Shown in pieces: positions 1 to 64,000 of a stretch of 64,000 bases of DNA; the first letter of the stretch is position 1; the number at the start of each line of letters is the position of its first letter. The stretch is taken from contig CALWHT010000023.1 of the NCBI GenBank assembly GCA_944380515.1, positions 49,703 to 113,702 of the forward strand, written 5' to 3'. This stretch comes from an uncultured Roseburia sp. (GTDB lineage: Bacteria; Bacillota; Clostridia; Lachnospirales; Lachnospiraceae). The translations under genes and the position numbers were made by a program. Below the pieces are notes generated by a model. That model was not told the DNA's origin and did no database searches. It saw only the letters and a program-made list of their open reading frames with translations.

Positions 1-679
1 GAAACAAATATACCCGTATCAGCGCCGCCTGAAAATGCATCCTTTCCAGGGAATCCTCCTGATATTCCGCAGAATAATGCAGACGCGTTTTCCTCCGCTT
101 CGCGTCAATTTCGCGCAGCGCCGCGGCATAACGGCTATCCGTTAAATCGTTCATCAATTTCAGCCAGATTAATTTAAAAGCAGGCGCAGAGCCAAACAGA
201 TGAAAATGATTGTCGGATATCCCCTTCTGCATGATACGGTTAAGCTGCAGATTATCGTGCCCGATAACCGTATCCCATGCAAATTCCTGCCAGGCCGGCT
301 GCCCTTTTTCCGTCCTGTATGCCAAAAACGCACAAATCGATAAATCCTCCCCGATAAAGCCCACAAGCTCTCTCCACTCCAACAATTTTTCGTAACGGCA
401 GATCGGCTCATTTTCCCTCACCAGCAGATAATCCTTCACCAGCTCCTTGAGCGCCCGGAAAACATTCAGCCCATTTTCCCCGCTGCCTTGCCCCAGGGAA
501 TTTTGAAGATAACGGTAAAGCCCTTTTGTCTCGGATTCTGTCAGATGCCGGAGCGTTCCCAACGCGAGCGCGTCAAATTCCTTTTCTGGAAATCTCCGAT
601 AGTCAAAATCCCCGCAAAGGATATTATGGGAGGAAACCTTCTGGAAATACATGGAAAGAATAATATTTAGATTATTCAT
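1..679 (-). CDS. rdrB: RdrB-like adenosine deaminase, N-terminal part (runs off left edge)
   Basis: This open frame was read by hand on the minus strand. It starts with ATG at 677-679 and has no stop before base 1, giving about 226 codons. The ATG overlaps the TGA of the upstream ATPase gene as ATGA, so the two are translationally coupled. Residues 154-164 read SDNHFHLFGSA, with H158 and H160 spaced like the first metal-binding HxH of the adenosine deaminase superfamily. About 150 residues of unassigned sequence precede it. RADAR RdrB proteins are large deaminases encoded directly after a ~900-residue ATPase, and this arrangement fits. In RADAR, RdrB deaminates ATP/adenosine species during phage infection. 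The rest of the active site lies outside the window, so activity is inferred from position and this motif. Another amidohydrolase is possible. Confidence 0.65.
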   Translation of the reverse strand, partial: MNNLNIILSMYFQKVSSHNILCGDFDYRRFPEKEFDALALGTLRHLTESETKGLYRYLQNSLGQGSGENGLNVFRALKELVKDYLLVRENEPICRYEKLLEWRELVGFIGEDLSICAFLAYRTEKGQPAWQEFAWDTVIGHDNLQLNRIMQKGISDNHFHLFGSAPAFKLIWLKLMNDLTDSRYAAALREIDAKRRKTRLHYSAEYQEDSLERMHFQAALIRVYLF

Positions 680-3369
680 GTACCCGCCTTCCTCTCCGTA
701 TCTTCCGGCAATACCTTAAACGATATGGCGCTCTTTAGGGCCGTGACCAGCATAGACGAAATGTTCACCCTGACCTCATCGTCTTTTATTGCACGGATCA
801 TTTTGATATAGGGACAGTTATCAAAATGTTTCGCATAGCCCGGTGCGTGTTTCTCCTCATCGTCCAGGTCTTTCACCGTATAAAAGTCATCCTCTGCCTT
901 CAGTTGACTTTCCACTACAGTGTATAAATCCTGAAGGCATACGAGCAGCTCTTCCTCACGGTATTTTTTCTTCGAGGCACTTCTCCTGGTTCTCTTCCAC
1001 ACATTATACGCCAAATCCAGATCATAAAACGGAAACGCAACTTCTGGCTCAAGGGAGGCTCCCTTACACTTTCCAAACTCCGATTCCTCCCGCAGAATTT
1101 CAGACAGAATGTCCTTTAAAATATCTTTCTGGGCAGCCTTCATTGAAAGATGCTCCGCAATTATGTCTGCCAGCCCCGAGGCAATATTGCTTTCCAGCCT
1201 TTCCTGTTCCCTCTGGTAATTTAAGGACTTTGTGACAAATCCCATGACATCCAGCTGCGCTTCCCCCGTCCCGCTGACTTTTATCACATATCTCTCCTGC
1301 ACATCAGCAGACTTTTGCGCATTCTTGTCATCGGCTTCGGCTTCTGTCTTTTTCTCATACTGCTGAATAACCGGAGCATATGCAAATTGATAATTGATTC
1401 CCTGATAGTAATCACCCTCCCGATGAACAAAAAGCATGTCCAGGCACTGCAATACCTCAAGCACATGTTCTTTGTTCATCCACTTGCCCAGTTCAACTTT
1501 CCACTTTTGTTTGTCCCCGGTTCTTCTGGTAAGGTTCTTCTTCCGCAAGTCTTCCAACCCGTCCAATTCAAACACTGTTTCCAGCTTTTCCAGCGATACC
1601 TCCCTGCTATAGCCAAGGCGTGTCGGACATGGGACATTATTGATTATGATATTGATTTCGGGCAGTGCCTGCCCGCACCATTCATTGGAAAAGGAACCTC
1701 CCAGAAAACCTGCCAGTCTTTTTCTGTACTTTTTCCTCCGTTCTTCATCAGGATTATAGCGCAGATGCAGATACTCCCGGACCATCTCCGAGGTAAAGGA
1801 TGCCAGCACACAGGAAATAAACGGCTTGTCATCTAGGTTCTCCCTGCCCCATCGATATATTTTTTCCAGCAAATCCCCATAGGCATATGGCTTCCCATCA
1901 ATATCACCAAATACAATGTTATCCTGGCTTCTGCTCATATTCACAAAATACATGGCACGTCTTTCAAGATCGCGATCCGCCAATTTTTCAAAAGCATCTC
2001 TACGGTCACGCAACAGACTATTCTGTGCTAAGCGAATCGAAATATCTTCATTGAATCTCTGATGATTTTGGTCGTAAGCACGCAAGATTTCCCGATTTAC
2101 TTCATTTTCCTCCGCATTCCCCCTATTGGTCAGCCCTGCATAATCCACGGCAACAAGCGATTCTAAAAACTCATTGTAGGCAACAAGGTCCCGCACCGTT
2201 TCCGTCTCACAAAAATGACGCTTCAGCCCGCACCCGTCATAATAGATATGCATAAGTTCCGCTACTTTGCACATAAGAAACGTCTTTACGGGCATATCAA
2301 TCCTTATTTCATTTTTATTTTTATCTTTATCCTTTTTCCTTATAACAATCTCAACCTGACTGCCCAGCTTTTTAATGTCCGGCATATACATTCTCTGGGA
2401 AAAATGAAACAGCTTCGTCATATAATCATTGGCTAAAGCCTTGCAATGCTGGTAAAGCCCGCTCTCCGGCACGTTTGCCAGATACGCCATTTCCCGCAGG
2501 AAATGCTCCTCACAGACCATCCGCATCTGGTTGTAATCCATCGTCAGCAGGATGATAAGCCTGTGATGTGAAAAGTACTTTTGCAGCTGTTCCAACATCT
2601 CGTATCCATGACGCAGATTTAAATCAAAATCATCAATGGAAATTACAATATATTCATAATCGGCTCTGCTTTTCTGCAAGTGCAGCAAATCATCAATAAA
2701 CTCTCCGATATTTTTCCGGACGTCATAACCGCTCGCCAAATGCTTCATCATCCCCGCAACCGACCAATTTCTTTTTTCTTCGTCATTCAAAGTGACAGAA
2801 AAATATCGCTCAAAAATAAGCCTCAGCCGCTCCGCCAGCTCCACTTTCTGCATGTCCGCCGCAAAGCCGCTCTCATTTCTTTCTCCCGCGAACGCACGGT
2901 AGATATTGACAAGAATCAGTTCAAATAAATCCTCCTTCTCTCCCAAAAGCGATGCGTCAATCGGGTCTAAAATGTGAAAATAAAATCTTTTTCCTGCCAG
3001 CGTCTCCCGCTTTCCTGCTTCCAACGTCAGAGCAAGCCATCTCTGTTTTTCTGCATCCAAGCAAAGAGAGCTTAAAATCCGGCAGAATTCCTCCATTGCC
3101 GTCGTCTTACCAGCGCCGCGGCGACCAATGAATGCAAGTATGTTCCTTTTTTCCCTTGGAATGAATCTCTTTTCATTTTCTTTTAAAAGCGCTTCTTCTT
3201 CCAGCGCCGCATCAAACAGCTCACGCAGGCCGCTCAGATAATTATTCTCATAGAAAGGATATTCTATCTCCCTGATTACCTGGAGACCGTCTTCTTTGCG
3301 CTCCTTGTATCTCTCCTCCCAGCCGGTTTTTATAATTTCCAGTTTTTTTGTATTCCCATGTAATTTCAT
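676..3369 (-). CDS. rdrA: RdrA-like P-loop ATPase of a RADAR-type defence operon
   Basis: This 897-residue protein carries a Walker A loop, GRRGAGKT, at residues 82-89 and a Walker B-like ISIDDFDLN at about 242-250. A long, mostly helical and charged C-terminal region follows. No signal peptide or membrane helix is seen. The size, the N-terminal P-loop and the coupled deaminase-like gene downstream match RdrA of RADAR, a large oligomeric ATPase that works with the RdrB deaminase against phage. The start is ATG 3367-3369, with AGGAGG six bases upstream. An 82-bp gap holding a terminator-like hairpin separates it from the TPR gene upstream. The family call rests on length, motifs and neighbours, without a profile search. 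A generic STAND/KAP-type NTPase is the alternative. Confidence 0.7.
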   Translation of the reverse strand: MKLHGNTKKLEIIKTGWEERYKERKEDGLQVIREIEYPFYENNYLSGLRELFDAALEEEALLKENEKRFIPREKRNILAFIGRRGAGKTTAMEEFCRILSSLCLDAEKQRWLALTLEAGKRETLAGKRFYFHILDPIDASLLGEKEDLFELILVNIYRAFAGERNESGFAADMQKVELAERLRLIFERYFSVTLNDEEKRNWSVAGMMKHLASGYDVRKNIGEFIDDLLHLQKSRADYEYIVISIDDFDLNLRHGYEMLEQLQKYFSHHRLIILLTMDYNQMRMVCEEHFLREMAYLANVPESGLYQHCKALANDYMTKLFHFSQRMYMPDIKKLGSQVEIVIRKKDKDKNKNEIRIDMPVKTFLMCKVAELMHIYYDGCGLKRHFCETETVRDLVAYNEFLESLVAVDYAGLTNRGNAEENEVNREILRAYDQNHQRFNEDISIRLAQNSLLRDRRDAFEKLADRDLERRAMYFVNMSRSQDNIVFGDIDGKPYAYGDLLEKIYRWGRENLDDKPFISCVLASFTSEMVREYLHLRYNPDEERRKKYRKRLAGFLGGSFSNEWCGQALPEINIIINNVPCPTRLGYSREVSLEKLETVFELDGLEDLRKKNLTRRTGDKQKWKVELGKWMNKEHVLEVLQCLDMLFVHREGDYYQGINYQFAYAPVIQQYEKKTEAEADDKNAQKSADVQERYVIKVSGTGEAQLDVMGFVTKSLNYQREQERLESNIASGLADIIAEHLSMKAAQKDILKDILSEILREESEFGKCKGASLEPEVAFPFYDLDLAYNVWKRTRRSASKKKYREEELLVCLQDLYTVVESQLKAEDDFYTVKDLDDEEKHAPGYAKHFDNCPYIKMIRAIKDDEVRVNISSMLVTALKSAISFKVLPEDTERKAGT

Positions 3370-3404
3370 TTTTCCCTCCTCATTTGTAGTTTTATTGTTT
3401 CAAA

Positions 3405-3451
3405 AAAATTGCACGTATACTACTTTAAATACTGTAATACCGTGCAATTTT
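3405..3451 (-). terminator. Terminator/attenuator-like hairpin between TPR gene and rdrA
   Basis: Perfect 11-bp arms (3405-3415 AAAATTGCACG and 3441-3451 CGTGCAATTTT) enclose a 25-base AT-rich loop. On the minus strand the second arm runs into a stretch of seven T residues. The hairpin starts right after the TPR stop codon (3452) and ends about 25 bases before the rdrA ribosome site. It therefore resembles an intrinsic terminator inside the operon and could reduce or condition rdrA-rdrB transcription. The long loop and AT-rich arms make it a weaker terminator than the one after flagellin. Confidence 0.55.
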
Positions 3452-4714
3452 CTAAGCCTGTTCCGCCAGTTTCAGATACTCATCTGCCTCTTTGGGCATA
3501 TCAATCTCCCGGTATGCCCTCGCAAGATACTGGTAAGCCTGCCTGCTGCTCATCTTCTTTTCCGCAAGCCCAATCATCTGCTCCGCTTTGTCCCCATACA
3601 TTTCGAAATAAAATCGGGTATACTGATTTTGCGTGCTTTTACCGCCATCTATGCCTTTTCGCAACTCGAGTGCCGCATTTGCGCTTAAAATAGCATTATA
3701 ATAATCCTTCTTTTCCAGATTAATATAGCACTTATGAATATTCACTTTAAACATATATTCCTGTTCCAGTGGATCCAGATAATTGCTCTTTCCCTCTAAA
3801 TATCCCAGACACTCATCAAAGCGCGCAAGCGCCTCTATCCACTCCTTTTTCCGGTAAGCGCTTCTTGCCAGCTTATAGGTGTTACGGTACTTTGGCATAT
3901 AGCCATGTGCTTTCCGATATATCTCATCCGTCTCTTCTTCTAAAAACTCATACTCCTCACAGCGTTTGCCCAACCAATAGTAGACGCTGTACATATACTT
4001 TTTTCGCCCTTCCTGCTTTAAGGCACGCTGAAACGCATCAATCGCATCCCTGGTATAGGTTTTTGAAATCTCATAAATAAAGCCCAGCAACACCCAGCCA
4101 TTGGAAAAATCCGGGAAATCGTCCAGAAAAGCCAACCCCTCGGCCGCCAGTTCGTTTACATAATATACAACCGCTTGTTTGTACAAATACTTCGCCAAGT
4201 TCGCTTTTTGCTTGCAAAACATCCTTGCATACCGCATATGGCAATTATTCTCATAAGCAGGATTTTTCTTTATGATATCCACAAGGTCGTCAGCCGCGTT
4301 CTCAAACCGCTTTCCTGCGTCTTCCAGGACTTCTTTCATAGCCGGTTGATCTGTGATTGCCCTGAAATACTGTAAATTTACTCCTGCCTGCAATAGCCCG
4401 TGCTTTAAAAAGATTTCTTCCAGCTTTTCATAGCATTCTTCCAACGCTGTTTGTGAAATTGCATCCTGCAGCTTCTGATGCAAGATGCCCAATTTCTCAC
4501 GCTGATCTGCCGCTTCCGGCAAATCCTCTGACAGAATCTCATATCTGCCGGTACATTCTGCATCTGTTTCTATTTCTGCCACTTTATCGGAATCTACCGT
4601 TTTATTATATTCATACACATAAACACCAGCCAATCGCAAAAACTCTGCGAAGAGCTGGTAGTCCATCCGTCTGTCATTTTCGTATGATAATTCAACTGAT
4701 GCAAACTTGTTCAT
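3452..4714 (-). CDS. TPR-like helical protein of the RADAR-type operon, unknown role
   Basis: About 421 residues, with no signal peptide or membrane segment. From about residue 100 to the end it is built of helical pairs with TPR-like spacing. Examples are the stretches around AFQRALKQEG, RFDECLGYLEGK, AILSANAALELRKG and the end AYREIDMPKEADEYLKLAEQA split over two helices. The N-terminal 100 residues are acidic and unassigned. I chose ATG 4712-4714 because GGAGAG lies just upstream; the frame could open at a TTG five codons earlier. It sits between the membrane protein gene and rdrA in the same direction. A TPR protein is not a component I know from described RADAR operons, so a scaffold, sensor or regulator of the ATPase/deaminase pair is inference only. 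Confidence 0.6.
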   Translation of the reverse strand: MNKFASVELSYENDRRMDYQLFAEFLRLAGVYVYEYNKTVDSDKVAEIETDAECTGRYEILSEDLPEAADQREKLGILHQKLQDAISQTALEECYEKLEEIFLKHGLLQAGVNLQYFRAITDQPAMKEVLEDAGKRFENAADDLVDIIKKNPAYENNCHMRYARMFCKQKANLAKYLYKQAVVYYVNELAAEGLAFLDDFPDFSNGWVLLGFIYEISKTYTRDAIDAFQRALKQEGRKKYMYSVYYWLGKRCEEYEFLEEETDEIYRKAHGYMPKYRNTYKLARSAYRKKEWIEALARFDECLGYLEGKSNYLDPLEQEYMFKVNIHKCYINLEKKDYYNAILSANAALELRKGIDGGKSTQNQYTRFYFEMYGDKAEQMIGLAEKKMSSRQAYQYLARAYREIDMPKEADEYLKLAEQA

Positions 4715-4830
4715 AGGCACACTCTCCAAGTTCCTGAATGGACTCTCTAGTCTCTATTAGTATATTAAACAACTAATAAAAAATGTTTGTCCACCACGTC
4801 CTGAAATTATTCTTCTCTGTTTCAGAGCTT

Positions 4831-5496
4831 TTATGCAGATTTGCTCATACTTTCTTCGTTTGGCTCCAAGTGCTTCTGTATGAACCAATCAGCCGCATAC
4901 TCTTCTTTCTTCCAGTAATTTTTCCTCCACCGTCTAAGAAATGCCGCCGCAAGCACTATCCAAAGCACAAAATGTTTGTTGTAGCACACAATACCTGACA
5001 CAACCGTTACAAACGCCATATTCTTACAAATCAAAGCCGCCGAGGCATAGTTATGAATCCTCGAATAGGTCTTGTCCGCCTGAATTTCACTGTAAATATA
5101 TGTAGAATATTTTGCGACCTTTTCCTGCAGTGCGGCTGAATCACCCCCGGTCTCTGCCGTCTGTACTGATGTAAAATCTTTAAAATCAGCTATTCCCGCA
5201 TTCCCAAGTGCCAGTGCCAGCCGCTCATAATATAATTTCAACGGATTCCCACATAAAAACCAGCTTGTCCTCTTTATAGATACGCTTAATATGAAATCTG
5301 TGACTTCCGATATTGCGATTCCAAGAACATAACCAAACAATATGATTGCCCCGACAAGGTATCCTGCATACGAGGTGAACAGCTTATTGCCCAGAGCAAT
5401 ATTTTCTGTATTGAACAACAAAATGATAAGCATACAACTACCCGGCACCGCATAGCCTAATAAGTCATATAATGTCATCTTTTGCAAAACTTCCAT
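4831..5496 (-). CDS. Four-helix membrane protein, first gene of the RADAR-type operon
   Basis: This 221-residue protein has two hydrophobic segments near the N-terminus (about 14-31 and 40-66). A polar region of about 90 residues follows, with a second hydrophobic pair at about 158-195 and then a charged tail. No export signal other than the helices is seen. Some RADAR operons are described as carrying an extra membrane protein of the Csx27 or SLATT type, and a helix pair-loop-helix pair layout in this place is consistent with that role. I could not match a specific family by eye. A strong sigma-A promoter lies 50-80 bases upstream, so this is the first gene of the operon. About 116 bp separate it from the TPR gene. 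Confidence 0.55.
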   Translation of the reverse strand: MEVLQKMTLYDLLGYAVPGSCMLIILLFNTENIALGNKLFTSYAGYLVGAIILFGYVLGIAISEVTDFILSVSIKRTSWFLCGNPLKLYYERLALALGNAGIADFKDFTSVQTAETGGDSAALQEKVAKYSTYIYSEIQADKTYSRIHNYASAALICKNMAFVTVVSGIVCYNKHFVLWIVLAAAFLRRWRKNYWKKEEYAADWFIQKHLEPNEESMSKSA

Positions 5497-5548
5497 TCAA
5501 TCACCCCGCTGAAAGCACATCATCCAAACATAAGCCCTGCTTGTCCCA

Positions 5549-5577
5549 ATTATACTACATGTGATAAATTGGGGCAA
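5549..5577 (-). promoter_or_regulatory. Sigma-A promoter of the RADAR-type operon
   Basis: On the minus strand, TTGCCC (5572-5577) and a consensus TATAAT (5549-5554) are separated by exactly 17 bases. The predicted start of transcription is near 5542, giving a leader of about 45 bases before the membrane protein ATG. The upstream flank is AT-rich. Confidence 0.7.
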
Positions 5578-5662
5578 TAACCATTTATTATTTTCATGAA
5601 AGTCTAAAAACTCAAACAATTGTATAAAACTCTCATCTCGCTTTTATTAGATCATTTGCAAT

Positions 5663-6808
5663 TTACAGGTTTTTTAGCCTCTCCTCCGCCGGACCATAGC
5701 CGCCGCATTTTTCATAGTAATATTTCGCCTCGCTTATTTTGCCGAGGCACTCGTATATAACCCCGACATTGTACCAGGCTGCGTAGGAATTAACCCCTTT
5801 GCTCCTGCATGTACGGTGCCGTGCCGCCTTTTGAAATTCCTCCACCGCCTCATCAAAAAGAGCGTTGTTCATGTAAATCAGCCCCATCAAAAACTGAAAA
5901 TCAGCGCTTGCCCCAAACTCTGCATATACATTTTTCAAAAAAAGGGCAGCCTCTGCCTGTCCGCTGTTGAGCAGCGCGTAGCCATAGGTCTCGACCATGT
6001 CGATGACATATTCCAGCCTGGGATTTAAGTCAAAGGACAGCCCTAACGCAAAATAACGGCACGCCTTTCCATAATCTCCCGCCATGTACCAGCCCTTCCC
6101 GAGCTGATATAAAATATACGGTATCTGCGCATTCTTCTGCAGGGGCGAATGCTCCCCACCTTTTTCTTCCAGCATCCTCCAGGCTGCCTTTGCGGCCTTT
6201 TTCCCTCCGGCAGTTTCCAGAACAAGCGCCTCAAGCTCCCGCTCCAGCAGACGGATATTGCGCTCCGCCTTTTTCTTCCGTTCTTCTTCGGGCAAATCAT
6301 AGCCGGTATGTACCAGCGTCACCGGCGTTTGAAACGTCTCGAAATCGCTTCCGTCCAAAGCAGTCACCTGCTCATGGATTCTGCCCTCATAATGAAAGAG
6401 GTCTTTCCGGAAAATACGGTTGAGCCATTCGTCCGTCTCCTGCCTTACACCGTTTCTCTCAAATACATTTTTCCGATACACCCGTCCTACCGAAGCCGGA
6501 TGCTGCTTAAGCAAACGTGAAAGTTCCGCAAGCTGTTCTGCGTCAAAAGCCTCCATATATTCATCCGCGTCAACCACCATGACAACATCGTTGGAAGCTT
6601 TCGAAACGGCAAAGTTTTTCGCCGCCGCAAAATCGTCACACCACACAAAATCATAGATATTTCTGGTGTAACGCGACGCAATCTCCTTTGTAGCGTCTGC
6701 AGAACCGGTATCCGCGACGATGATTTCAAATCCAAGCGGCTGTAAGGCTTCCAGACAGCGGGCAATATTTTTTTCTTCATTCTTTGTTATGATACAGACT
6801 GACAGCAT
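5663..6808 (-). CDS. Family 2 glycosyltransferase with C-terminal TPR-like repeats
   Basis: 381 residues. The N-terminal half is a GT-A fold of the SunS/WaaE kind: LSVCIITKNEE at the start, VADTGSADAT at 31-40 and the metal-binding DADE at 80-83. From about residue 225 the protein becomes helical with TPR-like units, as in several family 2 glycosyltransferases that modify proteins or lipooligosaccharide. No membrane helices are seen, so it is probably cytoplasmic. It is the last glycan-type gene before the RADAR-like operon. Its 3' end (about 5665-5716) is nearly duplicated at 14488-14553 at the end of pseC, where a fragment of a related gene survives. Acceptor and sugar are unknown. Confidence 0.8.
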   Translation of the reverse strand: MLSVCIITKNEEKNIARCLEALQPLGFEIIVADTGSADATKEIASRYTRNIYDFVWCDDFAAAKNFAVSKASNDVVMVVDADEYMEAFDAEQLAELSRLLKQHPASVGRVYRKNVFERNGVRQETDEWLNRIFRKDLFHYEGRIHEQVTALDGSDFETFQTPVTLVHTGYDLPEEERKKKAERNIRLLERELEALVLETAGGKKAAKAAWRMLEEKGGEHSPLQKNAQIPYILYQLGKGWYMAGDYGKACRYFALGLSFDLNPRLEYVIDMVETYGYALLNSGQAEAALFLKNVYAEFGASADFQFLMGLIYMNNALFDEAVEEFQKAARHRTCRSKGVNSYAAWYNVGVIYECLGKISEAKYYYEKCGGYGPAEERLKNL

Positions 6809-6862
6809 GTGTTCTTTTTATCCTTTCAATAACAATAACCGACAGATGCTTATAAGAACAGC

Positions 6863-7267
6863 CTATTCCTTGTAATATACCGCCGCCTTTTTCATAAAAT
6901 CTTCCATTAATTGATAGTACCCTGACGTGATGTCCTGAAAATATTTCAGTGCCAATTCCCCATCATAATCATGTGCCAGATTATTCCTCGCTCTCAGCAT
7001 CTCCAGCCACATATCATCCTCAATCAGCCCTACGCTGCATGCCACACGAAGCGTCTCCCGCGGCGAACCGGTAGCGTATTCCAACACTCCGTGATATTCG
7101 GTAATAATATCTTTCATGACCTTCCATGCCAAATCAAACGCCAGGTTAAACATCTGTACCGTACCGCTGAGGACAAATTTGTCACTTGCATCCTTTCCTT
7201 TCGCCTCTGCTAAATTTTGCAGACTCCTGCAAAAGCTGCGATAGCGGTTAATAGATTTTTCTTGCAT
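6863..7267 (-). CDS. HEPN protein of an MNT/HEPN pair (HepT / HI0074-like)
   Basis: 134 residues, all helical. The segment RNNLAHDY near residue 105 is a complete Rx4HxY motif, the RNase-type signature of HEPN toxins of the HepT group. In characterised MntA-HepT pairs the Tyr is the residue adenylylated by the nucleotidyltransferase partner. The protein also resembles the HI0074 substrate-binding subunits of minimal nucleotidyltransferases. The gene begins 20 bases inside the end of the MNT gene, so the two are coupled. A toxin-antitoxin role is inferred from motif and pairing. A nucleotidyltransferase with a substrate-binding partner is the alternative. Confidence 0.75.
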   Translation of the reverse strand: MQEKSINRYRSFCRSLQNLAEAKGKDASDKFVLSGTVQMFNLAFDLAWKVMKDIITEYHGVLEYATGSPRETLRVACSVGLIEDDMWLEMLRARNNLAHDYDGELALKYFQDITSGYYQLMEDFMKKAAVYYKE

Positions 7268-7520
7268 ATCTATCCATATCCTCCTTCAAATACTGATTCC
7301 GGCACAAATCATATTCAAACAAATCAATCTTCTTGAGCGTCATGATTTCATCAATCTGCTCCCGCAATTTTTCCATATCCACTGGACCATATATAATAAA
7401 ATCCAAATCACTGTACTTAGTTGCAGTACCTTTTGCATAAGAGCCAAAAAGCGCCAGATGCTCCACATGGTTTTCTTTACAAATCATCGTAACCTGCTCA
7501 ATAATCTCCTCTACTGTCAT
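7248..7520 (-). CDS. Minimal nucleotidyltransferase (MNT), partner of HEPN protein
   Basis: About 90 residues with the pol-beta-type motif ALFGSYAKGT, then SDLDFII. This gives the GS-x9-DxD core that binds ATP and metal, and a third acidic residue sits in KKIDLFEYD. I chose ATG 7518-7520, with GGAG seven bases upstream; the frame could open at a TTG nine codons earlier. In MntA-HepT systems this protein adenylylates the HEPN toxin and so neutralises it. The pair lies between the RADAR-like operon and the glycan locus, a typical place for defence cargo. Confidence 0.8.
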   Translation of the reverse strand: MTVEEIIEQVTMICKENHVEHLALFGSYAKGTATKYSDLDFIIYGPVDMEKLREQIDEIMTLKKIDLFEYDLCRNQYLKEDMDRYARKIY

Positions 7521-7682
7521 GTTACTACTCCGCTTCTCCTCCCTCAAACACGCGGTTTTAAAGACTGCCCACTATCTCTCCGTTCTTTTTGTCCGCCCTG
7601 AACGGCAGCAGCACTGCTTCTACCATTAGCGTCAAATGACATTCTATCATTAACCTTCCGTATTTTAGAATTAAACCGACTT

Positions 7683-8420
7683 CTACTTTTTACACACGCA
7701 GAAAATACTCGAGCATAACTCCGGGTACTGCTGCCCTAATGAATAACACCCGTCCAGATACTCCTGTGAAATGATATCCGTTTCCAGCAATCGGTCCCAC
7801 TGAAAATTTGCCAATGCCTTGAAAAAGATTCCTGATTTGTGTAACACCTGTAATCCAGACTTCTTTATCTCTGTTTCCAATGTATCCATACAGTATGTAA
7901 TACGATGCCCATGCGCACGTTCCGCCTCCGTTACCGCTGTGTTAGATTCAATTAATCCCATTTTTACAGCAATTTGCCTTGAGGGCGCATTGGCGTTCGG
8001 ACATGCCACAAACAATATACCATCATCCGCTAACCATTCTTCCCGGATTTTCTTCAAAAGTCCAACCCGGTCATCGATATGTTCTAATACATGTGTCAAA
8101 AAAATATTTTCATATTTTTGATTTAAAATGGCATTTTCAAACATAGATTGTATGTATGTGATATTATCATATCCCTGTAACCTTTTCCTGGCCTCTGTTA
8201 TCGCTTCTTCTGACGCTTCTATACAGGTTACCGAATCAAAAAGCTTAGCGATACGTTCTGTAAAAGCCCCCTGATAACATCCCAGTTCAAGCGCATTTCC
8301 CCTCCGAAAAAATGGTGTAAATGCCTTTATCATATAAGGATGCATCACATCAAAATCAAAACTATAGGCATACTTACGTCCGCTATTATCTTTTGTTTCC
8401 TTATCGTAATCTCTGTTCAT
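7683..8420 (-). CDS. Class I SAM-dependent methyltransferase of the glycan locus
   Basis: 245 residues. Motif I is ALELGCYQGAF (43-53), followed by VTCIEASEEA for motif II and FLTHVLEHIDD for the post-II region. These are typical of small-molecule methyltransferases of the UbiG/Methyltransf_11-23 type. The start overlaps the stop of the preceding glycosidase-like gene by four bases (ATGA). It is probably the last gene of the long glycan operon, since a 160-bp gap follows before the MNT gene. A likely role is O- or N-methylation of a sugar in the flagellar or surface glycan, by location only. Confidence 0.8.
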   Translation of the reverse strand: MNRDYDKETKDNSGRKYAYSFDFDVMHPYMIKAFTPFFRRGNALELGCYQGAFTERIAKLFDSVTCIEASEEAITEARKRLQGYDNITYIQSMFENAILNQKYENIFLTHVLEHIDDRVGLLKKIREEWLADDGILFVACPNANAPSRQIAVKMGLIESNTAVTEAERAHGHRITYCMDTLETEIKKSGLQVLHKSGIFFKALANFQWDRLLETDIISQEYLDGCYSLGQQYPELCSSIFCVCKK

Positions 8421-9352
8421 TCAAGTTCCTCCAATTTTGCCAATCCAAACCCGCTTTTTCCAAATCCGTTGCCATTATAGAGCAAAAATAATTCATTATC
8501 CATTATAAACACATTCGGGTAACATAACATTTCACTATCCCATCCGCTCTCGGAGCACCCAAAATTCAAACATTCGTCACAGCGTTTCCAACTATATAAA
8601 TCTTTTGATTTTGCATAGCCAAGCCGATAACTCCGTCGACTATTTGTGCGAAAATCATACGAATACCTCCAGCAAAAAAACATATGGTACATACCATTAT
8701 AATACGCAACCGTCGGTAATGCCTGCGATTCGTCCTCTATACAATCTTCTATCAGTCGTTTGCCGTCACGCCTCCATTCTATTCCATCCTCTGAAACAGC
8801 ATGTCCTATTTTATAAATTCTGTCAGGGTCTGCACCCGGTTTATAAACTTTCCAATCCTCTCCATATATGTACCACATATGAAATAGCCCGTTAAATTTC
8901 CGCACAAATCCATCTATCACCAAAAACGGCTCTCTCAACGAACTTGTAAGTACAGGTCCATCTCCCACTCGCTGAAACGTTTCTCCATTATCCAGCGATT
9001 GCGCCAGGCCAATTCCCGTATCTACCGATACTGATACACGCCTTGACCAACCACTTGTATAAGCCAAAATTTTACCATCTGCTTTTAACGGGCTAAACGG
9101 AAAAATCCCATGCTCATCAAAACAACCGAGCTTGCCATCCGGGATAATCTGCCGCTCCACACGCATTACCTCTTTAAAATCTTTGGAAAAATCCGCAAAA
9201 CACACATAGCTGATTAACTTATCACCATCTTTTTTGCAATCCGAAAAATACACTCTTATAAAATGGCGAAACTCAAGCGCCTGCGGGGACTTGGCATATG
9301 AAAAGCCATATTCTTCGGGCGTGAATATTTTCCCATATCTTCTCCACTTCAT
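8417..9352 (-). CDS. Beta-propeller glycosidase-like protein, copy 1 (GH43/GH130-like fold)
   Basis: 311 residues with repeating short beta-rich units and phrases common in five-bladed propeller glycoside hydrolases, such as LAQSLDNGETF, GPVLTSSLREPF, FHMWYIYG and YHMFFCWRYS. The C-terminus LYNGNGFGKSGFGLAKL closely matches the neighbouring gene, so the two are paralogues. No signal peptide is seen, so it acts in the cytoplasm, unlike most secreted family 43 enzymes. The gene is coupled by 4-bp overlaps on both sides. Proteins of this type occur in polysaccharide clusters without an assigned reaction. A glycosidase, a phosphorylase or a sugar-nucleotide modifier are all possible. Confidence 0.65.
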   Translation of the reverse strand: MKWRRYGKIFTPEEYGFSYAKSPQALEFRHFIRVYFSDCKKDGDKLISYVCFADFSKDFKEVMRVERQIIPDGKLGCFDEHGIFPFSPLKADGKILAYTSGWSRRVSVSVDTGIGLAQSLDNGETFQRVGDGPVLTSSLREPFLVIDGFVRKFNGLFHMWYIYGEDWKVYKPGADPDRIYKIGHAVSEDGIEWRRDGKRLIEDCIEDESQALPTVAYYNGMYHMFFCWRYSYDFRTNSRRSYRLGYAKSKDLYSWKRCDECLNFGCSESGWDSEMLCYPNVFIMDNELFLLYNGNGFGKSGFGLAKLEELE

Positions 9353-10323
9353 TCTAATTCTCCTAAAAGCTCCGCAAGCCCAAAGCCGCTTTTCCCAACC
9401 TCATTTCCAAGATACAGCATATAAGTCTTGCCTTCACACTCAAACACATGCGGATAGGCAACCATTTCCGAATCCCAGTCACCAGCATCCGGGGATATAT
9501 CTATCCCGGCTTTTTCATCCTCCCGAATCCAATGATATAAATCCTCTGAACGGGCATAACCAATTCGATAGCTGTTCTTCGCATTCTTCCGAAAATCAGT
9601 GTGATTCCGGTAGCAAAAAAACATATGATACACTCCATTTTTTTCAATCACATCACCGCAAGCCTGGGATTCATAAGCCCCCAGTTTATCCTCGAGAATG
9701 TTTCGGTTGCACTTTTTCCAATCGATTCCATTATCCGATTCCGCCATGCGTAATTTATAACAAATCTCCGGTCTTATCTGCTCTTTTGTCCAACCAGCTC
9801 CAGCCGAATAAAACATATACCATTTTCCATCATAAATACGTACCTTGGGAGAACATATCATGTATGGCTCATAAAGCGAGCTTGTCAATACAGGGCCCTT
9901 GCCGATTTTTTCAAATGTCTCCCCGTTATCTCTGCTTACCGCACATCCTATGGATACATTAAAGGGAACCGATTCACATCTTGTGACTCCCCCATAATAT
10001 CCATATAGCAACCCATTATGCTTTACCACGGAAAAAGGATAGGTTCCAAATTCATCAAATTCTCCAAGTCCTCCTAAATTCAAAACCGGGTTGTCTGCGA
10101 CTTTGATAATTTTCATTGGATTCTTTCTGTCTAAATCCACATATGATACACGGCTCACGGTCTTTCCAAACTCATCCGGCTTTTCTCTGCAGCAAAAATA
10201 AACACGTATTTTATCCTCAAATAAAACCGTATTTTCCCCTTGGGCAAAATTCCATCTCCAGTACGGACGCTCTGTACATTCCTCGGGGTTAAATACAAGC
10301 CCTTTTTTCTTCCATTCAAACAT
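9349..10323 (-). CDS. Beta-propeller glycosidase-like protein, copy 2
   Basis: About 325 residues. Same architecture and motifs as its downstream neighbour: SRDNGETFEKIG, GPVLTSSLYEP, YHMFFCYRNH, RIGYARSEDLYHW and LYLGNEVGKSGFGLAEL. I chose ATG 10321-10323, with GGAGA upstream; the frame remains open to 10368, but that part overlaps the GNAT gene. The eight-base overlap with the GNAT gene marks it as part of the same operon. No signal peptide. Tandem divergence of two copies suggests a heterodimer or two related substrates (inference). Confidence 0.65.
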   Translation of the reverse strand: MFEWKKKGLVFNPEECTERPYWRWNFAQGENTVLFEDKIRVYFCCREKPDEFGKTVSRVSYVDLDRKNPMKIIKVADNPVLNLGGLGEFDEFGTYPFSVVKHNGLLYGYYGGVTRCESVPFNVSIGCAVSRDNGETFEKIGKGPVLTSSLYEPYMICSPKVRIYDGKWYMFYSAGAGWTKEQIRPEICYKLRMAESDNGIDWKKCNRNILEDKLGAYESQACGDVIEKNGVYHMFFCYRNHTDFRKNAKNSYRIGYARSEDLYHWIREDEKAGIDISPDAGDWDSEMVAYPHVFECEGKTYMLYLGNEVGKSGFGLAELLGELE

Positions 10324-10762
10324 TTCCAATCTCCTTTTCCATATAGAACGATTCCAATGAAGCCTCACCTGTCACTTGAAAACCATTTGCTTTGTAAAAT
10401 CGAATGGCATCCTCATTTTCTTTGTCTACTTCAAGTTTTAATATTTGAAATCCTCTTTGTTCACATTCATTACATATGAACTTTAAAGCTTTACTTCCAA
10501 TTCCTCTTCCTCTGCATTCTTTTTTCATTGCAATCAAGGACAGATATGCATTCCGTTTTTCCGGGTCATTCGCATAAAATGAAAAAAAGCCTACTTCTCT
10601 GTTTTCCTCCAATATCTTATAAGTCAACGCATATTGCTGCAATTTGCAGGCATAAATATCGAGATTTCCTACCCTTATGTCCAGCGGTCTAATAAAACTA
10701 TTCCCATAGGTAAACAGAATTTCTTTAATTTCATTTAGCATTTCAAGTTGTATGAACTGCAA
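10316..10762 (-). CDS. GNAT-family N-acetyltransferase
   Basis: 148 residues with the GNAT core: a beta strand, then the acetyl-CoA loop in ECRGRGIGSKALKF and the C-terminal DAIRFYKANGFQVTGE. The start is a TTG at 10760-10762 immediately after the WbqC stop codon, with GGAGAGGG upstream. By position it probably acetylates an amino sugar or an amino acid substituent on the glycan. The acceptor cannot be read from the sequence. Confidence 0.75.
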   Translation of the reverse strand: MQFIQLEMLNEIKEILFTYGNSFIRPLDIRVGNLDIYACKLQQYALTYKILEENREVGFFSFYANDPEKRNAYLSLIAMKKECRGRGIGSKALKFICNECEQRGFQILKLEVDKENEDAIRFYKANGFQVTGEASLESFYMEKEIGNV

Positions 10763-11473
10763 TTATCCCTCTCCCTCCAACAGGCGATACTTCTTTAACA
10801 TGCCCCCCACCACCTCTGTAGAATTAAACATCATAACATCAAGAATTGACAGTCCCGGCAAAAAATTGTTTCCAAATTGCCTGTATTCTTGAAATTCCGT
10901 CTGGATAAAACGTAATTCGATTCCCTTCTGCAAAAAGGACGATGCCTGATACAATTTGATCCCGCCAATAGCATTGATATACATTTCTGCATTCCGTTCC
11001 ATACAGATTGCCTGAACCTTATCCTGTCCTTTCAGCATATTATCATAGTTCAGCGTGGACGAAACCAAAATTGGCGTTTCAATGTTAAGATATTTACAAA
11101 CTAACAGAACGGAATGATATATGTACTCAAACAGATTCTCTGTTTCACAAAAAATAATCCGTCTTACCAAATCAATTGTCTGCTCATAATACGGTGCTTT
11201 CCGATATGCTGTTTGAATTTGCCGGAACAGCTTGTTTCTGTCAAAATTATCTGCCAAAAAGCGCTCTCTTACATCCAGAAAATCAGAAGCCTTTTTTAAT
11301 GGCAGCGTGATATATGTATCTGTCCCATTCTGCAAAATCCTGTTGCGGTTAATCCAACCCTTTTTGGTATATTGGATATTATCATATATAACAAATTCAT
11401 CCACTGCGTCAATAAGCTGAAAATAACCAATATATGGCAGAAAGTACGGCTGCATAATACCTAATTTTTTCAT
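10763..11473 (-). CDS. WbqC-like family protein
   Basis: 236 residues beginning KKLGIMQPYFLPYIGYF, followed by YDNIQYTKKGWINRN. This is the hallmark N-terminus of the WbqC family. The family is frequent in O-antigen, capsule and flagellar glycan loci and is thought to take part in modifying amino sugars, perhaps by adding an amino acid or acyl group, but its reaction is not established to my knowledge. It overlaps the glycosyltransferase upstream by four bases and touches the GNAT gene downstream. Confidence 0.85.
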   Translation of the reverse strand: MKKLGIMQPYFLPYIGYFQLIDAVDEFVIYDNIQYTKKGWINRNRILQNGTDTYITLPLKKASDFLDVRERFLADNFDRNKLFRQIQTAYRKAPYYEQTIDLVRRIIFCETENLFEYIYHSVLLVCKYLNIETPILVSSTLNYDNMLKGQDKVQAICMERNAEMYINAIGGIKLYQASSFLQKGIELRFIQTEFQEYRQFGNNFLPGLSILDVMMFNSTEVVGGMLKKYRLLEGEG

Positions 11474-13344
11474 ATTTCTTCTCCCGCCAGATCAATTATC
11501 TGCTGCAAAATATTTCCCAATTCTTCATCGCTTGTCGTCATCTGTTCTATTCTCTGAAGCGCTTTTCTGCTTTGACTTTCCCTAAAAGCACTGTCATCCC
11601 GATACCTTTTGACAAGCGCCGGAAATTCTTCCTGTCGTCTTACAATAAAGTCAGGCCCGGCAACAGATGCCACATCCCCCTCATCTACTGTAAGCACCGG
11701 TATTCCCAAACTCATTGACATAGCAGCGCCATTTCCACCGCCCAGCCTCGGAGGATTTATAAATAAATCCATCATTCCCAGCCAATTTATTAAATCATCC
11801 TTTCCTCCCAGGAAGATAACCCTTTCCCTCTGTCCAATTCCAGCTTCTATCTTTTTCTGAAATTCGGCATCTAACTCTCCATAAAATATCAAACACACAT
11901 CCTTCATATCATTTAATATCTCACCAAGTATTGCCAAAAATTCGGGCTTACAATCAAACTTCAAACGATTACCAACTATGCCGAGGCAAAATGCCTCTTC
12001 TGCAATTCCATACGCGTACCTTTGCGCCGGCTGCCAGGGCTTTTCATACGGAAATAAAAACTCTATTTCCTTAACACACGTCCCATCGGCTTCTAAATAT
12101 CGTTTATCTCTCAAATCCTCAGGCGAAGTGGCAGGTATATAATTTACAACGGCATCTGCCTTTACTGCCGGATATCCTGACGAACATCTCGTGTATATGT
12201 ATGCAGTAAAATTTTTCATCAATCCTGTATAATATGTATTTGCCCCAAAGTTCCACACAAGTTGGGGCTTCATCCGGTAAACTGCCTGCATAAGCAGACG
12301 CATTTCATCCACATTTTCTTTTTTTATCATCAACTGATAGCCCAGTATGGAGACACCCCCATATTCGTAGCTGAATTGTCCATTTAAATTATAATTAAAG
12401 TTCATTTTTGCCCCATTGGCATCCAGTCCAACGTTTTTCAGCAAACCCACATCTGCCGGAACTCCAGCAACCAACAGCAGTACTTCTTTATCCAATACCG
12501 AAATGAATATCCTGGCCATTTCAAGGATTAACCTTGTCGGGGCATGCGCTTCAGCAAGAAGTGTTTGTGCTACCAAGACTACAGGTCCGTCCTCCCGTTC
12601 CTTGAACGTATATTTATTGCCCACCGACCCGACAAGCTGCTCCATTCTCTCCCCCAAATATTCATTCCACTTCCACGCAAACGCAAAATCTTTTTCCCCC
12701 TCCTGAAACTGGGATATACAGACCTGTTCAAACAGGTTTATTTCCAAAAACAAATCATCCGCCTGCTCTGCTTCCAGTTCCAATCTTGTTTTTGCACAGA
12801 ATGGATATAATTTCCTGTCATTTGTAATTAGATATAAATAATACTCTAAACTATAAAGAATATCTTTTTCATATTCTCTCTCTAAAAAATCCAGCAAATC
12901 AGACAGCTTCCCTGTTTCTTTGATTTCAGAATAATCTTCAATCACCCTCTCCGCTTTCTCCGGCGTTTGAATACTTGCTAATAAATCCTTTAAAAAATCT
13001 CGAATCCAATTTTGGTTTTCCATAAATTCACTTTTTTCCTTCAACTGTATCCCAGAAACTCTTTCCAAAAATAAATCATCTCCTCTTACAGCATTCAGCT
13101 CCAATCTTGTTTTCACGCAAATGAGATATAATTCCCTGTCATTTGTAATGGAATATAAGTAATACTCTAAGCTATAAAGAATATCTTTTTCATACTCTCC
13201 CTCTAAAAAATCCAGCAAATCAGACAGTTTCCCTGTTTCTTTGATTTTAAAATAATCTTCAATCACACGCTCCGCTTTCTCCGGCGTTTGAATACTTGCT
13301 AATAAATCCTTTAAAAAATCCCGAATCCAATTTTGGTTTTCCAT
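11470..13344 (-). CDS. GT-B-type glycosyltransferase with duplicated N-terminal domain
   Basis: 624 residues. Residues 1-107 and 108-214 are near-identical helical modules, each starting MENQNWIRDFLKDLL. The DNA behind them is a tandem repeat with a 321-bp period. The remaining 400 residues look like a GT-B glycosyltransferase: an N-terminal Rossmann-like half, then AEEAFCLGIVGNRL, VCLIFYGELDAEF, RVIFLGGKDDLINWLG and a nucleotide-sugar-binding stretch INPPRLGGGNGAAMSMSLG. No membrane helices. It lies between a PLP aminotransferase gene and wbqC, overlapping the latter by four bases. The duplicated module may set protein contacts or acceptor length. The sugar is unknown. Confidence 0.75.
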   Translation of the reverse strand: MENQNWIRDFLKDLLASIQTPEKAERVIEDYFKIKETGKLSDLLDFLEGEYEKDILYSLEYYLYSITNDRELYLICVKTRLELNAVRGDDLFLERVSGIQLKEKSEFMENQNWIRDFLKDLLASIQTPEKAERVIEDYSEIKETGKLSDLLDFLEREYEKDILYSLEYYLYLITNDRKLYPFCAKTRLELEAEQADDLFLEINLFEQVCISQFQEGEKDFAFAWKWNEYLGERMEQLVGSVGNKYTFKEREDGPVVLVAQTLLAEAHAPTRLILEMARIFISVLDKEVLLLVAGVPADVGLLKNVGLDANGAKMNFNYNLNGQFSYEYGGVSILGYQLMIKKENVDEMRLLMQAVYRMKPQLVWNFGANTYYTGLMKNFTAYIYTRCSSGYPAVKADAVVNYIPATSPEDLRDKRYLEADGTCVKEIEFLFPYEKPWQPAQRYAYGIAEEAFCLGIVGNRLKFDCKPEFLAILGEILNDMKDVCLIFYGELDAEFQKKIEAGIGQRERVIFLGGKDDLINWLGMMDLFINPPRLGGGNGAAMSMSLGIPVLTVDEGDVASVAGPDFIVRRQEEFPALVKRYRDDSAFRESQSRKALQRIEQMTTSDEELGNILQQIIDLAGEEI

Positions 13345-13374
13345 AAATTTACCTTTTTCCTCTGACTGTAGCCT
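12742..13374 (-). repeat. Tandem 321-bp duplication in a glycosyltransferase gene
   Basis: Copy A (about 13063-13374) and copy B (about 12742-13053) are highly similar over about 94 codons. The similarity also covers about 30 bases before the ATG of copy A, which are the 3' end of the upstream aminotransferase gene. In copy B the matching bases encode the linker ending KEKSEF. The duplicated unit therefore carried a piece of the neighbouring gene's end, now read in another frame. Confidence 0.85.
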
Positions 13375-14473
13375 GCACTATTCCAGCAATTCGCTCCACC
13401 TGCGCTAAATCCAACTCTGCATACAAAGGTAGCACAAGTATCCTCTTTGAATAATCCCGCGCCTTCTCCAACGCATGCAAACGATATTTATTGCGAAAAC
13501 ATGCCGCATCTGCCGTAATGGGGTAGAAATATTTTCTCGCGTAAATATTTTCTTTCCTTAGTTCTAAATATACTTTATCTCTCATATCCCCGCTTTCAAA
13601 TAATACCGGCATATATGCGTAATTGGGCTCCAGTCCCTCTCGATAGCGGTTCAATGTGATCTGTTTACACTCCGACAAATATTTCTGATAAGCTTCAAAG
13701 ACAAGCTTTCTCTTTCGTATATTTTCATCCATGTATCTTAAATTACAAATTCCCATTGCCGCAGAAAATTCATTCATCTTTGCATTCGCGCCTACAGAAA
13801 CTACGAGATCCTCCGCTCTTATTCCAAAATTTTTTAAATTGTATAACTTTTCATACTGCTCCTGATTTTTAACGCATACACATCCTCCCTCAATCGTGTG
13901 ATATACCTTGGTTGCATGAAAACTAAATACGGAAAGATGCCCGTAGCTGCCAATCCCTTTTCCAAGATAGTTCTCACCAAACGCATGCGCCGCGTCATAT
14001 AATATCTTCAGATCATATTTATAAGCAAGCATTTCAATTTGCTGCACATTACAAACATTTCCATACACATGCACCGGTAAAATTGCTACCGTTTTTTCAG
14101 TAATAAGCTCTTCTATCTTATTTTCATCAATAGTATAATCATCTTTTATATCACAAAAAATGGGGACCAGACCATTGCGGATAATTGCATGTGTGGTAGA
14201 AATAAAAGTAAACGGCGTTGTTATCACCTCTCCCCCTCTCGGAAGATTCAAAGACTGCAGCGCCAATTCAAGCGCCATATGCCCGTTTACCATCAATGAT
14301 ACCTGCTTCACCTTCAGATATTCTTTTAATTCATTTTCCAACCTCTTATGATAGTCGCCCATATTCGTCAGCCAATGGCTCTCCCAGAGCGGTCTTATCA
14401 TTTCCACGTATTCTTCAAATGGCGGCATAGAGCTTTGTGCCACTAATATTTTTTTATTCTCTGTTTTTTTCAT
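13349..14473 (-). CDS. DegT/DnrJ/EryC1-family PLP aminotransferase
   Basis: About 374 residues with the fold of nucleotide-sugar aminotransferases. They include TTPFTFISTTHAI (85-97), the cofactor-binding Asp in ILYDAAHAFG (D160) and the Schiff-base Lys in VFSFHATKVYHT (K189). I chose ATG 14471-14473, with AAGAGG upstream; the reading frame stays open further but overlaps the end of pseC. It is distinct from the PseC and FdtB-type proteins nearby, so the locus has three sugar transaminases. Substrate not determinable by eye. It may form a 4-amino- or 3-amino-deoxy sugar that is acetylated by a nearby GNAT protein. Confidence 0.8.
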   Translation of the reverse strand: MKKTENKKILVAQSSMPPFEEYVEMIRPLWESHWLTNMGDYHKRLENELKEYLKVKQVSLMVNGHMALELALQSLNLPRGGEVITTPFTFISTTHAIIRNGLVPIFCDIKDDYTIDENKIEELITEKTVAILPVHVYGNVCNVQQIEMLAYKYDLKILYDAAHAFGENYLGKGIGSYGHLSVFSFHATKVYHTIEGGCVCVKNQEQYEKLYNLKNFGIRAEDLVVSVGANAKMNEFSAAMGICNLRYMDENIRKRKLVFEAYQKYLSECKQITLNRYREGLEPNYAYMPVLFESGDMRDKVYLELRKENIYARKYFYPITADAACFRNKYRLHALEKARDYSKRILVLPLYAELDLAQVERIAGIVQATVRGKR

Positions 14474-14487
14474 CTGCAAACCTCTTA

Positions 14488-14553
14488 CTAATCCTGTAAG
14501 TTTTTTACCCTTTTCTCGACCGAACCATAGCCGCCGCATTTTTCATAATACTC
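14488..14553 (-). pseudogene. 3' fragment of a GT2-TPR glycosyltransferase gene under the end of pseC
   Basis: In the frame that is not pseC, this stretch reads EYYEKCGGYGSVEKRVKNL and then a stop. The 5663-6808 glycosyltransferase ends YYYEKCGGYGPAEERLKNL. The DNA shares 24 identical bases (14524-14547 and 5693-5716), with further similarity to both stop codons. No other part of the glycosyltransferase gene is left here. This is a recombination scar: the end of pseC was joined out of frame onto the end of a related glycosyltransferase gene. Confidence 0.8.
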
Positions 14554-15662
14554 CTTATTACCTTCTCAATCACCTCATCCTGTTCTTCGTTCGTAATCCC
14601 AGGATATAAGGGCAGACTTATGATATGCGAATAGATTTCCTCCGCATTGGGGCAATGCACGTCCCCATAGCCATGTTCCTGATAATACGGATGAAAATAT
14701 ACCGGGATATAATGGACATTTACTCCGATACCCTCTTTCCTTAATTCCTCAAACACCGTTTTTCTGTCACAGTTTAACACCTGAATAATGTAAAGATGCC
14801 AGCCGCTGTTTGTCTCCGGAAGCTGGTATGGTGTGACAATGTCCGGGCAATCCTGAAATGCGTCATTGTAGCGCTTTACCAGCTCCCGTCTGCGCGCAAG
14901 AAAACGCTCCAGCTTCTTCATCTGGCTAAGGCCCAATGCGCACTGAATATCCGTAATGCGGTAATTATAACCAAGCCCCAACTGCTGATAAAACCAAGGC
15001 CCGTCATTCCTGGTCAAAAAAGCTTCATCCCTGGTGATTCCATGGCTGCGGAAAAGTACAAGCCTTTCGTAAAGCTCCTTGCTGTCCGTCACAACCATTC
15101 CGCCCTCTCCGGTTGTAATCGGTTTGACCGGGTGAAAACTGAAGGTTGTCATATCCGACAATGTGCCTATTTTCTTTCCTTTATATTCGGAACCGAGCGC
15201 ATGTGCACCGTCCTCAATGACAAACAGCCCGTATTCAGCCGCAATTTCGTAAATGGCATCCATGTCACAGGGCTGACCTGCAAGATGTACAGGAATGATT
15301 GCCTTTGTCTTTTTTGTAATTTTGCGTCGGATATCCTCCGGGTCAATATTGTAGGTTTTGGGGTCGACGTCCGCAAAAACCGGCGTTCCGCCGCAGTAAA
15401 GCACGCAGTTTGCGGATGCTGCAAAGGTCAGCGGCGTGGTGATGACCTCATCGCCCTCCCCGATTTCTATTGCGGCACAGGCAGCATGAAGCGCAGCCGT
15501 CCCGTTTGAAACAGCGACTGCATATTTTACGCCGACGTAATCCGCCACCGCCCTCTCGAACTGTTCAATCTTTGGCCCGGTAGTCAGGTAATCTGATTTT
15601 AAGACCTCCACGACTGCCTGAATGTCGTCTTCTTCTATCGTTTGTCTTCCGTATGGTATCAT
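14505..15662 (-). CDS. pseC: PseC: UDP-4-amino-4,6-dideoxy-N-acetyl-beta-L-altrosamine transaminase
   Basis: 385 residues, second step of pseudaminic acid synthesis: transfer of an amino group from glutamate to the 4-keto product of PseB. It starts IPYGRQTIEEDD as PseC proteins do. It has SNGTAALHAAC (52-62), TTPLTFAASANC, the cofactor Asp in VIEDGAHALG (D151) and the PLP Lys in TFSFHPVKPITTGEGG (K180). The last dozen codons (ending MKNAAAMVRSRKG) lie on a fragment of another gene's 3' end, so the natural tail has been replaced. Length is still normal. PseC sits 18 kb from pseB in this locus instead of directly after it. Confidence 0.9.
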   Translation of the reverse strand: MIPYGRQTIEEDDIQAVVEVLKSDYLTTGPKIEQFERAVADYVGVKYAVAVSNGTAALHAACAAIEIGEGDEVITTPLTFAASANCVLYCGGTPVFADVDPKTYNIDPEDIRRKITKKTKAIIPVHLAGQPCDMDAIYEIAAEYGLFVIEDGAHALGSEYKGKKIGTLSDMTTFSFHPVKPITTGEGGMVVTDSKELYERLVLFRSHGITRDEAFLTRNDGPWFYQQLGLGYNYRITDIQCALGLSQMKKLERFLARRRELVKRYNDAFQDCPDIVTPYQLPETNSGWHLYIIQVLNCDRKTVFEELRKEGIGVNVHYIPVYFHPYYQEHGYGDVHCPNAEEIYSHIISLPLYPGITNEEQDEVIEKVIRSIMKNAAAMVRSRKG

Positions 15663-15731
15663 AACGCTTCACCCGTGTGTGCTTTTCGCGCATTCCTTTC
15701 TATCATGTAACTATTGATACAGCTATCTGCG

Positions 15732-16910
15732 TTAATTTTGCAATTTAACCCCACTGTATTCCTCTAATTTGGGCAATAAATTTTTAAAACGATATTTAGT
15801 ATTTATTACCTCGTTGCACCGTAATACAATTTCCTGTCTGTACTGTTCATCCCGTATTAATTTTCTGCACAAATCATATGCCTCATAAGCGTTGTCATAT
15901 ACAGGAAGAATATCGGCAACCTCCGGAAACAGTACTTTGAAATCCGAATGATAATCCGTCACAAGACAGGCATTGCTTGCCATAATATCCATAACCCTCC
16001 ATGGAAATCCGCTTGTCGCCTGTAAGTGTGATACATTAATTCCAATTTTAGAAGAATTGTATATGTCTTGATTATGCCTGATAGAATACACTTTCTTATT
16101 CACATACGAAAAATTCAAATCAATATTTAAGTAATATTCATTGCCCCAATTTTCTGTCCCATATAAATCCAGGCCCAACTCCGCCACGGCAGAAAGAACC
16201 TTCACTCTTTTTTCCGCACTAAGCGTCATTAATATATCAGGAATATTGAGATTACATGCAACCAATTCCGACATAATCTTATATTTGTACACCAGCTCCG
16301 CCGGCGTCACCTGCGGGTTATTCCGAATCTCATTCACACAATTCTGAAACATCTGCCGTTCCTCATCCGACGGATTTCCCGTCAGGAAAGCAAAAAATGG
16401 CCGGGCGCTGGTCATTAAAAATCTGCTTCCTATGAAAGAAATATTTACTTCTGGCTTCATCTGTTCGTCAGCATATACTTCGGAAAAACACGGAACATAA
16501 AAAATATTTTTGGGAGACACCCCGTATTCTTCCATTAGGGTCTTCCGACTATCGGATTGTAAAATGAAAAACAGGTACCTGTCCGGATTGTCTTTGATCC
16601 TCTGCTTGTTTGAAAAATATCTCGGACTGTCCACTTCGTAAATGACGATAGGACACGACACCACCGATGATAAATCATAAAAGCTATTATTAAAAATGAT
16701 GCAGAGATCCGGCTCAAATTCAGTCACAAATGCCCTTGTGTTATCATCAATTTCGCCAAAATCCTGCCCAAACCCTTTGTGCGAAAACACCGCCACATTG
16801 TTTCCTGCCTCATCCAGGCCTTTAATAAAACCTTCATAAAAGATAGGCATCGCATTTTTATTCTGAGCATCATCGATACAATTAAAAAACGCAACTAATA
16901 TTTTCGCCAC
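15732..16910 (-). CDS. CgeB/DUF3880-type glycosyltransferase
   Basis: About 393 residues. The N-terminal half has the DUF3880-like pattern: AKILVAFFNC, then PDLCIIFNNSFYD and CPIVIYEVDSPRYF. The second half is a glycosyltransferase group 1 (CgeB) domain, with PEVNISFIGSRF, INVSHLQATSGFPWRVMDIMAS and CLVTDYHSDFKVLF. I chose a GTG start at 16908-16910 because AGGAGG lies nine bases upstream and overlaps the stop of the radical SAM gene. One of five proteins of this type in the window. They probably add successive sugars to the flagellar or surface glycan. Confidence 0.8.
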   Translation of the reverse strand: MAKILVAFFNCIDDAQNKNAMPIFYEGFIKGLDEAGNNVAVFSHKGFGQDFGEIDDNTRAFVTEFEPDLCIIFNNSFYDLSSVVSCPIVIYEVDSPRYFSNKQRIKDNPDRYLFFILQSDSRKTLMEEYGVSPKNIFYVPCFSEVYADEQMKPEVNISFIGSRFLMTSARPFFAFLTGNPSDEERQMFQNCVNEIRNNPQVTPAELVYKYKIMSELVACNLNIPDILMTLSAEKRVKVLSAVAELGLDLYGTENWGNEYYLNIDLNFSYVNKKVYSIRHNQDIYNSSKIGINVSHLQATSGFPWRVMDIMASNACLVTDYHSDFKVLFPEVADILPVYDNAYEAYDLCRKLIRDEQYRQEIVLRCNEVINTKYRFKNLLPKLEEYSGVKLQN

Positions 16911-16923
16911 TTGTGCTTTCCTC

Positions 16924-17841
16924 CTATAATTGTTCCGCAGCCGGTATACTGTGACGATCTTCCGGCGCACTGCACCACGCACATGCTTCCAATGCTTCTA
17001 CACAGTAAAAACGTTCCAGCTTTTCCCTCATTTCCTCTTTCGATTTTATTTCAGCAAAACGAATGACGTCATCGCCGGTTGAAACCTCAAGTCCCATATT
17101 TTCCAGGGCATAGATTCTGGGGCAGTGATATAGATTTCCTTCATAGAGTCCCGCACAATCTCTCACAAAGCAGGAAGAAAAACACTCGTGTTTCTGCTGC
17201 TCCTGCAACTCACGTTTTTGTTCGGGAATCCCCAAGTCTATCCATTCCATTTTCGCTTCATAATATCTGCAGTTCTCGTCATTCAAAAATTGTATGAAAC
17301 GTTTATAATTCTCAGACTGCTCTGCACTTAATATACCCCCCGTATAGTTGCTGACTAAAATCAAAATATCCGGATTACACAACACCTTCCGCAAGGATTC
17401 ACTCGGAAAAACCGTGCCGTTTGTGACAATTCTGATAAAACCGATCTTCTTCTCCGACTTATATCTCAATAAATCATTTAAAATCTCAGCAAACTCGTCG
17501 TTTAAAAATGCCTCGCCTCCGAAAGGCGATATGATATGTATATAATCGATATAACGAAATATCTCCTCCATCCATCTGTGTACCTCCTGCGCAGAGAAAA
17601 TCTTTCTTCTTTTTAAATACGGCATCCACTGCGAGCATGCCCTGCAATTCAGACTGCATGCAGTAGCAACTGAAAAATCCATAAAAGGTATAACGAGCTT
17701 ATTTTGAAATACCTTCTGCAGTTCTTCATACAAATCAGTCGCCATCGGAATACGTCCATAATATCGCTGCTCAATCTCAAACATCTGCTTATATAAAATG
17801 TGCTCCCAGAAATGTTTAAAATACACAATATTTTCTTCCAC
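16924..17841 (-). CDS. Radical SAM protein, copy 2 of a tandem pair
   Basis: About 306 residues. The [4Fe-4S]-binding CxxxCxxC motif reads CSLNCRACS (C62, C66, C69). The rest has TIM-barrel strands such as IHIISPFGGEAFLNDE (the GGE motif that contacts SAM) and IRIVTNGTVFP. Extra cysteines near the C-terminus (CFSSCFVRDC, then CVEALEACAWC) suggest an auxiliary cluster of the SPASM/twitch kind. I chose a GTG start at 17839-17841, with GGGAGGGG upstream, directly after the stop of the other radical SAM gene. Substrate unknown. In this place it may rearrange, dehydrate or epimerise a sugar, or modify a peptide. Confidence 0.8.
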   Translation of the reverse strand: MEENIVYFKHFWEHILYKQMFEIEQRYYGRIPMATDLYEELQKVFQNKLVIPFMDFSVATACSLNCRACSQWMPYLKRRKIFSAQEVHRWMEEIFRYIDYIHIISPFGGEAFLNDEFAEILNDLLRYKSEKKIGFIRIVTNGTVFPSESLRKVLCNPDILILVSNYTGGILSAEQSENYKRFIQFLNDENCRYYEAKMEWIDLGIPEQKRELQEQQKHECFSSCFVRDCAGLYEGNLYHCPRIYALENMGLEVSTGDDVIRFAEIKSKEEMREKLERFYCVEALEACAWCSAPEDRHSIPAAEQL

Positions 17842-17843
17842 TT

Positions 17844-19382
17844 TTAACCCCTCCCACCGAGCAGCCCGCAAATCTGTTTTTGCATAAGCTCGGCCATTTT
17901 CTCATTGTCTTTTGTTTGCAGATATTTTTTCACTGACTCACTCAGCGATATTTCTGCAATTATCACGGTAATCGGTACATTTTTAATACCTGCTAAAAGC
18001 CCATCCTCATGCGCATTGTATGACAGCCCCGCGTCATCATAATCATGAGTATGAAAAAGTCCCTCGTATATTTTTGCAAGAATGCCACAATATATCCCCA
18101 AGCCGTTTTCCATCGTGTTGCACACCTGATATAACGCGATGAAATGCTCATAGGAAATACAGCTTAAATCCTCATACCCGACCTTTCCGCCGTCAATCTT
18201 AGCTAAAATTTCCTCTACCAGCTTCTGCTCCTTCGGTATCTCATGTTTATACATTTCCAGCAATTCTTTTTGTCTCTGATATACTACCAATAAATTATTA
18301 ATTCTTTTGTTCTTCTCCTGTATGCGGTTCATTAAAAATAGAACTCTCTCCTCTGGTGTCATCTCCTGCTCTACATCCGGTATTTTGACATCCATCAATG
18401 CCTTTACCTCATCTGTGAACAAGCCTGCTCTGTCACAAATCATTTCCGTATATGTAGGTACGTTTTTGATTTCAGGTATCAATCCCATTCCAAAAAGCGG
18501 ATACTGCAAACTACAGCTTGCAATGCCGCACTCACATCCGACTGGCTCACACACAACCGGTTCCTCAATATTCTCGAAGAAATTGATTTTCGTTCTTACA
18601 TTATGGCACTTTAATAGTGTTCCGCTATCCATTTCTACCCCAAATGCCCATTGGCCGGCATAACAGAATATTTTCTGCGGGTCAATATCCAAAAAACGGA
18701 CCGATTCATCAAATAATTTAGAATGAAGTGTCTCATCTACCTTCCGTATAAACTCGGGTGTACAGGGCGGATTTGTTCTTGCCTCCCCTCCCTGCAGGAA
18801 TTCTTCCCTGGTTTCCGCAATTACACATGGCGTACACTGCGGCAAGGCCCCTATTTCCCTGATGCAGACCTCACATATCTCATTCAGGTCTTTCATGTAT
18901 TCCTCGCTCATAACCATAAATGGATATGAGGAAGCTCCCGCAGCCAATACTTTACGCATATTTTCAAAATAATCATCAATTTTATTTAATCGCTTTAATT
19001 CGTTCCAATGAAGTGAGCATTTTACAATTAAGCGGCCCAGCTCATCGGGATCTGTATCCAATAGCTCATCTATACGGTTATTTAATGTATTATTTGTTAC
19101 AACCTCTACCACATGGCCATAATGGAGCAGTCCGTGTACAAATGGTACCACTTCTTTCGGAAGAAGTGTCTCTCCGCCTCCAATCACTGTAAAATACGCG
19201 AGTCCTCCTATCCGCTCCGGCCGAAACGCTTTTATCATATGTTCCACCGGGTAACAAAATTCCGCCCGCTCCTCGTGTCCGTTTTTCAGACATTCAGACA
19301 CATAACAATATCCGCACCTTAAATTGCATAAATTTCCCGGAACATACACTGTAACTGCTCTTTTTATTTTATCCGTTTTCAT
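17844..19382 (-). CDS. Radical SAM protein, copy 1 of a tandem pair
   Basis: 512 residues. CNLRCGYCY (C19, C23, C26) is the radical SAM CxxxCxxC motif, and FTVIGGGETLLP carries the GGE element. A cysteine-rich region with CECGIASCSLQYP lies near residue 280, which may hold an additional cluster. The C-terminal third is helical and unassigned, so the protein is long for the family. Start ATG 19380-19382, with GAGG upstream. The gene abuts the second radical SAM gene with no gap, so the products probably act in sequence or as a pair. I know of no standard flagellin-glycan step that needs them. Confidence 0.8.
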   Translation of the reverse strand: MKTDKIKRAVTVYVPGNLCNLRCGYCYVSECLKNGHEERAEFCYPVEHMIKAFRPERIGGLAYFTVIGGGETLLPKEVVPFVHGLLHYGHVVEVVTNNTLNNRIDELLDTDPDELGRLIVKCSLHWNELKRLNKIDDYFENMRKVLAAGASSYPFMVMSEEYMKDLNEICEVCIREIGALPQCTPCVIAETREEFLQGGEARTNPPCTPEFIRKVDETLHSKLFDESVRFLDIDPQKIFCYAGQWAFGVEMDSGTLLKCHNVRTKINFFENIEEPVVCEPVGCECGIASCSLQYPLFGMGLIPEIKNVPTYTEMICDRAGLFTDEVKALMDVKIPDVEQEMTPEERVLFLMNRIQEKNKRINNLLVVYQRQKELLEMYKHEIPKEQKLVEEILAKIDGGKVGYEDLSCISYEHFIALYQVCNTMENGLGIYCGILAKIYEGLFHTHDYDDAGLSYNAHEDGLLAGIKNVPITVIIAEISLSESVKKYLQTKDNEKMAELMQKQICGLLGGRG

Positions 19383-19427
19383 TTATTTACCTCACGGCAG
19401 CCGCAATCATGCACAAATCTGCCCCTT

Positions 19428-19982
19428 TCATCGTCTGTCAATCAAATTTCTCCAACTCTCAAACCCGCTCCGCCTTAAAGCAAACCAATAAATATCCTTA
19501 TACTCGCCCTCAAGGTAAAGCTGTTCCTTAAAGCATCCCTCATACTCCAGACGGCATTTTCGGTAAAATGCCACTGCTCTTTCGTTGTCGCTCCTCACAT
19601 ATAAGTAAACCTTGTTTAAATCCAAATCATAAAATGCTTTTTCCATGATTGCGTCCAAAGCAGCCACCGAGATTCCCTTTCCCATAGCCTTAGGATGCAG
19701 CGCAATCGCAAATTCCGCATTCTTATTTTTTTCATCAATGTTTTTCAGACTGACCGTTCCTAAATATTCTCCTGTCCCATTTGTGACGGCATAATGGAGG
19801 TTTCTCTTATCGGTCCAGCTTTCTTTTATAAAATTCCTGCATTTTTCCAGACTTTGCTCTTTGGGATTATACTGCATTTTTTTGTAAATATCCGGTTCCA
19901 ACATCCATTCAAGCATAGGACTGGCATCCGCCAATTCCAGCTTTCTTATTGTTATATCTTCTTTTCGTAACGATTCACACAT
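19428..19982 (-). CDS. GNAT acetyltransferase, probably for the FdtB product
   Basis: About 184 residues of the RimJ/RimL-like GNAT type: [32 protein letters not shown] (acetyl-CoA loop) and [22 protein letters not shown] chose ATG 19980-19982; the frame is open further upstream, but that part lies inside the aminotransferase gene. No strong ribosome site is visible, so translation is probably coupled to the upstream gene, which it overlaps by 31 bases. Being directly after an FdtA-FdtB pair, it is the natural candidate to N-acetylate the dTDP-3-amino sugar, although characterised FdtC/QdtC enzymes are hexapeptide-type (from memory). Confidence 0.7.
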
Positions 19983-21064
19983 GCAATTACCCAATCTATC
20001 TGTTCCTCCGTCATTCCCGGATACAGCGGCAGGCTTACCTCCTGAGCGCAGATGCGATTTGTAACCGGGTAGCGCTCCGCCTCCCCGCAATATTCTTCAT
20101 ATGCTTTCTGTTTCATAATCGGTGTCGGGTAATGGATGTTTACCCCTACCCCGTTGTCCCTAAGATATGTGATAAAATCCTCTCTGCCATCCACCAGAAC
20201 CGGATAAATATGAAATACATGTTCTTCCCTGTTCTCCGGCATCCGCGGAAGAATGATTTTCCCGTTCTTAATTTGAGCCGCATATGTTTCCGCAATCCTT
20301 CTCCGTTCTTCATTCCACCGATCCAGATAATGCAATTTTACAGAAAGAAACGCCGCCTGGAGCTCATCCAGTCTTGAATTACAACCCCGGTACACATGAT
20401 CATATTTCTCATAGGAGCCGTAATTGCCATAGGCCCTTACCCTTGCCGCAAGCTCAGCATCATCGGTAACCACCGCGCCCGCGTCCCCGAGAGCACCCAG
20501 ATTCTTTCCCGGATAAAAACTGAAAGCCGCCGCATCGCCAAGCTTTCCTGCCATTTCCCCATGATATTTCGCGCCGTGAGCCTGAGCCGCGTCCTCAATC
20601 ACTTTGAAGGAATACCGTTTTGCAAGCTTGCGTATCGGCTGCATGTCGACCGCGCGCCCATAAAGGTGAACGGCAATAAGAGCCTTTGTCCTGGCTGTAA
20701 TTTTTTCTTCTATCTTCCCGACATCAATGAGATATGTATCCGGATTCGCATCCACAAATACAGGAGTTGCTCCCACATAGGTAATAGCCAATACAGTTGC
20801 AATAAATGTATTGGCAGGAACGATCACTTCATCTCCCACACCAATTCCATATGCCAGAAGAATCAGACGAATCGCATCCAGACCGTTTCCGGTACCGACA
20901 CAATAGTCTGTGCCGCAGTACGCTGCAAAAGTTGTCTCAAACGTTTTATCCGCCTCGCCCCCGATAAACCACTGGCGCTCCATTACCCCACGGTACGCCC
21001 CATTCAATTCGTCCCGTATGGGTTTATGTATTGCTTCAAGATTCAAATACGGTACCTGCAACAT
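19952..21064 (-). CDS. fdtB: dTDP-3-amino-3,6-dideoxyhexose transaminase (FdtB/QdtB-like)
   Basis: 370 residues. [14 protein letters not shown] (56-69), [13 protein letters not shown] (82-94), the cofactor Asp in [11 protein letters not shown] (D158) and the PLP Lys in [16 protein letters not shown] (K187) are the signature of the 3-aminotransferases that make dTDP-Fuc3N or dTDP-Qui3N. The gene directly upstream encodes the matching 3,4-ketoisomerase. Start ATG 21062-21064, with GAGGAG upstream. Whether the sugar is galacto (Fuc3N) or gluco (Qui3N) cannot be decided by eye. RmlA and RmlB, which make the dTDP-4-keto-6-deoxyglucose precursor, are not in the window. Confidence 0.85.
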
Positions 21065-21065
21065 T

Positions 21066-21470
21066 TTACTTCTCCTCTTTTACCATCTGCAGAAATGTAT
21101 CATAGTCCCTGATGTAATCTTCCTCATTATACACCTCGGAGGCTAGCACCATCAGAACCGCGTCCGGCGAAAAATCATACATCTCCCTCCACATATTGTT
21201 CGCAACATAGAGTCCCTCATAGGGCTTTTCTAAGGACACGATTTTTTTCTCCTGCCCGTTATCCAACAGAATTTTACAGGAGCCGTGAATACAAATCAGT
21301 ATCTGCTCCAGCGACTTATGGGCATGATACCCCCGCCGAACCCCTTCCTTCGTGTCATACATATAATACACACGCTTAATCTCAAATGGGATATCATTGT
21401 ATTCTTCCAATGCTACCAGCATTCCCCGCTCATCACCGTGCTGCTGAAACGCGTATTTTACGATTTGCAT
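21066..21470 (-). CDS. fdtA: dTDP-4-keto-6-deoxyglucose 3,4-ketoisomerase (FdtA/QdtA-like cupin)
   Basis: 134 residues, a single cupin domain. It has the metal-free ketoisomerase pattern: [19 protein letters not shown], and [12 protein letters not shown] with H49 and H51. The latter His pair is the conserved catalytic/structural site of FdtA/QdtA. It moves the keto group from C4 to C3 so that the transaminase encoded next can aminate C3. It overlaps the upstream glycosyltransferase by 13 bases and is one base from fdtB, so the order isomerase-transaminase-acetyltransferase is preserved. Confidence 0.88.
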
Positions 21471-23635
21471 TTTCCCAACTCCTTCTCCTGATACTCTTTG
21501 ATTACCTGCTGCTGCTTTTTTGCCAGTGCCACAAGTGTCTCATCAAAAAGCATTGGCTGCATATTCATCTTATAAAAGTCCGTCAGTCCAAACTGATACT
21601 CCCTCTCTAAAATTTCGCGGCAATCTTCATCCTCCAGCAGTTCTATAAACCACCTCTCTGCAAAACAGTTTCCTTTACTCCAAAGGAAAAACGCTTTCTC
21701 GCACAGAATTTCTTTTTCATCGCGGGCCGCCGCATTTTTCATATCTTCGCCAAATATCTCAATAAACCGCTCCGGCGGAAGATTTCTCATATACGCGTCA
21801 TGTATCCACTGCCGCTCATGAGAATCCCGCGCCAATGTTTCCGTATTGACCTCGCTCACATTCTTTCCCTTCTCCGTGAACTTCCGGTAATACGTCACTC
21901 TCTCCTGCAGAAGATACACTTCCCCCTCTCCAAATACCCGAATCCATAAATCATAATCCTGAAGCTGCACCAGCGCATAACGGTAATATCCTGTTCTTTT
22001 CAGCACGTCGCTTCTTATGCAGGCACTCGGCGCGCAAAAGGAATTGTTTTCCACAATGAGCTTTCTGCTCCAGCGCTTTGCCCCGAGGTTGTCGGCGTTA
22101 AATGTCCTGTAAAAGCTATAGTTTTCTGTATTTGCCGTATTTCCCCGGTCGTCAACAATATTGGTCCAGGTAAAACAGACACCATAAGACGGATGCTCTT
22201 CCAAAAAGGAAACCTGTTTCTCCAGCTTATCCGCTCTCCACATGTCATCATGCCCGATCAAAGCCACATATTTCCCCGACGCGTTTTGAAAGCCGATATT
22301 TCCTGCATAGCAGACATGACGGTTCTTCTCCAAAAAAATGGGCTTTATTCTTGTGTCCTTATACGCCAGAATCCGCTCGCGGCTCGAATCCGTGGAAGCA
22401 TCATCCACAACAATAACCTCGATATTACGGTAGGTCTGATTTAAGACGCTCTCAAGCGCCGCGTCCAGCACTTTTTCCCCGTTGTAGACAGGAACAACAA
22501 CACTGACAAGTGGTTCTTCCCTTTCTTCCCTGAGCAAATACGGGTATACCTTCTGCGAATCTTTCAGGCTAATCGCCGAAATCTTTCGAATTGCGTCACG
22601 CGAAACGATTCCATCCTCAACCATTTTCTTTAATTCCGCAGCGCGTTCATCCCCACGACCGTATTCTATGCGCATCACCGTAAAGCGCACCCAATGATAA
22701 TGCTCTAATATCTGACTCCAGTCCTCCAGCGCAAACCATTCGCTATGTATCCCGCTGACACTTGCACTTTCCAGGGTATATATCTCCATCAGATTCATGA
22801 CTTCCCGGATGTCCGTATTTAACGGCCATTTTTCCCGCATCTTTTCGGCAATTTTATTCAATTCTCCATAGTGATGTCCCGTCAGTAGCTGTATCAGATC
22901 TTTTGACAGTTGGTCTATTTTTCCCTCATGGTCCTCTTTTTTCTTAGCTTCCGCAAAATCTACTTTGCCGGAAAATACCTCCGGATATTCCCGAATTACC
23001 TTTTCCCGATAAAAATCATATTTGTTTAACTTGGGGCATCCGCAATCATAGTAACACCAGGGCGTTTCCTGATATGGGACTACCACCTGATACCCCTGCC
23101 GTTTCATTTCCAGCGACTGGGAAACATCATAAAAATCCCACCCGTCAAGAAAATCTTCCCTCCATGGAATGTCGTATTGTGTTGCCATGATCAGTCCGTC
23201 TACAGCTTCCACTCTCATCCATTCCTGTCCGCATTTTTGTATTAAGAAATCCGTCTCCATTGTAGCTCTGCCGTCATAAGCGGCAATATTACCCACGTTC
23301 CAGCTCAAGTAGCAATTAGCATCTGCCGGCAGTTTTTCCGCCCCAAGCACTCCAATCATGCCTATGCTCTTCTCTTTTGTAAATATCTGTACGATATCAC
23401 GGATAAAATTGCGATTTAAAATAAAAGTATCCTGATGCAGATAAATTTTATATTTCGCGTCACTTGCCTGCATGCCTCCATTATACCCCTGCGTCATGGA
23501 GTCCGCTTCCTGAATACACAAAATGTCCGTACTGTAACCGTCTGGTACTTGCAGTTCCTGAATATATCGTACACATTCCTCATAATATTGCGTATTGTTT
23601 ACACAAATGATAAACGCAATTTTTTTATTATTCAT
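21458..23635 (-). CDS. Two-domain glycosyltransferase (GT-A-like + family 2)
   Basis: 725 residues. The N-terminal ~230 residues form a GT-A-like domain shared with the next two genes: KIAFIICVNNTQYYEECVRY, then IYLHQDTFI and EAVDGLIMATQYD. A helical linker leads to a classical family 2 domain at about 380-600: VSVVVPVYNGEKVLDAALES, VIVVDDASTDSSRE and ALIGHDDMWRADK, with the metal-binding DD. The C-terminal 120 residues are helical. No membrane helices. Two catalytic-type domains suggest addition of two sugars or polymerisation of a repeat. It begins the fdtA-fdtB-GNAT group. Confidence 0.8.
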   Translation of the reverse strand: MNNKKIAFIICVNNTQYYEECVRYIQELQVPDGYSTDILCIQEADSMTQGYNGGMQASDAKYKIYLHQDTFILNRNFIRDIVQIFTKEKSIGMIGVLGAEKLPADANCYLSWNVGNIAAYDGRATMETDFLIQKCGQEWMRVEAVDGLIMATQYDIPWREDFLDGWDFYDVSQSLEMKRQGYQVVVPYQETPWCYYDCGCPKLNKYDFYREKVIREYPEVFSGKVDFAEAKKKEDHEGKIDQLSKDLIQLLTGHHYGELNKIAEKMREKWPLNTDIREVMNLMEIYTLESASVSGIHSEWFALEDWSQILEHYHWVRFTVMRIEYGRGDERAAELKKMVEDGIVSRDAIRKISAISLKDSQKVYPYLLREEREEPLVSVVVPVYNGEKVLDAALESVLNQTYRNIEVIVVDDASTDSSRERILAYKDTRIKPIFLEKNRHVCYAGNIGFQNASGKYVALIGHDDMWRADKLEKQVSFLEEHPSYGVCFTWTNIVDDRGNTANTENYSFYRTFNADNLGAKRWSRKLIVENNSFCAPSACIRSDVLKRTGYYRYALVQLQDYDLWIRVFGEGEVYLLQERVTYYRKFTEKGKNVSEVNTETLARDSHERQWIHDAYMRNLPPERFIEIFGEDMKNAAARDEKEILCEKAFFLWSKGNCFAERWFIELLEDEDCREILEREYQFGLTDFYKMNMQPMLFDETLVALAKKQQQVIKEYQEKELGKCKS

Positions 23636-23665
23636 TAATCCTATGCTCCGCTTTCCTTTATGTAA

Positions 23666-24763
23666 TTAGCTATTTACACATTGAGTTAATTCCTGCCACA
23701 AACCTCTTTGATCAATTACACAATGCCCAACGATAATCTGAACCGCTTCCAGCGGCAGCCATCCTGCCACCATGCAATTGACAATTTCCTGCGCCGCCTC
23801 TTTCGAGCGCTTAAATTCGACTCTCCAACACAGCATCCTTATTTTCTGCTCAATCTCCTGAAAAGCCGGCCATCCAACCTGTTCCTGAATTCTGGATCTT
23901 CCCACAACGTTTCTTTCAGAATCAATAATTTCCAGATACTCTTTCAGGCAAAAAATTTCCGTATCCCTGTAACCTGCATCTTCAAATTCTTCTATATATT
24001 TCATAGTCTCTGTACCAATTTCCTCCTGTGCCTTCTCCAAGAGCCTTTGCTTCCGCTTCTCCAAATCGCAACTGCTGTACCAGCTATCCTCACTTCCGTT
24101 ATACACAAATCCGTCTTGCTTATATTTCTCACAAAAACGCCTCCGGTCTTCATCATACCCATATTCACTGCTAATTCCAGAGTCGTGCAGTGCCCAGACT
24201 TCATCCCCCTTCGGCAGCACCACCCGGTATCCCCTCTTACGAAATTCCATACATTGTGAAATATCATAAAAATGAAATCGACAGAATGTCTGCTCATCCC
24301 AGGCGATATCATACTGTGTCATCATTAACATTCCGTCTATCGCCTCGACATCAATCACGTCATTCTTACCGTAGTCGAAATTTCTCATATGCATCATGGC
24401 GCTTCCATTATATACCAGCACATTCCCGCAATCCCATGACTGCGCAGCTTTTGCATTTTTCGGCAAACTCCTTACTCCCACAGTGCCTATCATCCCAATG
24501 GTATCATCTTTAAATATTTCAAGCATATCGTAGAGCATGCTTTCTTTTAAAAGATACACGTCCTGATGCAGATATATTTTATATTTCGCATCAGAGCTCT
24601 CCATAGCCGCATTGTAGGCTGCCGTCATGCCAGTTGCCTCACGGATTACAATTACATCCGTTTCATAACCCTCTGGTACACGAAGCTGCTTAATATAGTA
24701 CATACATTCTTCTAAATATATATCGTTATTGCAGCAAACGATAAATGCAATCTTATTATCCAA
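23666..24763 (-). CDS. GT-A-like glycosyltransferase, paralogue
   Basis: About 365 residues, a single GT-A-like domain followed by a helical tail. Motifs match those of the neighbours: NKIAFIVCCNNDIYLEEC, MTAAYNAAMESSDAKYKI, YLHQDVYLL and VEAIDGMLMMTQYDI. I chose a TTG start at 24761-24763, with GGAGGGGG six bases upstream; it overlaps the stop of the previous gene. The frame extends 47 codons further inside that gene, but this is not needed. Probably a nucleotide-sugar-dependent transferase with the metal site in LHQD. Acceptor unknown. Confidence 0.75.
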   Translation of the reverse strand: MDNKIAFIVCCNNDIYLEECMYYIKQLRVPEGYETDVIVIREATGMTAAYNAAMESSDAKYKIYLHQDVYLLKESMLYDMLEIFKDDTIGMIGTVGVRSLPKNAKAAQSWDCGNVLVYNGSAMMHMRNFDYGKNDVIDVEAIDGMLMMTQYDIAWDEQTFCRFHFYDISQCMEFRKRGYRVVLPKGDEVWALHDSGISSEYGYDEDRRRFCEKYKQDGFVYNGSEDSWYSSCDLEKRKQRLLEKAQEEIGTETMKYIEEFEDAGYRDTEIFCLKEYLEIIDSERNVVGRSRIQEQVGWPAFQEIEQKIRMLCWRVEFKRSKEAAQEIVNCMVAGWLPLEAVQIIVGHCVIDQRGLWQELTQCVNS

Positions 24764-26003
24764 CTTCCCCCTCCTGTGTACGATTTCTTTTCCGACCATA
24801 AGTAATCGGTATCCCTTTCTCCTTCCATGCCTCAGCCAACGCATGTACCTTTCGATAAGCTGCCGTCTGACCGGAAGTTTTGTATATCTCCTCCAGTATT
24901 GCAAGCAGCCTGTGCTTATTTACAATGGAATGCACCAAAAATATAAGAACCGCTTCACAGGACAATTCACCCCGCCGAATATCATCCAGCAAACGCCTGC
25001 TTTCCGCATCTTTATTTTCCAGTTCTATTCTGCGCAGCAGAAAACGAACCTTTACATATTTTTCATACATATCAGCATAGCTGCACAGTCCATCAAAAAA
25101 TCCCTGTTTTCTGTCTCCTTCCGCCTGATGGATTTCCAGCATCACACTTAATATTTCCAGCTCCGTGCTCTTAAAGTTCCGCTGATGGTATACCTGTATC
25201 GCCTCTTTTGCATCTTTCCATTTTCCAGCTTCCAGCATTTGCCGGATACACGCCGCCAACTGCCGGCTCAATTCGTCCCACTCACGGTCATAGACGAATT
25301 CCGTCTCCCTGTCCGACAGCAGAAATCCGGCATATTCAGAAACCAACAATCTCCTGTCCTCATCATATTTCCCCAGCTTGCAAAAGCCACAATCGTGAAT
25401 AATCCATGGCTGCTCCTGATATGGAACCAAAATCTGATAGCCCCTTTTCCGAAATTCAAACGCCTGAGACACATCATAAAAATCAAAGTGCGTAAACAAA
25501 TCTTCCCGCCACGGCAAATCGTACTGTGTGATAATCATACACCTGTCTATCGCCTCCACGATGGCATCGTCCTTTCCTTCCGGATTGAATAGCAATTGAT
25601 ATGCCATATCCGGCTCCCGAACATCAATTTTCCCCTCATTCCACTTATCAAATACGATACCTGACTTTGGCATATCATTTCCGCCAACCATTCCAATCAT
25701 GCCGACCTCCGGGTTTTCCCGAAAACGCCGAAGAATCTCATACAGGAAATTTTCCTGCCGGATAAAGACATCCTGATGGAGATAGACCTTATACTTTGCA
25801 GCCGTACTGCACATAGCAAGATTATAGGCGGCACACATCGAATCAGCCTCACGGACTGCCAATATCTCAGTCTTATAATCTTCGGGAATATGAAGGCGGT
25901 TGATATAATATTGACATTCTTCAAAATAAGCGTCATCGTTCACGCAAACGATAAATGCGACAGCCGCCGCATCCTCATTTACCTGTCCTTCATATGGTAA
26001 CAT
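24756..26003 (-). CDS. GT-A-like glycosyltransferase, paralogue
   Basis: 415 residues. Shares with its two downstream neighbours the blocks VAFIVCVNDDAYFEECQYYI, DSMCAAYNLAMCSTAAKYKV, YLHQDVFIRQENF, MIGMVGGNDMP and VEAIDRCMIITQYDLPW. The C-terminal 170 residues are helical and without a named domain. Start ATG 26001-26003, with AAGGGG upstream. It is 24 bases from pseG. Three in-line members of one family point to amplification of a glycan-assembly enzyme within this locus. Confidence 0.75.
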   Translation of the reverse strand: MLPYEGQVNEDAAAVAFIVCVNDDAYFEECQYYINRLHIPEDYKTEILAVREADSMCAAYNLAMCSTAAKYKVYLHQDVFIRQENFLYEILRRFRENPEVGMIGMVGGNDMPKSGIVFDKWNEGKIDVREPDMAYQLLFNPEGKDDAIVEAIDRCMIITQYDLPWREDLFTHFDFYDVSQAFEFRKRGYQILVPYQEQPWIIHDCGFCKLGKYDEDRRLLVSEYAGFLLSDRETEFVYDREWDELSRQLAACIRQMLEAGKWKDAKEAIQVYHQRNFKSTELEILSVMLEIHQAEGDRKQGFFDGLCSYADMYEKYVKVRFLLRRIELENKDAESRRLLDDIRRGELSCEAVLIFLVHSIVNKHRLLAILEEIYKTSGQTAAYRKVHALAEAWKEKGIPITYGRKRNRTQEGEVG

Positions 26004-26027
26004 AATTTCCCCTTCTTTTCCATCTAT

Positions 26028-27032
26028 TCATCCCGATATTAATACGTCCGCAATTCTCCGCGCGCCTTTTCCGTCCACGAGCTCTTGCATCTGCAAAGAT
26101 TTTTCCTTCCTTACCGAAGCTGCATTATATATTTCCATACAGCGTTTTATATTTTTGACAACATCATCCGTCCGAACATCCCCGGCATAGGCGATTTGAC
26201 CGTCTTCCTGAAATTTTTTTACATTGTCAAGCTGATTATCCGCCAACGCATAAGATATTGTCGGCGTTCCGCAGGCACATAGTTCATATAAGGTGATTCC
26301 TCCCGCCGAGATTGCCAAATCCGCCTCTATCATATAGCGCTCTATATCAGGAACCGCACGATGAATCCTTATATTCTGCTCCTGTGCGTATTTCCTGCAC
26401 AGTGTGTCATAGGCACCATTATATCTGCCGCAAATCACGTCAATTTGTTCATAGCTCTTTGTATCTATTTCGCTCAGGAAACGTTCGAGAACACCATACC
26501 TGTCCGTCCCCCCCGACATGAGCAGCACCCTTTTTATCTGCGGCGCAATGCTTTTTCTTCCACGATCAAAAAACACCTGTCTCAACGGTACATATTCCGT
26601 TCCAAGTAAAAGCCGCGTCCCCGGATATTTTTCCTCATAGCGAAATTTTTCCCAATAATTTGCATAGCAAATAAGCGTATCTACCTCATAATGAAAAGCA
26701 TTCAAATCATCGATATAGACTGCCTCCACGATTTTGTTCAGTTCCTCAAAATATCGTGGGGTAACCTGATAGCTGTCAACCAGTATTCTCTTTATTTTTC
26801 TTTCCCGGATTACCCTTTTTAATGCTGGCAGCTCCGACTCCATATCATTCCAGGCGGTATGCAGTATCAAATAAGGGTATTTCCTTTCCTCAAGCAATGC
26901 AGCCGCCTGATCGTCCGCAAGTATAAAGGTTGTTTCCTCTCCGCGCATTCTTGCCGCATCCGCCACTGCAAGAGTGCGCATTACATGTCCGGTGGCAATA
27001 ACATCATTCATATCTGTACGAATATATATCAT
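26028..27032 (-). CDS. pseG: PseG: UDP-2,4-diacetamido-2,4,6-trideoxy-beta-L-altropyranose hydrolase
   Basis: About 334 residues, the fourth pseudaminic acid step, releasing the free diacetamido sugar from UDP. The N-terminal block IYIRTDMNDVIATGHVMR is diagnostic, with the catalytic-type His in GHVMR. The C-terminal half has the MurG-like nucleotide site: SGGTDRYGVLE and DLAISAGGITLYELCACGTP. I prefer ATG 27030-27032, which starts exactly at the conserved block; an ATG nine codons upstream (27059) is also possible. The gene follows pseH with a 42-bp gap. Confidence 0.9.
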   Translation of the reverse strand: MIYIRTDMNDVIATGHVMRTLAVADAARMRGEETTFILADDQAAALLEERKYPYLILHTAWNDMESELPALKRVIRERKIKRILVDSYQVTPRYFEELNKIVEAVYIDDLNAFHYEVDTLICYANYWEKFRYEEKYPGTRLLLGTEYVPLRQVFFDRGRKSIAPQIKRVLLMSGGTDRYGVLERFLSEIDTKSYEQIDVICGRYNGAYDTLCRKYAQEQNIRIHRAVPDIERYMIEADLAISAGGITLYELCACGTPTISYALADNQLDNVKKFQEDGQIAYAGDVRTDDVVKNIKRCMEIYNAASVRKEKSLQMQELVDGKGARRIADVLISG

Positions 27033-27074
27033 ATCTCTGCTTTCCCTGCTGTTTTTCATCCCGAAAACGGTGCA

Positions 27075-27518
27075 TTATTTGTCCAGGCTTATCTCGTACG
27101 CTCTATATTTCTCAAGATAACCGGCATCCCTAAACGCTTTCTGCGAAGCTATATTGTCCGGTTTTACTTTCGCAATCAGTTTTTTTACCTCCGGGACATC
27201 TTCCCTGACCTGCTTGTATAACTGCTGCAACAACTTTTTCCCATGCCCCATACCTCTTTTTTCGGCACAGATACTATAACCTATTTCCGCTGTTTCCCCG
27301 GAAACCGTTATGCGCGCCTGTCCAATCGGCTCATTATCGTACATATAAATATACTGCCTGCTGTCTTTCCGCTGCAATAAATCTGCAAACCATCTTTTGT
27401 GCTCATCATAAGCTATTTCCGCTGTAGAAAAAGAATTTCTGCGCACGGCGGGTTCATTTGCCCACGCAAACAGCAAATCCATATCTTCTTTGGAAGCTTT
27501 CCTCAAATATCCTCTCAA
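27075..27518 (-). CDS. pseH: PseH: UDP-4-amino-sugar N-acetyltransferase (GNAT)
   Basis: About 147 residues, third step of pseudaminic acid synthesis: acetylation of the 4-amino group made by PseC. It has GNAT motifs: EHKRWFADLL, EPIGQARIT, SICAEKRGMGHGKKLLQ (acetyl-CoA loop) and AKVKPDNIASQKAF. I chose a TTG start at 27516-27518, with GGGAGG eight bases upstream; the frame could be opened 13 codons earlier, but that part overlaps pseI. Its position between pseI and pseG supports the call over a general acetyltransferase. Confidence 0.85.
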   Translation of the reverse strand: MRGYLRKASKEDMDLLFAWANEPAVRRNSFSTAEIAYDEHKRWFADLLQRKDSRQYIYMYDNEPIGQARITVSGETAEIGYSICAEKRGMGHGKKLLQQLYKQVREDVPEVKKLIAKVKPDNIASQKAFRDAGYLEKYRAYEISLDK

Positions 27519-27537
27519 ATCAGTAACCTCCCAGATT

Positions 27538-28587
27538 TTACTGCGCTTTCTTCCCAATCATCTCAAAGCTCACGGGCGTTCCGCGTTTAATGTCTCTCAA
27601 TGCAGTCTGTCCCAGAATTTCAGGATAGTACTTCGGCTTTAATCCATACCCGGGGCGGATAATGCGTACGTTTTCTTCCGTTATTTTCTCTCCTTTTTTG
27701 ATGTCCTTCACGCAAAATATGGAGCGGCGGAGCCCAAGACTGGACTGTTCCTGCTCGGAGGCCCCATATTTCACACGTCCAATTGCTTTCTCCGCCTGTC
27801 TGATATCCTTTACCATCTGCCGGTATTCTGACGGATTCATCGAAAATGACGCGTCCGGATTTTTTATGGAACGGTCAAGGCAAAAATGCTTCTCAATGAT
27901 ACTCGCTCCCAACGCAACAGCTGTGACCGCTCCGACAGAGCCCATAGAATGGTCTGACAGTCCAACCGGGACCCCGAAGGTCTCCGCCATGTTCTGCATG
28001 GTGCGCAGATTCATCTCGTCAGTAATCGCCGGATATGCGCTTGCACAGCGAAGCAATGCCAGATTATCATTTCCCTGCCGGCGAACCGCGGCAACCGCCT
28101 CGTCAATCTCCGCCAGGGAGGCCATGCCTGTAGACATGATAATTGGCTTTCCCTTGGAAGCGACATATTCAATCAGCGGTATATCTACTACCTCAAAGGA
28201 CGCAATCTTATAAAATTCAATACCGATTTTCTCCAGAAAATCCACCGCAGTGTTGTCAAACGGTGTGGAAAAAAAATCAATGCCCGTCTTTTGCGCTTCT
28301 TCCTTTAACTCTTTCTGCCACTCCCACGGTGTGTATGCCTTCTGATAGAGCCGATATAGATTTTCCCCGTTCCAGGTACCGTCAGATATTTGAAAATACT
28401 TGTTGTCACAGTCTATCGTGAGCGTATCCGGTGTGTAGGTTTGAATTTTGATACAATCCGCCCCTGCCTCCCTGGCTGCATGTATAATTTCCTTTGCATA
28501 AACAATATCCCCTGCATGGTTCGCCGACATCTCCGCAATAAGGTACGCAGGATTCCCGGCACCGATTTCTTTCTTTCCAAGCTTCAT
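27538..28587 (-). CDS. pseI: PseI: pseudaminic acid synthase
   Basis: About 349 residues, NeuB family. It condenses the free diacetamido-trideoxy-altrose with phosphoenolpyruvate. Visible features are AYLIAEMSANHAGD, GADCIKIQTYTPDTLT, DFFSTPFDNTAVDFLE, FYKIASFEV and STGMASLAEIDEA for the TIM barrel. The C-terminal antifreeze-like SAF domain runs from about residue 285 (SIFCVKDIKKGEKITEEN). The word TPDTLTID and the overall block order favour PseI over NeuB. ATG 28585-28587 follows the pseF stop by one base. A GTG four codons earlier is an alternative start. Confidence 0.92.
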   Translation of the reverse strand: MKLGKKEIGAGNPAYLIAEMSANHAGDIVYAKEIIHAAREAGADCIKIQTYTPDTLTIDCDNKYFQISDGTWNGENLYRLYQKAYTPWEWQKELKEEAQKTGIDFFSTPFDNTAVDFLEKIGIEFYKIASFEVVDIPLIEYVASKGKPIIMSTGMASLAEIDEAVAAVRRQGNDNLALLRCASAYPAITDEMNLRTMQNMAETFGVPVGLSDHSMGSVGAVTAVALGASIIEKHFCLDRSIKNPDASFSMNPSEYRQMVKDIRQAEKAIGRVKYGASEQEQSSLGLRRSIFCVKDIKKGEKITEENVRIIRPGYGLKPKYYPEILGQTALRDIKRGTPVSFEMIGKKAQ

Positions 28588-28588
28588 C

Positions 28589-29293
28589 CTAATTCTCACC
28601 CTTTTCCTGACATAATTGATATTTCAGTTCCGCCAATTTCCAATCCGTTTCATTATCAATATCCTGCACTTCCAGCTCGGGCATAATAATTCCTCCGGTG
28701 TTCTCCGTTACCAGCCTGCCCGTTTTCAGAAAGCGCTCGACACGGAATGCATAGAACTGGCCGCAATCGTGATATATCGTTTCCAAATCCTGTGATCTCG
28801 CAAGCGCATACTCCTTCCACTTATAGGAAAGTTTGCCCTCTTTTAAAACCATTCCGCGCAATGGCGGAAACGAAAACGCCGTGACCGGCATCACACAATC
28901 CGGCTGTTCCTCCTCCAGCAGATCCATTGCTTTTTTTAACTTTTCCGCAGTGACAAACGGCGCCGTAGGATAAATGCAGCAGGCATTCTCATAATATTTC
29001 CCAAGCTTCCCGTACCCCGTCAAGACTTCCTTAAGCACATCCGCCGTTGTCGCATAGTCGCCCGAGGCAGCCCCACTCCGCAAAAAAGGAACACTGGCGC
29101 CATATTCTCTCGCTATCCCTGCAATTTCCTCACTGTCCGTCGACACCATAACCTCTGAAAAAATCCGGCTGTCTAATGCCGCTTCTATGGAATATGCAAT
29201 AATTGGTTTCCCGCAAAAATTCCTGATATTTTTTTTGGGAATCCGCTTACTTCCGCCGCGTGCCGTTATAATTGCTATCGCTTTGCCGCTCAT
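28589..29293 (-). CDS. pseF: PseF: pseudaminic acid cytidylyltransferase
   Basis: About 234 residues. It starts IAIITARGGSKRIPKKN, the nucleotide-binding signature of CMP-sialic acid synthetases. STDSEEIAGIAREYGA, CCIYPTAPFVTAEKL and DIDNETDWKLAELKY follow. It activates pseudaminic acid to CMP-Pse, the donor for the flagellin transferases. I chose ATG 29291-29293, with GGAGAG upstream; the frame is open seven codons earlier. Coupled to pseI. Confidence 0.9.
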   Translation of the reverse strand: MSGKAIAIITARGGSKRIPKKNIRNFCGKPIIAYSIEAALDSRIFSEVMVSTDSEEIAGIAREYGASVPFLRSGAASGDYATTADVLKEVLTGYGKLGKYYENACCIYPTAPFVTAEKLKKAMDLLEEEQPDCVMPVTAFSFPPLRGMVLKEGKLSYKWKEYALARSQDLETIYHDCGQFYAFRVERFLKTGRLVTENTGGIIMPELEVQDIDNETDWKLAELKYQLCQEKGEN

Positions 29294-29323
29294 ACCCATC
29301 TCTCCTTCACGCACTTTAAAATA

Positions 29324-30460
29324 TCACCCGAACATTTTCTCCAGCCTGTCCCGGAATGTAAAGTCTCTCTTTACACGCTCAAAGCCTGCCGCGGCAATCT
29401 TTTGCCGTTCATCCTCATGCTCCAGATAGTACTTTGCCTTTAAAAACAAATCCTCCATGCTTTCATAAACCGCACATTCCTCTCCGATGGCAAAATATTC
29501 TCCAAGCTCCTCCTGATAGTTGGAAAGCACGAATCCGCCGCATCCCATCACATCGGTAACGCGCAGCGGTATGCCCGTCTGAATTGTCTTTAACGAGATG
29601 TTCAGATTAATTTTGCTCTGCGAAAACACCAGCGGCATCTGACTGTAATAATCCGCATAGCCCCGATACCTGACATTCCGCAGACGCTTATCCTCATCCG
29701 TTGAATACAAATCCACCTGATAATGCCCTGACAGCAACGCCAGCGCCATATAGCGCTCCCTGCCCGTCGTCTCGCAGGCAAGCATGAACTCCAACTCTCT
29801 TCTTCCCATCTGAAAACCGTCTTTTGCTACTTTGGCATAATCTTTGTTCATGCTCTCCAGGAGCTGCTCCGTCACAAGCTCCGGTATCAGATAGCCACCA
29901 TATATTTTCATCTGGGAATTTACAATTCCTTCCAGATACCCTCTTGTATAATCACCCAGAGGCGCCGTAAAGTAGGCATACTCGGTTTGGTACAGCTTTC
30001 CCACGAGAGAAATCTCGGTCCGGTATTCCTTTTTCTCCCTGGCCGATGCATTGACGCGAAAAATCTCCGTATCTACCGCAAGCGGCATGTGATATGCGTT
30101 TACTCCGGCTTTCCTGTGTTCTTCGGCCTGTCCGCGGTCAAAGAAATAAATACGGTTGCAGGAATTTGCCAGACTTTTCAGATTCCTGATATGGATGGGG
30201 GAATCATAGATCCATGCGGTATACGGAACAGACAGTTCTTCACAAACTTCTGAGATCAGCGGCGCAAAATTTACCGACAGCACGTCCGTGTAACCCGCGC
30301 CCCTTAACCTTCCCCGCAGCATTTCCTGAAATTTATCGTCCTTCTCCCAGTCCTGAAACTGATAGAAGAAAGTATCATACGCAATCTCCAATTCCTTCAG
30401 TGCCCGCTCTATGCCCCGGTTCATAAAGGAATGCCATTGAAAAAACAGTATCTTTCTCAT
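29324..30460 (-). CDS. CgeB/DUF3880-type glycosyltransferase
   Basis: 378 residues. The N-terminal half has the DUF3880-like signature: KILFFQWHSFMNRGIERAL, DVLSVNFAPLISEVCEEL, YTAWIYDSPIH and YFFDRGQAEEH. The CgeB half has EISLVGKLYQTEYAYF, INLNISLKTIQTGIPLRVTD and CGGFVLSNYQEELGEYF. Clearly related to the two plus-strand genes at 34782-37126. No membrane helices. An intrinsic terminator lies just upstream (30481-30512), so transcription must read through it or start from an unseen promoter. Confidence 0.82.
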   Translation of the reverse strand: MRKILFFQWHSFMNRGIERALKELEIAYDTFFYQFQDWEKDDKFQEMLRGRLRGAGYTDVLSVNFAPLISEVCEELSVPYTAWIYDSPIHIRNLKSLANSCNRIYFFDRGQAEEHRKAGVNAYHMPLAVDTEIFRVNASAREKKEYRTEISLVGKLYQTEYAYFTAPLGDYTRGYLEGIVNSQMKIYGGYLIPELVTEQLLESMNKDYAKVAKDGFQMGRRELEFMLACETTGRERYMALALLSGHYQVDLYSTDEDKRLRNVRYRGYADYYSQMPLVFSQSKINLNISLKTIQTGIPLRVTDVMGCGGFVLSNYQEELGEYFAIGEECAVYESMEDLFLKAKYYLEHEDERQKIAAAGFERVKRDFTFRDRLEKMFG

Positions 30461-30480
30461 AATCCCTCAAAATATTAACA

Positions 30481-30512
30481 AAGAAACCAGCTCCCGCATA
30501 TGCAGAAGCTGG
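30481..30512 (-). terminator. Intrinsic terminator after the small sigma-28 gene
   Basis: Arms CCAGCT (30487-30492) and AGCTGG (30507-30512) enclose a 14-base loop. On the minus strand the stem is followed by TTTCTTTG. It lies 15 bases after the stop of the 120-residue gene and makes it a likely single-gene unit. Confidence 0.65.
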
Positions 30513-30527
30513 CATTGTCCTAACCAC

Positions 30528-30890
30528 TTATTTAATTACTTCCTTTGCAGACACGCCTAACTGTTCAAACAGCGGGATAATCTTCTTAAATTCTTCTGCC
30601 ATCCTCGCATCATCCTTTGCCTCGATAGCTTCACTGAGAGAAACAACCGCACCATTGAATTCCTCTTTATTCAGGCGCTCTTTTCCTTCATTTAACACTT
30701 CCATCGTTCCGTTTACAACCTGAATCTCCCAATTCATTGCATCTACGATAGACTTTAAGAACTTATCCGTATCATCCAAACGCTGTCCTGACAGTTCTTT
30801 TACAATAATATTCATGTTTTTTACCAAACGCTCATTGAACTCTGCCAAGACCTCCAGCGCTTCGATCTGCTCTTTTCTGTTATCTTCCAT
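30528..30890 (-). CDS. Small helical protein under a sigma-28-like promoter, unknown function
   Basis: 120 residues, acidic and all-helical, with no signal peptide or membrane helix. It starts MEDNRKEQIEALEVL and ends QLGVSAKEVIK. No family is recognised. It has its own sigma-28-like promoter (30940-30967) and terminator (30481-30512), and stands alone within the glycan locus. Size and helical character resemble flagellar export chaperones (FlgN, FliS, FliT) or flagellin-handling factors. The regulatory context suggests a late flagellar role, perhaps linking flagellin to glycosylation. This is inference. Confidence 0.65.
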   Translation of the reverse strand: MEDNRKEQIEALEVLAEFNERLVKNMNIIVKELSGQRLDDTDKFLKSIVDAMNWEIQVVNGTMEVLNEGKERLNKEEFNGAVVSLSEAIEAKDDARMAEEFKKIIPLFEQLGVSAKEVIK

Positions 30891-30939
30891 GATTTTCTTA
30901 CCCTTAGCCTTCCAGGCACCTTTCTGTCAATATATTATT

Positions 30940-30967
30940 ATATCGGCCAGACTCGTCCATCTCATTA
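30940..30967 (-). promoter_or_regulatory. Sigma-28-like promoter of the small helical protein gene
   Basis: On the minus strand, CCGATAT (30940-30946) is a perfect clostridial sigma-28/sigma-D -10 box. The -35 candidate is TAAT (30964-30967) at a slightly long 17 bases. The leader would be about 45 bases. Confidence 0.55.
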
Positions 30968-30975
30968 GCGGAGTT

Positions 30976-31989
30976 TTATATTTTCTCAAGCCATGCACGC
31001 AGTTTTTCTTCCGTCATCCCCGTTACGGCCATCCGATAAAGCTCCATCTGCTTCGGAATAACGGTTTCATACTCCGATTCGCTGCAATCCGGTACTTCCT
31101 TTAATACCGTCCGCTCCATACTGCTGTACTGCTCCCAGGAAATGGTAAATTCCCGCTGTTTCGCAAAGTAAAGGGTTTCGTAAAAATAGGTGTGCAGAAA
31201 ATACAACTTAATTTCCTCATAATATTCCCTGAAAAATGGGGTACATTTCATAAAATTCCAAACCGCAAGCTGCACCTGCATATGCATTTTAAGCGTTTCC
31301 GCCTGCTTCATATCGCTGCGCATGGTTCCGCCGTCATTCTGACGGTAAAAATAAAATGCCTCCTCCGTCACCGCAAAGGTATCTGCATAAAACAGCAGCG
31401 GATAAACAAACAGGGGTTCCTCATAAATCACGTGCTCGGCATACTTCACCCCCGCACGCTGTACTAATTCTCTGCGATAGAGTTTATTCCAGCAGCCATA
31501 GGTAATTTTTTCACTCATCAAAAATGCTTTTCTCTCCTGCGGTGTGCGGATACGAATTATTTCATTCTGCACATTGCGGTTTGCAGGCACCGCCCCCAGC
31601 CTGTCCGTATAATAAAAATACTCAAACTGCACAATATCGGCATCCTCTGCCTTCGCCCTCTCATAGGTCTTCTCCAGAAAATCCTCCGCCACAAAGTCAT
31701 CGGCATCCACAAAGGCGAGGTATTCTCCCGCAGCATAATTAAGCGCCACATTTCTTGCCCCTCCCTGCCGCAGATTTTCTTCCAGATGAATCACCATTAC
31801 GCTCTCCGGATAAGCCGCCTCAAATTCCAACAGCATGTTCCAGGTTGCCCCCTCGTCATCCGAAGCGTCATCCACAAAAATAAGCTCTAAATCCGAGATA
31901 CCTATCGTCTGGGAAACCAGCGACAGAAAACATTTCGGAAGCCACTTCACCGCATTGCGGCAGGGTATAATCACACTGACTTTTTTCAT
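30976..31989 (-). CDS. Family 2 glycosyltransferase
   Basis: 337 residues. Standard GT-A start VSVIIPCRNAVKWLPKCF, then LIFVDDASDDEGAT and the metal-binding pair in AFVDADDFVAEDFLE at about residue 93. LRQGGARNVALNYAAGEYL is the conserved block before it. The C-terminal half is helical and rich in aromatic residues, like capsule and teichoic acid transferases. The start overlaps the stop of the CgeB-type gene upstream by four bases. Sugar and acceptor unknown. Confidence 0.85.
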   Translation of the reverse strand: MKKVSVIIPCRNAVKWLPKCFLSLVSQTIGISDLELIFVDDASDDEGATWNMLLEFEAAYPESVMVIHLEENLRQGGARNVALNYAAGEYLAFVDADDFVAEDFLEKTYERAKAEDADIVQFEYFYYTDRLGAVPANRNVQNEIIRIRTPQERKAFLMSEKITYGCWNKLYRRELVQRAGVKYAEHVIYEEPLFVYPLLFYADTFAVTEEAFYFYRQNDGGTMRSDMKQAETLKMHMQVQLAVWNFMKCTPFFREYYEEIKLYFLHTYFYETLYFAKQREFTISWEQYSSMERTVLKEVPDCSESEYETVIPKQMELYRMAVTGMTEEKLRAWLEKI

Positions 31990-33602
31990 GCCCTGCTCCT
32001 CCTTAACAATAGTTCCGCAAATTCCTCCGCGCGCTTTTCCCAGGTGTGCTCCCGCAGTGTTTTCTGCCTTCCGTTTTCCGCAAGCTTCTGCCTTAACGCG
32101 TCGTCTTCCAGCAGACGCTTTATCCGCTCGGAAAGCCCGTCGCGCTCTGAAAGCCGGAAGGGGAGAAGATCCTCCTCACCATATCTGCCATCCAAATATG
32201 TCGTGGCATCCGTCACCAGCACCGCTCCCGCCAACATAATATTCGCCATACGCTCCGTAAAACCGCCCTTATGCCACGACATGACGTTCAGCGAAAGCTT
32301 TGACTGCTTCCATATTTTCAGACTTTCCTCCACCGTAACATTCGGATGGCAGACAAGATTCGGGAAGCGCTTCAACGGGCAGCTTTCCCAACTGTCGCCG
32401 AAAGCATCCAACCGAAGTCCGCTCTCTAAGATACTGCGCAGAACTCTGTCCCTGTAATAGTGCATCACACAGTAAATGACGCGGCGCAGCTCATAGAGCA
32501 AATCTAAAAAGTCCGCATCACAAATCTGGACGCCGCGCTCCTCAAGAACCTCCGCAAGCGCCTGCTCCGCCGTAATATCGGGACATCTTCGCATTTTAAG
32601 CAAGAAGCGGTTCGCGATAAAACGCTTTTTTCGCTCCATCTGATGAATCAGCAATACCTCGTTCCAGTAATTCCCCCAGGTTCCGACAAAGGTTATATCA
32701 TAAATACGCTGACATTCTCCCGATTCCTCTGAAATCATCCCTGCCGGCGGAAAAAGAATGGCCTCTCTGCAAAAATAGCGCTTCGTGAACTCCACATAAT
32801 TCTCATCGTGGGTCAGTACATAAAAATCCGGATACCGATGGAGCAAATGCTGCCTCATCCATACGGGATGGTCAAAAATAAAATTATATTTGGGTCCGTA
32901 AATATACTCATGTAAATAGTGAACCTCATCTTTCATCTTAACGGAAAACAGATACGACTGCACCCCGATGATCGCCTGAAAATGCTGCTGCATATACCTG
33001 GTCAGCGCCCCGATTTCCTCTTTGCCGCAGTCAAAATAAATGACCTTCTTTCCGATATGCGCCAGCGCCGCACCAAACTGCTCCGCAAAAACATTGAGCA
33101 CATTGTGGCACACGTCATCCCCTTTATACATCAAAATCGGTCTGCTGCCCTCGGCAATGCCCCAGTATACCTCTTCCCGCCGGAGCATCTGCTCTAAAAA
33201 GCCGAGCGTCTCCTCCTGCCTGCCCGCTGCCGCGGCTTCTGTCAGAATTGCCTGCACAACAGCGTCAAAGACACCGTTTTTCTGAAGCTCCCCACTGTAT
33301 TTTCCCGCCACATAGCAGTCTGTTTTCCAGCCGCAGTCCTCTGACAGAGCTTCTTCGTCATCTTCAAGCTTTATGCAGCACTTTCCCGGCACCTCCCCGA
33401 CATCGACAAGCTCCACCGGAATTTCCCGCGCCACACGAATCAGCAGCTCGTATTTCCTCTTGGCTCCAAGGCGCATATTCACACCACCGACCCGGACTGC
33501 AAGCTTTTTCTCGATCCAGATTGTTCCCTCACATAAATTTTCATTCAACAAAAGCTCCAGAAAGGGAATGCCCTCTGAAGCCTGTTTTAATATTCTTGAC
33601 AT
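31986..33602 (-). CDS. CgeB-type glycosyltransferase with extended N-terminus
   Basis: 538 residues. The first ~150 residues are an extra mixed domain without a recognised family. The remainder matches the CgeB type: PILMYKGDDVCHNVLNVF, YNFIFDHPVWMRQ, VLTHDENYVEF, IYDITFVGTWGNYWNE, LSLNVMSWHKGGFTERMANI and VLVTDATTYLDG. The extra domain sets it apart from the four other members here. It follows pseB with a 21-bp gap and so is probably in the same transcript. Confidence 0.8.
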   Translation of the reverse strand: MSRILKQASEGIPFLELLLNENLCEGTIWIEKKLAVRVGGVNMRLGAKRKYELLIRVAREIPVELVDVGEVPGKCCIKLEDDEEALSEDCGWKTDCYVAGKYSGELQKNGVFDAVVQAILTEAAAAGRQEETLGFLEQMLRREEVYWGIAEGSRPILMYKGDDVCHNVLNVFAEQFGAALAHIGKKVIYFDCGKEEIGALTRYMQQHFQAIIGVQSYLFSVKMKDEVHYLHEYIYGPKYNFIFDHPVWMRQHLLHRYPDFYVLTHDENYVEFTKRYFCREAILFPPAGMISEESGECQRIYDITFVGTWGNYWNEVLLIHQMERKKRFIANRFLLKMRRCPDITAEQALAEVLEERGVQICDADFLDLLYELRRVIYCVMHYYRDRVLRSILESGLRLDAFGDSWESCPLKRFPNLVCHPNVTVEESLKIWKQSKLSLNVMSWHKGGFTERMANIMLAGAVLVTDATTYLDGRYGEEDLLPFRLSERDGLSERIKRLLEDDALRQKLAENGRQKTLREHTWEKRAEEFAELLLRRSRA

Positions 33603-33623
33603 AAAATGCCTCTCAGAATTATT

Positions 33624-34616
33624 TTAATGTTCCTCTACGAAACGGAGACGCTCCTTTAAATCCTCTACCGACAGCCATTCCGTATTCTTGCCGGAGCTGT
33701 ATTCGAACCCCTGCTCTACTTTCCTGCCGCCTGCCTGAATCTTGGAATTGTTCCACCAGTCAAAATGCGGATAAACGATAAAATGCTTCTCATATTCGTA
33801 AGTATTCATGGAGTCTTCCCGTGTCACCATCACCTCATGCAGCTTTTCTCCCTCGCGGATACCAACTTCTGGCATTTCACAGCCCGGCAGAATCGCCTGC
33901 GCCAGATCGGTAATCTTAAAGGACGGGATTTTGGATATGAAGGTCTCTCCTCCCTTTGCTTCTGACAATGCCTTAATGACAAGCCGAACCCCCTCATCCA
34001 GGCTAATCCAGAATCTTGTCATCCGGTAATCCGTAATCGGCAGGGCCTTCCCCCCGTTTGCCACGATATTGCGGAAAAACGGAATGACGGAGCCCCTGCT
34101 CCCTGCCACATTTCCGTAGCGCACAATCGAAAAGCATACATCCTTCGCGCCCGCATAAGCGTTCGCAGCGATAAACAGCTTGTCCGATACCAATTTTGTT
34201 CCGCCATACAGATTGATCGGATTAACCGCCTTGTCTGTCGATAACGCAACCACTCTTTTTACTCCGCAGTCCAACGCTGCGTCTACGATATTCATAGCTC
34301 CGTTGATATTGGTCTTTACTGCCTCCATCGGGTTATATTCACAAGCCGGTACCTGCTTTAATGCGGCAGCATGGACGACGTAATCCACGCCGTCAAACGC
34401 ACGGTATAATCTGTCCTTATCCCTCACATCTCCGATAAAAAACCTTAATTTGTCACCATATTTCTTAAATTGGTTCGCCATGATAAACTGCTTGTATTCG
34501 TCTCTGGAATATATGATAATCTTTTTCGGTTCATAATGCTCCAGCACATATGTCACAAACTGATTCCCAAAGGAGCCTGTCCCCCCGGTTACTAATATGG
34601 TTTTTCCGTTTAACAT
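33624..34616 (-). CDS. pseB: PseB: UDP-N-acetylglucosamine 4,6-dehydratase (inverting)
   Basis: About 330 residues, first step of pseudaminic acid synthesis, turning UDP-GlcNAc into the 4-keto-6-deoxy-L-arabino-hexulose. The extended SDR motif TGGTGSFG lies at 10-17. The catalytic region STDKAVNPINLYGGTK holds the Thr-Asp-Lys and Tyr-x3-Lys expected for PseB. HAAALKQVPACEYNP is also typical. I chose ATG 34614-34616, with AGGAGG eight bases upstream; a GTG directly before it is the alternative. pseB heads the minus-strand glycan operon and has a weak sigma-28-like element upstream. Confidence 0.93.
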   Translation of the reverse strand: MLNGKTILVTGGTGSFGNQFVTYVLEHYEPKKIIIYSRDEYKQFIMANQFKKYGDKLRFFIGDVRDKDRLYRAFDGVDYVVHAAALKQVPACEYNPMEAVKTNINGAMNIVDAALDCGVKRVVALSTDKAVNPINLYGGTKLVSDKLFIAANAYAGAKDVCFSIVRYGNVAGSRGSVIPFFRNIVANGGKALPITDYRMTRFWISLDEGVRLVIKALSEAKGGETFISKIPSFKITDLAQAILPGCEMPEVGIREGEKLHEVMVTREDSMNTYEYEKHFIVYPHFDWWNNSKIQAGGRKVEQGFEYSSGKNTEWLSVEDLKERLRFVEEH

Positions 34617-34670
34617 CACTTAAGCCTCCTGCTTTCTTCCAGCGGCATCCGGCCGCACGGTATATTTATT

Positions 34671-34695
34671 ATATCGACTTTTTTTGTGTTTTCTA
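34671..34695 (-). promoter_or_regulatory. Possible sigma-28-like promoter of pseB
   Basis: On the minus strand, TCGATAT (34671-34677) differs by one base from the CCGATAT box seen before three flagellar transcription units here. A poor -35 (TAGA, 34692-34695) is 14 bases away. If real, the first glycan genes would be switched on with the late flagellar genes. Confidence 0.35.
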
Positions 34696-34712
34696 TAGCC
34701 TACGTTTCGCAC

Positions 34713-34742
34713 TTGTAAACCCTCCTTAAAGTAGTATATAAT
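34713..34742 (+). promoter_or_regulatory. Sigma-A promoter for the plus-strand glycosyltransferase pair
   Basis: TTGTAA (34713-34718) and consensus TATAAT (34737-34742), 18 bases apart. It overlaps the region upstream of pseB, so the two directions share a 165-bp intergenic region. Confidence 0.55.
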
Positions 34743-34781
34743 AATTGTATTCGAATGGCAAATGAATCCGAAGGAGCTTTT

Positions 34782-35972
34782 ATGAAAATACTTATCTACC
34801 GTTACGGCAGCATCTGCGAGCCGGATATCATAACAGGCTTCCGTGAGCTCGGCAATGAGGTAGCGGAAATTACCACAGAAATCTACAACAAAAATCTGCT
34901 GCCTTCCGAGGGCGTCACTCTGTTAAAAAACGAATTACTGGCACATAATTATGATTTTGTTTTCAGCATCAATTTTTTCCCTTTTATTTCTGAGGTGTGC
35001 AATATTTTCAAGCTGCGCTATATCTGCTGGACCGTAGACAGCCCCGTGATGGAGCTTTACTCCGCCTCTCTTGCAAATCCGTGGAACCGCATTTTTCTGT
35101 TTGACCGGGCGCAATATGAGGAATTTTCACCCAAAAATCCGGGCTGTATTTTTTACCTTCCGCTGGCAAGCAATCCGGCTCGCTGGAATTCTGTCATTGC
35201 AAACGCCTCCCGAAAAGATATCACGCGTTTTTCCGGTGAGGTTTCTTTTGTTGGCTCTCTCTATACGGAAAAGAGCGCCTACCGCCGTTTAAAGGACGCC
35301 CCCGATTATCTCACCGGGTATCTGGACGGAATTATGGCTGCCCAGCTAAAGATTTACGGTTATAATTTTTTACAGGAAGTACTGCCGGATGACATTATAA
35401 CCGCTTTTCGCAAACATTTTCCCGGCTTTTATACGCCGCCCGGGAATTTCTGCTGCGACGACCGCACGATTTTGGCTCAATTATATCTCGGCACGGAAGT
35501 CTCCGCCCTGGAACGGGTGTCCGTGATGAAATTACTCGGCAAGCATTACGCGGTAGACTTGTATACCGGCAGCGATACCAGCGGACTTCCGGTTAAAAAC
35601 CATGGTCTGGCCAAAACGCTGACTGAAATGCCGCTGATTTTCCACTACAGTAAGATTAACCTGAACATGACATCAAAGTCTATCCGCACCGGCCTGCCGC
35701 TGCGCATTTTTGATATTTTAGGCTGCGGCGGCTTCTGCCTGACCAATTATCAGACTGAGCTTACCGATTATTTTACCCCCGGCAGCGATTTGGACTGCTA
35801 TACCTGTGAGGAAGATCTCCTGGAAAAAACAGAGTATTATCTGTCCCACGAAAAGGAACGTGCGGAAATTGCCCGAAACGGCTTTGAAACCGTAAACAAA
35901 TACCACAATTACCCGGAACGTCTGCTTAAGATGCTCTCTCTTGCCTATGGAATAAAAGAGGGTGAACTATGA
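34782..35972 (+). CDS. CgeB/DUF3880-type glycosyltransferase
   Basis: About 396 residues. MKILIYRYGSICEPDIITG at the start, then DFVFSINFFPFISEVCNIF, YICWTVDSPVMELYS and RIFLFDRAQYEEF for the DUF3880-like half. SFVGSLYTEKSAY, INLNMTSKSIRTGLPLRIFD and CGGFCLTNYQTELTDYF form the CgeB half. I chose ATG 34782-34784, with AAGGAGC upstream, rather than the ATG nine codons earlier. The stop overlaps the start of the next, closely related gene by four bases (ATGA). With it, the only plus-strand genes of the glycan locus. Confidence 0.83.
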   Translation: MKILIYRYGSICEPDIITGFRELGNEVAEITTEIYNKNLLPSEGVTLLKNELLAHNYDFVFSINFFPFISEVCNIFKLRYICWTVDSPVMELYSASLANPWNRIFLFDRAQYEEFSPKNPGCIFYLPLASNPARWNSVIANASRKDITRFSGEVSFVGSLYTEKSAYRRLKDAPDYLTGYLDGIMAAQLKIYGYNFLQEVLPDDIITAFRKHFPGFYTPPGNFCCDDRTILAQLYLGTEVSALERVSVMKLLGKHYAVDLYTGSDTSGLPVKNHGLAKTLTEMPLIFHYSKINLNMTSKSIRTGLPLRIFDILGCGGFCLTNYQTELTDYFTPGSDLDCYTCEEDLLEKTEYYLSHEKERAEIARNGFETVNKYHNYPERLLKMLSLAYGIKEGEL

Positions 35973-37126
35973 GGATTCTATTTCTGGACAGCCCCGCCTT
36001 TGCAAAGCAGGACATGATGGATGCCTTTGCAGACTGCGGCATTCGATATGATTTATTTTTTCATGACGGCTATCATGACAGGCAAAATCCTGATTTTGAA
36101 GCTGCTTTTTTTGCCGCCCTGGAAAACAAACGATATGACTTTGTATTTTCCTTTAACTATCTGCCGATTTTATCACGCTGCTGCCAAAAGTACGGAATAA
36201 AATATGTCGCTTACGTTTATGACAGCCCTCTGGTAGCACTTTATTCCTGTACCCTGATTAATTCCTGCAATTATGTGTTTCTCTTCGACAGGGCCACTTA
36301 TCTTACCTTTCACAACGCAGGGATTTCCACCGTATACTACCTGCCCCTTGCGGCAAATGTAACGCGCCTGACCTCTCTGGTCTGCCCGGAACATGTAAAG
36401 CCGCAGCTTTCTTCTGAGGTTTCCTTTGTAGGCTCACTTTACAATGAGGAGCATAATTTTTATGACCGCCTGGACGGCATTTCGGATTTTACCAGAGGGT
36501 ACCTTGAATCCATTATGGCCGCGCAGCAAAAGGTATATGGCAGTTTTTTCCTGGAGGAACTTTTAAACCCTGCCGTTCTTGAGGATTTACAGAAATGCAT
36601 TCCCTACCATCCGATGGCGGACGGAACGGAAAGCGCCGCCTATGTCTATGCGAACTACTTTCTGTGCCGAAAAATTACTTCCAATGAGAGGCTTGTGCTT
36701 TTAAAAGCGGCCTCCAAACAATTTCAGTTAAAGCTCTACACACACCAGCCCTCCGGGCAGCTTCCCAAAGCCGAGTATATGGGTACTGTGGACTATTACG
36801 ATACGATGCCTCTTGTATTTCAAAACAGCCGGATCAACCTGAACATTACCTTAAAAAGTATTCAGACCGGAATCCCTCTCCGCTGCATGGATATCATGGG
36901 CAGCGGCGGTTTCCTTTTAAGCAATTATCAAAGCGAACTGCCTGATTTCTTTGTGGCAGGAGAAGACTTTGCCTTTTACGAGAGCGAGGAGGACTTTACC
37001 GCCAAAATTGCCTACTATCTCGCGCACGATGCCGAACGCAGACAAATTGCCGCAAATTGCCTCGGAAAAATGCGTGACGCGCATACCTTTACGCAGCGCG
37101 TAAATGCCATTCTGAATGTGTTATGA
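35969..37126 (+). CDS. CgeB/DUF3880-type glycosyltransferase, tandem paralogue
   Basis: 385 residues, same plan as the preceding gene: RILFLDSPAFAKQDMMDAF, DFVFSFNYLPILSRCCQKY, YVAYVYDSPLVALYS, SFVGSLYNEEHNFYD, INLNITLKSIQTGIPLRCMD and GGFLLSNYQSELPDFF. It is coupled by ATGA overlap. It converges on maf, with nine bases between the stop codons. The pair appears to come from a duplication and probably adds consecutive sugars to the same glycan. Confidence 0.83.
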   Translation: MRILFLDSPAFAKQDMMDAFADCGIRYDLFFHDGYHDRQNPDFEAAFFAALENKRYDFVFSFNYLPILSRCCQKYGIKYVAYVYDSPLVALYSCTLINSCNYVFLFDRATYLTFHNAGISTVYYLPLAANVTRLTSLVCPEHVKPQLSSEVSFVGSLYNEEHNFYDRLDGISDFTRGYLESIMAAQQKVYGSFFLEELLNPAVLEDLQKCIPYHPMADGTESAAYVYANYFLCRKITSNERLVLLKAASKQFQLKLYTHQPSGQLPKAEYMGTVDYYDTMPLVFQNSRINLNITLKSIQTGIPLRCMDIMGSGGFLLSNYQSELPDFFVAGEDFAFYESEEDFTAKIAYYLAHDAERRQIAANCLGKMRDAHTFTQRVNAILNVL

Positions 37127-37135
37127 TGAAAACTT

Positions 37136-38980
37136 TTAATCCTTCATGATATATTCATCAATGTCTTCCTTAAGAAGCGCCGCCCCGCGCCGGTAACCGC
37201 TTAGCAGCGCAAGACTCTTTTCCACCAGCTCGCCGGCGTTCAAATCTTCCTCCGTATAGATGCTGTCACCCATTTCATACTCCTCTTTCTGGGCGTACAT
37301 TGACACCAGCTCCAGAATCGGCTCTTTTTTTATTTTCTCGTTTTCGGCCGACATCTCCTTCAACATGTGAAGTACTTCACGCGGATTTGTTTTCCTATCG
37401 CTTACCAGGGCAAGCCGTTTTTCCTGTTCCGCGATTGTCTTTTCCAGCAGCTTTTCAAAATCAGTTACGACCTGCCTCATCGCTCTTAATTTTTTTAGCA
37501 GTTCCTGTTGCTTCTCGGGTGAAAACGCCTGCGGAATACTTTTCTCAATTTCATAAATATTCAGCTCCTGCTTGCATTCTTTGTCAATGACATCGGCAAA
37601 CCTCCAGATCTCCGCTCCCTCTATCTTAGCCCCGCCTTCCGTTGCATCAATCACCCGTACTGCGTCCTGGTTGATGCGGATGGCTCTTTCAAACCACTGC
37701 TTATAATACCACATCTGAAAATCAGTCTCCAGCATCGTTCCGTCAATTCCTTCTACCTCCACGATATGGCGTCCGCGGATATACTCGTCGTTATCACCAA
37801 GCGCACCCTCAATCCCTTTCGTATGAGAAACGCCGCCGGTAAACGCAAGATCCTGACCGATCAGGACAATCTTCCGAAATCCCAGATATAACGCCAGCAT
37901 AAAGGCCTCAAAAGATACTGAGCCACCCGAGGCCAATTTAGGAAAAGGATATCCCAATTCCTCCTCCAGAATTTTGTTCCACTCTTTGGAAAAATATCCA
38001 TGATAAAAAATACGCTCCGCATAATTTTCCGTTATATCCGGATTAGACAAACGCGTGCAGGACCAGAACACATCCTTTAAATCCAATCCTTCAAAAAAAC
38101 GCTCCGGCGAATTGGGATCGATGCTGCATAGCATATCGGGGAGAGCTCCCGCCCGGATGACTGTCCGTATGGAAGCATCCACCGCAATGATAAACGCTTT
38201 TCCCTGTGCCTTCTTCAGCAAATGGACATTCTTATCCAGTGAAGGGCCGGCAGACACAATAATTGCCGGTATTTCCGTCAAATCATACACGGATAACGCA
38301 CGCTTTAACTGTTCTAAGTTTCTCTGGTAAATGAGCCTTCTCATATGAAACAGCGTATGCCGCGGCACGCAACGATCAAAAAACAAGTGTGTAGCTTTAT
38401 TTACAATCTCATTTCTCATCCGCTCAATCACACTGTCCATAAAACTTTCACAAACCTTATGATAGAGCACATCATATCCGGGAAGAATATAAAAATCAAT
38501 TAATTTGATTCTGGTATAATCCAGAAGCTTCTGCAGCATAACGTCAGCGTCTATTTCCAACTCCGTAAAGTAGAGCAGCAATCTCTTATCCTCAATTAAA
38601 TCGGAAATGTCAAAGTGACGGCACGCAATCGCAAACGTCTCCATATCCGGCTCACAGACCACAATCAGGTTCGTATCGTCACATTTCTTTAACAGTTCCC
38701 GCACGTATCTGCCGTCCGAAAAACCAAACACGAAATAAATACCATATGACCGCAGCGTATAACGCTCCGCATAAACCTCTGCCGCGATTTCCGGGTTCCA
38801 GCTGCTGTTTAAACGCCAGCTTCTTCCAACTTTCATGACACGCAGAATTTTCATCCCGTTTGCAGCCTGCTCCACACCGATTCTTTTCCCTGCGCTATCT
38901 ATATCAACATTATTTATTTTCTCCGCCAAATATCCGTACTTTTTCTCCAAAGCCGCGATATTATCTTCAAATATTCCCAT
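37136..38980 (-). CDS. maf: Maf-type flagellin glycosyltransferase (DUF115)
   Basis: About 614 residues. The central domain is the MAF/DUF115 type: LTEIPAIIVSAGPSLDKNVH, AFIIAVDASIRTVIRAGALP, PDMLCSIDPNS, FPKLASGGSVSFEAFMLA and IVLIGQDLAFTGGVSHTKG. Maf proteins transfer pseudaminic or legionaminic acid from the CMP-sugar to Ser/Thr of flagellin before export. That fits the complete CMP-Pse pathway upstream and flagellin two genes away. I chose ATG 38978-38980; an earlier start (to 39061) would overlap the small gene before it. The N-terminal 200 and C-terminal 130 residues are helical. Confidence 0.85.
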   Translation of the reverse strand: MGIFEDNIAALEKKYGYLAEKINNVDIDSAGKRIGVEQAANGMKILRVMKVGRSWRLNSSWNPEIAAEVYAERYTLRSYGIYFVFGFSDGRYVRELLKKCDDTNLIVVCEPDMETFAIACRHFDISDLIEDKRLLLYFTELEIDADVMLQKLLDYTRIKLIDFYILPGYDVLYHKVCESFMDSVIERMRNEIVNKATHLFFDRCVPRHTLFHMRRLIYQRNLEQLKRALSVYDLTEIPAIIVSAGPSLDKNVHLLKKAQGKAFIIAVDASIRTVIRAGALPDMLCSIDPNSPERFFEGLDLKDVFWSCTRLSNPDITENYAERIFYHGYFSKEWNKILEEELGYPFPKLASGGSVSFEAFMLALYLGFRKIVLIGQDLAFTGGVSHTKGIEGALGDNDEYIRGRHIVEVEGIDGTMLETDFQMWYYKQWFERAIRINQDAVRVIDATEGGAKIEGAEIWRFADVIDKECKQELNIYEIEKSIPQAFSPEKQQELLKKLRAMRQVVTDFEKLLEKTIAEQEKRLALVSDRKTNPREVLHMLKEMSAENEKIKKEPILELVSMYAQKEEYEMGDSIYTEEDLNAGELVEKSLALLSGYRRGAALLKEDIDEYIMKD

Positions 38981-39000
38981 GTATTTCTGTGTCCCTTCTC

Positions 39001-39288
39001 TTATTTCTCCGACTGCCGAAAATAAAATTGAACAAAGAGCACCGATTTTTCCATCAGACAATCCGCCATGCCCAAAATGTCCTGGCTCTGATAAGCCTCC
39101 AACAGTTCCCGGAGCATCATCAGCGCAAATGCTCCGCCTTCTGCCATCTGACTTTCTGTCTGATCTTTTATCATATTCTGGAACACAGGAAGCAGCTCCG
39201 CAACGGCTGCAATCCCTTCCTGTTCCCGGTTTTGATACAGCATATAGCCGGTTTCATTGATTTTTTCCAATAATGTGTTTTCGTCCAT
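39001..39288 (-). CDS. Small helical protein between flagellin and maf, unknown function
   Basis: About 95 residues, helical and acidic, with no signal or membrane segment. It includes LLEKINETGYMLYQNRE and ADCLMEKSVLFVQFYF. No family recognised. I chose ATG 39286-39288, with AAGGTG upstream; a GTG two codons earlier also fits. It sits between the flagellin terminator and maf, 20 bases before the maf ATG. This suggests a partner or adaptor of Maf or flagellin. It is expressed either by read-through of the terminator or from an unseen promoter. Confidence 0.65.
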   Translation of the reverse strand: MDENTLLEKINETGYMLYQNREQEGIAAVAELLPVFQNMIKDQTESQMAEGGAFALMMLRELLEAYQSQDILGMADCLMEKSVLFVQFYFRQSEK

Positions 39289-39331
39289 CTCCACTTCACC
39301 TTCACATCCGGTATTTTTTCCTATACTGTAA

Positions 39332-39361
39332 AAAAAGCCGGCAGGTTTCTGCCGGCTTTTT
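39332..39361 (-). terminator. Strong intrinsic terminator after flagellin
   Basis: Arms 39332-39344 and 39349-39361, GC-rich in the middle (GCCGGCAG / CTGCCGGC), with A/T flanks on both sides and a 4-base loop. On the minus strand it is followed by a run of T residues. The flanks would allow function in both directions. Confidence 0.9.
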
Positions 39362-39372
39362 GGTAGTTAGAA

Positions 39373-40191
39373 TTACTGTAACAGAGACAATACACCCTGA
39401 GTAGACTGGTTCGCCTGAGCAAGCATAGACTGTCCTGCCTGAGCAAGGATGTTGTTCTTGCTGTACTCAACCATCTCTTCCGCCATGTCTGTATCACGAA
39501 TACGGGACTCAGCAGACTGTGTATTCTCAGCGATGTTATCAAGGTTCGCGATGGTATGCTCCAGACGGTTCTGTAATGCACCAAGGTAAGAACGCTGTGA
39601 AGATACCTCCGAAATTGCTCCCTGAATATTTTTCATTGCCTGACCTGCACTCGCGAAAGAAGTCACTCTCACCTGTGCTTGAGAAACACCAATCGCTCCT
39701 GCACTCATCGCATCAATATTAATCGTAATTCTCTGTCCCGAGAGAGAACCCACCTGAAGGTTTCTGTTCTTAAAGCCACCATCAATCAGGTTCATGGTAT
39801 TGAACTGTGTTGTGGACGCAATTCTGTTAATCTCAGATGTCAACTGATTAATCTCATCCTGAATCGCACCTCTGTCAGCTGTGGTGTTGGTATCATTCGC
39901 CGCCTGGGTTGCCAGCTCGTTCATTCTCTGTAAGATAGAGTGGGTCTCGTTTAATGCACCCTCAGCCACCTGGATAAGAGATACACCATCCTGTGCATTT
40001 GCAGATGCCTTGTTAAGACCACGAATCTGGCTTCTCATCTTCTCGGAAATCGTTAAGCCTGCTGCGTCATCGCCTGCGCGGTTAATTCTGTAACCGGAAG
40101 ACAACTTCTCAGAAGATTTTGCCTGTGCGCTCGTTGTGATACCTAACTGTCTGTTCGCGTTCATCGCGGTAAGGTTGTGCTGTACTACCAT
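39373..40191 (-). CDS. hag: Flagellin
   Basis: 272 residues, the filament subunit. The N-terminal D0/D1 part starts VVQHNLTAMNANRQLGI and has SSGYRINRAGDDAAGLTISE. The C-terminal part has RLEHTIANLDNIAENTQSAE and ends QSTQGVLSLLQ. The middle is very short, so the usual variable outer domains D2/D3 are missing, as in Bacillus Hag. Candidate glycan-bearing Ser/Thr lie in the central stretch (about 140-185). Start ATG 40189-40191, with AAGGAGG nine bases upstream. A sigma-28 promoter, a long leader with a CsrA-type hairpin and a strong terminator make it a separate transcript. Confidence 0.97.
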   Translation of the reverse strand: MVVQHNLTAMNANRQLGITTSAQAKSSEKLSSGYRINRAGDDAAGLTISEKMRSQIRGLNKASANAQDGVSLIQVAEGALNETHSILQRMNELATQAANDTNTTADRGAIQDEINQLTSEINRIASTTQFNTMNLIDGGFKNRNLQVGSLSGQRITINIDAMSAGAIGVSQAQVRVTSFASAGQAMKNIQGAISEVSSQRSYLGALQNRLEHTIANLDNIAENTQSAESRIRDTDMAEEMVEYSKNNILAQAGQSMLAQANQSTQGVLSLLQ

Positions 40192-40199
40192 AATTCATT

Positions 40200-40232
40200 T
40201 CCTCCTTGAATTTACTGCAGCATCCATGCTGC
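40200..40232 (-). promoter_or_regulatory. CsrA-type hairpin and ribosome site in the flagellin leader
   Basis: On the minus strand a perfect 5-bp stem GCAGC/GCTGC (40217-40221 and 40228-40232) presents the loop ATGGAT. This is a GGA in a hairpin loop, the preferred CsrA site. The Shine-Dalgarno AAGGAGGA (40200-40207) follows within 10 bases and contains a second GGA. Bacillus hag has the same two-site arrangement for CsrA repression relieved by FliW, and both proteins are encoded in this window. Confidence 0.65.
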
Positions 40233-40364
40233 ATAATGAAATTGTTCTGCGGCTTTTTTGTATCCCGGCCGTACGCTCCGTTCGTATCTGCCGCCAAGTA
40301 ACACGTTTGCGCAATGCTGTCAATACACTGTATTGCTTTGCATTACTTTGTTTACTTGTTATTT

Positions 40365-40391
40365 ATATCGGACTTTCGTCTCGATACTTTA
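40365..40391 (-). promoter_or_regulatory. Sigma-28 promoter of flagellin
   Basis: On the minus strand TAAA (40388-40391), 16 bases, then CCGATAT (40365-40371): a full match to the flagellar sigma factor consensus. It predicts a leader of about 165 bases before the flagellin ATG. It starts 26 bases after the stop of the FliT-like gene. Confidence 0.85.
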
Positions 40392-40416
40392 TAGCAAAAA
40401 GAAAATTTTTCTTTTA

Positions 40417-40893
40417 CTATTTCTTATTGTCCAGAAACTGCGGTTCCACATATCCGGATTTCATCATATTTTTGTAATACTGATTGACCACCTTCTGGCT
40501 TTGGCGCACCTCCTTTACCTGTCTGCGCACAGCGGCAAATTTCTGCTCCATCAGCCGTTTATTTTCGGCTTCCTGCCTGCGGATCAGCATACTTTTATCC
40601 GTAATTTTTCGGATCAGCTCCTGCATTTTTCTGATTTCTTCCCGGTATGTCTCGCGGTTTGTCTCCAGCTCTTTTTTGACTCTTTCAAACACTTCTTCAA
40701 ATCCGGTATCCAACCCTTCAAGCTGCTCAATCAACGCAGCCTTATCCTTGACGGTTTTATCGAAATCGTCCGGATCCAGATTGGGATCCTCCAGTCCTTC
40801 TCGCTGCACACGATTTTTAACAATGATTTCATCCAGAACATGCAGCTTCTTCTCAAGGCTTTGTATTAAGATACTGATGTATGTATTTTTCAT
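40417..40893 (-). CDS. Probable flagellar chaperone (FliT-like), coiled coil
   Basis: About 158 residues, almost entirely charged helix with heptad-like spacing (KNTYISILIQSLEKKLHVLD, RVKKELETNRETYREEI, RQVKEVRQSQKVVNQYYKNM). It is the gene after fliS, where FliT-type chaperones of FliD or FlgN-like proteins are usual. I chose ATG 40891-40893; the longer frame overlaps fliS by four bases. Sequence similarity to FliT cannot be claimed by eye. The function is inferred from position and helical composition. Confidence 0.6.
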   Translation of the reverse strand: MKNTYISILIQSLEKKLHVLDEIIVKNRVQREGLEDPNLDPDDFDKTVKDKAALIEQLEGLDTGFEEVFERVKKELETNRETYREEIRKMQELIRKITDKSMLIRRQEAENKRLMEQKFAAVRRQVKEVRQSQKVVNQYYKNMMKSGYVEPQFLDNKK

Positions 40894-40913
40894 TTCTTTT
40901 TCGCCGCCCTGTC

Positions 40914-41294
40914 TCAACCGGCCCTATGTGCCGTGCGCATAACTTCTTTCCAAGTGTCTCTCATCGTTCTCAAGTGCTTTAAAACCTCTTCCAGGATTTC
41001 TTTGTCCTTCTTCATGTTGGCTTCCGTTAAACGCATCATCAAATACGTGTAAACCTCGTCAAAATCCTTTGCCACGGGATATTTATGGTCGAGCGTCGCC
41101 TGAAATTCCTCAATAATCCGCTCTGTCTTCATAATGTTCTGGTGAGCCTTACCGATGTCTTTTTGTTCCACCGCTGTAATGGCAATATTGCAGAACTTAA
41201 TCGCTCCCTCATAAAGCATCAGTGTAAGCTCCGCAGGCGATGCCGTCATAATCTTATTGTTCGCATACGCCGCATATCCCTGATTTACCAGCAT
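40914..41294 (-). CDS. fliS: FliS, flagellin export chaperone
   Basis: About 126 residues. GYAAYANNKIMTASPAELTL and MLYEGAIKFCNIAI are the signature start of FliS, which caps the C-terminus of flagellin before export. ALDHKYPVAKDFDEVYTYL-type residues match the middle helix. I chose ATG 41292-41294, with GGAGG nine bases upstream; the frame is open 16 codons earlier. It follows fliD in the usual order. In Bacillus, FliS also frees FliW from flagellin. Confidence 0.92.
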   Translation of the reverse strand: MLVNQGYAAYANNKIMTASPAELTLMLYEGAIKFCNIAITAVEQKDIGKAHQNIMKTERIIEEFQATLDHKYPVAKDFDEVYTYLMMRLTEANMKKDKEILEEVLKHLRTMRDTWKEVMRTAHRAG

Positions 41295-41365
41295 TCTCTT
41301 CAACCTCCGTGCATATTGCGGGCGGACATTCCCGCCCTCCATTTTGTCATTCCGAAATTATCTTA

Positions 41366-44167
41366 TCAGCCTCCGAGCATACTTGTCAAGGACGATGTCT
41401 GGCTTTGCAGCTTGGAAAGCGCCGTTTCCATTGCGGAGAACTTCTGATACCAGTAATCCTCCTGCGCCGTCAGCTTTTCTTCCCACTTCTTAATCAAATC
41501 AGTATAATCGCTGTACTCAGATGCCATCTCCTTGTCATTATACACCGTATAGGAACTGCTTAAGGTAGTGGCTTTCATCTTATCGCCAATTGAGTTATAC
41601 AGTCCGGTCACCAGTTCCTGCATAAATGTAATGACCGTATCCGGATCGGAGGTGATCGCCGCCATCAGCTTATCCCCATTTCCGGAAACAGATGCATCGT
41701 CCTCATCTCCGTCAATGTGATATGCATACTGCTCATTTTCTGCCGCATTCAGATACCCGAGTGTCTTTATACCGAAGCTTGACAGATAATAGGTCTTGCC
41801 ATTAATTTCTACGCCCTTGCTCATCGCCGAGGTCATGGCGTTCATCACGCTCTCAAGGCTGTCGTCACGGCGAAGCAGTGCGGATTTAATTTTTTCCTCC
41901 CACATTTCAATCTCTGTATCCGACATCGCATCCTTTTCCTCGTCGGTCAGAGGCTCATATCCGCTTGCGGATTCCGCATTGTACAGAGAGGTAATCTCAT
42001 TGATCAGTGAGTTATACTGTGTGAGGAAATCTTTAATCTTATCATAAATACCCTGCGTATCTGTCTGCGTGGTAATCGTTACGGCATTTTCATCACCCGC
42101 TCCCGTTACTGCCTGCGCGGTAATCGTAAGTCCGTTGATAGAAAATGCATTTGAGCTTCCCGTATACTCAATGCCATTTAACATAATCACGGCATCCTGA
42201 CCGTCAATCTTCATTGCATCGGAATTAAAGTCGGCAACATTCCCGGCTACGACTTCCTTCGCCATCTGAACCTGAGCTTCAAAATCCGCAATCGCCGCGT
42301 CCCGCTCTGCTCCATCCTCCATTGCCGCAATGGATGCCAACACCTCATGGGTATCCATAGTCTCCTGGTAGCCGGCCATATCTTCCTTATTCTGAGCAAT
42401 AACACTTCCGATGGTATTGATATATGCCGTCACACCATCCGCACCGGCAGAACCGCCATAACCGTTTTCATAAGCATCCTTTACCGCTGCAGTAATGCTT
42501 TCCCGCGAATACGGATCCGAAGCGTCCAATACAGTATCTTCGGTATTTTCATAGGTGTTTACTGTATTGATATTTGTCGTGAGCGTATTGATATACGATG
42601 TCAACTCATCATCCGCCAGATTCTGACTCGTCTGGGTCTTCTCCTTCAATACCGTCAGCGTATCAGAGGAAGCACCCATGTCTAATCTCTGCGCCCCACG
42701 GTCGTAAACCGTTTTTGTAATTTCTTCTTTATTTGCGTCCTCATAGGAAACTGTTTTTCCATCGACAACGTCCGTTGTACTTCCGTCATCCTCCACCGTA
42801 ACCTCTATAAGCTGATGGTTTGCCTCATCCAGACGGTAGGTCTTTCCGTCGCTTCCCGCATAGGTACCGGTATCATTCTGTGTATACGTATTGCCGTCGG
42901 CATCGGTAATTTTGTAAAAGCCGGTGCCTTCCTCCCGCATCGTTGCGTCATAATACTCCGAGGTCGTTTCGATGGTAATTTTATCGTCAGAATCTTCGGT
43001 ATTTACATAGTAATAATTACCGTTATCATCCTTCTCGCTGGATATTTTATAGGTTTTTCCGTCAGCGGCATAGGTTCCGTCGTCATTGAGCTTATAAACC
43101 TTGCCATCGCTTCCGGTATGAGTATCCACGCGCTGAATATAATTGCCGTTTCCGTCCGAATAAATGGTATTGCCATCCTCATCGGTACTGTTTTTCGTAT
43201 ATACCGTTCCGTCATCTGCGATAACAGACTGCGTACGCTCCGTCGCCGTCATTGTCAGAAGCTTTGTAAGCTGTTTCTGTTCATCTGCCGAAAGTCCGCT
43301 CTTCTCCAGCGCCTGCTGCATAGCCGAATACGCAGATGCGTAACCGTACGCCGCGGATAGATTGCTGTTCTGGGCATTCGCCTTGTCATATGCATCCAAA
43401 GCGTTATTGTACGCGTCGATGGCATCCTTAATGTTCTGCGTAACGTCGCCGGATGCCACACCGCCTGCAATATCGTAATTATTGTAGTAGTACTTTGCAT
43501 AGGACCGATAGGTCGCATCGGTCGCATCCGAGCTGATATTTAACCCCATCTTGCTGAGTGCGCTGATTCCGTCAGTATTTCCGCCGGTCAGGGTAAAATC
43601 ATTGTCAACTCCGGTTTCCTTTGAACTGACGTAAATACGCTTATTGGTCTCATCATAGCTCGCATTCACGCCCGCCTCCTTTAAGGAGTTCACAAAGCTG
43701 CTGATCGTCGTTCCCTGGCTCACGGTAATGGACTTTGTCGTCCCGTCGCCCAGTGTCAGGTTAATCTTTCCATCCCCTCCGGTATAGCCAAGCTCCGCAA
43801 GCGTAGTGCTTGATGTTACCGTACTGTCTAACTTTCCTCCGGTAAGATACCCTGCCTGCGCCACCTGCAGAACATTCAGCTTCTGCGTCCCGTTCACGGC
43901 ACTGCTGCCTGCCGCCACAGTAGCCTTCGTCGTATCGGAAACGGTTGTACTTTTTAAATTGTACCCGCTTGAAAAACGAAGTCCGTCCAGACTTGTGTAA
44001 AGACTGTAAATCTTGGTATTTAAGGTCTTCCATGCATCCTGCTTCCACGAAAGCTTGGTCTGCGCCTTTTTGTATTTCTCCGTCTTATAATTATAGGAGG
44101 AAACCAGCGCGGAAATAATGGCCTCCGTATCCAGTCCTGATGCTAACCCGGTAATTCTAATCGGCAT
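41366..44167 (-). CDS. fliD: FliD, flagellar cap protein with a large repeat-bearing insertion
   Basis: 933 residues, about twice many FliD proteins. The N-terminal FliD domain reads IRITGLASGLDTEAIISALV and KQDAWKTLNTKIYSLYTSLD. The C-terminal domain contains DGLTITAQ-like and YDKIKDFLTQYNSLINEI stretches and ends SSLTSMLGG. Residues about 315-460 form an Asp/Gly/Tyr-rich insertion with two ~22-residue repeats of the form DGK/NxYxxNDxGTYA..DGKTYx. This part is probably exposed on the cap. Start ATG 44165-44167. It follows flaG with a 43-bp gap in a sigma-28 operon flaG-fliD-fliS-fliT-like. Confidence 0.93.
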   Translation of the reverse strand: MPIRITGLASGLDTEAIISALVSSYNYKTEKYKKAQTKLSWKQDAWKTLNTKIYSLYTSLDGLRFSSGYNLKSTTVSDTTKATVAAGSSAVNGTQKLNVLQVAQAGYLTGGKLDSTVTSSTTLAELGYTGGDGKINLTLGDGTTKSITVSQGTTISSFVNSLKEAGVNASYDETNKRIYVSSKETGVDNDFTLTGGNTDGISALSKMGLNISSDATDATYRSYAKYYYNNYDIAGGVASGDVTQNIKDAIDAYNNALDAYDKANAQNSNLSAAYGYASAYSAMQQALEKSGLSADEQKQLTKLLTMTATERTQSVIADDGTVYTKNSTDEDGNTIYSDGNGNYIQRVDTHTGSDGKVYKLNDDGTYAADGKTYKISSEKDDNGNYYYVNTEDSDDKITIETTSEYYDATMREEGTGFYKITDADGNTYTQNDTGTYAGSDGKTYRLDEANHQLIEVTVEDDGSTTDVVDGKTVSYEDANKEEITKTVYDRGAQRLDMGASSDTLTVLKEKTQTSQNLADDELTSYINTLTTNINTVNTYENTEDTVLDASDPYSRESITAAVKDAYENGYGGSAGADGVTAYINTIGSVIAQNKEDMAGYQETMDTHEVLASIAAMEDGAERDAAIADFEAQVQMAKEVVAGNVADFNSDAMKIDGQDAVIMLNGIEYTGSSNAFSINGLTITAQAVTGAGDENAVTITTQTDTQGIYDKIKDFLTQYNSLINEITSLYNAESASGYEPLTDEEKDAMSDTEIEMWEEKIKSALLRRDDSLESVMNAMTSAMSKGVEINGKTYYLSSFGIKTLGYLNAAENEQYAYHIDGDEDDASVSGNGDKLMAAITSDPDTVITFMQELVTGLYNSIGDKMKATTLSSSYTVYNDKEMASEYSDYTDLIKKWEEKLTAQEDYWYQKFSAMETALSKLQSQTSSLTSMLGG

Positions 44168-44210
44168 ATTATCACTCCTATCTGATGAGTTTTCTCATCG
44201 AATTCACTGT

Positions 44211-44624
44211 TTAAAGCTTCTCATCCACCAAAAGCCCCGCAATCTCCCACACCTTGGCAATCATATCAAGCGTCTTCTCGGGAGGATATTCCTTTAGAAC
44301 CTCCTTGGTGTCCTTGTCTACAATCTTAATTGTCACACGGTTCGTAGCGTCATGAACCCCAAAGATTGCTTCGGAATTATGCGCCCTTTTGTTAATTTCC
44401 TCGACCGCCTTCTTAATCTGTGAAGCGCTGCCTGCCCCGAGCACCTGCTCGGATTCCTCGCGAACATCCGTCGTTTTCTCTCCGTCTGTTCTCACCAAAG
44501 CATTCGGCTCCACCGTGTTCTGGCGGATACCGGCGCCCCCTGCCATGCCTCCGACACTGCTTCCAGCATTTTGCATTGATTTTCCATAAGAGGCCGCAGC
44601 CTCCTGCATACGTTGCACTTCCAT
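44211..44624 (-). CDS. flaG: FlaG family protein
   Basis: About 137 residues. The conserved C-terminal FlaG domain includes KAVEEINKRAHNSEAIFGVH, RVTIKIVDKDTKEVLKEYPP and MIAKVWEIAGLLVDEKL, preceded by a Gly/Ala/Glu-rich flexible N-terminus. FlaG influences filament length. The gene typically precedes fliD, as here. I chose ATG 44622-44624, with GGAGG eight bases upstream; the frame extends 15 codons further. Its sigma-28 promoter lies about 90 bases upstream. Confidence 0.88.
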   Translation of the reverse strand: MEVQRMQEAAASYGKSMQNAGSSVGGMAGGAGIRQNTVEPNALVRTDGEKTTDVREESEQVLGAGSASQIKKAVEEINKRAHNSEAIFGVHDATNRVTIKIVDKDTKEVLKEYPPEKTLDMIAKVWEIAGLLVDEKL

Positions 44625-44719
44625 TTCTCTGACCTCCGTTTCCGTCTGTCGGCCGATACCGCCTTGCATCCGCCGCCTGCACTTCCCTGTGTACTCTGCT
44701 TTTCAAATTCCTACATCTT

Positions 44720-44745
44720 ATATCGGTTATTTCCCGATAAAATTA
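44720..44745 (-). promoter_or_regulatory. Sigma-28 promoter of flaG-fliD-fliS
   Basis: On the minus strand TAAT (44742-44745), 15 bases, then CCGATAT (44720-44726). The -35 box begins directly after the csrA terminator stem, so the two elements are packed together. Confidence 0.75.
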
Positions 44746-44747
44746 AC

Positions 44748-44793
44748 ACCGGAGCACGTTTTTTGTTTTCCAGCTTTCCTGGCATGCTCCGGT
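44748..44793 (-). terminator. Terminator after csrA
   Basis: Nine-base arms ACCGGAGCA (44748-44756) and TGCTCCGGT (44785-44793) with a 28-base loop. The loop contains a second small stem (CCAG/CTGG). On the minus strand a modest GTTAATTTT follows; on the plus strand a run of six T follows. It separates the flgM-to-csrA transcript from the flaG operon. Confidence 0.65.
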
Positions 44794-44798
44794 ATTTT

Positions 44799-45017
44799 TT
44801 ACTGCAGCAAATCCTTCAGCGCCGCAATCGCGTCTACATTGAGCGCTGCCTGATTTTCGTTTTGAATCTGCAAATATACTTCCTTTCGGTAAATCGGCAC
44901 CTCCTTAGGCGCGGATATTCCGATTTTTACCTGGTCTCCCCGGATTTCGAGGATCGTAATCTCGATATTGTTATTTATTACCAAAGACTCGCCTTTTTTT
45001 CGTGTCAATGCCAGCAT
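44799..45017 (-). CDS. csrA: CsrA, RNA-binding translational regulator
   Basis: 72 residues starting MLALTRKKGESLVINNN, with IEITILEIRGDQVKIGI and PKEVPIYRKEVYLQI holding the conserved Arg of the RNA-binding face. In Bacillus, CsrA blocks flagellin translation by binding GGA hairpins in the leader and is antagonised by FliW. Both partner elements (FliW directly upstream, a hairpin in the flagellin leader) are present in this window. Three bases separate the fliW stop from its ATG. Confidence 0.96.
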   Translation of the reverse strand: MLALTRKKGESLVINNNIEITILEIRGDQVKIGISAPKEVPIYRKEVYLQIQNENQAALNVDAIAALKDLLQ

Positions 45018-45020
45018 GTT

Positions 45021-45482
45021 TCATTCCTCTGCTTTCTTTCTGCTCTGTAGCGCTTCATAAACATTGAATTTCACGGGATAGTCATCCTCCACAATAATCT
45101 GACATCCCTTTTTTGTCTCCGTATTAATGACAATCGGCGCTTTTAAATTGACAGACGTCTTTTTTACATCCGGCGCCGCCGATACTGTTACCAGCACGTA
45201 TGTATTTTCTTCACTCAATGTCCCCAGAGGAATCAGCATCTCGTCATTGACCGTCGGATTGTAGTCCGGCTTCAGTTCATTGGGATGCATCACCGGAAAT
45301 GCCACCGACGGTTCGTCCATAGACTGAAACCACATGATTGAGGCTGCTTTTTTCTCTTTCTCCTCGTCAAAAATCAGCGTAAATTTCTTTAAATCCGGGA
45401 ATCCGATCATTCCGCCCTCCAACGTAATGATTTTTTCATCCTCAATGTCAATCCGGCCAAAAAGCCTCGTGTCCGCCTTCAT
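45021..45482 (-). CDS. fliW: FliW, flagellar assembly factor and CsrA antagonist
   Basis: 153 residues. LFGRIDIEDEKIITLEGGMI, GFPDLKKFTLI and WFQSMDEPSVAFPVMHP are hallmark FliW blocks. TVNDEMLIPLGTLSEENTYV and NLKAPIVINTETKKGCQIIV follow. FliW binds flagellin or CsrA, so free flagellin keeps CsrA active and the hook-complete state releases translation. The gene lies between flgL and csrA in the standard clostridial order. Confidence 0.95.
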   Translation of the reverse strand: MKADTRLFGRIDIEDEKIITLEGGMIGFPDLKKFTLIFDEEKEKKAASIMWFQSMDEPSVAFPVMHPNELKPDYNPTVNDEMLIPLGTLSEENTYVLVTVSAAPDVKKTSVNLKAPIVINTETKKGCQIIVEDDYPVKFNVYEALQSRKKAEE

Positions 45483-45511
45483 TTTCTATTCCTCCTGATT
45501 TCCGTTACAAA

Positions 45512-47080
45512 TTACAGATAACTCAGCAGCGTCACCTGATTAATCATGGAAGCCGCCTGCAGTGATGCCTGGTATGCCGTGTATGCCGAGGTGTAATCAA
45601 TGATAATATCCGATAAATCGCGGTCCTCATTTGTGGATTTCAGCTCTTCGATCGTCGTCTGCTGATTTGACATACGGTTTTTCGTAAGCTCCAGGCTCTG
45701 CCCCTTGCTTCCGACCTCCGTGAGCGCAAGATTTACCTTTTCCAGATATTCATCACATTTTCCGATATAGCTGTTGTAAAGCTTCTGCATATTATCATCG
45801 GCATAATCAGCCTCCTTCTGAGCGGCCGCCAGCCATTCCTCCAGCTTCGCCTGGCATTCATCCGACGCATACTGCTCCTGCTTCATCATCGCCTGGATGT
45901 CCTCTACCTTCTGGTTGGCATCCAGAGAGCGCTGCACCGCATCAATCAATTCATCGACATCCCTGCCGAGCGACGCGTCAAACACATCCGAAGCATTGGT
46001 ATTCACCGTCAGCGTCTGGTTTGCCGCCACCATATAATTGATGTCCTGATAGATTTCATTTCCGTCAGCATCATACTTTTCGTATGTTATGGGATTGGCC
46101 GGGTCGGTGACATTGGTACAGTTAAAGTAATATTCCGGTCTCAATTCACCGCTGTCAAATCCTGTCTTGGTGTAATTGAAATCCAGTTCCGCCTTGCTGC
46201 TCTTAAGCGTAGCGGAGGCATCCGTTCCTAAAATCAACTCGCCCGTATCCCTGATGAAGACCGCCTCATCGTCTGCTATTTCATAAGTGCCGTTTCCGGA
46301 TGCCGCCAGCCAGGAATCATAGGTGTCATAAATCGTAACCGTAAGTTCTCCGTCCGTCTGCGTCACCCCGGTCGCGTCCACATAGCTGTAGCCAATCACC
46401 GTACTCGGCGTTGTCTCATCCGCGGGATTTCCGTCCGTACCCGTAATACTGTCGATACCGCCGTACGGCAGACGGATTCTGTCAAAGGTCGCGCTGGCAG
46501 GATCCGGAATGGTGCCGTTTAAGATATCAAATTCGCTTCCCGGCACCTCCACGTCATTGCCGTAGTAGCGGTATTCCTCTATACTTGAGTATGACAGTTT
46601 CTGTGAAATTTCATACGAGGTCGTAAGCTCATTTTCCATAAACGTGAGCTTTTTATTTGTGCGGTAGCCTGTAAACACGGTTCTGCCCGCATAATCGGCA
46701 TTTCCCTCTGAATAAACCTGCTCGCGCAGCTTTTCAAGCTGGGTAAGAATCGTCTTTCTGTTATCCGTGGTCAGCGTATCGTTCGCTCCATACTCGCACT
46801 GGGTACGGATAGAACTGATAATATCCTTCATATTCAGCATTGCGGTTTCGGTGACATCAAGCCAGGACTCCGCATCGGGAATATTTTTTTCGTAATACTG
46901 GTCAATCTCACTTAAGGAGCTTCGAAGCCGCAGCGCCCGAATGGCAATGACCGGGTCCTCGGAGGGACGCTGTATTTTTTTCTGGGAGGACATCTGGTTA
47001 TTCAGATTATCCACGTTAATTTTATTGCCGTTAATATTGTTGCTTGTATTGTGCAATATGATATTATTCGTAATCCGCAT
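45512..47080 (-). CDS. flgL: FlgL, hook-filament junction protein (HAP3)
   Basis: 522 residues. It begins MRITNNIILHNTSNNINGNK, with MSSQKKIQRPSEDPVIAIRA and IDQYYEKNIPDAESWLDVTE as in FlgL/flagellin N-termini, and ends TAYQASLQAASMINQVTLLS. The middle (about 170-370) is a larger beta-rich insertion than in short FlgL proteins of about 300 residues. It follows the second flgK with a 34-bp gap. It joins the hook to the filament through FlgK. Confidence 0.93.
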   Translation of the reverse strand: MRITNNIILHNTSNNINGNKINVDNLNNQMSSQKKIQRPSEDPVIAIRALRLRSSLSEIDQYYEKNIPDAESWLDVTETAMLNMKDIISSIRTQCEYGANDTLTTDNRKTILTQLEKLREQVYSEGNADYAGRTVFTGYRTNKKLTFMENELTTSYEISQKLSYSSIEEYRYYGNDVEVPGSEFDILNGTIPDPASATFDRIRLPYGGIDSITGTDGNPADETTPSTVIGYSYVDATGVTQTDGELTVTIYDTYDSWLAASGNGTYEIADDEAVFIRDTGELILGTDASATLKSSKAELDFNYTKTGFDSGELRPEYYFNCTNVTDPANPITYEKYDADGNEIYQDINYMVAANQTLTVNTNASDVFDASLGRDVDELIDAVQRSLDANQKVEDIQAMMKQEQYASDECQAKLEEWLAAAQKEADYADDNMQKLYNSYIGKCDEYLEKVNLALTEVGSKGQSLELTKNRMSNQQTTIEELKSTNEDRDLSDIIIDYTSAYTAYQASLQAASMINQVTLLSYL

Positions 47081-47114
47081 TTCTTTTCCCTCCTGCTTAC
47101 ATCAGCCGGTGTTC

Positions 47115-48956
47115 CTATACTCCGGTCTCCTCAATCAGCTTATCGTAAATCTCAGCCATAACGGAAATCATCTTCGAGGAAAGGTTATATGCATTCTGGA
47201 ATTTAATCAGGTTCAGCGCTTCCTCATCCTCATCCACACCCGATACAGACATTCTCTGGGTTTCCAGGGTTGCCTGGATATTCAGGAAATTCTGCTCAAA
47301 AATCTTGGACTCCTGCGTATCAATGGAAATATCCGATATCATACACTTTAAGAAGCCCTCCGCCGTTCCTCCGCGGAAAAGCACGGTATCGCTTTTGAGC
47401 TTTGCCAAATCCTCAATCAGCGCGTAGTTGTCCACGCCGTCGTCCGTCTCGGCCGCATACTGTGCCGCCAGCCTCGTCGGATCCTTGACACATACCGTTG
47501 AAACGCAGATATTCCCTGCCGTAAGCTTATAGTAAGTGCTGGCCGTACAGTCAGTCACCGTGCCGTAGGTCTTGCCGCTCTCACCGAAGGCATACTCCTC
47601 TCCGCTCACTGTATTCGTTCCGGTAAAGAAAGAATAATCATCGGTATTCTCCCCGTTCAAATCCTCTCCCTGGAGCATGATATCGTTAAATTTCGCACAG
47701 AACGAGCGCAGGAACTGATTCATCTGTGCCATGTAATAAGGAACTCCCATCGTATCAACGGAGCTTCCGATGGACACCTGCATTCCGTCAACCTTTACGC
47801 GGTCCTGGGTGCTCAGGGCATCCTCAAGCTCAAACGTATAGGACGTAATATTACCGTCAGCGTCTGTCTCAAACGTAAAATTCGTATACTTATAATCCCT
47901 CCCGTAAATCGTAAGGAGGCCCTGCTCCGGCATGGTCATCGCCTCAATCGCGGTGATGGACGGAGACACTACCTGTATATGCCTGCTGTCAACCACTTTT
48001 GCGGTTCCGGTAAAGTTCTCTCCGTTATTTCCGTCTCTGGTATCAAACAGCGCCTTTAAGGAGCCGGACATGGAACTTGCCCCTCCCTGAAAGGTATTGC
48101 CCGTTTTGGTCCACACAATATCGTAAAGTCCCTCAATATCGGACTGATTTACCTTATTCTCTCTCGCCACACAGGTTAAGGTCTCATAATCATAGGTATC
48201 AACCAGTATCTGCCCGCCGATTTTAACCGTATAATAATTCGCGCCGGTCGGCATTTCCGGATTATTGGTATTGGTAACCGGAACCTCGGAAACCTCTGTC
48301 GGCACAATTTCGGATAATTCATCAATCAGAAGGGCCCGCTCATCCCGCAGTTCGTTCGCATATCCGCCCTGAACCTCAATTACGTTAATCTGATGATTCA
48401 GACTCGCAATCTTTTCCGCAATGGAATTAATCTGCTGTACCGTGGATTTAATCTCCTCATTGGCGTTGCTCTGGATTTCACTGAGCCCCTGTGCTACGCT
48501 GTTAAAGAAGGTTGCCAGGTTCTGCGCGCTTCCGATAAACTGCTGCCTTGTATTCACATCACCCGCATTATTCTTTAAGGTGTCAAGGTCATTAAACATG
48601 GTATTTAATATGGTAGAAAATCCCTTAACGGAATCATCATCAATAAAATAGTTCTCTATCTGCTGCAAATAATTAAGCCGCGTCTCGTAGAGCCCTACCG
48701 ACGACTGATTATACCAATATTTGGTATCATAATACTCGTTCCTGACCTGCTTGATGGACGTTGTGGTAACACCGGTTCCCATGCTGCCGTATCTCGTATA
48801 CGAACGGATTGCCTGGGATGCGACACGGTTGGCCTCCTGCCTGCTGTACCCCTCTGTCTGCACATTGGAAATATTATTCGCCGTCGTATTCAAAGCGATC
48901 TGATAGGCACTTAAGCCCGAAGACGCTATTGTTAATCCAAAAAATGTGGATGGCAT
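47115..48956 (-). CDS. flgK: FlgK, hook-associated protein 1 (second copy)
   Basis: 613 residues. Start STFFGLTIASSGLSAYQIALNTT split by the ANN motif, then NNISNVQTEGYSRQE, the rod/hook N-terminal signature. The C-terminus NLIKFQNAYNLSSKMISVMA and IYDKLIEETGV is the matching D0 helix. It differs from its upstream neighbour over the whole middle, so it is an old paralogue and not a recent duplication. Both are in the flgM-N-K-K-L order. It could form a separate ring in the hook-filament junction. Confidence 0.92.
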   Translation of the reverse strand: MPSTFFGLTIASSGLSAYQIALNTTANNISNVQTEGYSRQEANRVASQAIRSYTRYGSMGTGVTTTSIKQVRNEYYDTKYWYNQSSVGLYETRLNYLQQIENYFIDDDSVKGFSTILNTMFNDLDTLKNNAGDVNTRQQFIGSAQNLATFFNSVAQGLSEIQSNANEEIKSTVQQINSIAEKIASLNHQINVIEVQGGYANELRDERALLIDELSEIVPTEVSEVPVTNTNNPEMPTGANYYTVKIGGQILVDTYDYETLTCVARENKVNQSDIEGLYDIVWTKTGNTFQGGASSMSGSLKALFDTRDGNNGENFTGTAKVVDSRHIQVVSPSITAIEAMTMPEQGLLTIYGRDYKYTNFTFETDADGNITSYTFELEDALSTQDRVKVDGMQVSIGSSVDTMGVPYYMAQMNQFLRSFCAKFNDIMLQGEDLNGENTDDYSFFTGTNTVSGEEYAFGESGKTYGTVTDCTASTYYKLTAGNICVSTVCVKDPTRLAAQYAAETDDGVDNYALIEDLAKLKSDTVLFRGGTAEGFLKCMISDISIDTQESKIFEQNFLNIQATLETQRMSVSGVDEDEEALNLIKFQNAYNLSSKMISVMAEIYDKLIEETGV

Positions 48957-48989
48957 ATAAACACCTCTCTATCCTTCTTCATTCAAAAA

Positions 48990-50753
48990 CTATCCAAGCT
49001 GTGTAATCAAGTGCTCTATCATTTCATTGATAACATTGATAAAACGGCTGGAAGCATTATAGGCATTCTGATATTTAATCATTTTGGTCAGTTCCTCATC
49101 AGAGGAAACGCCGATTACCTGCAATCTCTGATTGTCAATCGTGAGCACCTCATTGGAAAGGTTCGTCGCCATTGAGCTGTATACGTTGCCGTAAGTGGCA
49201 AGCTCACCAACCATCGCCGCGTAATAATCGTTGAAGCTGTATGCCTTGGTGTCATTCGGGCTTACCGTAAGCCCTTCCTTTTCCCATGCCGCCACAAGCG
49301 CCTCGGCAAGCGCCTGATCCACATCCCCGTTCTGCTTTAAATGCGGAAGCGCCGTCTCATCCAGAATGAGCGCTTCGTTGACGCTCACGCTCTGTAACGT
49401 GTACTGCATTGTCGTATCGTTCGGGTCTTCCTCATTGTAAAGATAATATGTCTTTGCCTCTCCGGTAGCCGGATCCGTATACGTCACCTCGGTGTACCGT
49501 TCCGTTCCAACCCTTGTAAAGAGCTCCTGCGGAGGGAGCTTGCCGTCCGCGCCCACGGAGCAGTTATCCATATCCAGTATCTTCGTGTCCGCAGTAACGG
49601 TGTACGTATTGCCCGCCGCATCCGTCATTGTCACGGAGCCACCGCCCACGAGTCCGGTAATATATTCTGCCGCTTCAACATTCGGACATAAAATATCATT
49701 AATCGCCGTCACAATCCCATGGAACAGCTGATCAATCTGCGCCTCCGCGCGCAACATTACAGACATTCCCGTAGTATCATTGTAGGTGCCCGCATCCACA
49801 CCGACAATGTCGGTATAATTCGCTACCGAATCACCACGCGCCAGAATCAGGGCCTTCAGCTCTCCCATATCGTTCTGATTCTCGGTCGAAATATCCCTGT
49901 CAAACTTAAACAGATAGGTATACTCCCCTTTGGCCGTGTCCGACAAATGAGGCCAGTACGGAGTCACAAAGCCGCTCGCTTTATCTCTTTGCATTGCAAC
50001 TTCATGATAGCCGCCCTCGTCGATAAACTCATTTCCCTCAATGCTGACTTTCACAATACCGTCTGTAGTCTCGGAATATGTGATATCCACCAGGGCCGAA
50101 AGCTTGTCAAGTGCCAGATCCCGCTCATCCCGCAGTGTCATCGCCGTCTCAATGTCTCCGGCTTCAATCTTCTGAATCTGCTCGTTCAGCTTACTGATGG
50201 TCTTGCCCAGCTCATTCACCTGATTGATATCATCGATAATCTGTGTGTTGATATTAGACTGATAGCTCTGCAGCCCCGAATATACCGCACCCGCACGGCT
50301 TGTAAAAAGCTGTGCCTTCTGAATCACCAGATTCTGATAAATGCTGTCATCCGGCGCTTTGGAGAGCTCCTGAAATGATTCCCAGAAATCCCCCAGGGCA
50401 TCCTGAAAGGCCTGACCTTCCATTTCCTGGAAATAGGTCTCCACCTCGTAGGTTGCCTGATAGGTAGCCTCATAAAAGGCCTGACGTCCCGTTTCGGTCC
50501 GGTATAACCGGTCGAGAAAAACGTCTCTTGTATGTACAACGTCTCCGATTTTTACACCCAGACCAGACTGCTGGTTGCTGATTGCCGCAGTCGTGTTAAA
50601 GGTAATATAATCACGATCCGCATATAAAACCTGCTGGCGCACATACCCAACGGTATCTAAGTTCGCCAGGTTATTTGACGTAACGTTCAATGCATTCTGA
50701 CTGCTCTGTAAACCGGCCACGCCGATAAACAAACTTCCAAAACCATTTGCCAT
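48990..50753 (-). CDS. flgK: FlgK, hook-associated protein 1 (first copy)
   Basis: 587 residues. FGSLFIGVAGLQSSQNALNV with NNLANLDTVGYVRQQVLY at the N-terminus. MIKYQNAYNASSRFINVINE with MIEHLITQLG at the C-terminus. The middle is beta-rich. It begins 22 bases after flgN, its usual export chaperone. Start ATG 50751-50753, with a good ribosome site. Two flgK genes in a row are seen in related Clostridia, but the division of labour is not known to me. Confidence 0.92.
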   Translation of the reverse strand: MANGFGSLFIGVAGLQSSQNALNVTSNNLANLDTVGYVRQQVLYADRDYITFNTTAAISNQQSGLGVKIGDVVHTRDVFLDRLYRTETGRQAFYEATYQATYEVETYFQEMEGQAFQDALGDFWESFQELSKAPDDSIYQNLVIQKAQLFTSRAGAVYSGLQSYQSNINTQIIDDINQVNELGKTISKLNEQIQKIEAGDIETAMTLRDERDLALDKLSALVDITYSETTDGIVKVSIEGNEFIDEGGYHEVAMQRDKASGFVTPYWPHLSDTAKGEYTYLFKFDRDISTENQNDMGELKALILARGDSVANYTDIVGVDAGTYNDTTGMSVMLRAEAQIDQLFHGIVTAINDILCPNVEAAEYITGLVGGGSVTMTDAAGNTYTVTADTKILDMDNCSVGADGKLPPQELFTRVGTERYTEVTYTDPATGEAKTYYLYNEEDPNDTTMQYTLQSVSVNEALILDETALPHLKQNGDVDQALAEALVAAWEKEGLTVSPNDTKAYSFNDYYAAMVGELATYGNVYSSMATNLSNEVLTIDNQRLQVIGVSSDEELTKMIKYQNAYNASSRFINVINEMIEHLITQLG

Positions 50754-50774
50754 GGTTCATTCCTCCCTGCTGTT

Positions 50775-51287
50775 TTATTGCTTGGCATCAAAGCCGCTGC
50801 CGCCTAAAATATCGCCTGTCGTATTGGCATTTCTGTCGTAATTGGCAGTCTCCGGAGCCTGTCGCATACTTTTCAGCAAGGTAAGGTCAAATTCCACCAT
50901 TTCCAATGCCTGAGCCAAAAGGACTTCATTCTGCTGATTGAGCGCCCGCATCTTTCCTCCGACTTCTAAGAGCCTGTCGCGCTGCTGTTTTAACGCCTCC
51001 TGCTCTTTCGGCTGATTTTCGAGATACCCAATCATCTTCGTTATGGTAAGCTCCTCTGGATTCTTGCCAAGCACAATGGCCATATCTGACAACGCCTGAC
51101 TTCGCCGGTTTGAGAGGTTCAAAAGCACCCCCGCCTCCTCCTGCTCTCTCGTGGTGATATCCGTCAGCTTTGCAATATCACCTTTGATAACAGCATCCTT
51201 TTTTTCATTGGCGAGTTCTACCAATACCTGATATTCCGCTTCCTCTTTTCCCAAAACATCCAAAAGGTCTTCCATTAAACTAGCCAC
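50775..51287 (-). CDS. flgN: FlgN family export chaperone
   Basis: 170 residues, helical, starting MASLMEDLLDVLGKEEAEYQ, with NEKKDAVIKGDIAKLTDIT and REQEEAGVLLNLSNRR as in FlgN_2/FlgN domains. The C-terminal 30 residues are flexible. The start is a GTG at 51285-51287; an ATG four codons later is an alternative. FlgN escorts FlgK and FlgL to the export gate, and its gene directly precedes flgK. Confidence 0.88.
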   Translation of the reverse strand: MASLMEDLLDVLGKEEAEYQVLVELANEKKDAVIKGDIAKLTDITTREQEEAGVLLNLSNRRSQALSDMAIVLGKNPEELTITKMIGYLENQPKEQEALKQQRDRLLEVGGKMRALNQQNEVLLAQALEMVEFDLTLLKSMRQAPETANYDRNANTTGDILGGSGFDAKQ

Positions 51288-51310
51288 AATCCGCCCTCAC
51301 TTTTCCATCA

Positions 51311-51598
51311 TTAAAATTGTGTTCTCAAAGCATTGTACTTTTCTAATAATCTGTTCGCGAAATCATCCATATCCACGTTATAATTACCAGAGTCCAACCT
51401 TTCCTTAAGCTGTGCGACTCTATCTTCCCTGATATCCGAAGCCTCTGCCAATGCCTGCTTTGCCACCTGGTAATCACGACCCAGTGAAGAGATATGGACT
51501 TCGTCGCGTCCGGCGCTTACACTGCTAAAGCCTTGCGCCTTTGCCGTCTTTTCTCTATTATAAAGTTGTGCCACCTGATTGTAAGCCTCTATACGCAT
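51311..51598 (-). CDS. flgM: FlgM, anti-sigma-28 factor
   Basis: About 95 residues. The conserved C-terminal FlgM domain is visible as DEVHISSLGRDYQVAKQALA, RVAQLKERLDSGNYNVD and DDFANRLLEKYN. The N-terminal half is flexible, as expected for an exported anti-sigma factor. I chose ATG 51596-51598, with GGAG upstream; the frame is open to 51640. FlgM holds the flagellar sigma factor inactive until the hook is complete. Its own promoter is a sigma-28 type, giving autoregulation. Confidence 0.92.
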   Translation of the reverse strand: MRIEAYNQVAQLYNREKTAKAQGFSSVSAGRDEVHISSLGRDYQVAKQALAEASDIREDRVAQLKERLDSGNYNVDMDDFANRLLEKYNALRTQF

Positions 51599-51641
51599 AC
51601 CGGCATCTCCTTTCTTCCTTGAAATTCGCTTTCTAGTCATT

Positions 51642-51668
51642 ATATCGGACGAAACATTTTTTTCCTTA
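51642..51668 (-). promoter_or_regulatory. Sigma-28 promoter of the flgM-flgN-flgK-flgK-flgL-fliW-csrA operon
   Basis: On the minus strand TAAG (51665-51668), 16 bases, then CCGATAT (51642-51648). The -35 box overlaps the stop codon of the FUSC gene. The leader before the flgM ATG is about 40 bases. Confidence 0.75.
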
Positions 51669-53657
51669 GCCTATTTTAAAAAATCGTGCCGTTTCGCGCG
51701 GAAAGCGGCAGACTGCCCGGTACAGGCAGGATACCTGATGCGCATACGCATCCATCAGGGCGGAAAGCCGGGGAAAACCATCCAGAGAACGGCAAAACCG
51801 CACGGGCAGCTCATCGAGCTCTGTAACTTCTGCGTCCATGTGAAGTTTTTTTGATATGTCATTTAATATGTAATCCGTAAAAACAAGGTATTCGTGCAGC
51901 GGCTCCCGAAAGGCACCGGAATCCTTTTCCTGAATGACAAAAAACAGAATTTGTTCCGCAACGGACACCAGACGCCACTGAATCAGCAGCAGTTCCCTTA
52001 CCGCCTCCGCACGCTCCTTCGTCTCCTGCTTTAAATGATTCAAAAGCTGTCCGTATATCATATGGCAGTGAATCTGGGCGCCGCAGATTTCTCCGTAATC
52101 GGGCGCCGAACGGAGCGCCCGGTCTATCATGCGCAGATAGACATGCTGCTGATGAAAAAGAAGCTGCAAATTGTAGCGAAACTGGCTTTTCATAGAAATC
52201 GGGAAGAAAAAGCGGTTTACCGCCAGCACGAGCAAAATTGCAAGAACAACATAAAGCATCCGAAGCTCCATGGCTGTTTCCTGCGGCAGGGCAAGGGTGG
52301 TCATGGTAAGCGCAAAACAGGTGACATAGACAGCGTGTATGACCGTGCCGGGTGTCTCCGTATACATTCCGATTACCATGAGGCTTGCAAGCAGGAAATG
52401 TCCCGGCGTTCCGTGGAACAGCGGGAGCAGCAGATGAAGCAGCAGGCATCCGGCCGCCGTCCCGAGGAATCGGGTCTTTACACGGTAGGCACTGTCCTCA
52501 TACATCGGCCGGAGCAAAATAAAAGCATTGAGCGCAAGCCAGTACCCATGCTCTGCATGAAACACCATGCTGTAGGCAAAGGTGCATGTAAGTATCAGGC
52601 TTAAACGGCACGCAAAACGAAATTCAAATGCATCGAGCCGAAAATTCGAAAAAATCCGGCGCAGGGGTTCCCGGCTGCGCGGCGGCCTCCATCCCGAATC
52701 AAGCTTATTCTCAGGAAGGCTATGCAGATCCTCCAAAAGCATATTCAGCGGACGCAGCAGATTCTGTGCAAAAAAGCGGGTATCATCGCCGCAGATTTCC
52801 GTCCGTTCAAACAGTATTTTCCCCTGCGCCAAAAGGCCGTTTTCCGCCAAATCCGCAGAGGAGAGCCGCTCCAGATAATCCGAAAGCTCCGCCAGAAATG
52901 CCTTGTTTTCCGGCAGTGCAAGACATGCGCAAAGCCTCATGTCGGAAAGAAAATAAACGGCTCTCTGAAACATTATGGCAAACAGGTATTTTATCCTCCC
53001 CGCCCCGGTCACCATATAGGTGATTCCGCGGCTTTGGTATGCCTCCCGATATAATTGCTGCTGAATGGCAAATACATCCTGGCTCATTTCCTGCGTATTT
53101 TTTCCCTCCGAAGCAAGACGGAGCGCATGGGCCAAAAGCATTAAGCCTTTTCTGGCAGATGTATAATGCTCACTCTTTTTATGGCGCAGGCCGTACAGTG
53201 CCAGAGCCGCCGTAAAGATAAGCAGGCCATAGCCAAAGGAAGCCGCATAGGTAAAAAAGCCGTTCCAGCCTACCGGCCTCAGCTGCAAAAACGTAAAACA
53301 CATTGCCCCGGCAAAATAACCCATCGGCTGAAACTGTGAGGTCTGAAGAAAAACCAGCACAAACGGCACCGTTAAATTAAGCAGAATACAAAGCGGGAGG
53401 TTTAAGGCTGCAAGGAAAGCGGCAAACGCCAGCAGACACTGTGAAAGCAGCAGAAAGCCGAAACTGCGCAATGTAAAGGCTTTCCGATAATTAATTTTAA
53501 ACAGGGTCGTCACTGTAGATACAATCAGCATTGCCTGCGAGCCAAACAGAATATACATTGTGTAAAACAGAAACAGAAAAAATAAAATAACCGGCAGCGC
53601 ATCGAAAAACTTTGTTTTCGTCTTCGTGAGACGCTGCTTCAGATTTATATTTAACAT
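51666..53657 (-). CDS. FUSC/YccS-type integral membrane protein
   Basis: About 663 residues with two clusters of membrane helices (roughly 20-160 and 345-480). They are separated by a soluble helical region and followed by a soluble C-terminal helical domain of ~180 residues. The second cluster has YWLALNAFILLRPMYEDSAYRVKTR-like residues, including the pattern RFLGTAAGCLLLHLLLP typical of the fusaric acid resistance/YccS/aromatic acid exporter superfamily. I chose ATG 53655-53657, with AAGGGGG upstream. Probably a transporter in the inner membrane, substrate unknown. Not related to the flagellar genes next to it. Confidence 0.75.
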   Translation of the reverse strand: MLNINLKQRLTKTKTKFFDALPVILFFLFLFYTMYILFGSQAMLIVSTVTTLFKINYRKAFTLRSFGFLLLSQCLLAFAAFLAALNLPLCILLNLTVPFVLVFLQTSQFQPMGYFAGAMCFTFLQLRPVGWNGFFTYAASFGYGLLIFTAALALYGLRHKKSEHYTSARKGLMLLAHALRLASEGKNTQEMSQDVFAIQQQLYREAYQSRGITYMVTGAGRIKYLFAIMFQRAVYFLSDMRLCACLALPENKAFLAELSDYLERLSSADLAENGLLAQGKILFERTEICGDDTRFFAQNLLRPLNMLLEDLHSLPENKLDSGWRPPRSREPLRRIFSNFRLDAFEFRFACRLSLILTCTFAYSMVFHAEHGYWLALNAFILLRPMYEDSAYRVKTRFLGTAAGCLLLHLLLPLFHGTPGHFLLASLMVIGMYTETPGTVIHAVYVTCFALTMTTLALPQETAMELRMLYVVLAILLVLAVNRFFFPISMKSQFRYNLQLLFHQQHVYLRMIDRALRSAPDYGEICGAQIHCHMIYGQLLNHLKQETKERAEAVRELLLIQWRLVSVAEQILFFVIQEKDSGAFREPLHEYLVFTDYILNDISKKLHMDAEVTELDELPVRFCRSLDGFPRLSALMDAYAHQVSCLYRAVCRFPRETARFFKIG

Positions 53658-53864
53658 GGAATGTTCCCCCTTCGCCAACGTTTCCTATTTTAATCAATTT
53701 TTACAATTATGTATACCCTGACTTGACTGAAACTGTGCTATAATATTCCGGATGTATAGCACCCGAATCCTATCATACATTGCTTTTATGCATTGTCAGA
53801 ATTTATGCTATATAATCAAAAAAATAAAATCAAATTCAAAGTTCACATTTTTTTCACAGATTTT

Positions 53865-53891
53865 TTAGCACTCATCTATTGACAGTGCTAA
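53865..53891 (+). promoter_or_regulatory. CIRCE operator (HrcA site) of hsp20
   Basis: TTAGCACTC (53865-53873), nine bases, then CAGTGCTAA (53883-53891). This is the CIRCE inverted repeat with one mismatch in the right arm. It overlaps the -35 box of the hsp20 promoter, so HrcA binding would block RNA polymerase until heat shock. The rest of the 346-bp gap (53658-54003) is AT-rich and holds only the promoter and a ribosome site. Confidence 0.92.
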
Positions 53892-53907
53892 TAATTGGTG
53901 CTATAAC
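53879..53907 (+). promoter_or_regulatory. Sigma-A promoter of hsp20
   Basis: Consensus TTGACA (53879-53884), 17 bases, then TATAAC (53902-53907). The -35 lies inside the CIRCE element. The leader is about 90 bases, ending in an AGGAGG ribosome site eight bases before the ATG. Confidence 0.88.
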
Positions 53908-54003
53908 ATAGTCAGAACAAAGGAAAAGGTTTCAATTCCCAAGTTCAGAAATCAAATTGAAAAATCACGGCACGCATGACTGTCGCAAAAGGAGGAATGA
54001 CTT

Positions 54004-54444
54004 ATGTTGATGCCTAGTATTTTTGGAGAGAACTTATTTGATGACTGGATGGATGATTTTTCCTTCCCCGATATTGACAAGGCCTTATATGGCAAACACG
54101 CAAAGAATATGATGAAAACCGACGTTAAGGAAACTGATAACGGCTATGAGCTAGCAATTGATCTGCCGGGCTTTCAGAAGGATGAGATTCAGCTTGAATT
54201 GAACAACGGCTATCTGACCATCAGCGCATCCAAAGGGCTTGATAAGGACGAGAAAGATGAGAATGACAAGTATATCCGGCGTGAACGCTATGCCGGAAGC
54301 ATGAGCCGAAGCTTCTATGTCGGGGAGCACCTGACGGAGCAGGATATTCACGCAAAATACGAAAACGGCATTCTGATGCTGGACTTCCCGAAGGAAGAAA
54401 AAAAGGCCGTGGAGTCCAAGCGTTACATTTCCATCGAAGGATAA
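54004..54444 (+). CDS. hsp20: Hsp20/alpha-crystallin family small heat-shock protein
   Basis: 146 residues. The alpha-crystallin domain covers about 35-135: MKTDVKETDNGYELAIDLPG, FQKDEIQLELNNGYLTISA, and AKYENGILMLDFPK at the end with the conserved GILML. An N-terminal DNLFDDWMDDF-like arm and a short C-terminal tail complete the usual layout. It is an ATP-independent holdase that binds unfolding proteins. Regulated by CIRCE/HrcA (53865-53891) and closed by its own terminator, so it is a monocistronic heat-shock gene. Confidence 0.96.
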   Translation: MLMPSIFGENLFDDWMDDFSFPDIDKALYGKHAKNMMKTDVKETDNGYELAIDLPGFQKDEIQLELNNGYLTISASKGLDKDEKDENDKYIRRERYAGSMSRSFYVGEHLTEQDIHAKYENGILMLDFPKEEKKAVESKRYISIEG

Positions 54445-54456
54445 TATTTTACCGAA

Positions 54457-54485
54457 AGGGGTTGTTATTTCACAACCCCTTTTTT
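54457..54485 (+). terminator. Intrinsic terminator after hsp20
   Basis: Arms AGGGGTTGT (54457-54465) and ACAACCCCT (54472-54480) with a 6-base loop, followed by six T residues. It is also the end point for the methyltransferase gene coming from the other side. Confidence 0.88.
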
Positions 54486-54525
54486 ACTTTATAGGAACAG
54501 TATATTTTTCGCCTCAGGCTAAACC

Positions 54526-55143
54526 CTAACCCGAAAAAGAAAATACCCCGGAACAGAATGACATTTTTTGAAATTGCAGAGAAGGAAATTCCTGCTTCAG
54601 CACTTCCGCGACAGGATAACTCTCATCCTCGTCCCATTCTTCCCCGCTTCGCACCTTACAGCACTCCATTTCATCCAGCGTCTCAAATGCAACATCTCCA
54701 ACCAGTATTTTCCCGCCTTCTGTCAAATGCTCCATCCATTCCCGAAGGGTGTTCACCTTCTGCACGTCCTCCAGATGATGTATCGCATAAGTGCAAATAA
54801 TGTAATCAAACGTTTCTCCCGCCAGTTCCGGCGGCAGCCCCTGTGAAAAATCATGCTGAATCAATACTGCATCCGGCATTTTCTGTTTTGCGATTTCTAT
54901 CATTCTTCCGGAAAAATCAATACCATAAACCAAATATTTCTCATCATATAGCTTTTTTGATAATACTCCCGTTCCAAAACCGACATCAAGAATTTTCTTC
55001 CCGTTTCCGCTTTTTATGATGCCGTAAATCCCGGCCAGGACTTTTTTATAACCGGCGAACGGATATTCATCCGCTTCTTCACTCAGATTCACACTCTTAT
55101 CGTAGCCGTCTGCCCATAAATCAAATCCTTTACTTCCCAGCAT
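54526..55143 (-). CDS. Class I SAM-dependent methyltransferase
   Basis: About 205 residues. Motif I is KKILDVGFGTGVLSKKLY, followed by YGIDFSGRMIEIAKQK (motif II) and FDYIICTYAIHHLEDVQKV (motif IV region). The N-terminus SKGFDLWADGYDKSVNLS is typical of the YrrT/putative AdoMet-dependent methyltransferase group. I chose ATG 55141-55143, with GGGAGG upstream; the longer frame to 55218 runs into yaaA. A 6-bp hairpin (55181-55199) lies between it and yaaA. Substrate unknown. Confidence 0.82.
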   Translation of the reverse strand: MLGSKGFDLWADGYDKSVNLSEEADEYPFAGYKKVLAGIYGIIKSGNGKKILDVGFGTGVLSKKLYDEKYLVYGIDFSGRMIEIAKQKMPDAVLIQHDFSQGLPPELAGETFDYIICTYAIHHLEDVQKVNTLREWMEHLTEGGKILVGDVAFETLDEMECCKVRSGEEWDEDESYPVAEVLKQEFPSLQFQKMSFCSGVFSFSG

Positions 55144-55199
55144 TGTACTCCTCCCGTTATATCGCCCTTCCATCATCACAGTCAGGCTGCAAACCTGAC

Positions 55200-55940
55200 T
55201 CACCGCAGGAACGTCCACTCCGTCCCCGTGGAATATTCCTCCGCAAACTGATAGCCCATTCCGGCAAAATCCTTAAGCCGCTCCAAATCCGTAATGCCTC
55301 CCTCCGCGAGATAACGCACCATTTCTCCCCGCGCCATCTTCGCAAGCGTGCCTTTCTGCTTTACCCGTCCGTCCGCAAGCTCACCGAATACAATCGTAAT
55401 CAGCCTATCCTCCGGCTGCAGATATTTCTCCACCGCTTTGGAATACTCTTTCGACGACAGGTTGAGGATCGTGCGGTCCTCATCCAGAACAGCCCGATAC
55501 AGGCGGTCTCCCCAGAACTCATAGAGATTCCCGCTGCCGCCGACAGACAGCGCCGCCTGCATTTCCAGCCGATACGGCGTTACGCCGTCGAACGGTGAGA
55601 GTACACCGTAAAAGCCGGAGAGAATCCGAAGATGTTCCCTGACATAGTCCATGGCCGAGGAGGTAAACACGACCGGCATCATATGTTGATATTGCAGTCC
55701 CTCATAGGATAAAAGAGCCGGCGTAAGCGCCCGCTCCAAATCCATTCCGGCAAAGCGCTCATAATTGAGCTTTGCCAGCTTATCATTACATTTCCAGAGC
55801 GCTTTCGCCTCCGCATAGGACAGCTTTTGGATGGTTTCACACAAAATCCGGGTGTCATCGATAAAAACGGGCAGTTTATCCACAGGAAAATCATCCGTAT
55901 TCACATTCATTTTCTTTGCGGGTGATATGATAATTTTCAT
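55200..55940 (-). CDS. yaaA: YaaA/UPF0246 family protein (peroxide stress)
   Basis: About 246 residues, starting MKIIISPAKKMN, with YAEAKALWKCNDKLAKLNYERF, ALLSYEGLQYQHM and FYGVLSPFDGVTPYRLEMQA. These blocks are diagnostic of YaaA, which in E. coli lowers intracellular iron and protects DNA from hydrogen peroxide. I chose ATG 55938-55940, with GGAGG upstream, since the family starts at this residue. It lies directly after the peroxiredoxin gene, a sensible pairing for oxidative stress. Confidence 0.92.
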   Translation of the reverse strand: MKIIISPAKKMNVNTDDFPVDKLPVFIDDTRILCETIQKLSYAEAKALWKCNDKLAKLNYERFAGMDLERALTPALLSYEGLQYQHMMPVVFTSSAMDYVREHLRILSGFYGVLSPFDGVTPYRLEMQAALSVGGSGNLYEFWGDRLYRAVLDEDRTILNLSSKEYSKAVEKYLQPEDRLITIVFGELADGRVKQKGTLAKMARGEMVRYLAEGGITDLERLKDFAGMGYQFAEEYSTGTEWTFLR

Positions 55941-55962
55941 TTCATCCTCCAAAACGCTTTTT

Positions 55963-56415
55963 CTACAGTTGCTCCAGCATCTGCGCCGGATTTTCCGCCG
56001 CTTTGACCTTACCGAATGCCCTGACAATCATTCCCTGTTCGTCAATGAGGTAGGTTGTGCGGACCACGCCCATAGACACCTTTCCGTAGTTTTTCTTTTC
56101 CTGCCATACATCGTAGGCTTTGATTGCGGTAAGCTCCGTATCGGAAAGCAGGGTAAAAGGAAGCCGGTATTTTTCTTCAAATTTTTTGTGTGAAGCCACA
56201 CTGTCCTTACTTATGCCCAGCACCACCGCTCCCTTCTCCAAAAACTGCGGGTACAGCTCGCCGAAGCCGCACGCCTGTTTTGTGCAGCCCGGCGTATTAT
56301 CCCGCGGATAAAAATATAAAATAATCTTCCTTCCTCTGTATTCCTCCAGTGTATGAACGTTTCCGTCCTGATCCGGCAATGCAAATGCCGGAGCTTTTGT
56401 CCCTGCTTCTAACAT
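55963..56415 (-). CDS. bcp: Thioredoxin-dependent thiol peroxidase (Bcp/PrxQ)
   Basis: 150 residues. The peroxidatic Cys is in PRDNTPGCTKQACGF (C44), with a resolving Cys five residues later (C49), the PrxQ alpha type. LEAGTKAPAFALPDQDGN and VVLGISKDSVASHKKF are standard family blocks. It reduces peroxides with electrons from thioredoxin. Start ATG 56413-56415, with GGAGG upstream. 22 bp from yaaA, so probably one oxidative-stress transcript. Confidence 0.95.
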   Translation of the reverse strand: MLEAGTKAPAFALPDQDGNVHTLEEYRGRKIILYFYPRDNTPGCTKQACGFGELYPQFLEKGAVVLGISKDSVASHKKFEEKYRLPFTLLSDTELTAIKAYDVWQEKKNYGKVSMGVVRTTYLIDEQGMIVRAFGKVKAAENPAQMLEQL

Positions 56416-56434
56416 ATGTTATCTCCTCCTTATT

Positions 56435-56900
56435 TCACTCTTTTTCCGGTTGATTGATTCTTCTGATGACTCTGCATGGATTCCCCACCACAACGCAATT
56501 TGCCGGAATATCCTTAGTAACTACGCTCCCCGCGCCAATTACAGTACCGTCTCCAATGGTTACTCCCGGTAAAATAATCACTCCGCCGCCTATCCAGCAG
56601 CCGTTCCCTATCGTTATCGGCAGCGCGTACGTACGGCAAAAATATTCCCCGCTGTCCCCATTCCAATTCGGGGTCAATCTGTCAGCAAGTTCAACGGGAT
56701 GCGCCGCTGTGTACATTTGTACATTCGAAGCAATTAAAACATTGCTTCCTATGGTTATTTTATTGCAGTCTACCAACGTACAATTCATATTGACAGATAC
56801 ATTGTCACCCAGCGTTATATTGCACCCGTAATCACAAATAAACGGTATCATGGCAATTATACCATTCTCCGGCAAGACATTTTTCCAATTCTGTTTTCAA
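56435..56900 (-). pseudogene. Decayed maltose/galactoside O-acetyltransferase gene (internal deletion)
   Basis: A 5' piece from TTG 56898-56900 reads KTELEKCLAGEWYNCHDT, the start of the Mac domain of Maa/LacA enzymes. A GGGAGG lies eight bases upstream and a good promoter before that. This frame stops soon after. The hexapeptide-repeat part continues in another frame from PFICDYGCNITLGDNVSVN to the end at 56435. It has the usual MYTAAHPVELADR, GCWIGGGVIILPGVTIGDGT and GNPCRVIRRI. About 40 codons between them are missing compared with typical ~185-residue homologues, with a frame change. A shortened protein of 146 residues could be made from an internal ATG (56875). Confidence 0.75.
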
Positions 56901-56927
56901 TGCAGACACCTCCCGTTTTGCTTTTTC

Positions 56928-56956
56928 ATTATAACATTCTTTTGCTGCGGTGTCAT
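56928..56956 (-). promoter_or_regulatory. Sigma-A promoter of the decayed acetyltransferase gene
   Basis: On the minus strand ATGACA (56951-56956), 17 bases, then TATAAT (56928-56933). It lies about 20 bases before the ribosome site of the pseudogene. Confidence 0.65.
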
Positions 56957-56986
56957 TTTATTCCGACTGCAAATGCACGTAAAAAA

Positions 56987-57012
56987 GCAGTAAATCATTT
57001 ATGATTTACTGC
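56987..57012 (-). terminator. Terminator after the DUF3879-like gene
   Basis: Perfect 12-base arms (56987-56998 and 57001-57012, GCAGTAAATCAT and its complement) around two bases, with A/T runs on both sides. On the minus strand a run of T follows. It lies about 115 bases after the stop of the gene at 57126. Confidence 0.78.
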
Positions 57013-57125
57013 CTTTTATGCTGCTTTCAGGATGTTTGCTTTGAATTATCCGTGTGCCGGCATCTGGCTCCTTTTACATATACAAGAACCCCAGACGGCC
57101 ACAGATTTCTCCAAAAACTTCGCAG

Positions 57126-57776
57126 CTACACCCTCGCATCAAAAGCCCTTCTGACAAGACTGCTTCCCGATTTTTCCAGCGATGCGTCAATCGATTCCCT
57201 CGTAATGCCGCCCAATGCCCCAGACGGAATCGGTTTTCCTATTTCCCATGTTGAGTCCACCTTTTTTACCGCATCGACAAATGCCTGCCGATATTGGCGT
57301 TCATACTGTTCTAAGGTATGTCCCGCCGCCAGCCGGTCATCTTTTTCCATCTTTCGATACAAATTGTAATACACTTCACTTCTTCGGGTGGTGTCACCGT
57401 TGCTCACTCCGTTTTCCCTCAAAAATTCTTTTTTTGTAAGCTCAAACATTTCATCCCTGCTGCTTTCCGGAATTGTAATGATTTTATTCTTACTTGCACG
57501 GTTTTTGTCTGTAACCGCCAGACCCGCTAAGCCCGTGCTTGAATTAATGCGATCTCCGTCCTTATCAAACTGCCGCATTCTGTTTTTTATGCACGCAATG
57601 GAGGTATATCCCACACCGCCTTTTGCTGCGCTTGTCATAGCGCTGATTGCTGCTTTATATTGTTTACTGTTTGTATTAATCCCGGCCTGCCTCAGTTTTA
57701 CCTTTGCCGCATTATCGGACAAGGGCATCCCCGATATTTGCAGAAAACGATTACTAAAATCCCGAATCATCAGCAT
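57126..57776 (-). CDS. DUF3879-like protein, unknown function
   Basis: 216 residues, mostly helical, with no signal peptide. It has ITIPESSRDEMFELTKKEFL, NGDTTRRSEVYYNLYRKME, and LRQAGINTNSKQYKAAISAM near the start. These blocks recall the DUF3879 proteins of gut Clostridia, from memory. FDKDGDRINSS is an EF-hand-like loop. Start ATG 57774-57776, with GGGAGG eight to nine bases upstream. A sigma-28-like element lies about 60 bases upstream, hinting at membership in the flagellar regulon. Function unknown. Confidence 0.65.
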   Translation of the reverse strand: MLMIRDFSNRFLQISGMPLSDNAAKVKLRQAGINTNSKQYKAAISAMTSAAKGGVGYTSIACIKNRMRQFDKDGDRINSSTGLAGLAVTDKNRASKNKIITIPESSRDEMFELTKKEFLRENGVSNGDTTRRSEVYYNLYRKMEKDDRLAAGHTLEQYERQYRQAFVDAVKKVDSTWEIGKPIPSGALGGITRESIDASLEKSGSSLVRRAFDARV

Positions 57777-57835
57777 ATTGAAAACCTCCCTGTCATAAAT
57801 GAAAATACGTTCTAAATTACATTTCTTTACATATA

Positions 57836-57862
57836 TATCGTCAAATCAACCCATTTATTAAC
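57836..57862 (-). promoter_or_regulatory. Possible sigma-28-like promoter of the DUF3879-like gene
   Basis: On the minus strand ACGATAT (57836-57842) is one base from the CCGATAT box. TTAA (57859-57862) is 16 bases upstream, or TAAA (57855-57858) at 12. The surrounding DNA is AT-rich, which makes a chance match more likely. Confidence 0.3.
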
Positions 57863-57913
57863 TACATTTTTAATTTTATTTTTTTCTAATGAAGCCTCCC
57901 TATGACGTTATAC

Positions 57914-57947
57914 AAAAAGGGCGTGTGAAACTCAGCCTCACACGCCC
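57914..57947 (-). terminator. Intrinsic terminator after the XRE regulator
   Basis: Ten-base arms GGGCGTGTGA (57919-57928) and TCACACGCCC (57938-57947) with a 9-base loop. On the minus strand TTTTTG follows. It lies 20 bases after the stop codon of the XRE gene. Confidence 0.88.
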
Positions 57948-57966
57948 TGTGCCTGATTATTTTCCA

Positions 57967-58752
57967 TTATAAAAGCAATTTGATGATTTTCGCCGCCCAC
58001 GAAAAATAAGAGGGAACGATCGCATCCAGCAATCCACTGACATCTGCGATTTCCTGTGCGTTAAGCTCCCCGAGCTTTTGATAAACGCTGCCTGCCGCCT
58101 GCGTATCGCCTAAAGCAATCATAGCTCTGGCATAATCGCCGATGGCGGCATACTTACCGATTGCCAGCGCTCCGGCGGAAAAATCGCCGATGGCAATCGC
58201 GCCAAACGAAAGGATGCCGAAGCTGATGGCTCCCGCCGCAAATATTCCGACAGAAAAACAGCCTGCGGAGAACACACCGAACGCAAGCAGGCCGACTGCA
58301 AGCAGACCAATCGGCAGCATTCCGAATGACAATATTCCTATGGAAAGCGCACCAATAGACAGTATTCCCTGTGCCTTCAGTCCGACCGCAATGATACCGC
58401 TGGCATTCACCCCCACAGCGACAACCCCTTTTGCTTTCTTTCCGATATGCCACAGGGGCATACCCCAGACGGTCTTTTCGCTTTTTCTTTCCCGAAACAT
58501 TTTTCGAAAAGGCAATATTATGATGTTCTCATTTCCGAATTTGTGGTCCGTTTCCATTTCGTCCTTCAGAAGATAGTCTAACGAACAATCAAACAGTTCG
58601 CTCATCCGTATCAGCTTGTCGGTTTCGGGATATGTAACATTACTTTCCCATTTACTGATTGCCTGCCTGGAAACACCGAGAATACTTGCAAGTTGCTCCT
58701 GCGTGTAGTTATTACCTTTCCGCAATTTTGATATTTTATCGCCTAATGTCAT
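57967..58752 (-). CDS. XRE-family regulator fused to a hydrophobic pentad-repeat domain
   Basis: 261 residues. The N-terminal 63 residues are a Cro/C1-type HTH: NNYTQEQLASILGVSRQAIS, with KWESNVTYPETDKLIRMSEL. A basic linker leads to residues 109-199, where Gly recurs every five residues, about 19 times. The pattern is hydrophobic-x-Ala/Ser-hydrophobic-Gly (for example GILSIG, GLLAVG, GVFSAG). A short helical tail follows. The five-residue periodicity suggests a right-handed beta-helix like pentapeptide repeat proteins, although the chain is far more hydrophobic and might lie in or on the membrane. Such XRE proteins often control neighbouring genes. The operator-like repeat upstream suggests autoregulation. 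Confidence 0.8.
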   Translation of the reverse strand: MTLGDKISKLRKGNNYTQEQLASILGVSRQAISKWESNVTYPETDKLIRMSELFDCSLDYLLKDEMETDHKFGNENIIILPFRKMFRERKSEKTVWGMPLWHIGKKAKGVVAVGVNASGIIAVGLKAQGILSIGALSIGILSFGMLPIGLLAVGLLAFGVFSAGCFSVGIFAAGAISFGILSFGAIAIGDFSAGALAIGKYAAIGDYARAMIALGDTQAAGSVYQKLGELNAQEIADVSGLLDAIVPSYFSWAAKIIKLLL

Positions 58753-58781
58753 CCTGCGCCCTCCGTTCTGAACGATTTGTT

Positions 58782-58798
58782 ATACCTATGATACCTAT
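58782..58798 (-). promoter_or_regulatory. Direct repeat overlapping the promoter of the XRE gene
   Basis: ATACCTAT occurs twice (58782-58789 and 58791-58798), one base apart, 30 bases upstream of the XRE start codon. It overlaps a possible -10 box TATAAC (58779-58784 on the minus strand). It may be the binding site of the XRE protein itself. Confidence 0.4.
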
Positions 58799-58878
58799 TC
58801 AGCCGGAAAATGACTACCATTTTCTGATTTCCAAATGTAAACTACAGGTTGCACAGGCGATATTTGCGGCCTTTTTGT

Positions 58879-61071
58879 CTAGATGATCGTATCATCTTTT
58901 AATGTTTCGTTCAAATCGCATTCCAGGATACGCTTCCCTCCGACATAATAAGCCAGTGAAACGAAAACGATAATCAACAGCGCAAATACCGCAATGGGAA
59001 GGAAAGGCGCTTCCTCGAAAAAGACCTTCGGGTCTAAATGGCTCGCCGTAACCATAAACGCTACTGCAGCCGCCGTTAGCGGCAGTGTAATCGCAATCGG
59101 GCGTCCGGCAATGACAAAGGCTTCGACGGCAAACATTTTTCTCATATTGGCAGGCGTCATTCCAATCGACAGATACTGGGCAAATTCACGCTTTCTCTGA
59201 CGCAGGAATCCAAGTGTGTTGGAAAAAACATTTGCAATGCCGATTGCGGCCAGTAAGCCGCAGAAAGCTCCCAAAATCATTTCCGCGCCCTTTATCATCT
59301 CATCGTTTGAGATTTTTTCCTGAATCCTGTTTTCACTTTCCACGTCATAGGACTGTTCCAGCAGATCATTCACCGCAGCTTCCAATTTATTTAATTCATT
59401 CAGTCCGGCTCCCTCCTGGCCCAAAAGGCGAATATACATCGTCTGCTCCGCCCCGGTCATTTGCCCCGCTATGATTTTCCACAACGACAGCGGCATGAAC
59501 TGTACCAGCGCATAATTATCATATTCCTCGCGCAGAGCCGGAACCTCCCGGGCGTAAGACAAAACCGGAAGCTCGACGGCAGTTTCCCCGTCCATATGCA
59601 GTGGAATCGCTTTTTTGTCTTCTTTTAAAAAGGGAATATATTCTTTGTCCCGGAAATTGCTGTTCACGCTGTCCCAGATCCTGTTTAAAAGGATGGTTCC
59701 GTCCAGCCGCGGCGCAGCCCCTGTCTGCACGCAGTACTCCAAAAAGCTCTCATCGTCCATTATGACAACCGGGGAGGCAATACGATAATACGCTCCCTCT
59801 TTCTCCACACCGCTCCCCGCAACAACCTCTAAGCCTCCGAGCGCCAGCAGCTCGTCACTTTGCCAGTCAGCAGCAATCCGGACGCTTTCCTCCGCCTTTT
59901 GATATAAAACTGCACTTCCCACACCCGAAATATTCTTTACCTGTTCTGTCCGGTCGAAATCAGCAAGAGCTGTATTTTTTACCGTAACCATGACATCCCA
60001 CGCATCCTGATACCGTTCAAAATAGGTGTATCTTGTGCTGATCCCCGACAATGTAAAAAAGCAAAGCATGACGGTAAACCCCAGATAGGAAAGCGACAAA
60101 GATAATGTCGAAATTCTCAGATGTTTCTTCTGTGCTTTTATGGCATTACCGGCCAGTTCCCCCTCGACTCCAAATATCCCTGACAGTACAGGCGAATGTT
60201 TTCTTCTTTTCAAATGAAAATCACCCGGATTGCGGATTGCCTCAAGCGGTGTCATTTTACTTAACCGGCGGGCAGGTATCCATGCGGAAAACAATACCGT
60301 AAAACCGGCCGAAAGAAACGTAACTGCAAACACCGCCGGGTGATACTGAAATACAGCCGGATGCCGCCCGGCCACATCCGCCGCAAAAAAGTTGATGGTT
60401 TCTATGACAGCATAGCTCATTCCCATCCCCAGAACGCCTCCGAGTAAAACCGGCACAAATCCAAGTACTGCCGCTTCCGAAAGGAGGCATCTTCGAATCT
60501 GTTTGGGCGTAGCTCCGATGCTGGAAAAAATGCCAAACTGATGTACCCTCGCATTCATGGTAATTTCAAAGGCGTTGCGTATAATCAAAATCAGGGAAAC
60601 CGAAACCACGAATAATACCGCAGCCAAAAAAGGCAGCAGCAGCGGCGGTTCTTCGTCCTGTGGGTCTGTGATCAAATATCTCGAAAGCAACAGCGAATGA
60701 TAACCGGCGGCATTTTCTTCCAGTCCCAGCTCTGCCGCAATCCGCGGCAGGTCCTCATAAATGGTTCTGACATCCCAAAAGTAAATATCAGCCACCGTCT
60801 CTTCACCAGACGAAGCTTCCCGAATAACTGCCTTTTCCACGTTCGCAAACTGACGTATCACAGACAGGTCACTCTCATCCAAATCCCCGGTAAGACGCCC
60901 CTGCCAGTCCCCCTCGTCCAGCTTGATTTGCTCAATATCATATATCCAAAAATTATAAAATAAACTGCAAAGCAGCGATAAGAACAAGGTTGCTATCAAC
61001 GCGGCGGCCATAATGGCAATACCGGATGCGCGGTTATTTTTGAGATAGCTCTTAGAATAATCTTTCCACAT
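58879..61071 (-). CDS. ABC transporter permease, FtsX-like
   Basis: 730 residues with ten or so membrane segments arranged as one N-terminal helix (18-43), an extracellular part and a cluster at about 140-270. A single helix near 325-345 and a second large extracellular domain follow, then three helices at the C-terminus. Two FtsX cores are recognisable, for example MNARVHQFGIFSSIGATPKQI and QRKREFAQYLSIGMTPANMR. This is the MacB/BceB superfamily. It is coupled to the ATPase and to a two-component system, the usual set-up for sensing and resisting antimicrobial peptides. Substrate unproven. Confidence 0.85.
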   Translation of the reverse strand: MWKDYSKSYLKNNRASGIAIMAAALIATLFLSLLCSLFYNFWIYDIEQIKLDEGDWQGRLTGDLDESDLSVIRQFANVEKAVIREASSGEETVADIYFWDVRTIYEDLPRIAAELGLEENAAGYHSLLLSRYLITDPQDEEPPLLLPFLAAVLFVVSVSLILIIRNAFEITMNARVHQFGIFSSIGATPKQIRRCLLSEAAVLGFVPVLLGGVLGMGMSYAVIETINFFAADVAGRHPAVFQYHPAVFAVTFLSAGFTVLFSAWIPARRLSKMTPLEAIRNPGDFHLKRRKHSPVLSGIFGVEGELAGNAIKAQKKHLRISTLSLSLSYLGFTVMLCFFTLSGISTRYTYFERYQDAWDVMVTVKNTALADFDRTEQVKNISGVGSAVLYQKAEESVRIAADWQSDELLALGGLEVVAGSGVEKEGAYYRIASPVVIMDDESFLEYCVQTGAAPRLDGTILLNRIWDSVNSNFRDKEYIPFLKEDKKAIPLHMDGETAVELPVLSYAREVPALREEYDNYALVQFMPLSLWKIIAGQMTGAEQTMYIRLLGQEGAGLNELNKLEAAVNDLLEQSYDVESENRIQEKISNDEMIKGAEMILGAFCGLLAAIGIANVFSNTLGFLRQRKREFAQYLSIGMTPANMRKMFAVEAFVIAGRPIAITLPLTAAAVAFMVTASHLDPKVFFEEAPFLPIAVFALLIIVFVSLAYYVGGKRILECDLNETLKDDTII

Positions 61072-61076
61072 ACTGC

Positions 61077-61757
61077 CTACCTCCGCTTCTGGTCACTGAT
61101 TATTTTGCCGTCCTCGATTGCCACAATCCGGTCTGCCTCCAGCGCAATCCTTTCATCATGGGTGATCAGCAGAATGGTCTGTTTTAAATTCCCGTGAAAC
61201 AGCTTAAGCAGGTCAATCATTTCTCTGGAATTTTTTCGGTCAAGATTTCCTGTCGGCTCATCGGCAAGCAAAATCGCCGGGCGGTAAATCAGGGCCCTTG
61301 CAATCGCCACCCTCTGCTGCTGCCCGCCGGAAAGCTGATGCGGCAGCATATTCCGTTTATCCTGGATCCCTAATGTACGGAGCAGATTTTCGTAGTGATC
61401 CCGGTCCGGTTTTCTTTTATCCAATAGCATGGGCATAAGAATATTTTTTTCTACGGTCAGCGTAGGAATCAGATTATAAAACTGATAAATCAGCCCTACC
61501 TTCCTTCTTCTGAAAATGGCGACATCTGTAGCATTCAGGCCTCCGATATCCGAACCGTCCACGATAACCGTGCCCTTTGTCGGCTTCTCAACACTCCCTA
61601 AAATATGCAGCAGGGTAGATTTTCCGGAGCCGGACGCCCCTACAACCGCCGCAAATTCCCCGGCTTGCATGGAAAAATCAATTCCGCTTAATGCCTCAAC
61701 CCGGCTTTCCCCCTCCCCAAACACCTTTTGCACTCCACTGCATTTTATTATTTCCAT
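61077..61757 (-). CDS. ABC transporter ATP-binding protein
   Basis: 226 residues, LolD/MacB type. Walker A GASGSGKST at 40-48, Q-loop in VGLIYQFYNLIPTLTVEKN, signature LSGGQQQRVAIARAL, Walker B ILLADEPTGNLD and the switch His in LLITHDERIAL. It provides energy for the FtsX-like permease encoded five bases downstream. 55 bp lie between it and the kinase gene. Confidence 0.95.
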   Translation of the reverse strand: MEIIKCSGVQKVFGEGESRVEALSGIDFSMQAGEFAAVVGASGSGKSTLLHILGSVEKPTKGTVIVDGSDIGGLNATDVAIFRRRKVGLIYQFYNLIPTLTVEKNILMPMLLDKRKPDRDHYENLLRTLGIQDKRNMLPHQLSGGQQQRVAIARALIYRPAILLADEPTGNLDRKNSREMIDLLKLFHGNLKQTILLITHDERIALEADRIVAIEDGKIISDQKRR

Positions 61758-61812
61758 GTACAGCCCTCCTGTGATTTTGTTTTACCCCATGATAACAAAG
61801 TAAAGTGACATC

Positions 61813-62988
61813 TCAGTGACTGTACAGGCGAATTTCAAAGCAGGCTCCGCCGCCCGGGAGGTTTTCCGCACGCAGTACCCCGTTCTGCCTCTCAATGATT
61901 TCCTTTGCAATGGAGAGACCTATTCCTATACTTCCCGCCTTTGCGTTTTTGCCGCGGTAAAACCGTTCAAACAAATGTGGGATATCTTCTCTGGCAAATC
62001 CTTCCCCCTCATCCCAGATTCGAAGCCGCACATACAGCGGATTTTTCTCACAGGTACAATGGACCGCAGTTCCCGGGGTACTGTGCTCCATACAATTTTT
62101 CAGCAGATTCATAACAGCCTCCATTGTCCAGTCCAAATCCACATTGACCGTGATCTCTCCCATCTCCGGTATGTCTATCAAAACTCCCGACTGCCGTGAT
62201 AATTCCTCTAAATTATCGGCAGCCAGCATGAGCAGCGTAAATACGTCCGCAGAGGTCCGTTGCAAAGGCAGTTTGCCCGCATCAATCCGTGACAGCAGAA
62301 GAAGCGCTTCCTCCAGATTGGTTAACCGATTTAACTGTTTTTCTATCTGAGAAAGATATTCCTCCCGGGGCTTATCCTTCATCATCTGAACAGACAGGGA
62401 AATGGCAGTGATCGGCGTTTTCACCTGATGGGCGATATTGGAAAGGTTCTCCGCAAAATTGTTTTTTTCTTCTACCGCCGCATCCCTTGTTTGATACAAA
62501 GCCGTCACCGTTTTGTAGATTTCATCCTGCAGCTTCGAAAACTCATCCTCCGCGGACGCCAGAAGAACGCCCGAGCTTCCGGTATTGATTTTTTCCAGAT
62601 AATTTGTCAGCATTTTCACCCTGGATGTCAATTTTTTATGCCAATACCAGACAGTGAAAAGGTATAATAACCCGGCGGCAAAGATGCCAAGTCCTGCCGC
62701 AAGGAAAGCTTTTCCGTTCCCCCGGCCAAAATCGGAAGCACGATAGCCGAATGTCCTCAGAAAATTTTCCGCCTCCCGCCCGGGCAGCGTTTTCTCTTTC
62801 AGCAGATTCAGTATGGTTTCTTCCGCATCCGGCTTTGCTTTGATGAGTTCGCTGCAAAAAGCGCCCAGCAACTCAAACTGTTTTTCTGTGTAATAACAAT
62901 ATAAAAAAGCGGCTGTCAACGAAACAGCAAGCAGGCTTGCGGAAAGCACAAGCAGGAAGTACGGGACTTTGTTTTTTTGCGCGGTCAT
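61813..62988 (-). CDS. Sensor histidine kinase
   Basis: 391 residues. Two membrane helices (10-32 and 95-116) enclose an extracellular loop of about 60 residues. A HAMP-like linker follows, then the DHp helix with the phosphoacceptor His in NLSNIAHQVKTP (H187). The ATPase domain has the N box in AVMNLLKNCMEHS, G1 in WDEGEGF and G2 in SIGIGLSIAKEI. A short extracellular loop is common in kinases that sense peptide antibiotics or follow the state of a partner transporter. It overlaps the regulator gene by four bases. Confidence 0.92.
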   Translation of the reverse strand: MTAQKNKVPYFLLVLSASLLAVSLTAAFLYCYYTEKQFELLGAFCSELIKAKPDAEETILNLLKEKTLPGREAENFLRTFGYRASDFGRGNGKAFLAAGLGIFAAGLLYLFTVWYWHKKLTSRVKMLTNYLEKINTGSSGVLLASAEDEFSKLQDEIYKTVTALYQTRDAAVEEKNNFAENLSNIAHQVKTPITAISLSVQMMKDKPREEYLSQIEKQLNRLTNLEEALLLLSRIDAGKLPLQRTSADVFTLLMLAADNLEELSRQSGVLIDIPEMGEITVNVDLDWTMEAVMNLLKNCMEHSTPGTAVHCTCEKNPLYVRLRIWDEGEGFAREDIPHLFERFYRGKNAKAGSIGIGLSIAKEIIERQNGVLRAENLPGGGACFEIRLYSH

Positions 62989-63656
62989 GTGATATCCTCC
63001 ATACGATAGCCAAAGCTTCGAATTGTTTTCAGGTTCACCGGCTGATTCAATTTTTCTCTCAACCGCTTCATTGTAACCGTCAATGTGTTGTCATTCACGT
63101 AATTTCCGTTACTGTCCCATATCTGTTCCAGCAGTTGCTGTCTTGTGACGGTTTTCCCTTTGTTTTCCATCAGAAGCAGCAATAGCTGATATTCAGCCTG
63201 GCTCACGCTGATTTCTTTTTCGCCGCAAAAAACCATCATTCTGCTTTTGTCAACCGTAATAGAGCCGCAGGAAAGGCAGCTCCCGGATACCTTTCCGGTT
63301 CTTCGCAGCAGCGCGCCGATACGGGAATATAAAACCTCAAGCTCAAACGGCTTTGACACGTAATCATCCGCTCCATTTTGAAAACCGCAGACAATATCCC
63401 GTGTGTCGTTCCTGACAGTCAGAAAAATGATCGGCATTTGGGGCCATTCAGCGCGTATCCACCTGCAAAGGACATCCCCGCTTCCATCCGGCATGTTCCA
63501 GTCTAAAAGAACAAGCTGCGGCACATGACGCTTTAGCGCCTCTTTTACCGACGTTGCCGTTTCATATAAATAAACTCTGTAATCACGCTGCTCCAGGTAA
63601 TCCTTTACCATTTGCGAAATATTGCTGTCGTCTTCCACGTAAAAAATTTCAGTCAT
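62985..63656 (-). CDS. OmpR-family response regulator
   Basis: 223 residues. Receiver domain with the acidic pocket in IFYVEDD, phosphoacceptor D52 in LVLLDWNMPDGSG, Thr in IIFLTVRND and Lys in DDYVSKPFE. A winged-helix C-terminal domain follows, with SQAEYQLLLLLMENKGKTVT and NDNTLTVTMKRLREKL. First gene of the four-gene regulator-kinase-ATPase-permease unit. Start ATG 63654-63656, with GGAGGAG upstream and a sigma-A promoter about 65 bases before it. Confidence 0.94.
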   Translation of the reverse strand: MTEIFYVEDDSNISQMVKDYLEQRDYRVYLYETATSVKEALKRHVPQLVLLDWNMPDGSGDVLCRWIRAEWPQMPIIFLTVRNDTRDIVCGFQNGADDYVSKPFELEVLYSRIGALLRRTGKVSGSCLSCGSITVDKSRMMVFCGEKEISVSQAEYQLLLLLMENKGKTVTRQQLLEQIWDSNGNYVNDNTLTVTMKRLREKLNQPVNLKTIRSFGYRMEDIT

Positions 63657-63718
63657 GGCTCTCCTCCGGGTTGCTTGAGATATTTTGACGGTAACCTGTT
63701 TTCATGCTCATATGTTTT

Positions 63719-63747
63719 ATTATATTGGGGAGAAACCGGGAAAGCAA
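63719..63747 (-). promoter_or_regulatory. Sigma-A promoter of the two-component/ABC operon
   Basis: On the minus strand TTGCTT (63742-63747), 17 bases, then TATAAT (63719-63724). The leader is about 55 bases. Confidence 0.65.
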
Positions 63748-64000
63748 CCTGACAATTCCGGCAGCGCACGTATTGACTCTTACCTACACAAAAAAAACCA
63801 CTACGGAAAACAAACTCTCCATAATGACTTCAATTTGAATTTAGCTATTTATAAGTAACCGCCAAAGATTAATGGTAAGCGCTAAATAATCGACCGGATA
63901 GCAATGAATCGGATTTTATGAGATACTTCAGATACTTGGAGTAATTCACTTCATATCCGGATCTTGGATTTACAAAAGTTGCGATTTCACTTCATATCTA
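63748..64000. other. Right-end non-coding stretch with a 13-bp direct repeat
   Basis: No convincing gene starts or ends here within the 344 bp beyond the response regulator. TTCACTTCATATC occurs twice, at 63945-63957 and 63986-63998, 41 bases apart. A minus-strand frame of about 37 codons ending at 63869 (containing VNPRSGYEVNYSKYL) has no start codon or ribosome site. It may be a decayed gene remnant or chance. Confidence 0.4.

Follow-up and report, generated by a model that had tools for sequence, protein, structure and literature searches.

A RADAR defence locus with an added TPR gene and a variable accessory gene

RADAR has been described as a two-gene system (PMC9994260), and published work on it has established that, upon infection, RdrB converts ATP and dATP to ITP and dITP and that assembly of RdrA with RdrB is required. 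A locus from an uncultured Roseburia sp. carries two further genes in front of this pair, which raises the question of whether they belong to RADAR and what they might contribute to it. The window, which is the whole stretch of DNA analysed, comprises 64,000 nucleotides (G000:C23:49703-113702). All four genes lie on its minus strand, in the order membrane protein, TPR protein, rdrA and rdrB, just as a sequence-only reading had claimed when it proposed a same-direction rdrA–rdrB set accompanied by TPR and membrane genes.

The identity of the core pair was established from both genes. Only the first 226 codons of rdrB (1..679, minus strand) fall inside the window; because the contig continues past the left edge, the gene could be read whole beyond it (L003:13382-10881), an extension that the sequence-only reading had proposed, and it encodes a complete adenosine deaminase of 833 residues. 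Ten aligned RdrB sequences all share H158, H160, H522, E525, H554, D781 and D782, so the deaminase residues on which the earlier claim hinged are in place. The E. coli RdrB residues are H152, H154, H498, E501 and H530 (PMC9994260), and the last two histidines are 32 residues apart in both proteins. RdrB matches the NCBIfam RdrB model (E = 6.2e-59), the PADLOC RdrB model (1.3e-39) and the solved RdrB 8fnw (8.7e-28). The adjoining gene (676..3369, minus strand), which overlaps rdrB by 4 nt (ATGA, with the rdrB start at 679), encodes an AAA+ ATPase of 897 residues with Walker A (GRRGAGKT, residue 82) and Walker B (ISIDDFD, residue 243) motifs. Its best match in NCBIfam, PADLOC and the PDB is RdrA rather than another NTPase family: NCBIfam RdrA gave 2.4e-20 and PADLOC RdrA 2.8e-12, the best Pfam family was AAA_22 (6.5e-5), and a ten-row RdrA profile recovered the three distinct solved RdrA sequences (8hr7, 8fnt and 8fnu; 2.8e-23 to 8e-18), with the next chain at 0.024. 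Both proteins fall short of the NCBIfam equivalog cut-offs (RdrB 200.3 of 800 bits, RdrA 72.6 of 600 bits). These cut-offs are naming thresholds rather than features that define RADAR, since the S. suis system is protective even though its RdrA is <20% identical to that of E. coli (PMC9994260). Judged by sequence, RdrA and RdrB of the window are complete members of the RADAR family. Like the systems of E. coli, C. rodentium and S. suis, the locus couples an AAA+ ATPase gene to a gene for a large ADA-fold deaminase with the same metal and catalytic residues, and RdrA and RdrB models and structures recognize its products; it differs from them in that its proteins are very diverged and a constant TPR partner has been added. 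Deamination of ATP and dATP and the supramolecular assembly of RdrA with RdrB have been demonstrated for other RADARs (PMC9994260).

The TPR gene (3452..4714, minus strand) encodes 420 residues when read from the ATG, or 425 from an upstream TTG. A structure model of the protein shows a short N-terminal β-α-β-β start followed by a TPR superhelix, for which an LGN-type match was found; PADLOC contained no match for the protein. On visual inspection the N-terminal part had resembled a TIR domain, particularly in L052 and in the second L043 copy (FISYSS, FISYNS). This assignment was dropped, as Pfam TIR was found in 0 of 36 family members at E ≤ 0.01 and not in L052 even at 0.5, and the model of the window protein has no more than the short β-α-β-β stretch at its start.

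Whether the TPR gene is a chance neighbour was assessed by its distribution. A 36-row TPR profile hit 7 of 299 family genomes below 1e-100, each time beside rdrA, with the next match at 4.7e-9; the window protein alone as query matched six of the 299, again always beside rdrA. Conversely, rdrA was matched in 11 of these genomes, and among the nine clear cases (two marginal ones were set aside) seven carry the TPR gene, an association with a chance of 9e-13. Across 398 phylum genomes, only the window's own genome rose above the level of generic TPR matches; a seven-row TPR profile matched 21 of the 397 others, at best with 4.5e-7, and these look like generic TPR proteins. At most five candidates were scored per family genome and four per phylum genome, which means that a true but weak relative may have escaped these searches. 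The conservation beside rdrA on which the sequence-only reading had staked its proposal is thus borne out.

The trees give the same picture within RADAR. Relatives were taken from the best 80 of 343 matches to the window RdrB, a sample in which distant RADARs are under-represented; 6 of 90 loci were duplicates and entered neither the trees nor the counts, and the trees also exclude RdrB sequences of 800 residues or less and RdrA sequences under 700. A TPR profile used in this analysis was iterated on its own matches. In the RdrB tree (82 rows, quick search), the TPR family occurs within a single group of 39 rows, 35 of which carry it, and in 0 of the 43 remaining rows of this sample. The four TPR-less members of the group come from loci that are damaged or lie at a contig edge; L091 lacks the TPR gene despite complete flanks, but its rdrA is split. 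In the RdrA tree (70 rows, FastTree), 35 of 35 carriers fall in one group of 36 with a branch support of 83. Both trees are midpoint-rooted and flag long branches, including L029, L055, L052 and L073. The RdrB tree bears 36 TPR labels compared with 35 carriers in the clade because L054 was labelled too. The L054 TPR protein (E = 6e-25), whose gene follows rdrB in a RADAR lying outside the TPR clade, has predicted membrane segments and was not assigned to the family. Wherever relatives have both genes on the contig, rdrA comes first and rdrB adjoins it. On these sequence comparisons, one branch of RADAR has inherited the TPR gene as a constant component, and the gene is no chance neighbour.

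The transcription signals bear on how tightly the four genes are joined. A sigma-70-like promoter candidate, TTGCCC-17-TATAAT (5577-5549, minus strand), lies upstream of the membrane gene and agrees with the consensus at 10 of 12 positions. The claim of one consensus promoter ahead of the genes therefore stands as far as the site itself goes, but the match proves little, since 26 such sites occur on both strands of 9.2 kb compared with 15.3 (sd 4.0) in shuffled sequence. Between the TPR gene and rdrA lies a terminator-like hairpin followed by a T run (3405..3451, minus strand; −17.4 kcal/mol), which calls for caution over one unbroken four-gene transcript, and similar hairpins occur in 9 of 18 tpr–rdrA gaps of at least 25 nt compared with 5 of 82 control gaps. 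These hairpins, together with a membrane gene that stands first or last in the locus depending on the relative, could indicate that the TPR and membrane genes form a separate unit of defence or regulation that happens to adjoin RADAR. We regard this explanation as highly improbable, because no strong TPR match without rdrA was found in the 299 family genomes, none but the window's own genome exceeded the generic level in the phylum set, 17 of 35 loci have TPR and rdrA overlapping or separated by <25 nt, and the family is restricted to one clade. Downstream of rdrB, the neighbouring operon is a complete type III Wadjet (JetABCD), a separate system that shares only the island with the genes described here.

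What the TPR protein does was approached through its divergence. Mean identity is 0.21 for TPR, 0.24 for RdrA and 0.40 for RdrB. Over 35 loci, distances correlate at 0.73 between TPR and RdrA, 0.61 between TPR and RdrB and 0.54 between RdrA and RdrB, with 0 of 2,000 permutations as high in each case; RdrA is thus the closest tracker of TPR divergence, a correlation that may reflect plain co-inheritance instead of contact. TPR folds are general assembly scaffolds. This property, the LGN-type match and the close tracking of RdrA would all suit a chaperone for expression or assembly, without any sensing or signalling role, within the Csx27-associated RADAR that is already a described subtype (PMC7699616). 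We consider such a chaperone unlikely: the TPR protein is as diverged as RdrA, which would better fit a fast-evolving immune part, and its strong matches among the 299 family genomes occur beside rdrA only. The preferred reading is that the TPR protein is probably a scaffold or sensor that acts on RdrA.

The gene in front of it (4831..5496, minus strand) encodes a membrane protein of 221 residues. Taken alone, the protein matches PADLOC Csx27 at E = 0.001; 8 of 8 aligned members of its family match this model at E ≤ 0.01 (best 4.2e-11), and against NCBIfam Csx27 it scores far under the cut-off (12.1 compared with 65 bits). It is therefore best described as a distant relative of Csx27, as its sequence indicates. 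The sequence-only reading had counted four membrane helices; an AlphaFold2 model is all-helical with four long helices at moderate confidence (mean pLDDT 76.9), whereas a crude hydropathy scan gave three. Its other statement, that membrane accessories are known for RADAR, agrees with the literature, in which Csx27-type partners have been described (PMC7699616, PMC11676413). The locus resembles Csx27-associated RADAR in combining RdrA–RdrB with a small Csx27-type membrane protein, and differs in the distance of that relationship, in the added TPR gene and in the membrane gene's freedom to be first or last.

Among the 36 TPR-carrying loci (from the best 80 of 343 matches), the accessory is Csx27-like in 9, SLATT-like in 10 and a fused KomB–KomC in 2, and none was recognized in 13. 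The label SLATT-like is tentative: Pfam SLATT_1 was found in two of nine family members and DUF4231 in five of nine, and PADLOC gave no SLATT or RADAR match. The gene appears as two open reading frames in L065, within a longer one in L093 and upstream on the opposite strand in L055, and one lies near a TPR-less RADAR in L107. Csx27-like and SLATT-like genes exclude each other with a chance of 0.033, a weak result because kinship is ignored. Unclassified membrane genes precede the TPR gene in L049 and L057. Genes for SIR2-STALD-TIR (L036, L038) and SIR2-nSTAND (L059) proteins also adjoin RADAR; they may be separate defence systems and were not counted as RADAR parts. We conclude that membrane accessory, TPR protein, RdrA and RdrB make up a distinct subtype, which we name TPR-RADAR. 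Such a subtype might already be known if the TPR gene were the fourth gene of the SLATT-associated rdrABCD mentioned in 2020, in a commentary that lists rdrAB, rdrABC (Csx27) and rdrABCD (SLATT) (PMC7699616), and SLATT-like genes do occur in 10 of our 36 loci. That commentary leaves the fourth gene unnamed and lacks the words TPR and tetratricopeptide, PADLOC has no model that matches the TPR protein, and a 2024 review names SLATT or Csx27 membrane proteins as the sole extras (PMC11676413); this identification is accordingly improbable.

In the relatives L043 and L052, the fused accessory takes the position of the membrane protein, immediately upstream of a TPR gene that is followed by rdrA. 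Kongming KomB–KomC is a dITP-sensing NADase, with KomB as the Ham1-like sensor and KomC as the SIR2 NADase. A two-row profile of the fusion matches KomC at 8.9e-59 and KomB at 6.2e-32. As in KomB, the Asp of human ITPA is replaced by His in the fusion, and the fusion shares with KomC the His that is mutated in the H146N structure. Unlike Kongming, KomB and KomC are one protein here, and the adenosine deaminase of the locus, as seen from the lists of open reading frames, is RdrB. The RdrA proteins of the two fusion loci are closely related, L052 RdrA being the nearest to L043 RdrA. No KomB–KomC fusion was found in those of the 299 sampled family genomes that have rdrA, and the window's own genome gave no fusion match at E ≤ 1e-15; its two Ham1-domain open reading frames keep the Asp (DDSG, CDSG). 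The variety of accessories, including this fusion beside RADAR, suggests that (d)ITP produced by RADAR can serve as a signal and that RADAR may send a chemical alarm too. The Csx27-like accessory of the window would be linked to (d)ITP only by analogy of position.

Together, these observations suggest a mechanism in which the TPR superhelix would bind RdrA, either as scaffold or as sensor adaptor, the accessory that varies (Csx27-like, SLATT-like or fused KomB–KomC) would provide an output or an anchor and, in the fusion loci, (d)ITP made by RdrB would be read by the Ham1 domain and switch on the SIR2 NADase. We moderately favour this overall account of TPR-RADAR as a subtype with TPR bound to RdrA, a variable output module and a (d)ITP-read fusion. 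The 2023 structural paper states that the trigger of RADAR is unclear (PMC9994260). A concrete candidate for this missing sensor or adaptor is the third protein, constant throughout a whole RADAR branch and showing its strongest co-variation with the ATPase. A bolder and less probable reading is that TPR-RADAR is a signalling system in which ITP and dITP are both second messenger and poison, RdrA is coupled to infection through the TPR protein, and the exchangeable gene (for a Csx27-like membrane protein, a SLATT-like 2TM protein or the fused KomB–KomC NADase) encodes a killer gated by (d)ITP or by the complex. RADAR and Kongming would then share one logic of inosine-nucleotide signalling in two different arrangements. 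The KomB–KomC fusions beside RADAR offer a direct test of whether its inosine nucleotides are also an immune signal.

The sequence-only reading had recognized a deaminase-like gene cut by the left edge of the window; on the contig, this gene is complete and encodes an RdrB of 833 aa. It is the fourth of four minus-strand genes, which encode, in order, a membrane protein (221 aa), a TPR protein (420 aa), RdrA (897 aa) and RdrB, with a 4-nt overlap between rdrA and rdrB. Judged by sequence, the locus comprises a complete RADAR core, a constant TPR part and a variable accessory. Directly after rdrB, on the same strand and to the left of the window, lies a complete type III Wadjet operon, JetD-JetA-JetB-JetC (L003:10791-2990 on the locus stretch; best PADLOC E values of 4.2e-120, 2.5e-260, 1.4e-125 and 0, respectively). 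The source genome (G000) comprises 3.07 Mb in 66 contigs, and the window covers G000:C23:49703-113702. At window positions 7547-6863, minus strand, a nucleotidyltransferase gene (NTP_transf_2, 1.3e-12) overlaps a HEPN-like gene (NTase_sub_bind, 6.7e-26), and the two look like an MNT-HEPN toxin–antitoxin pair. A glycosyltransferase gene adjoins the island, and flagellin-like genes were seen by eye, from ORF starts, beside the RADAR loci L029 and L113 of relatives; such flanks possibly mark an insertion hotspot.

The TPR gene, whose conservation next to rdrA the sequence-only reading had made one condition of its proposal, does keep that position in relatives. Among 299 family genomes, drawn evenly and including the window's own, the window TPR protein as sole query matched six, all next to rdrA (6/6), and a 36-row TPR profile matched seven at <1e-100, again all next to rdrA (7/7). 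The sole further profile match within 1e-8 was a 466-aa ORF (4.7e-9), around which no RADAR gene is apparent from ORF starts alone. Matches to rdrA were found in 11 of the 299 genomes; two, marginal (5.6e-4 and 5.7e-4) and with internal stops, were set aside, and the TPR gene is present in seven of the remaining nine (chance 9e-13). A TPR search of 398 phylum genomes gave 3.2e-160 for the window's own genome, with no match elsewhere better than 4.5e-7. The best 80 of 343 RdrB relatives from 84,980 species genomes, together with 10 loci from the family sample, gave 90 loci, six duplicates among them. A TPR profile iterated on its own matches identified the protein (E <1e-70) in 36 distinct loci (37 proteins), here termed carriers of TPR-RADAR. 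In 35 of the 36, the TPR gene lies just upstream of an rdrA encoding >700 aa, with gaps of -68 to 171 nt; in the 36th, L113, rdrB is split and rdrA seemingly interrupted.

In an RdrB tree of 82 rows, 35 carriers fall within one group of 39; those named are mostly Lachnospiraceae, plus Eubacteriaceae and Oscillospiraceae rows. Group members in which no TPR gene was found are L079 and L098, whose contigs end inside rdrA; L038, which is near a contig end and unrelated in sequence from just upstream of rdrA; and L091, which has a complete flank and rdrA as two ORFs. The window-type TPR family is absent from the other 43 rows; a TPR protein of L054, outside the carrier group, is unlike the window type and was rejected as a member. 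The RdrA tree (70 rows) agrees, placing all 35 carriers together in a group of 36 (support 83) whose remaining row is L038. Across 35 loci, the distance correlations were 0.73 for TPR–RdrA, 0.61 for TPR–RdrB and 0.54 for RdrA–RdrB, values reached in none of 2,000 permutations each.

Terminator-like hairpins with a T run, at -8 kcal/mol or lower, were found in 9 of the 18 tpr–rdrA gaps of at least 25 nt (L064 is borderline at -8.6); in the other 17 of 35 loci, the gap is shorter or negative. Elsewhere in these loci, by comparison, 5 of 82 intervals of 25-200 nt between genes on the same strand contain such a hairpin (Fisher p 3.2e-5). The hairpin sequences vary from locus to locus; the element may serve to attenuate rdrA-rdrB, or these genes may have a start of their own.

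The accessory genes of the 36 carrier loci are diverse: Csx27-like in nine, tentatively SLATT-like in ten, a fused Ham1-SIR2 gene in two, and SIR2-STALD-TIR and SIR2-nSTAND genes in one each, with no accessory recognized in 13. Csx27-like and SLATT-like genes occur together in none of these carriers, against 2.5 loci expected (chance 0.033 if loci are independent). The Csx27-like gene is first in L003, L025 and L026 and last in L027, L037, L040, L041, L046 and L086. The SIR2-STALD-TIR gene is also found in L038, where TPR was not seen; its three-domain protein, encoded just 3′ of rdrB (L036:11585-13600 and L038:5620-7641), resembles fused Thoeris. Among RADAR loci without TPR, L107 has a nearby SLATT-like gene (one case) and L096 a macro-domain protein gene 11 nt past rdrB (L096:4892-6253). 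In six loci, five from Bacteroidota and one fusobacterial (L063, L072, L075, L080, L081 and L085), rdrA appears as two ORFs (310-333 aa ATPase and 472-696 aa) separated by at most 3 nt, representing either a real two-subunit RdrA or frameshifts.

The Ham1-SIR2 proteins (L043:6762-8246 and L052:3804-5192; 52% identity) match KomC (8.9e-59) and KomB (6.2e-32), and are here called KomB-KomC fusions. Their genes lie directly upstream of a TPR gene, at 28 nt in L043 and 59 nt in L052, followed by rdrA, which in L043 is truncated at the contig end. The VEDT of human ITPA, the Asp of which we take to be catalytic, is VEHT in both fusions and in KomB. The window's genome lacks the fusion, and both its Ham1 ORFs retain the Asp; one is housekeeping-like, and the second (G000:C29:23087-23473; CDSG) has no SIR2-like gene among the surrounding ORFs, judged by eye. 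The fusion as query matched two of the 299 family genomes within 1e-15. In the first, KomB- and KomC-like genes are separate; in the second, there is a SIR2 region only. Neither is among the rdrA genomes of that sample. Separate KomB- and KomC-like genes at L149:6914-8304 (genome G278) have neighbours resembling purine synthesis genes, and ORF starts indicate no RADAR in that stretch. The His altered in the KomC(H146N) structure is retained in both fusions, which share this residue and the VEHT of KomB with Kongming but differ in joining KomB and KomC in one protein.

In the available text of PMC7699616 and PMC11676413, RADAR is described as standalone, Csx27-associated and SLATT-associated. 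A word search found no TPR or tetratricopeptide in that of PMC9994260, PMC10952713, PMC12948488, PMC11676413 or PMC7699616, and no paper joining RdrA/RdrB with TPR emerged from the open literature, a scope that takes in neither Gao et al. 2020 nor the second RADAR paper in Cell 2023. The gene may already be drawn in Gao et al. 2020 as part of 'rdrABCD', going by the commentary (PMC7699616, as available). Because the other forms have been described and 'rdrABCD' could include the TPR gene, we regard TPR-RADAR as a variant of known RADAR. KomB and KomC are both named in PMC12774641 and in the review PMC12948488; the available text of the review handles Kongming and RADAR in separate sections, and describes activation of the KomC NADase upon binding of dITP by KomB. 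ITP and dITP are RADAR products according to the text available for PMC9994260. We propose that the TPR protein binds RdrA, as a scaffold or sensor adaptor, and that the variable accessories would be output or anchoring modules; at the KomB-KomC loci, (d)ITP made by RdrB may be read as a signal.
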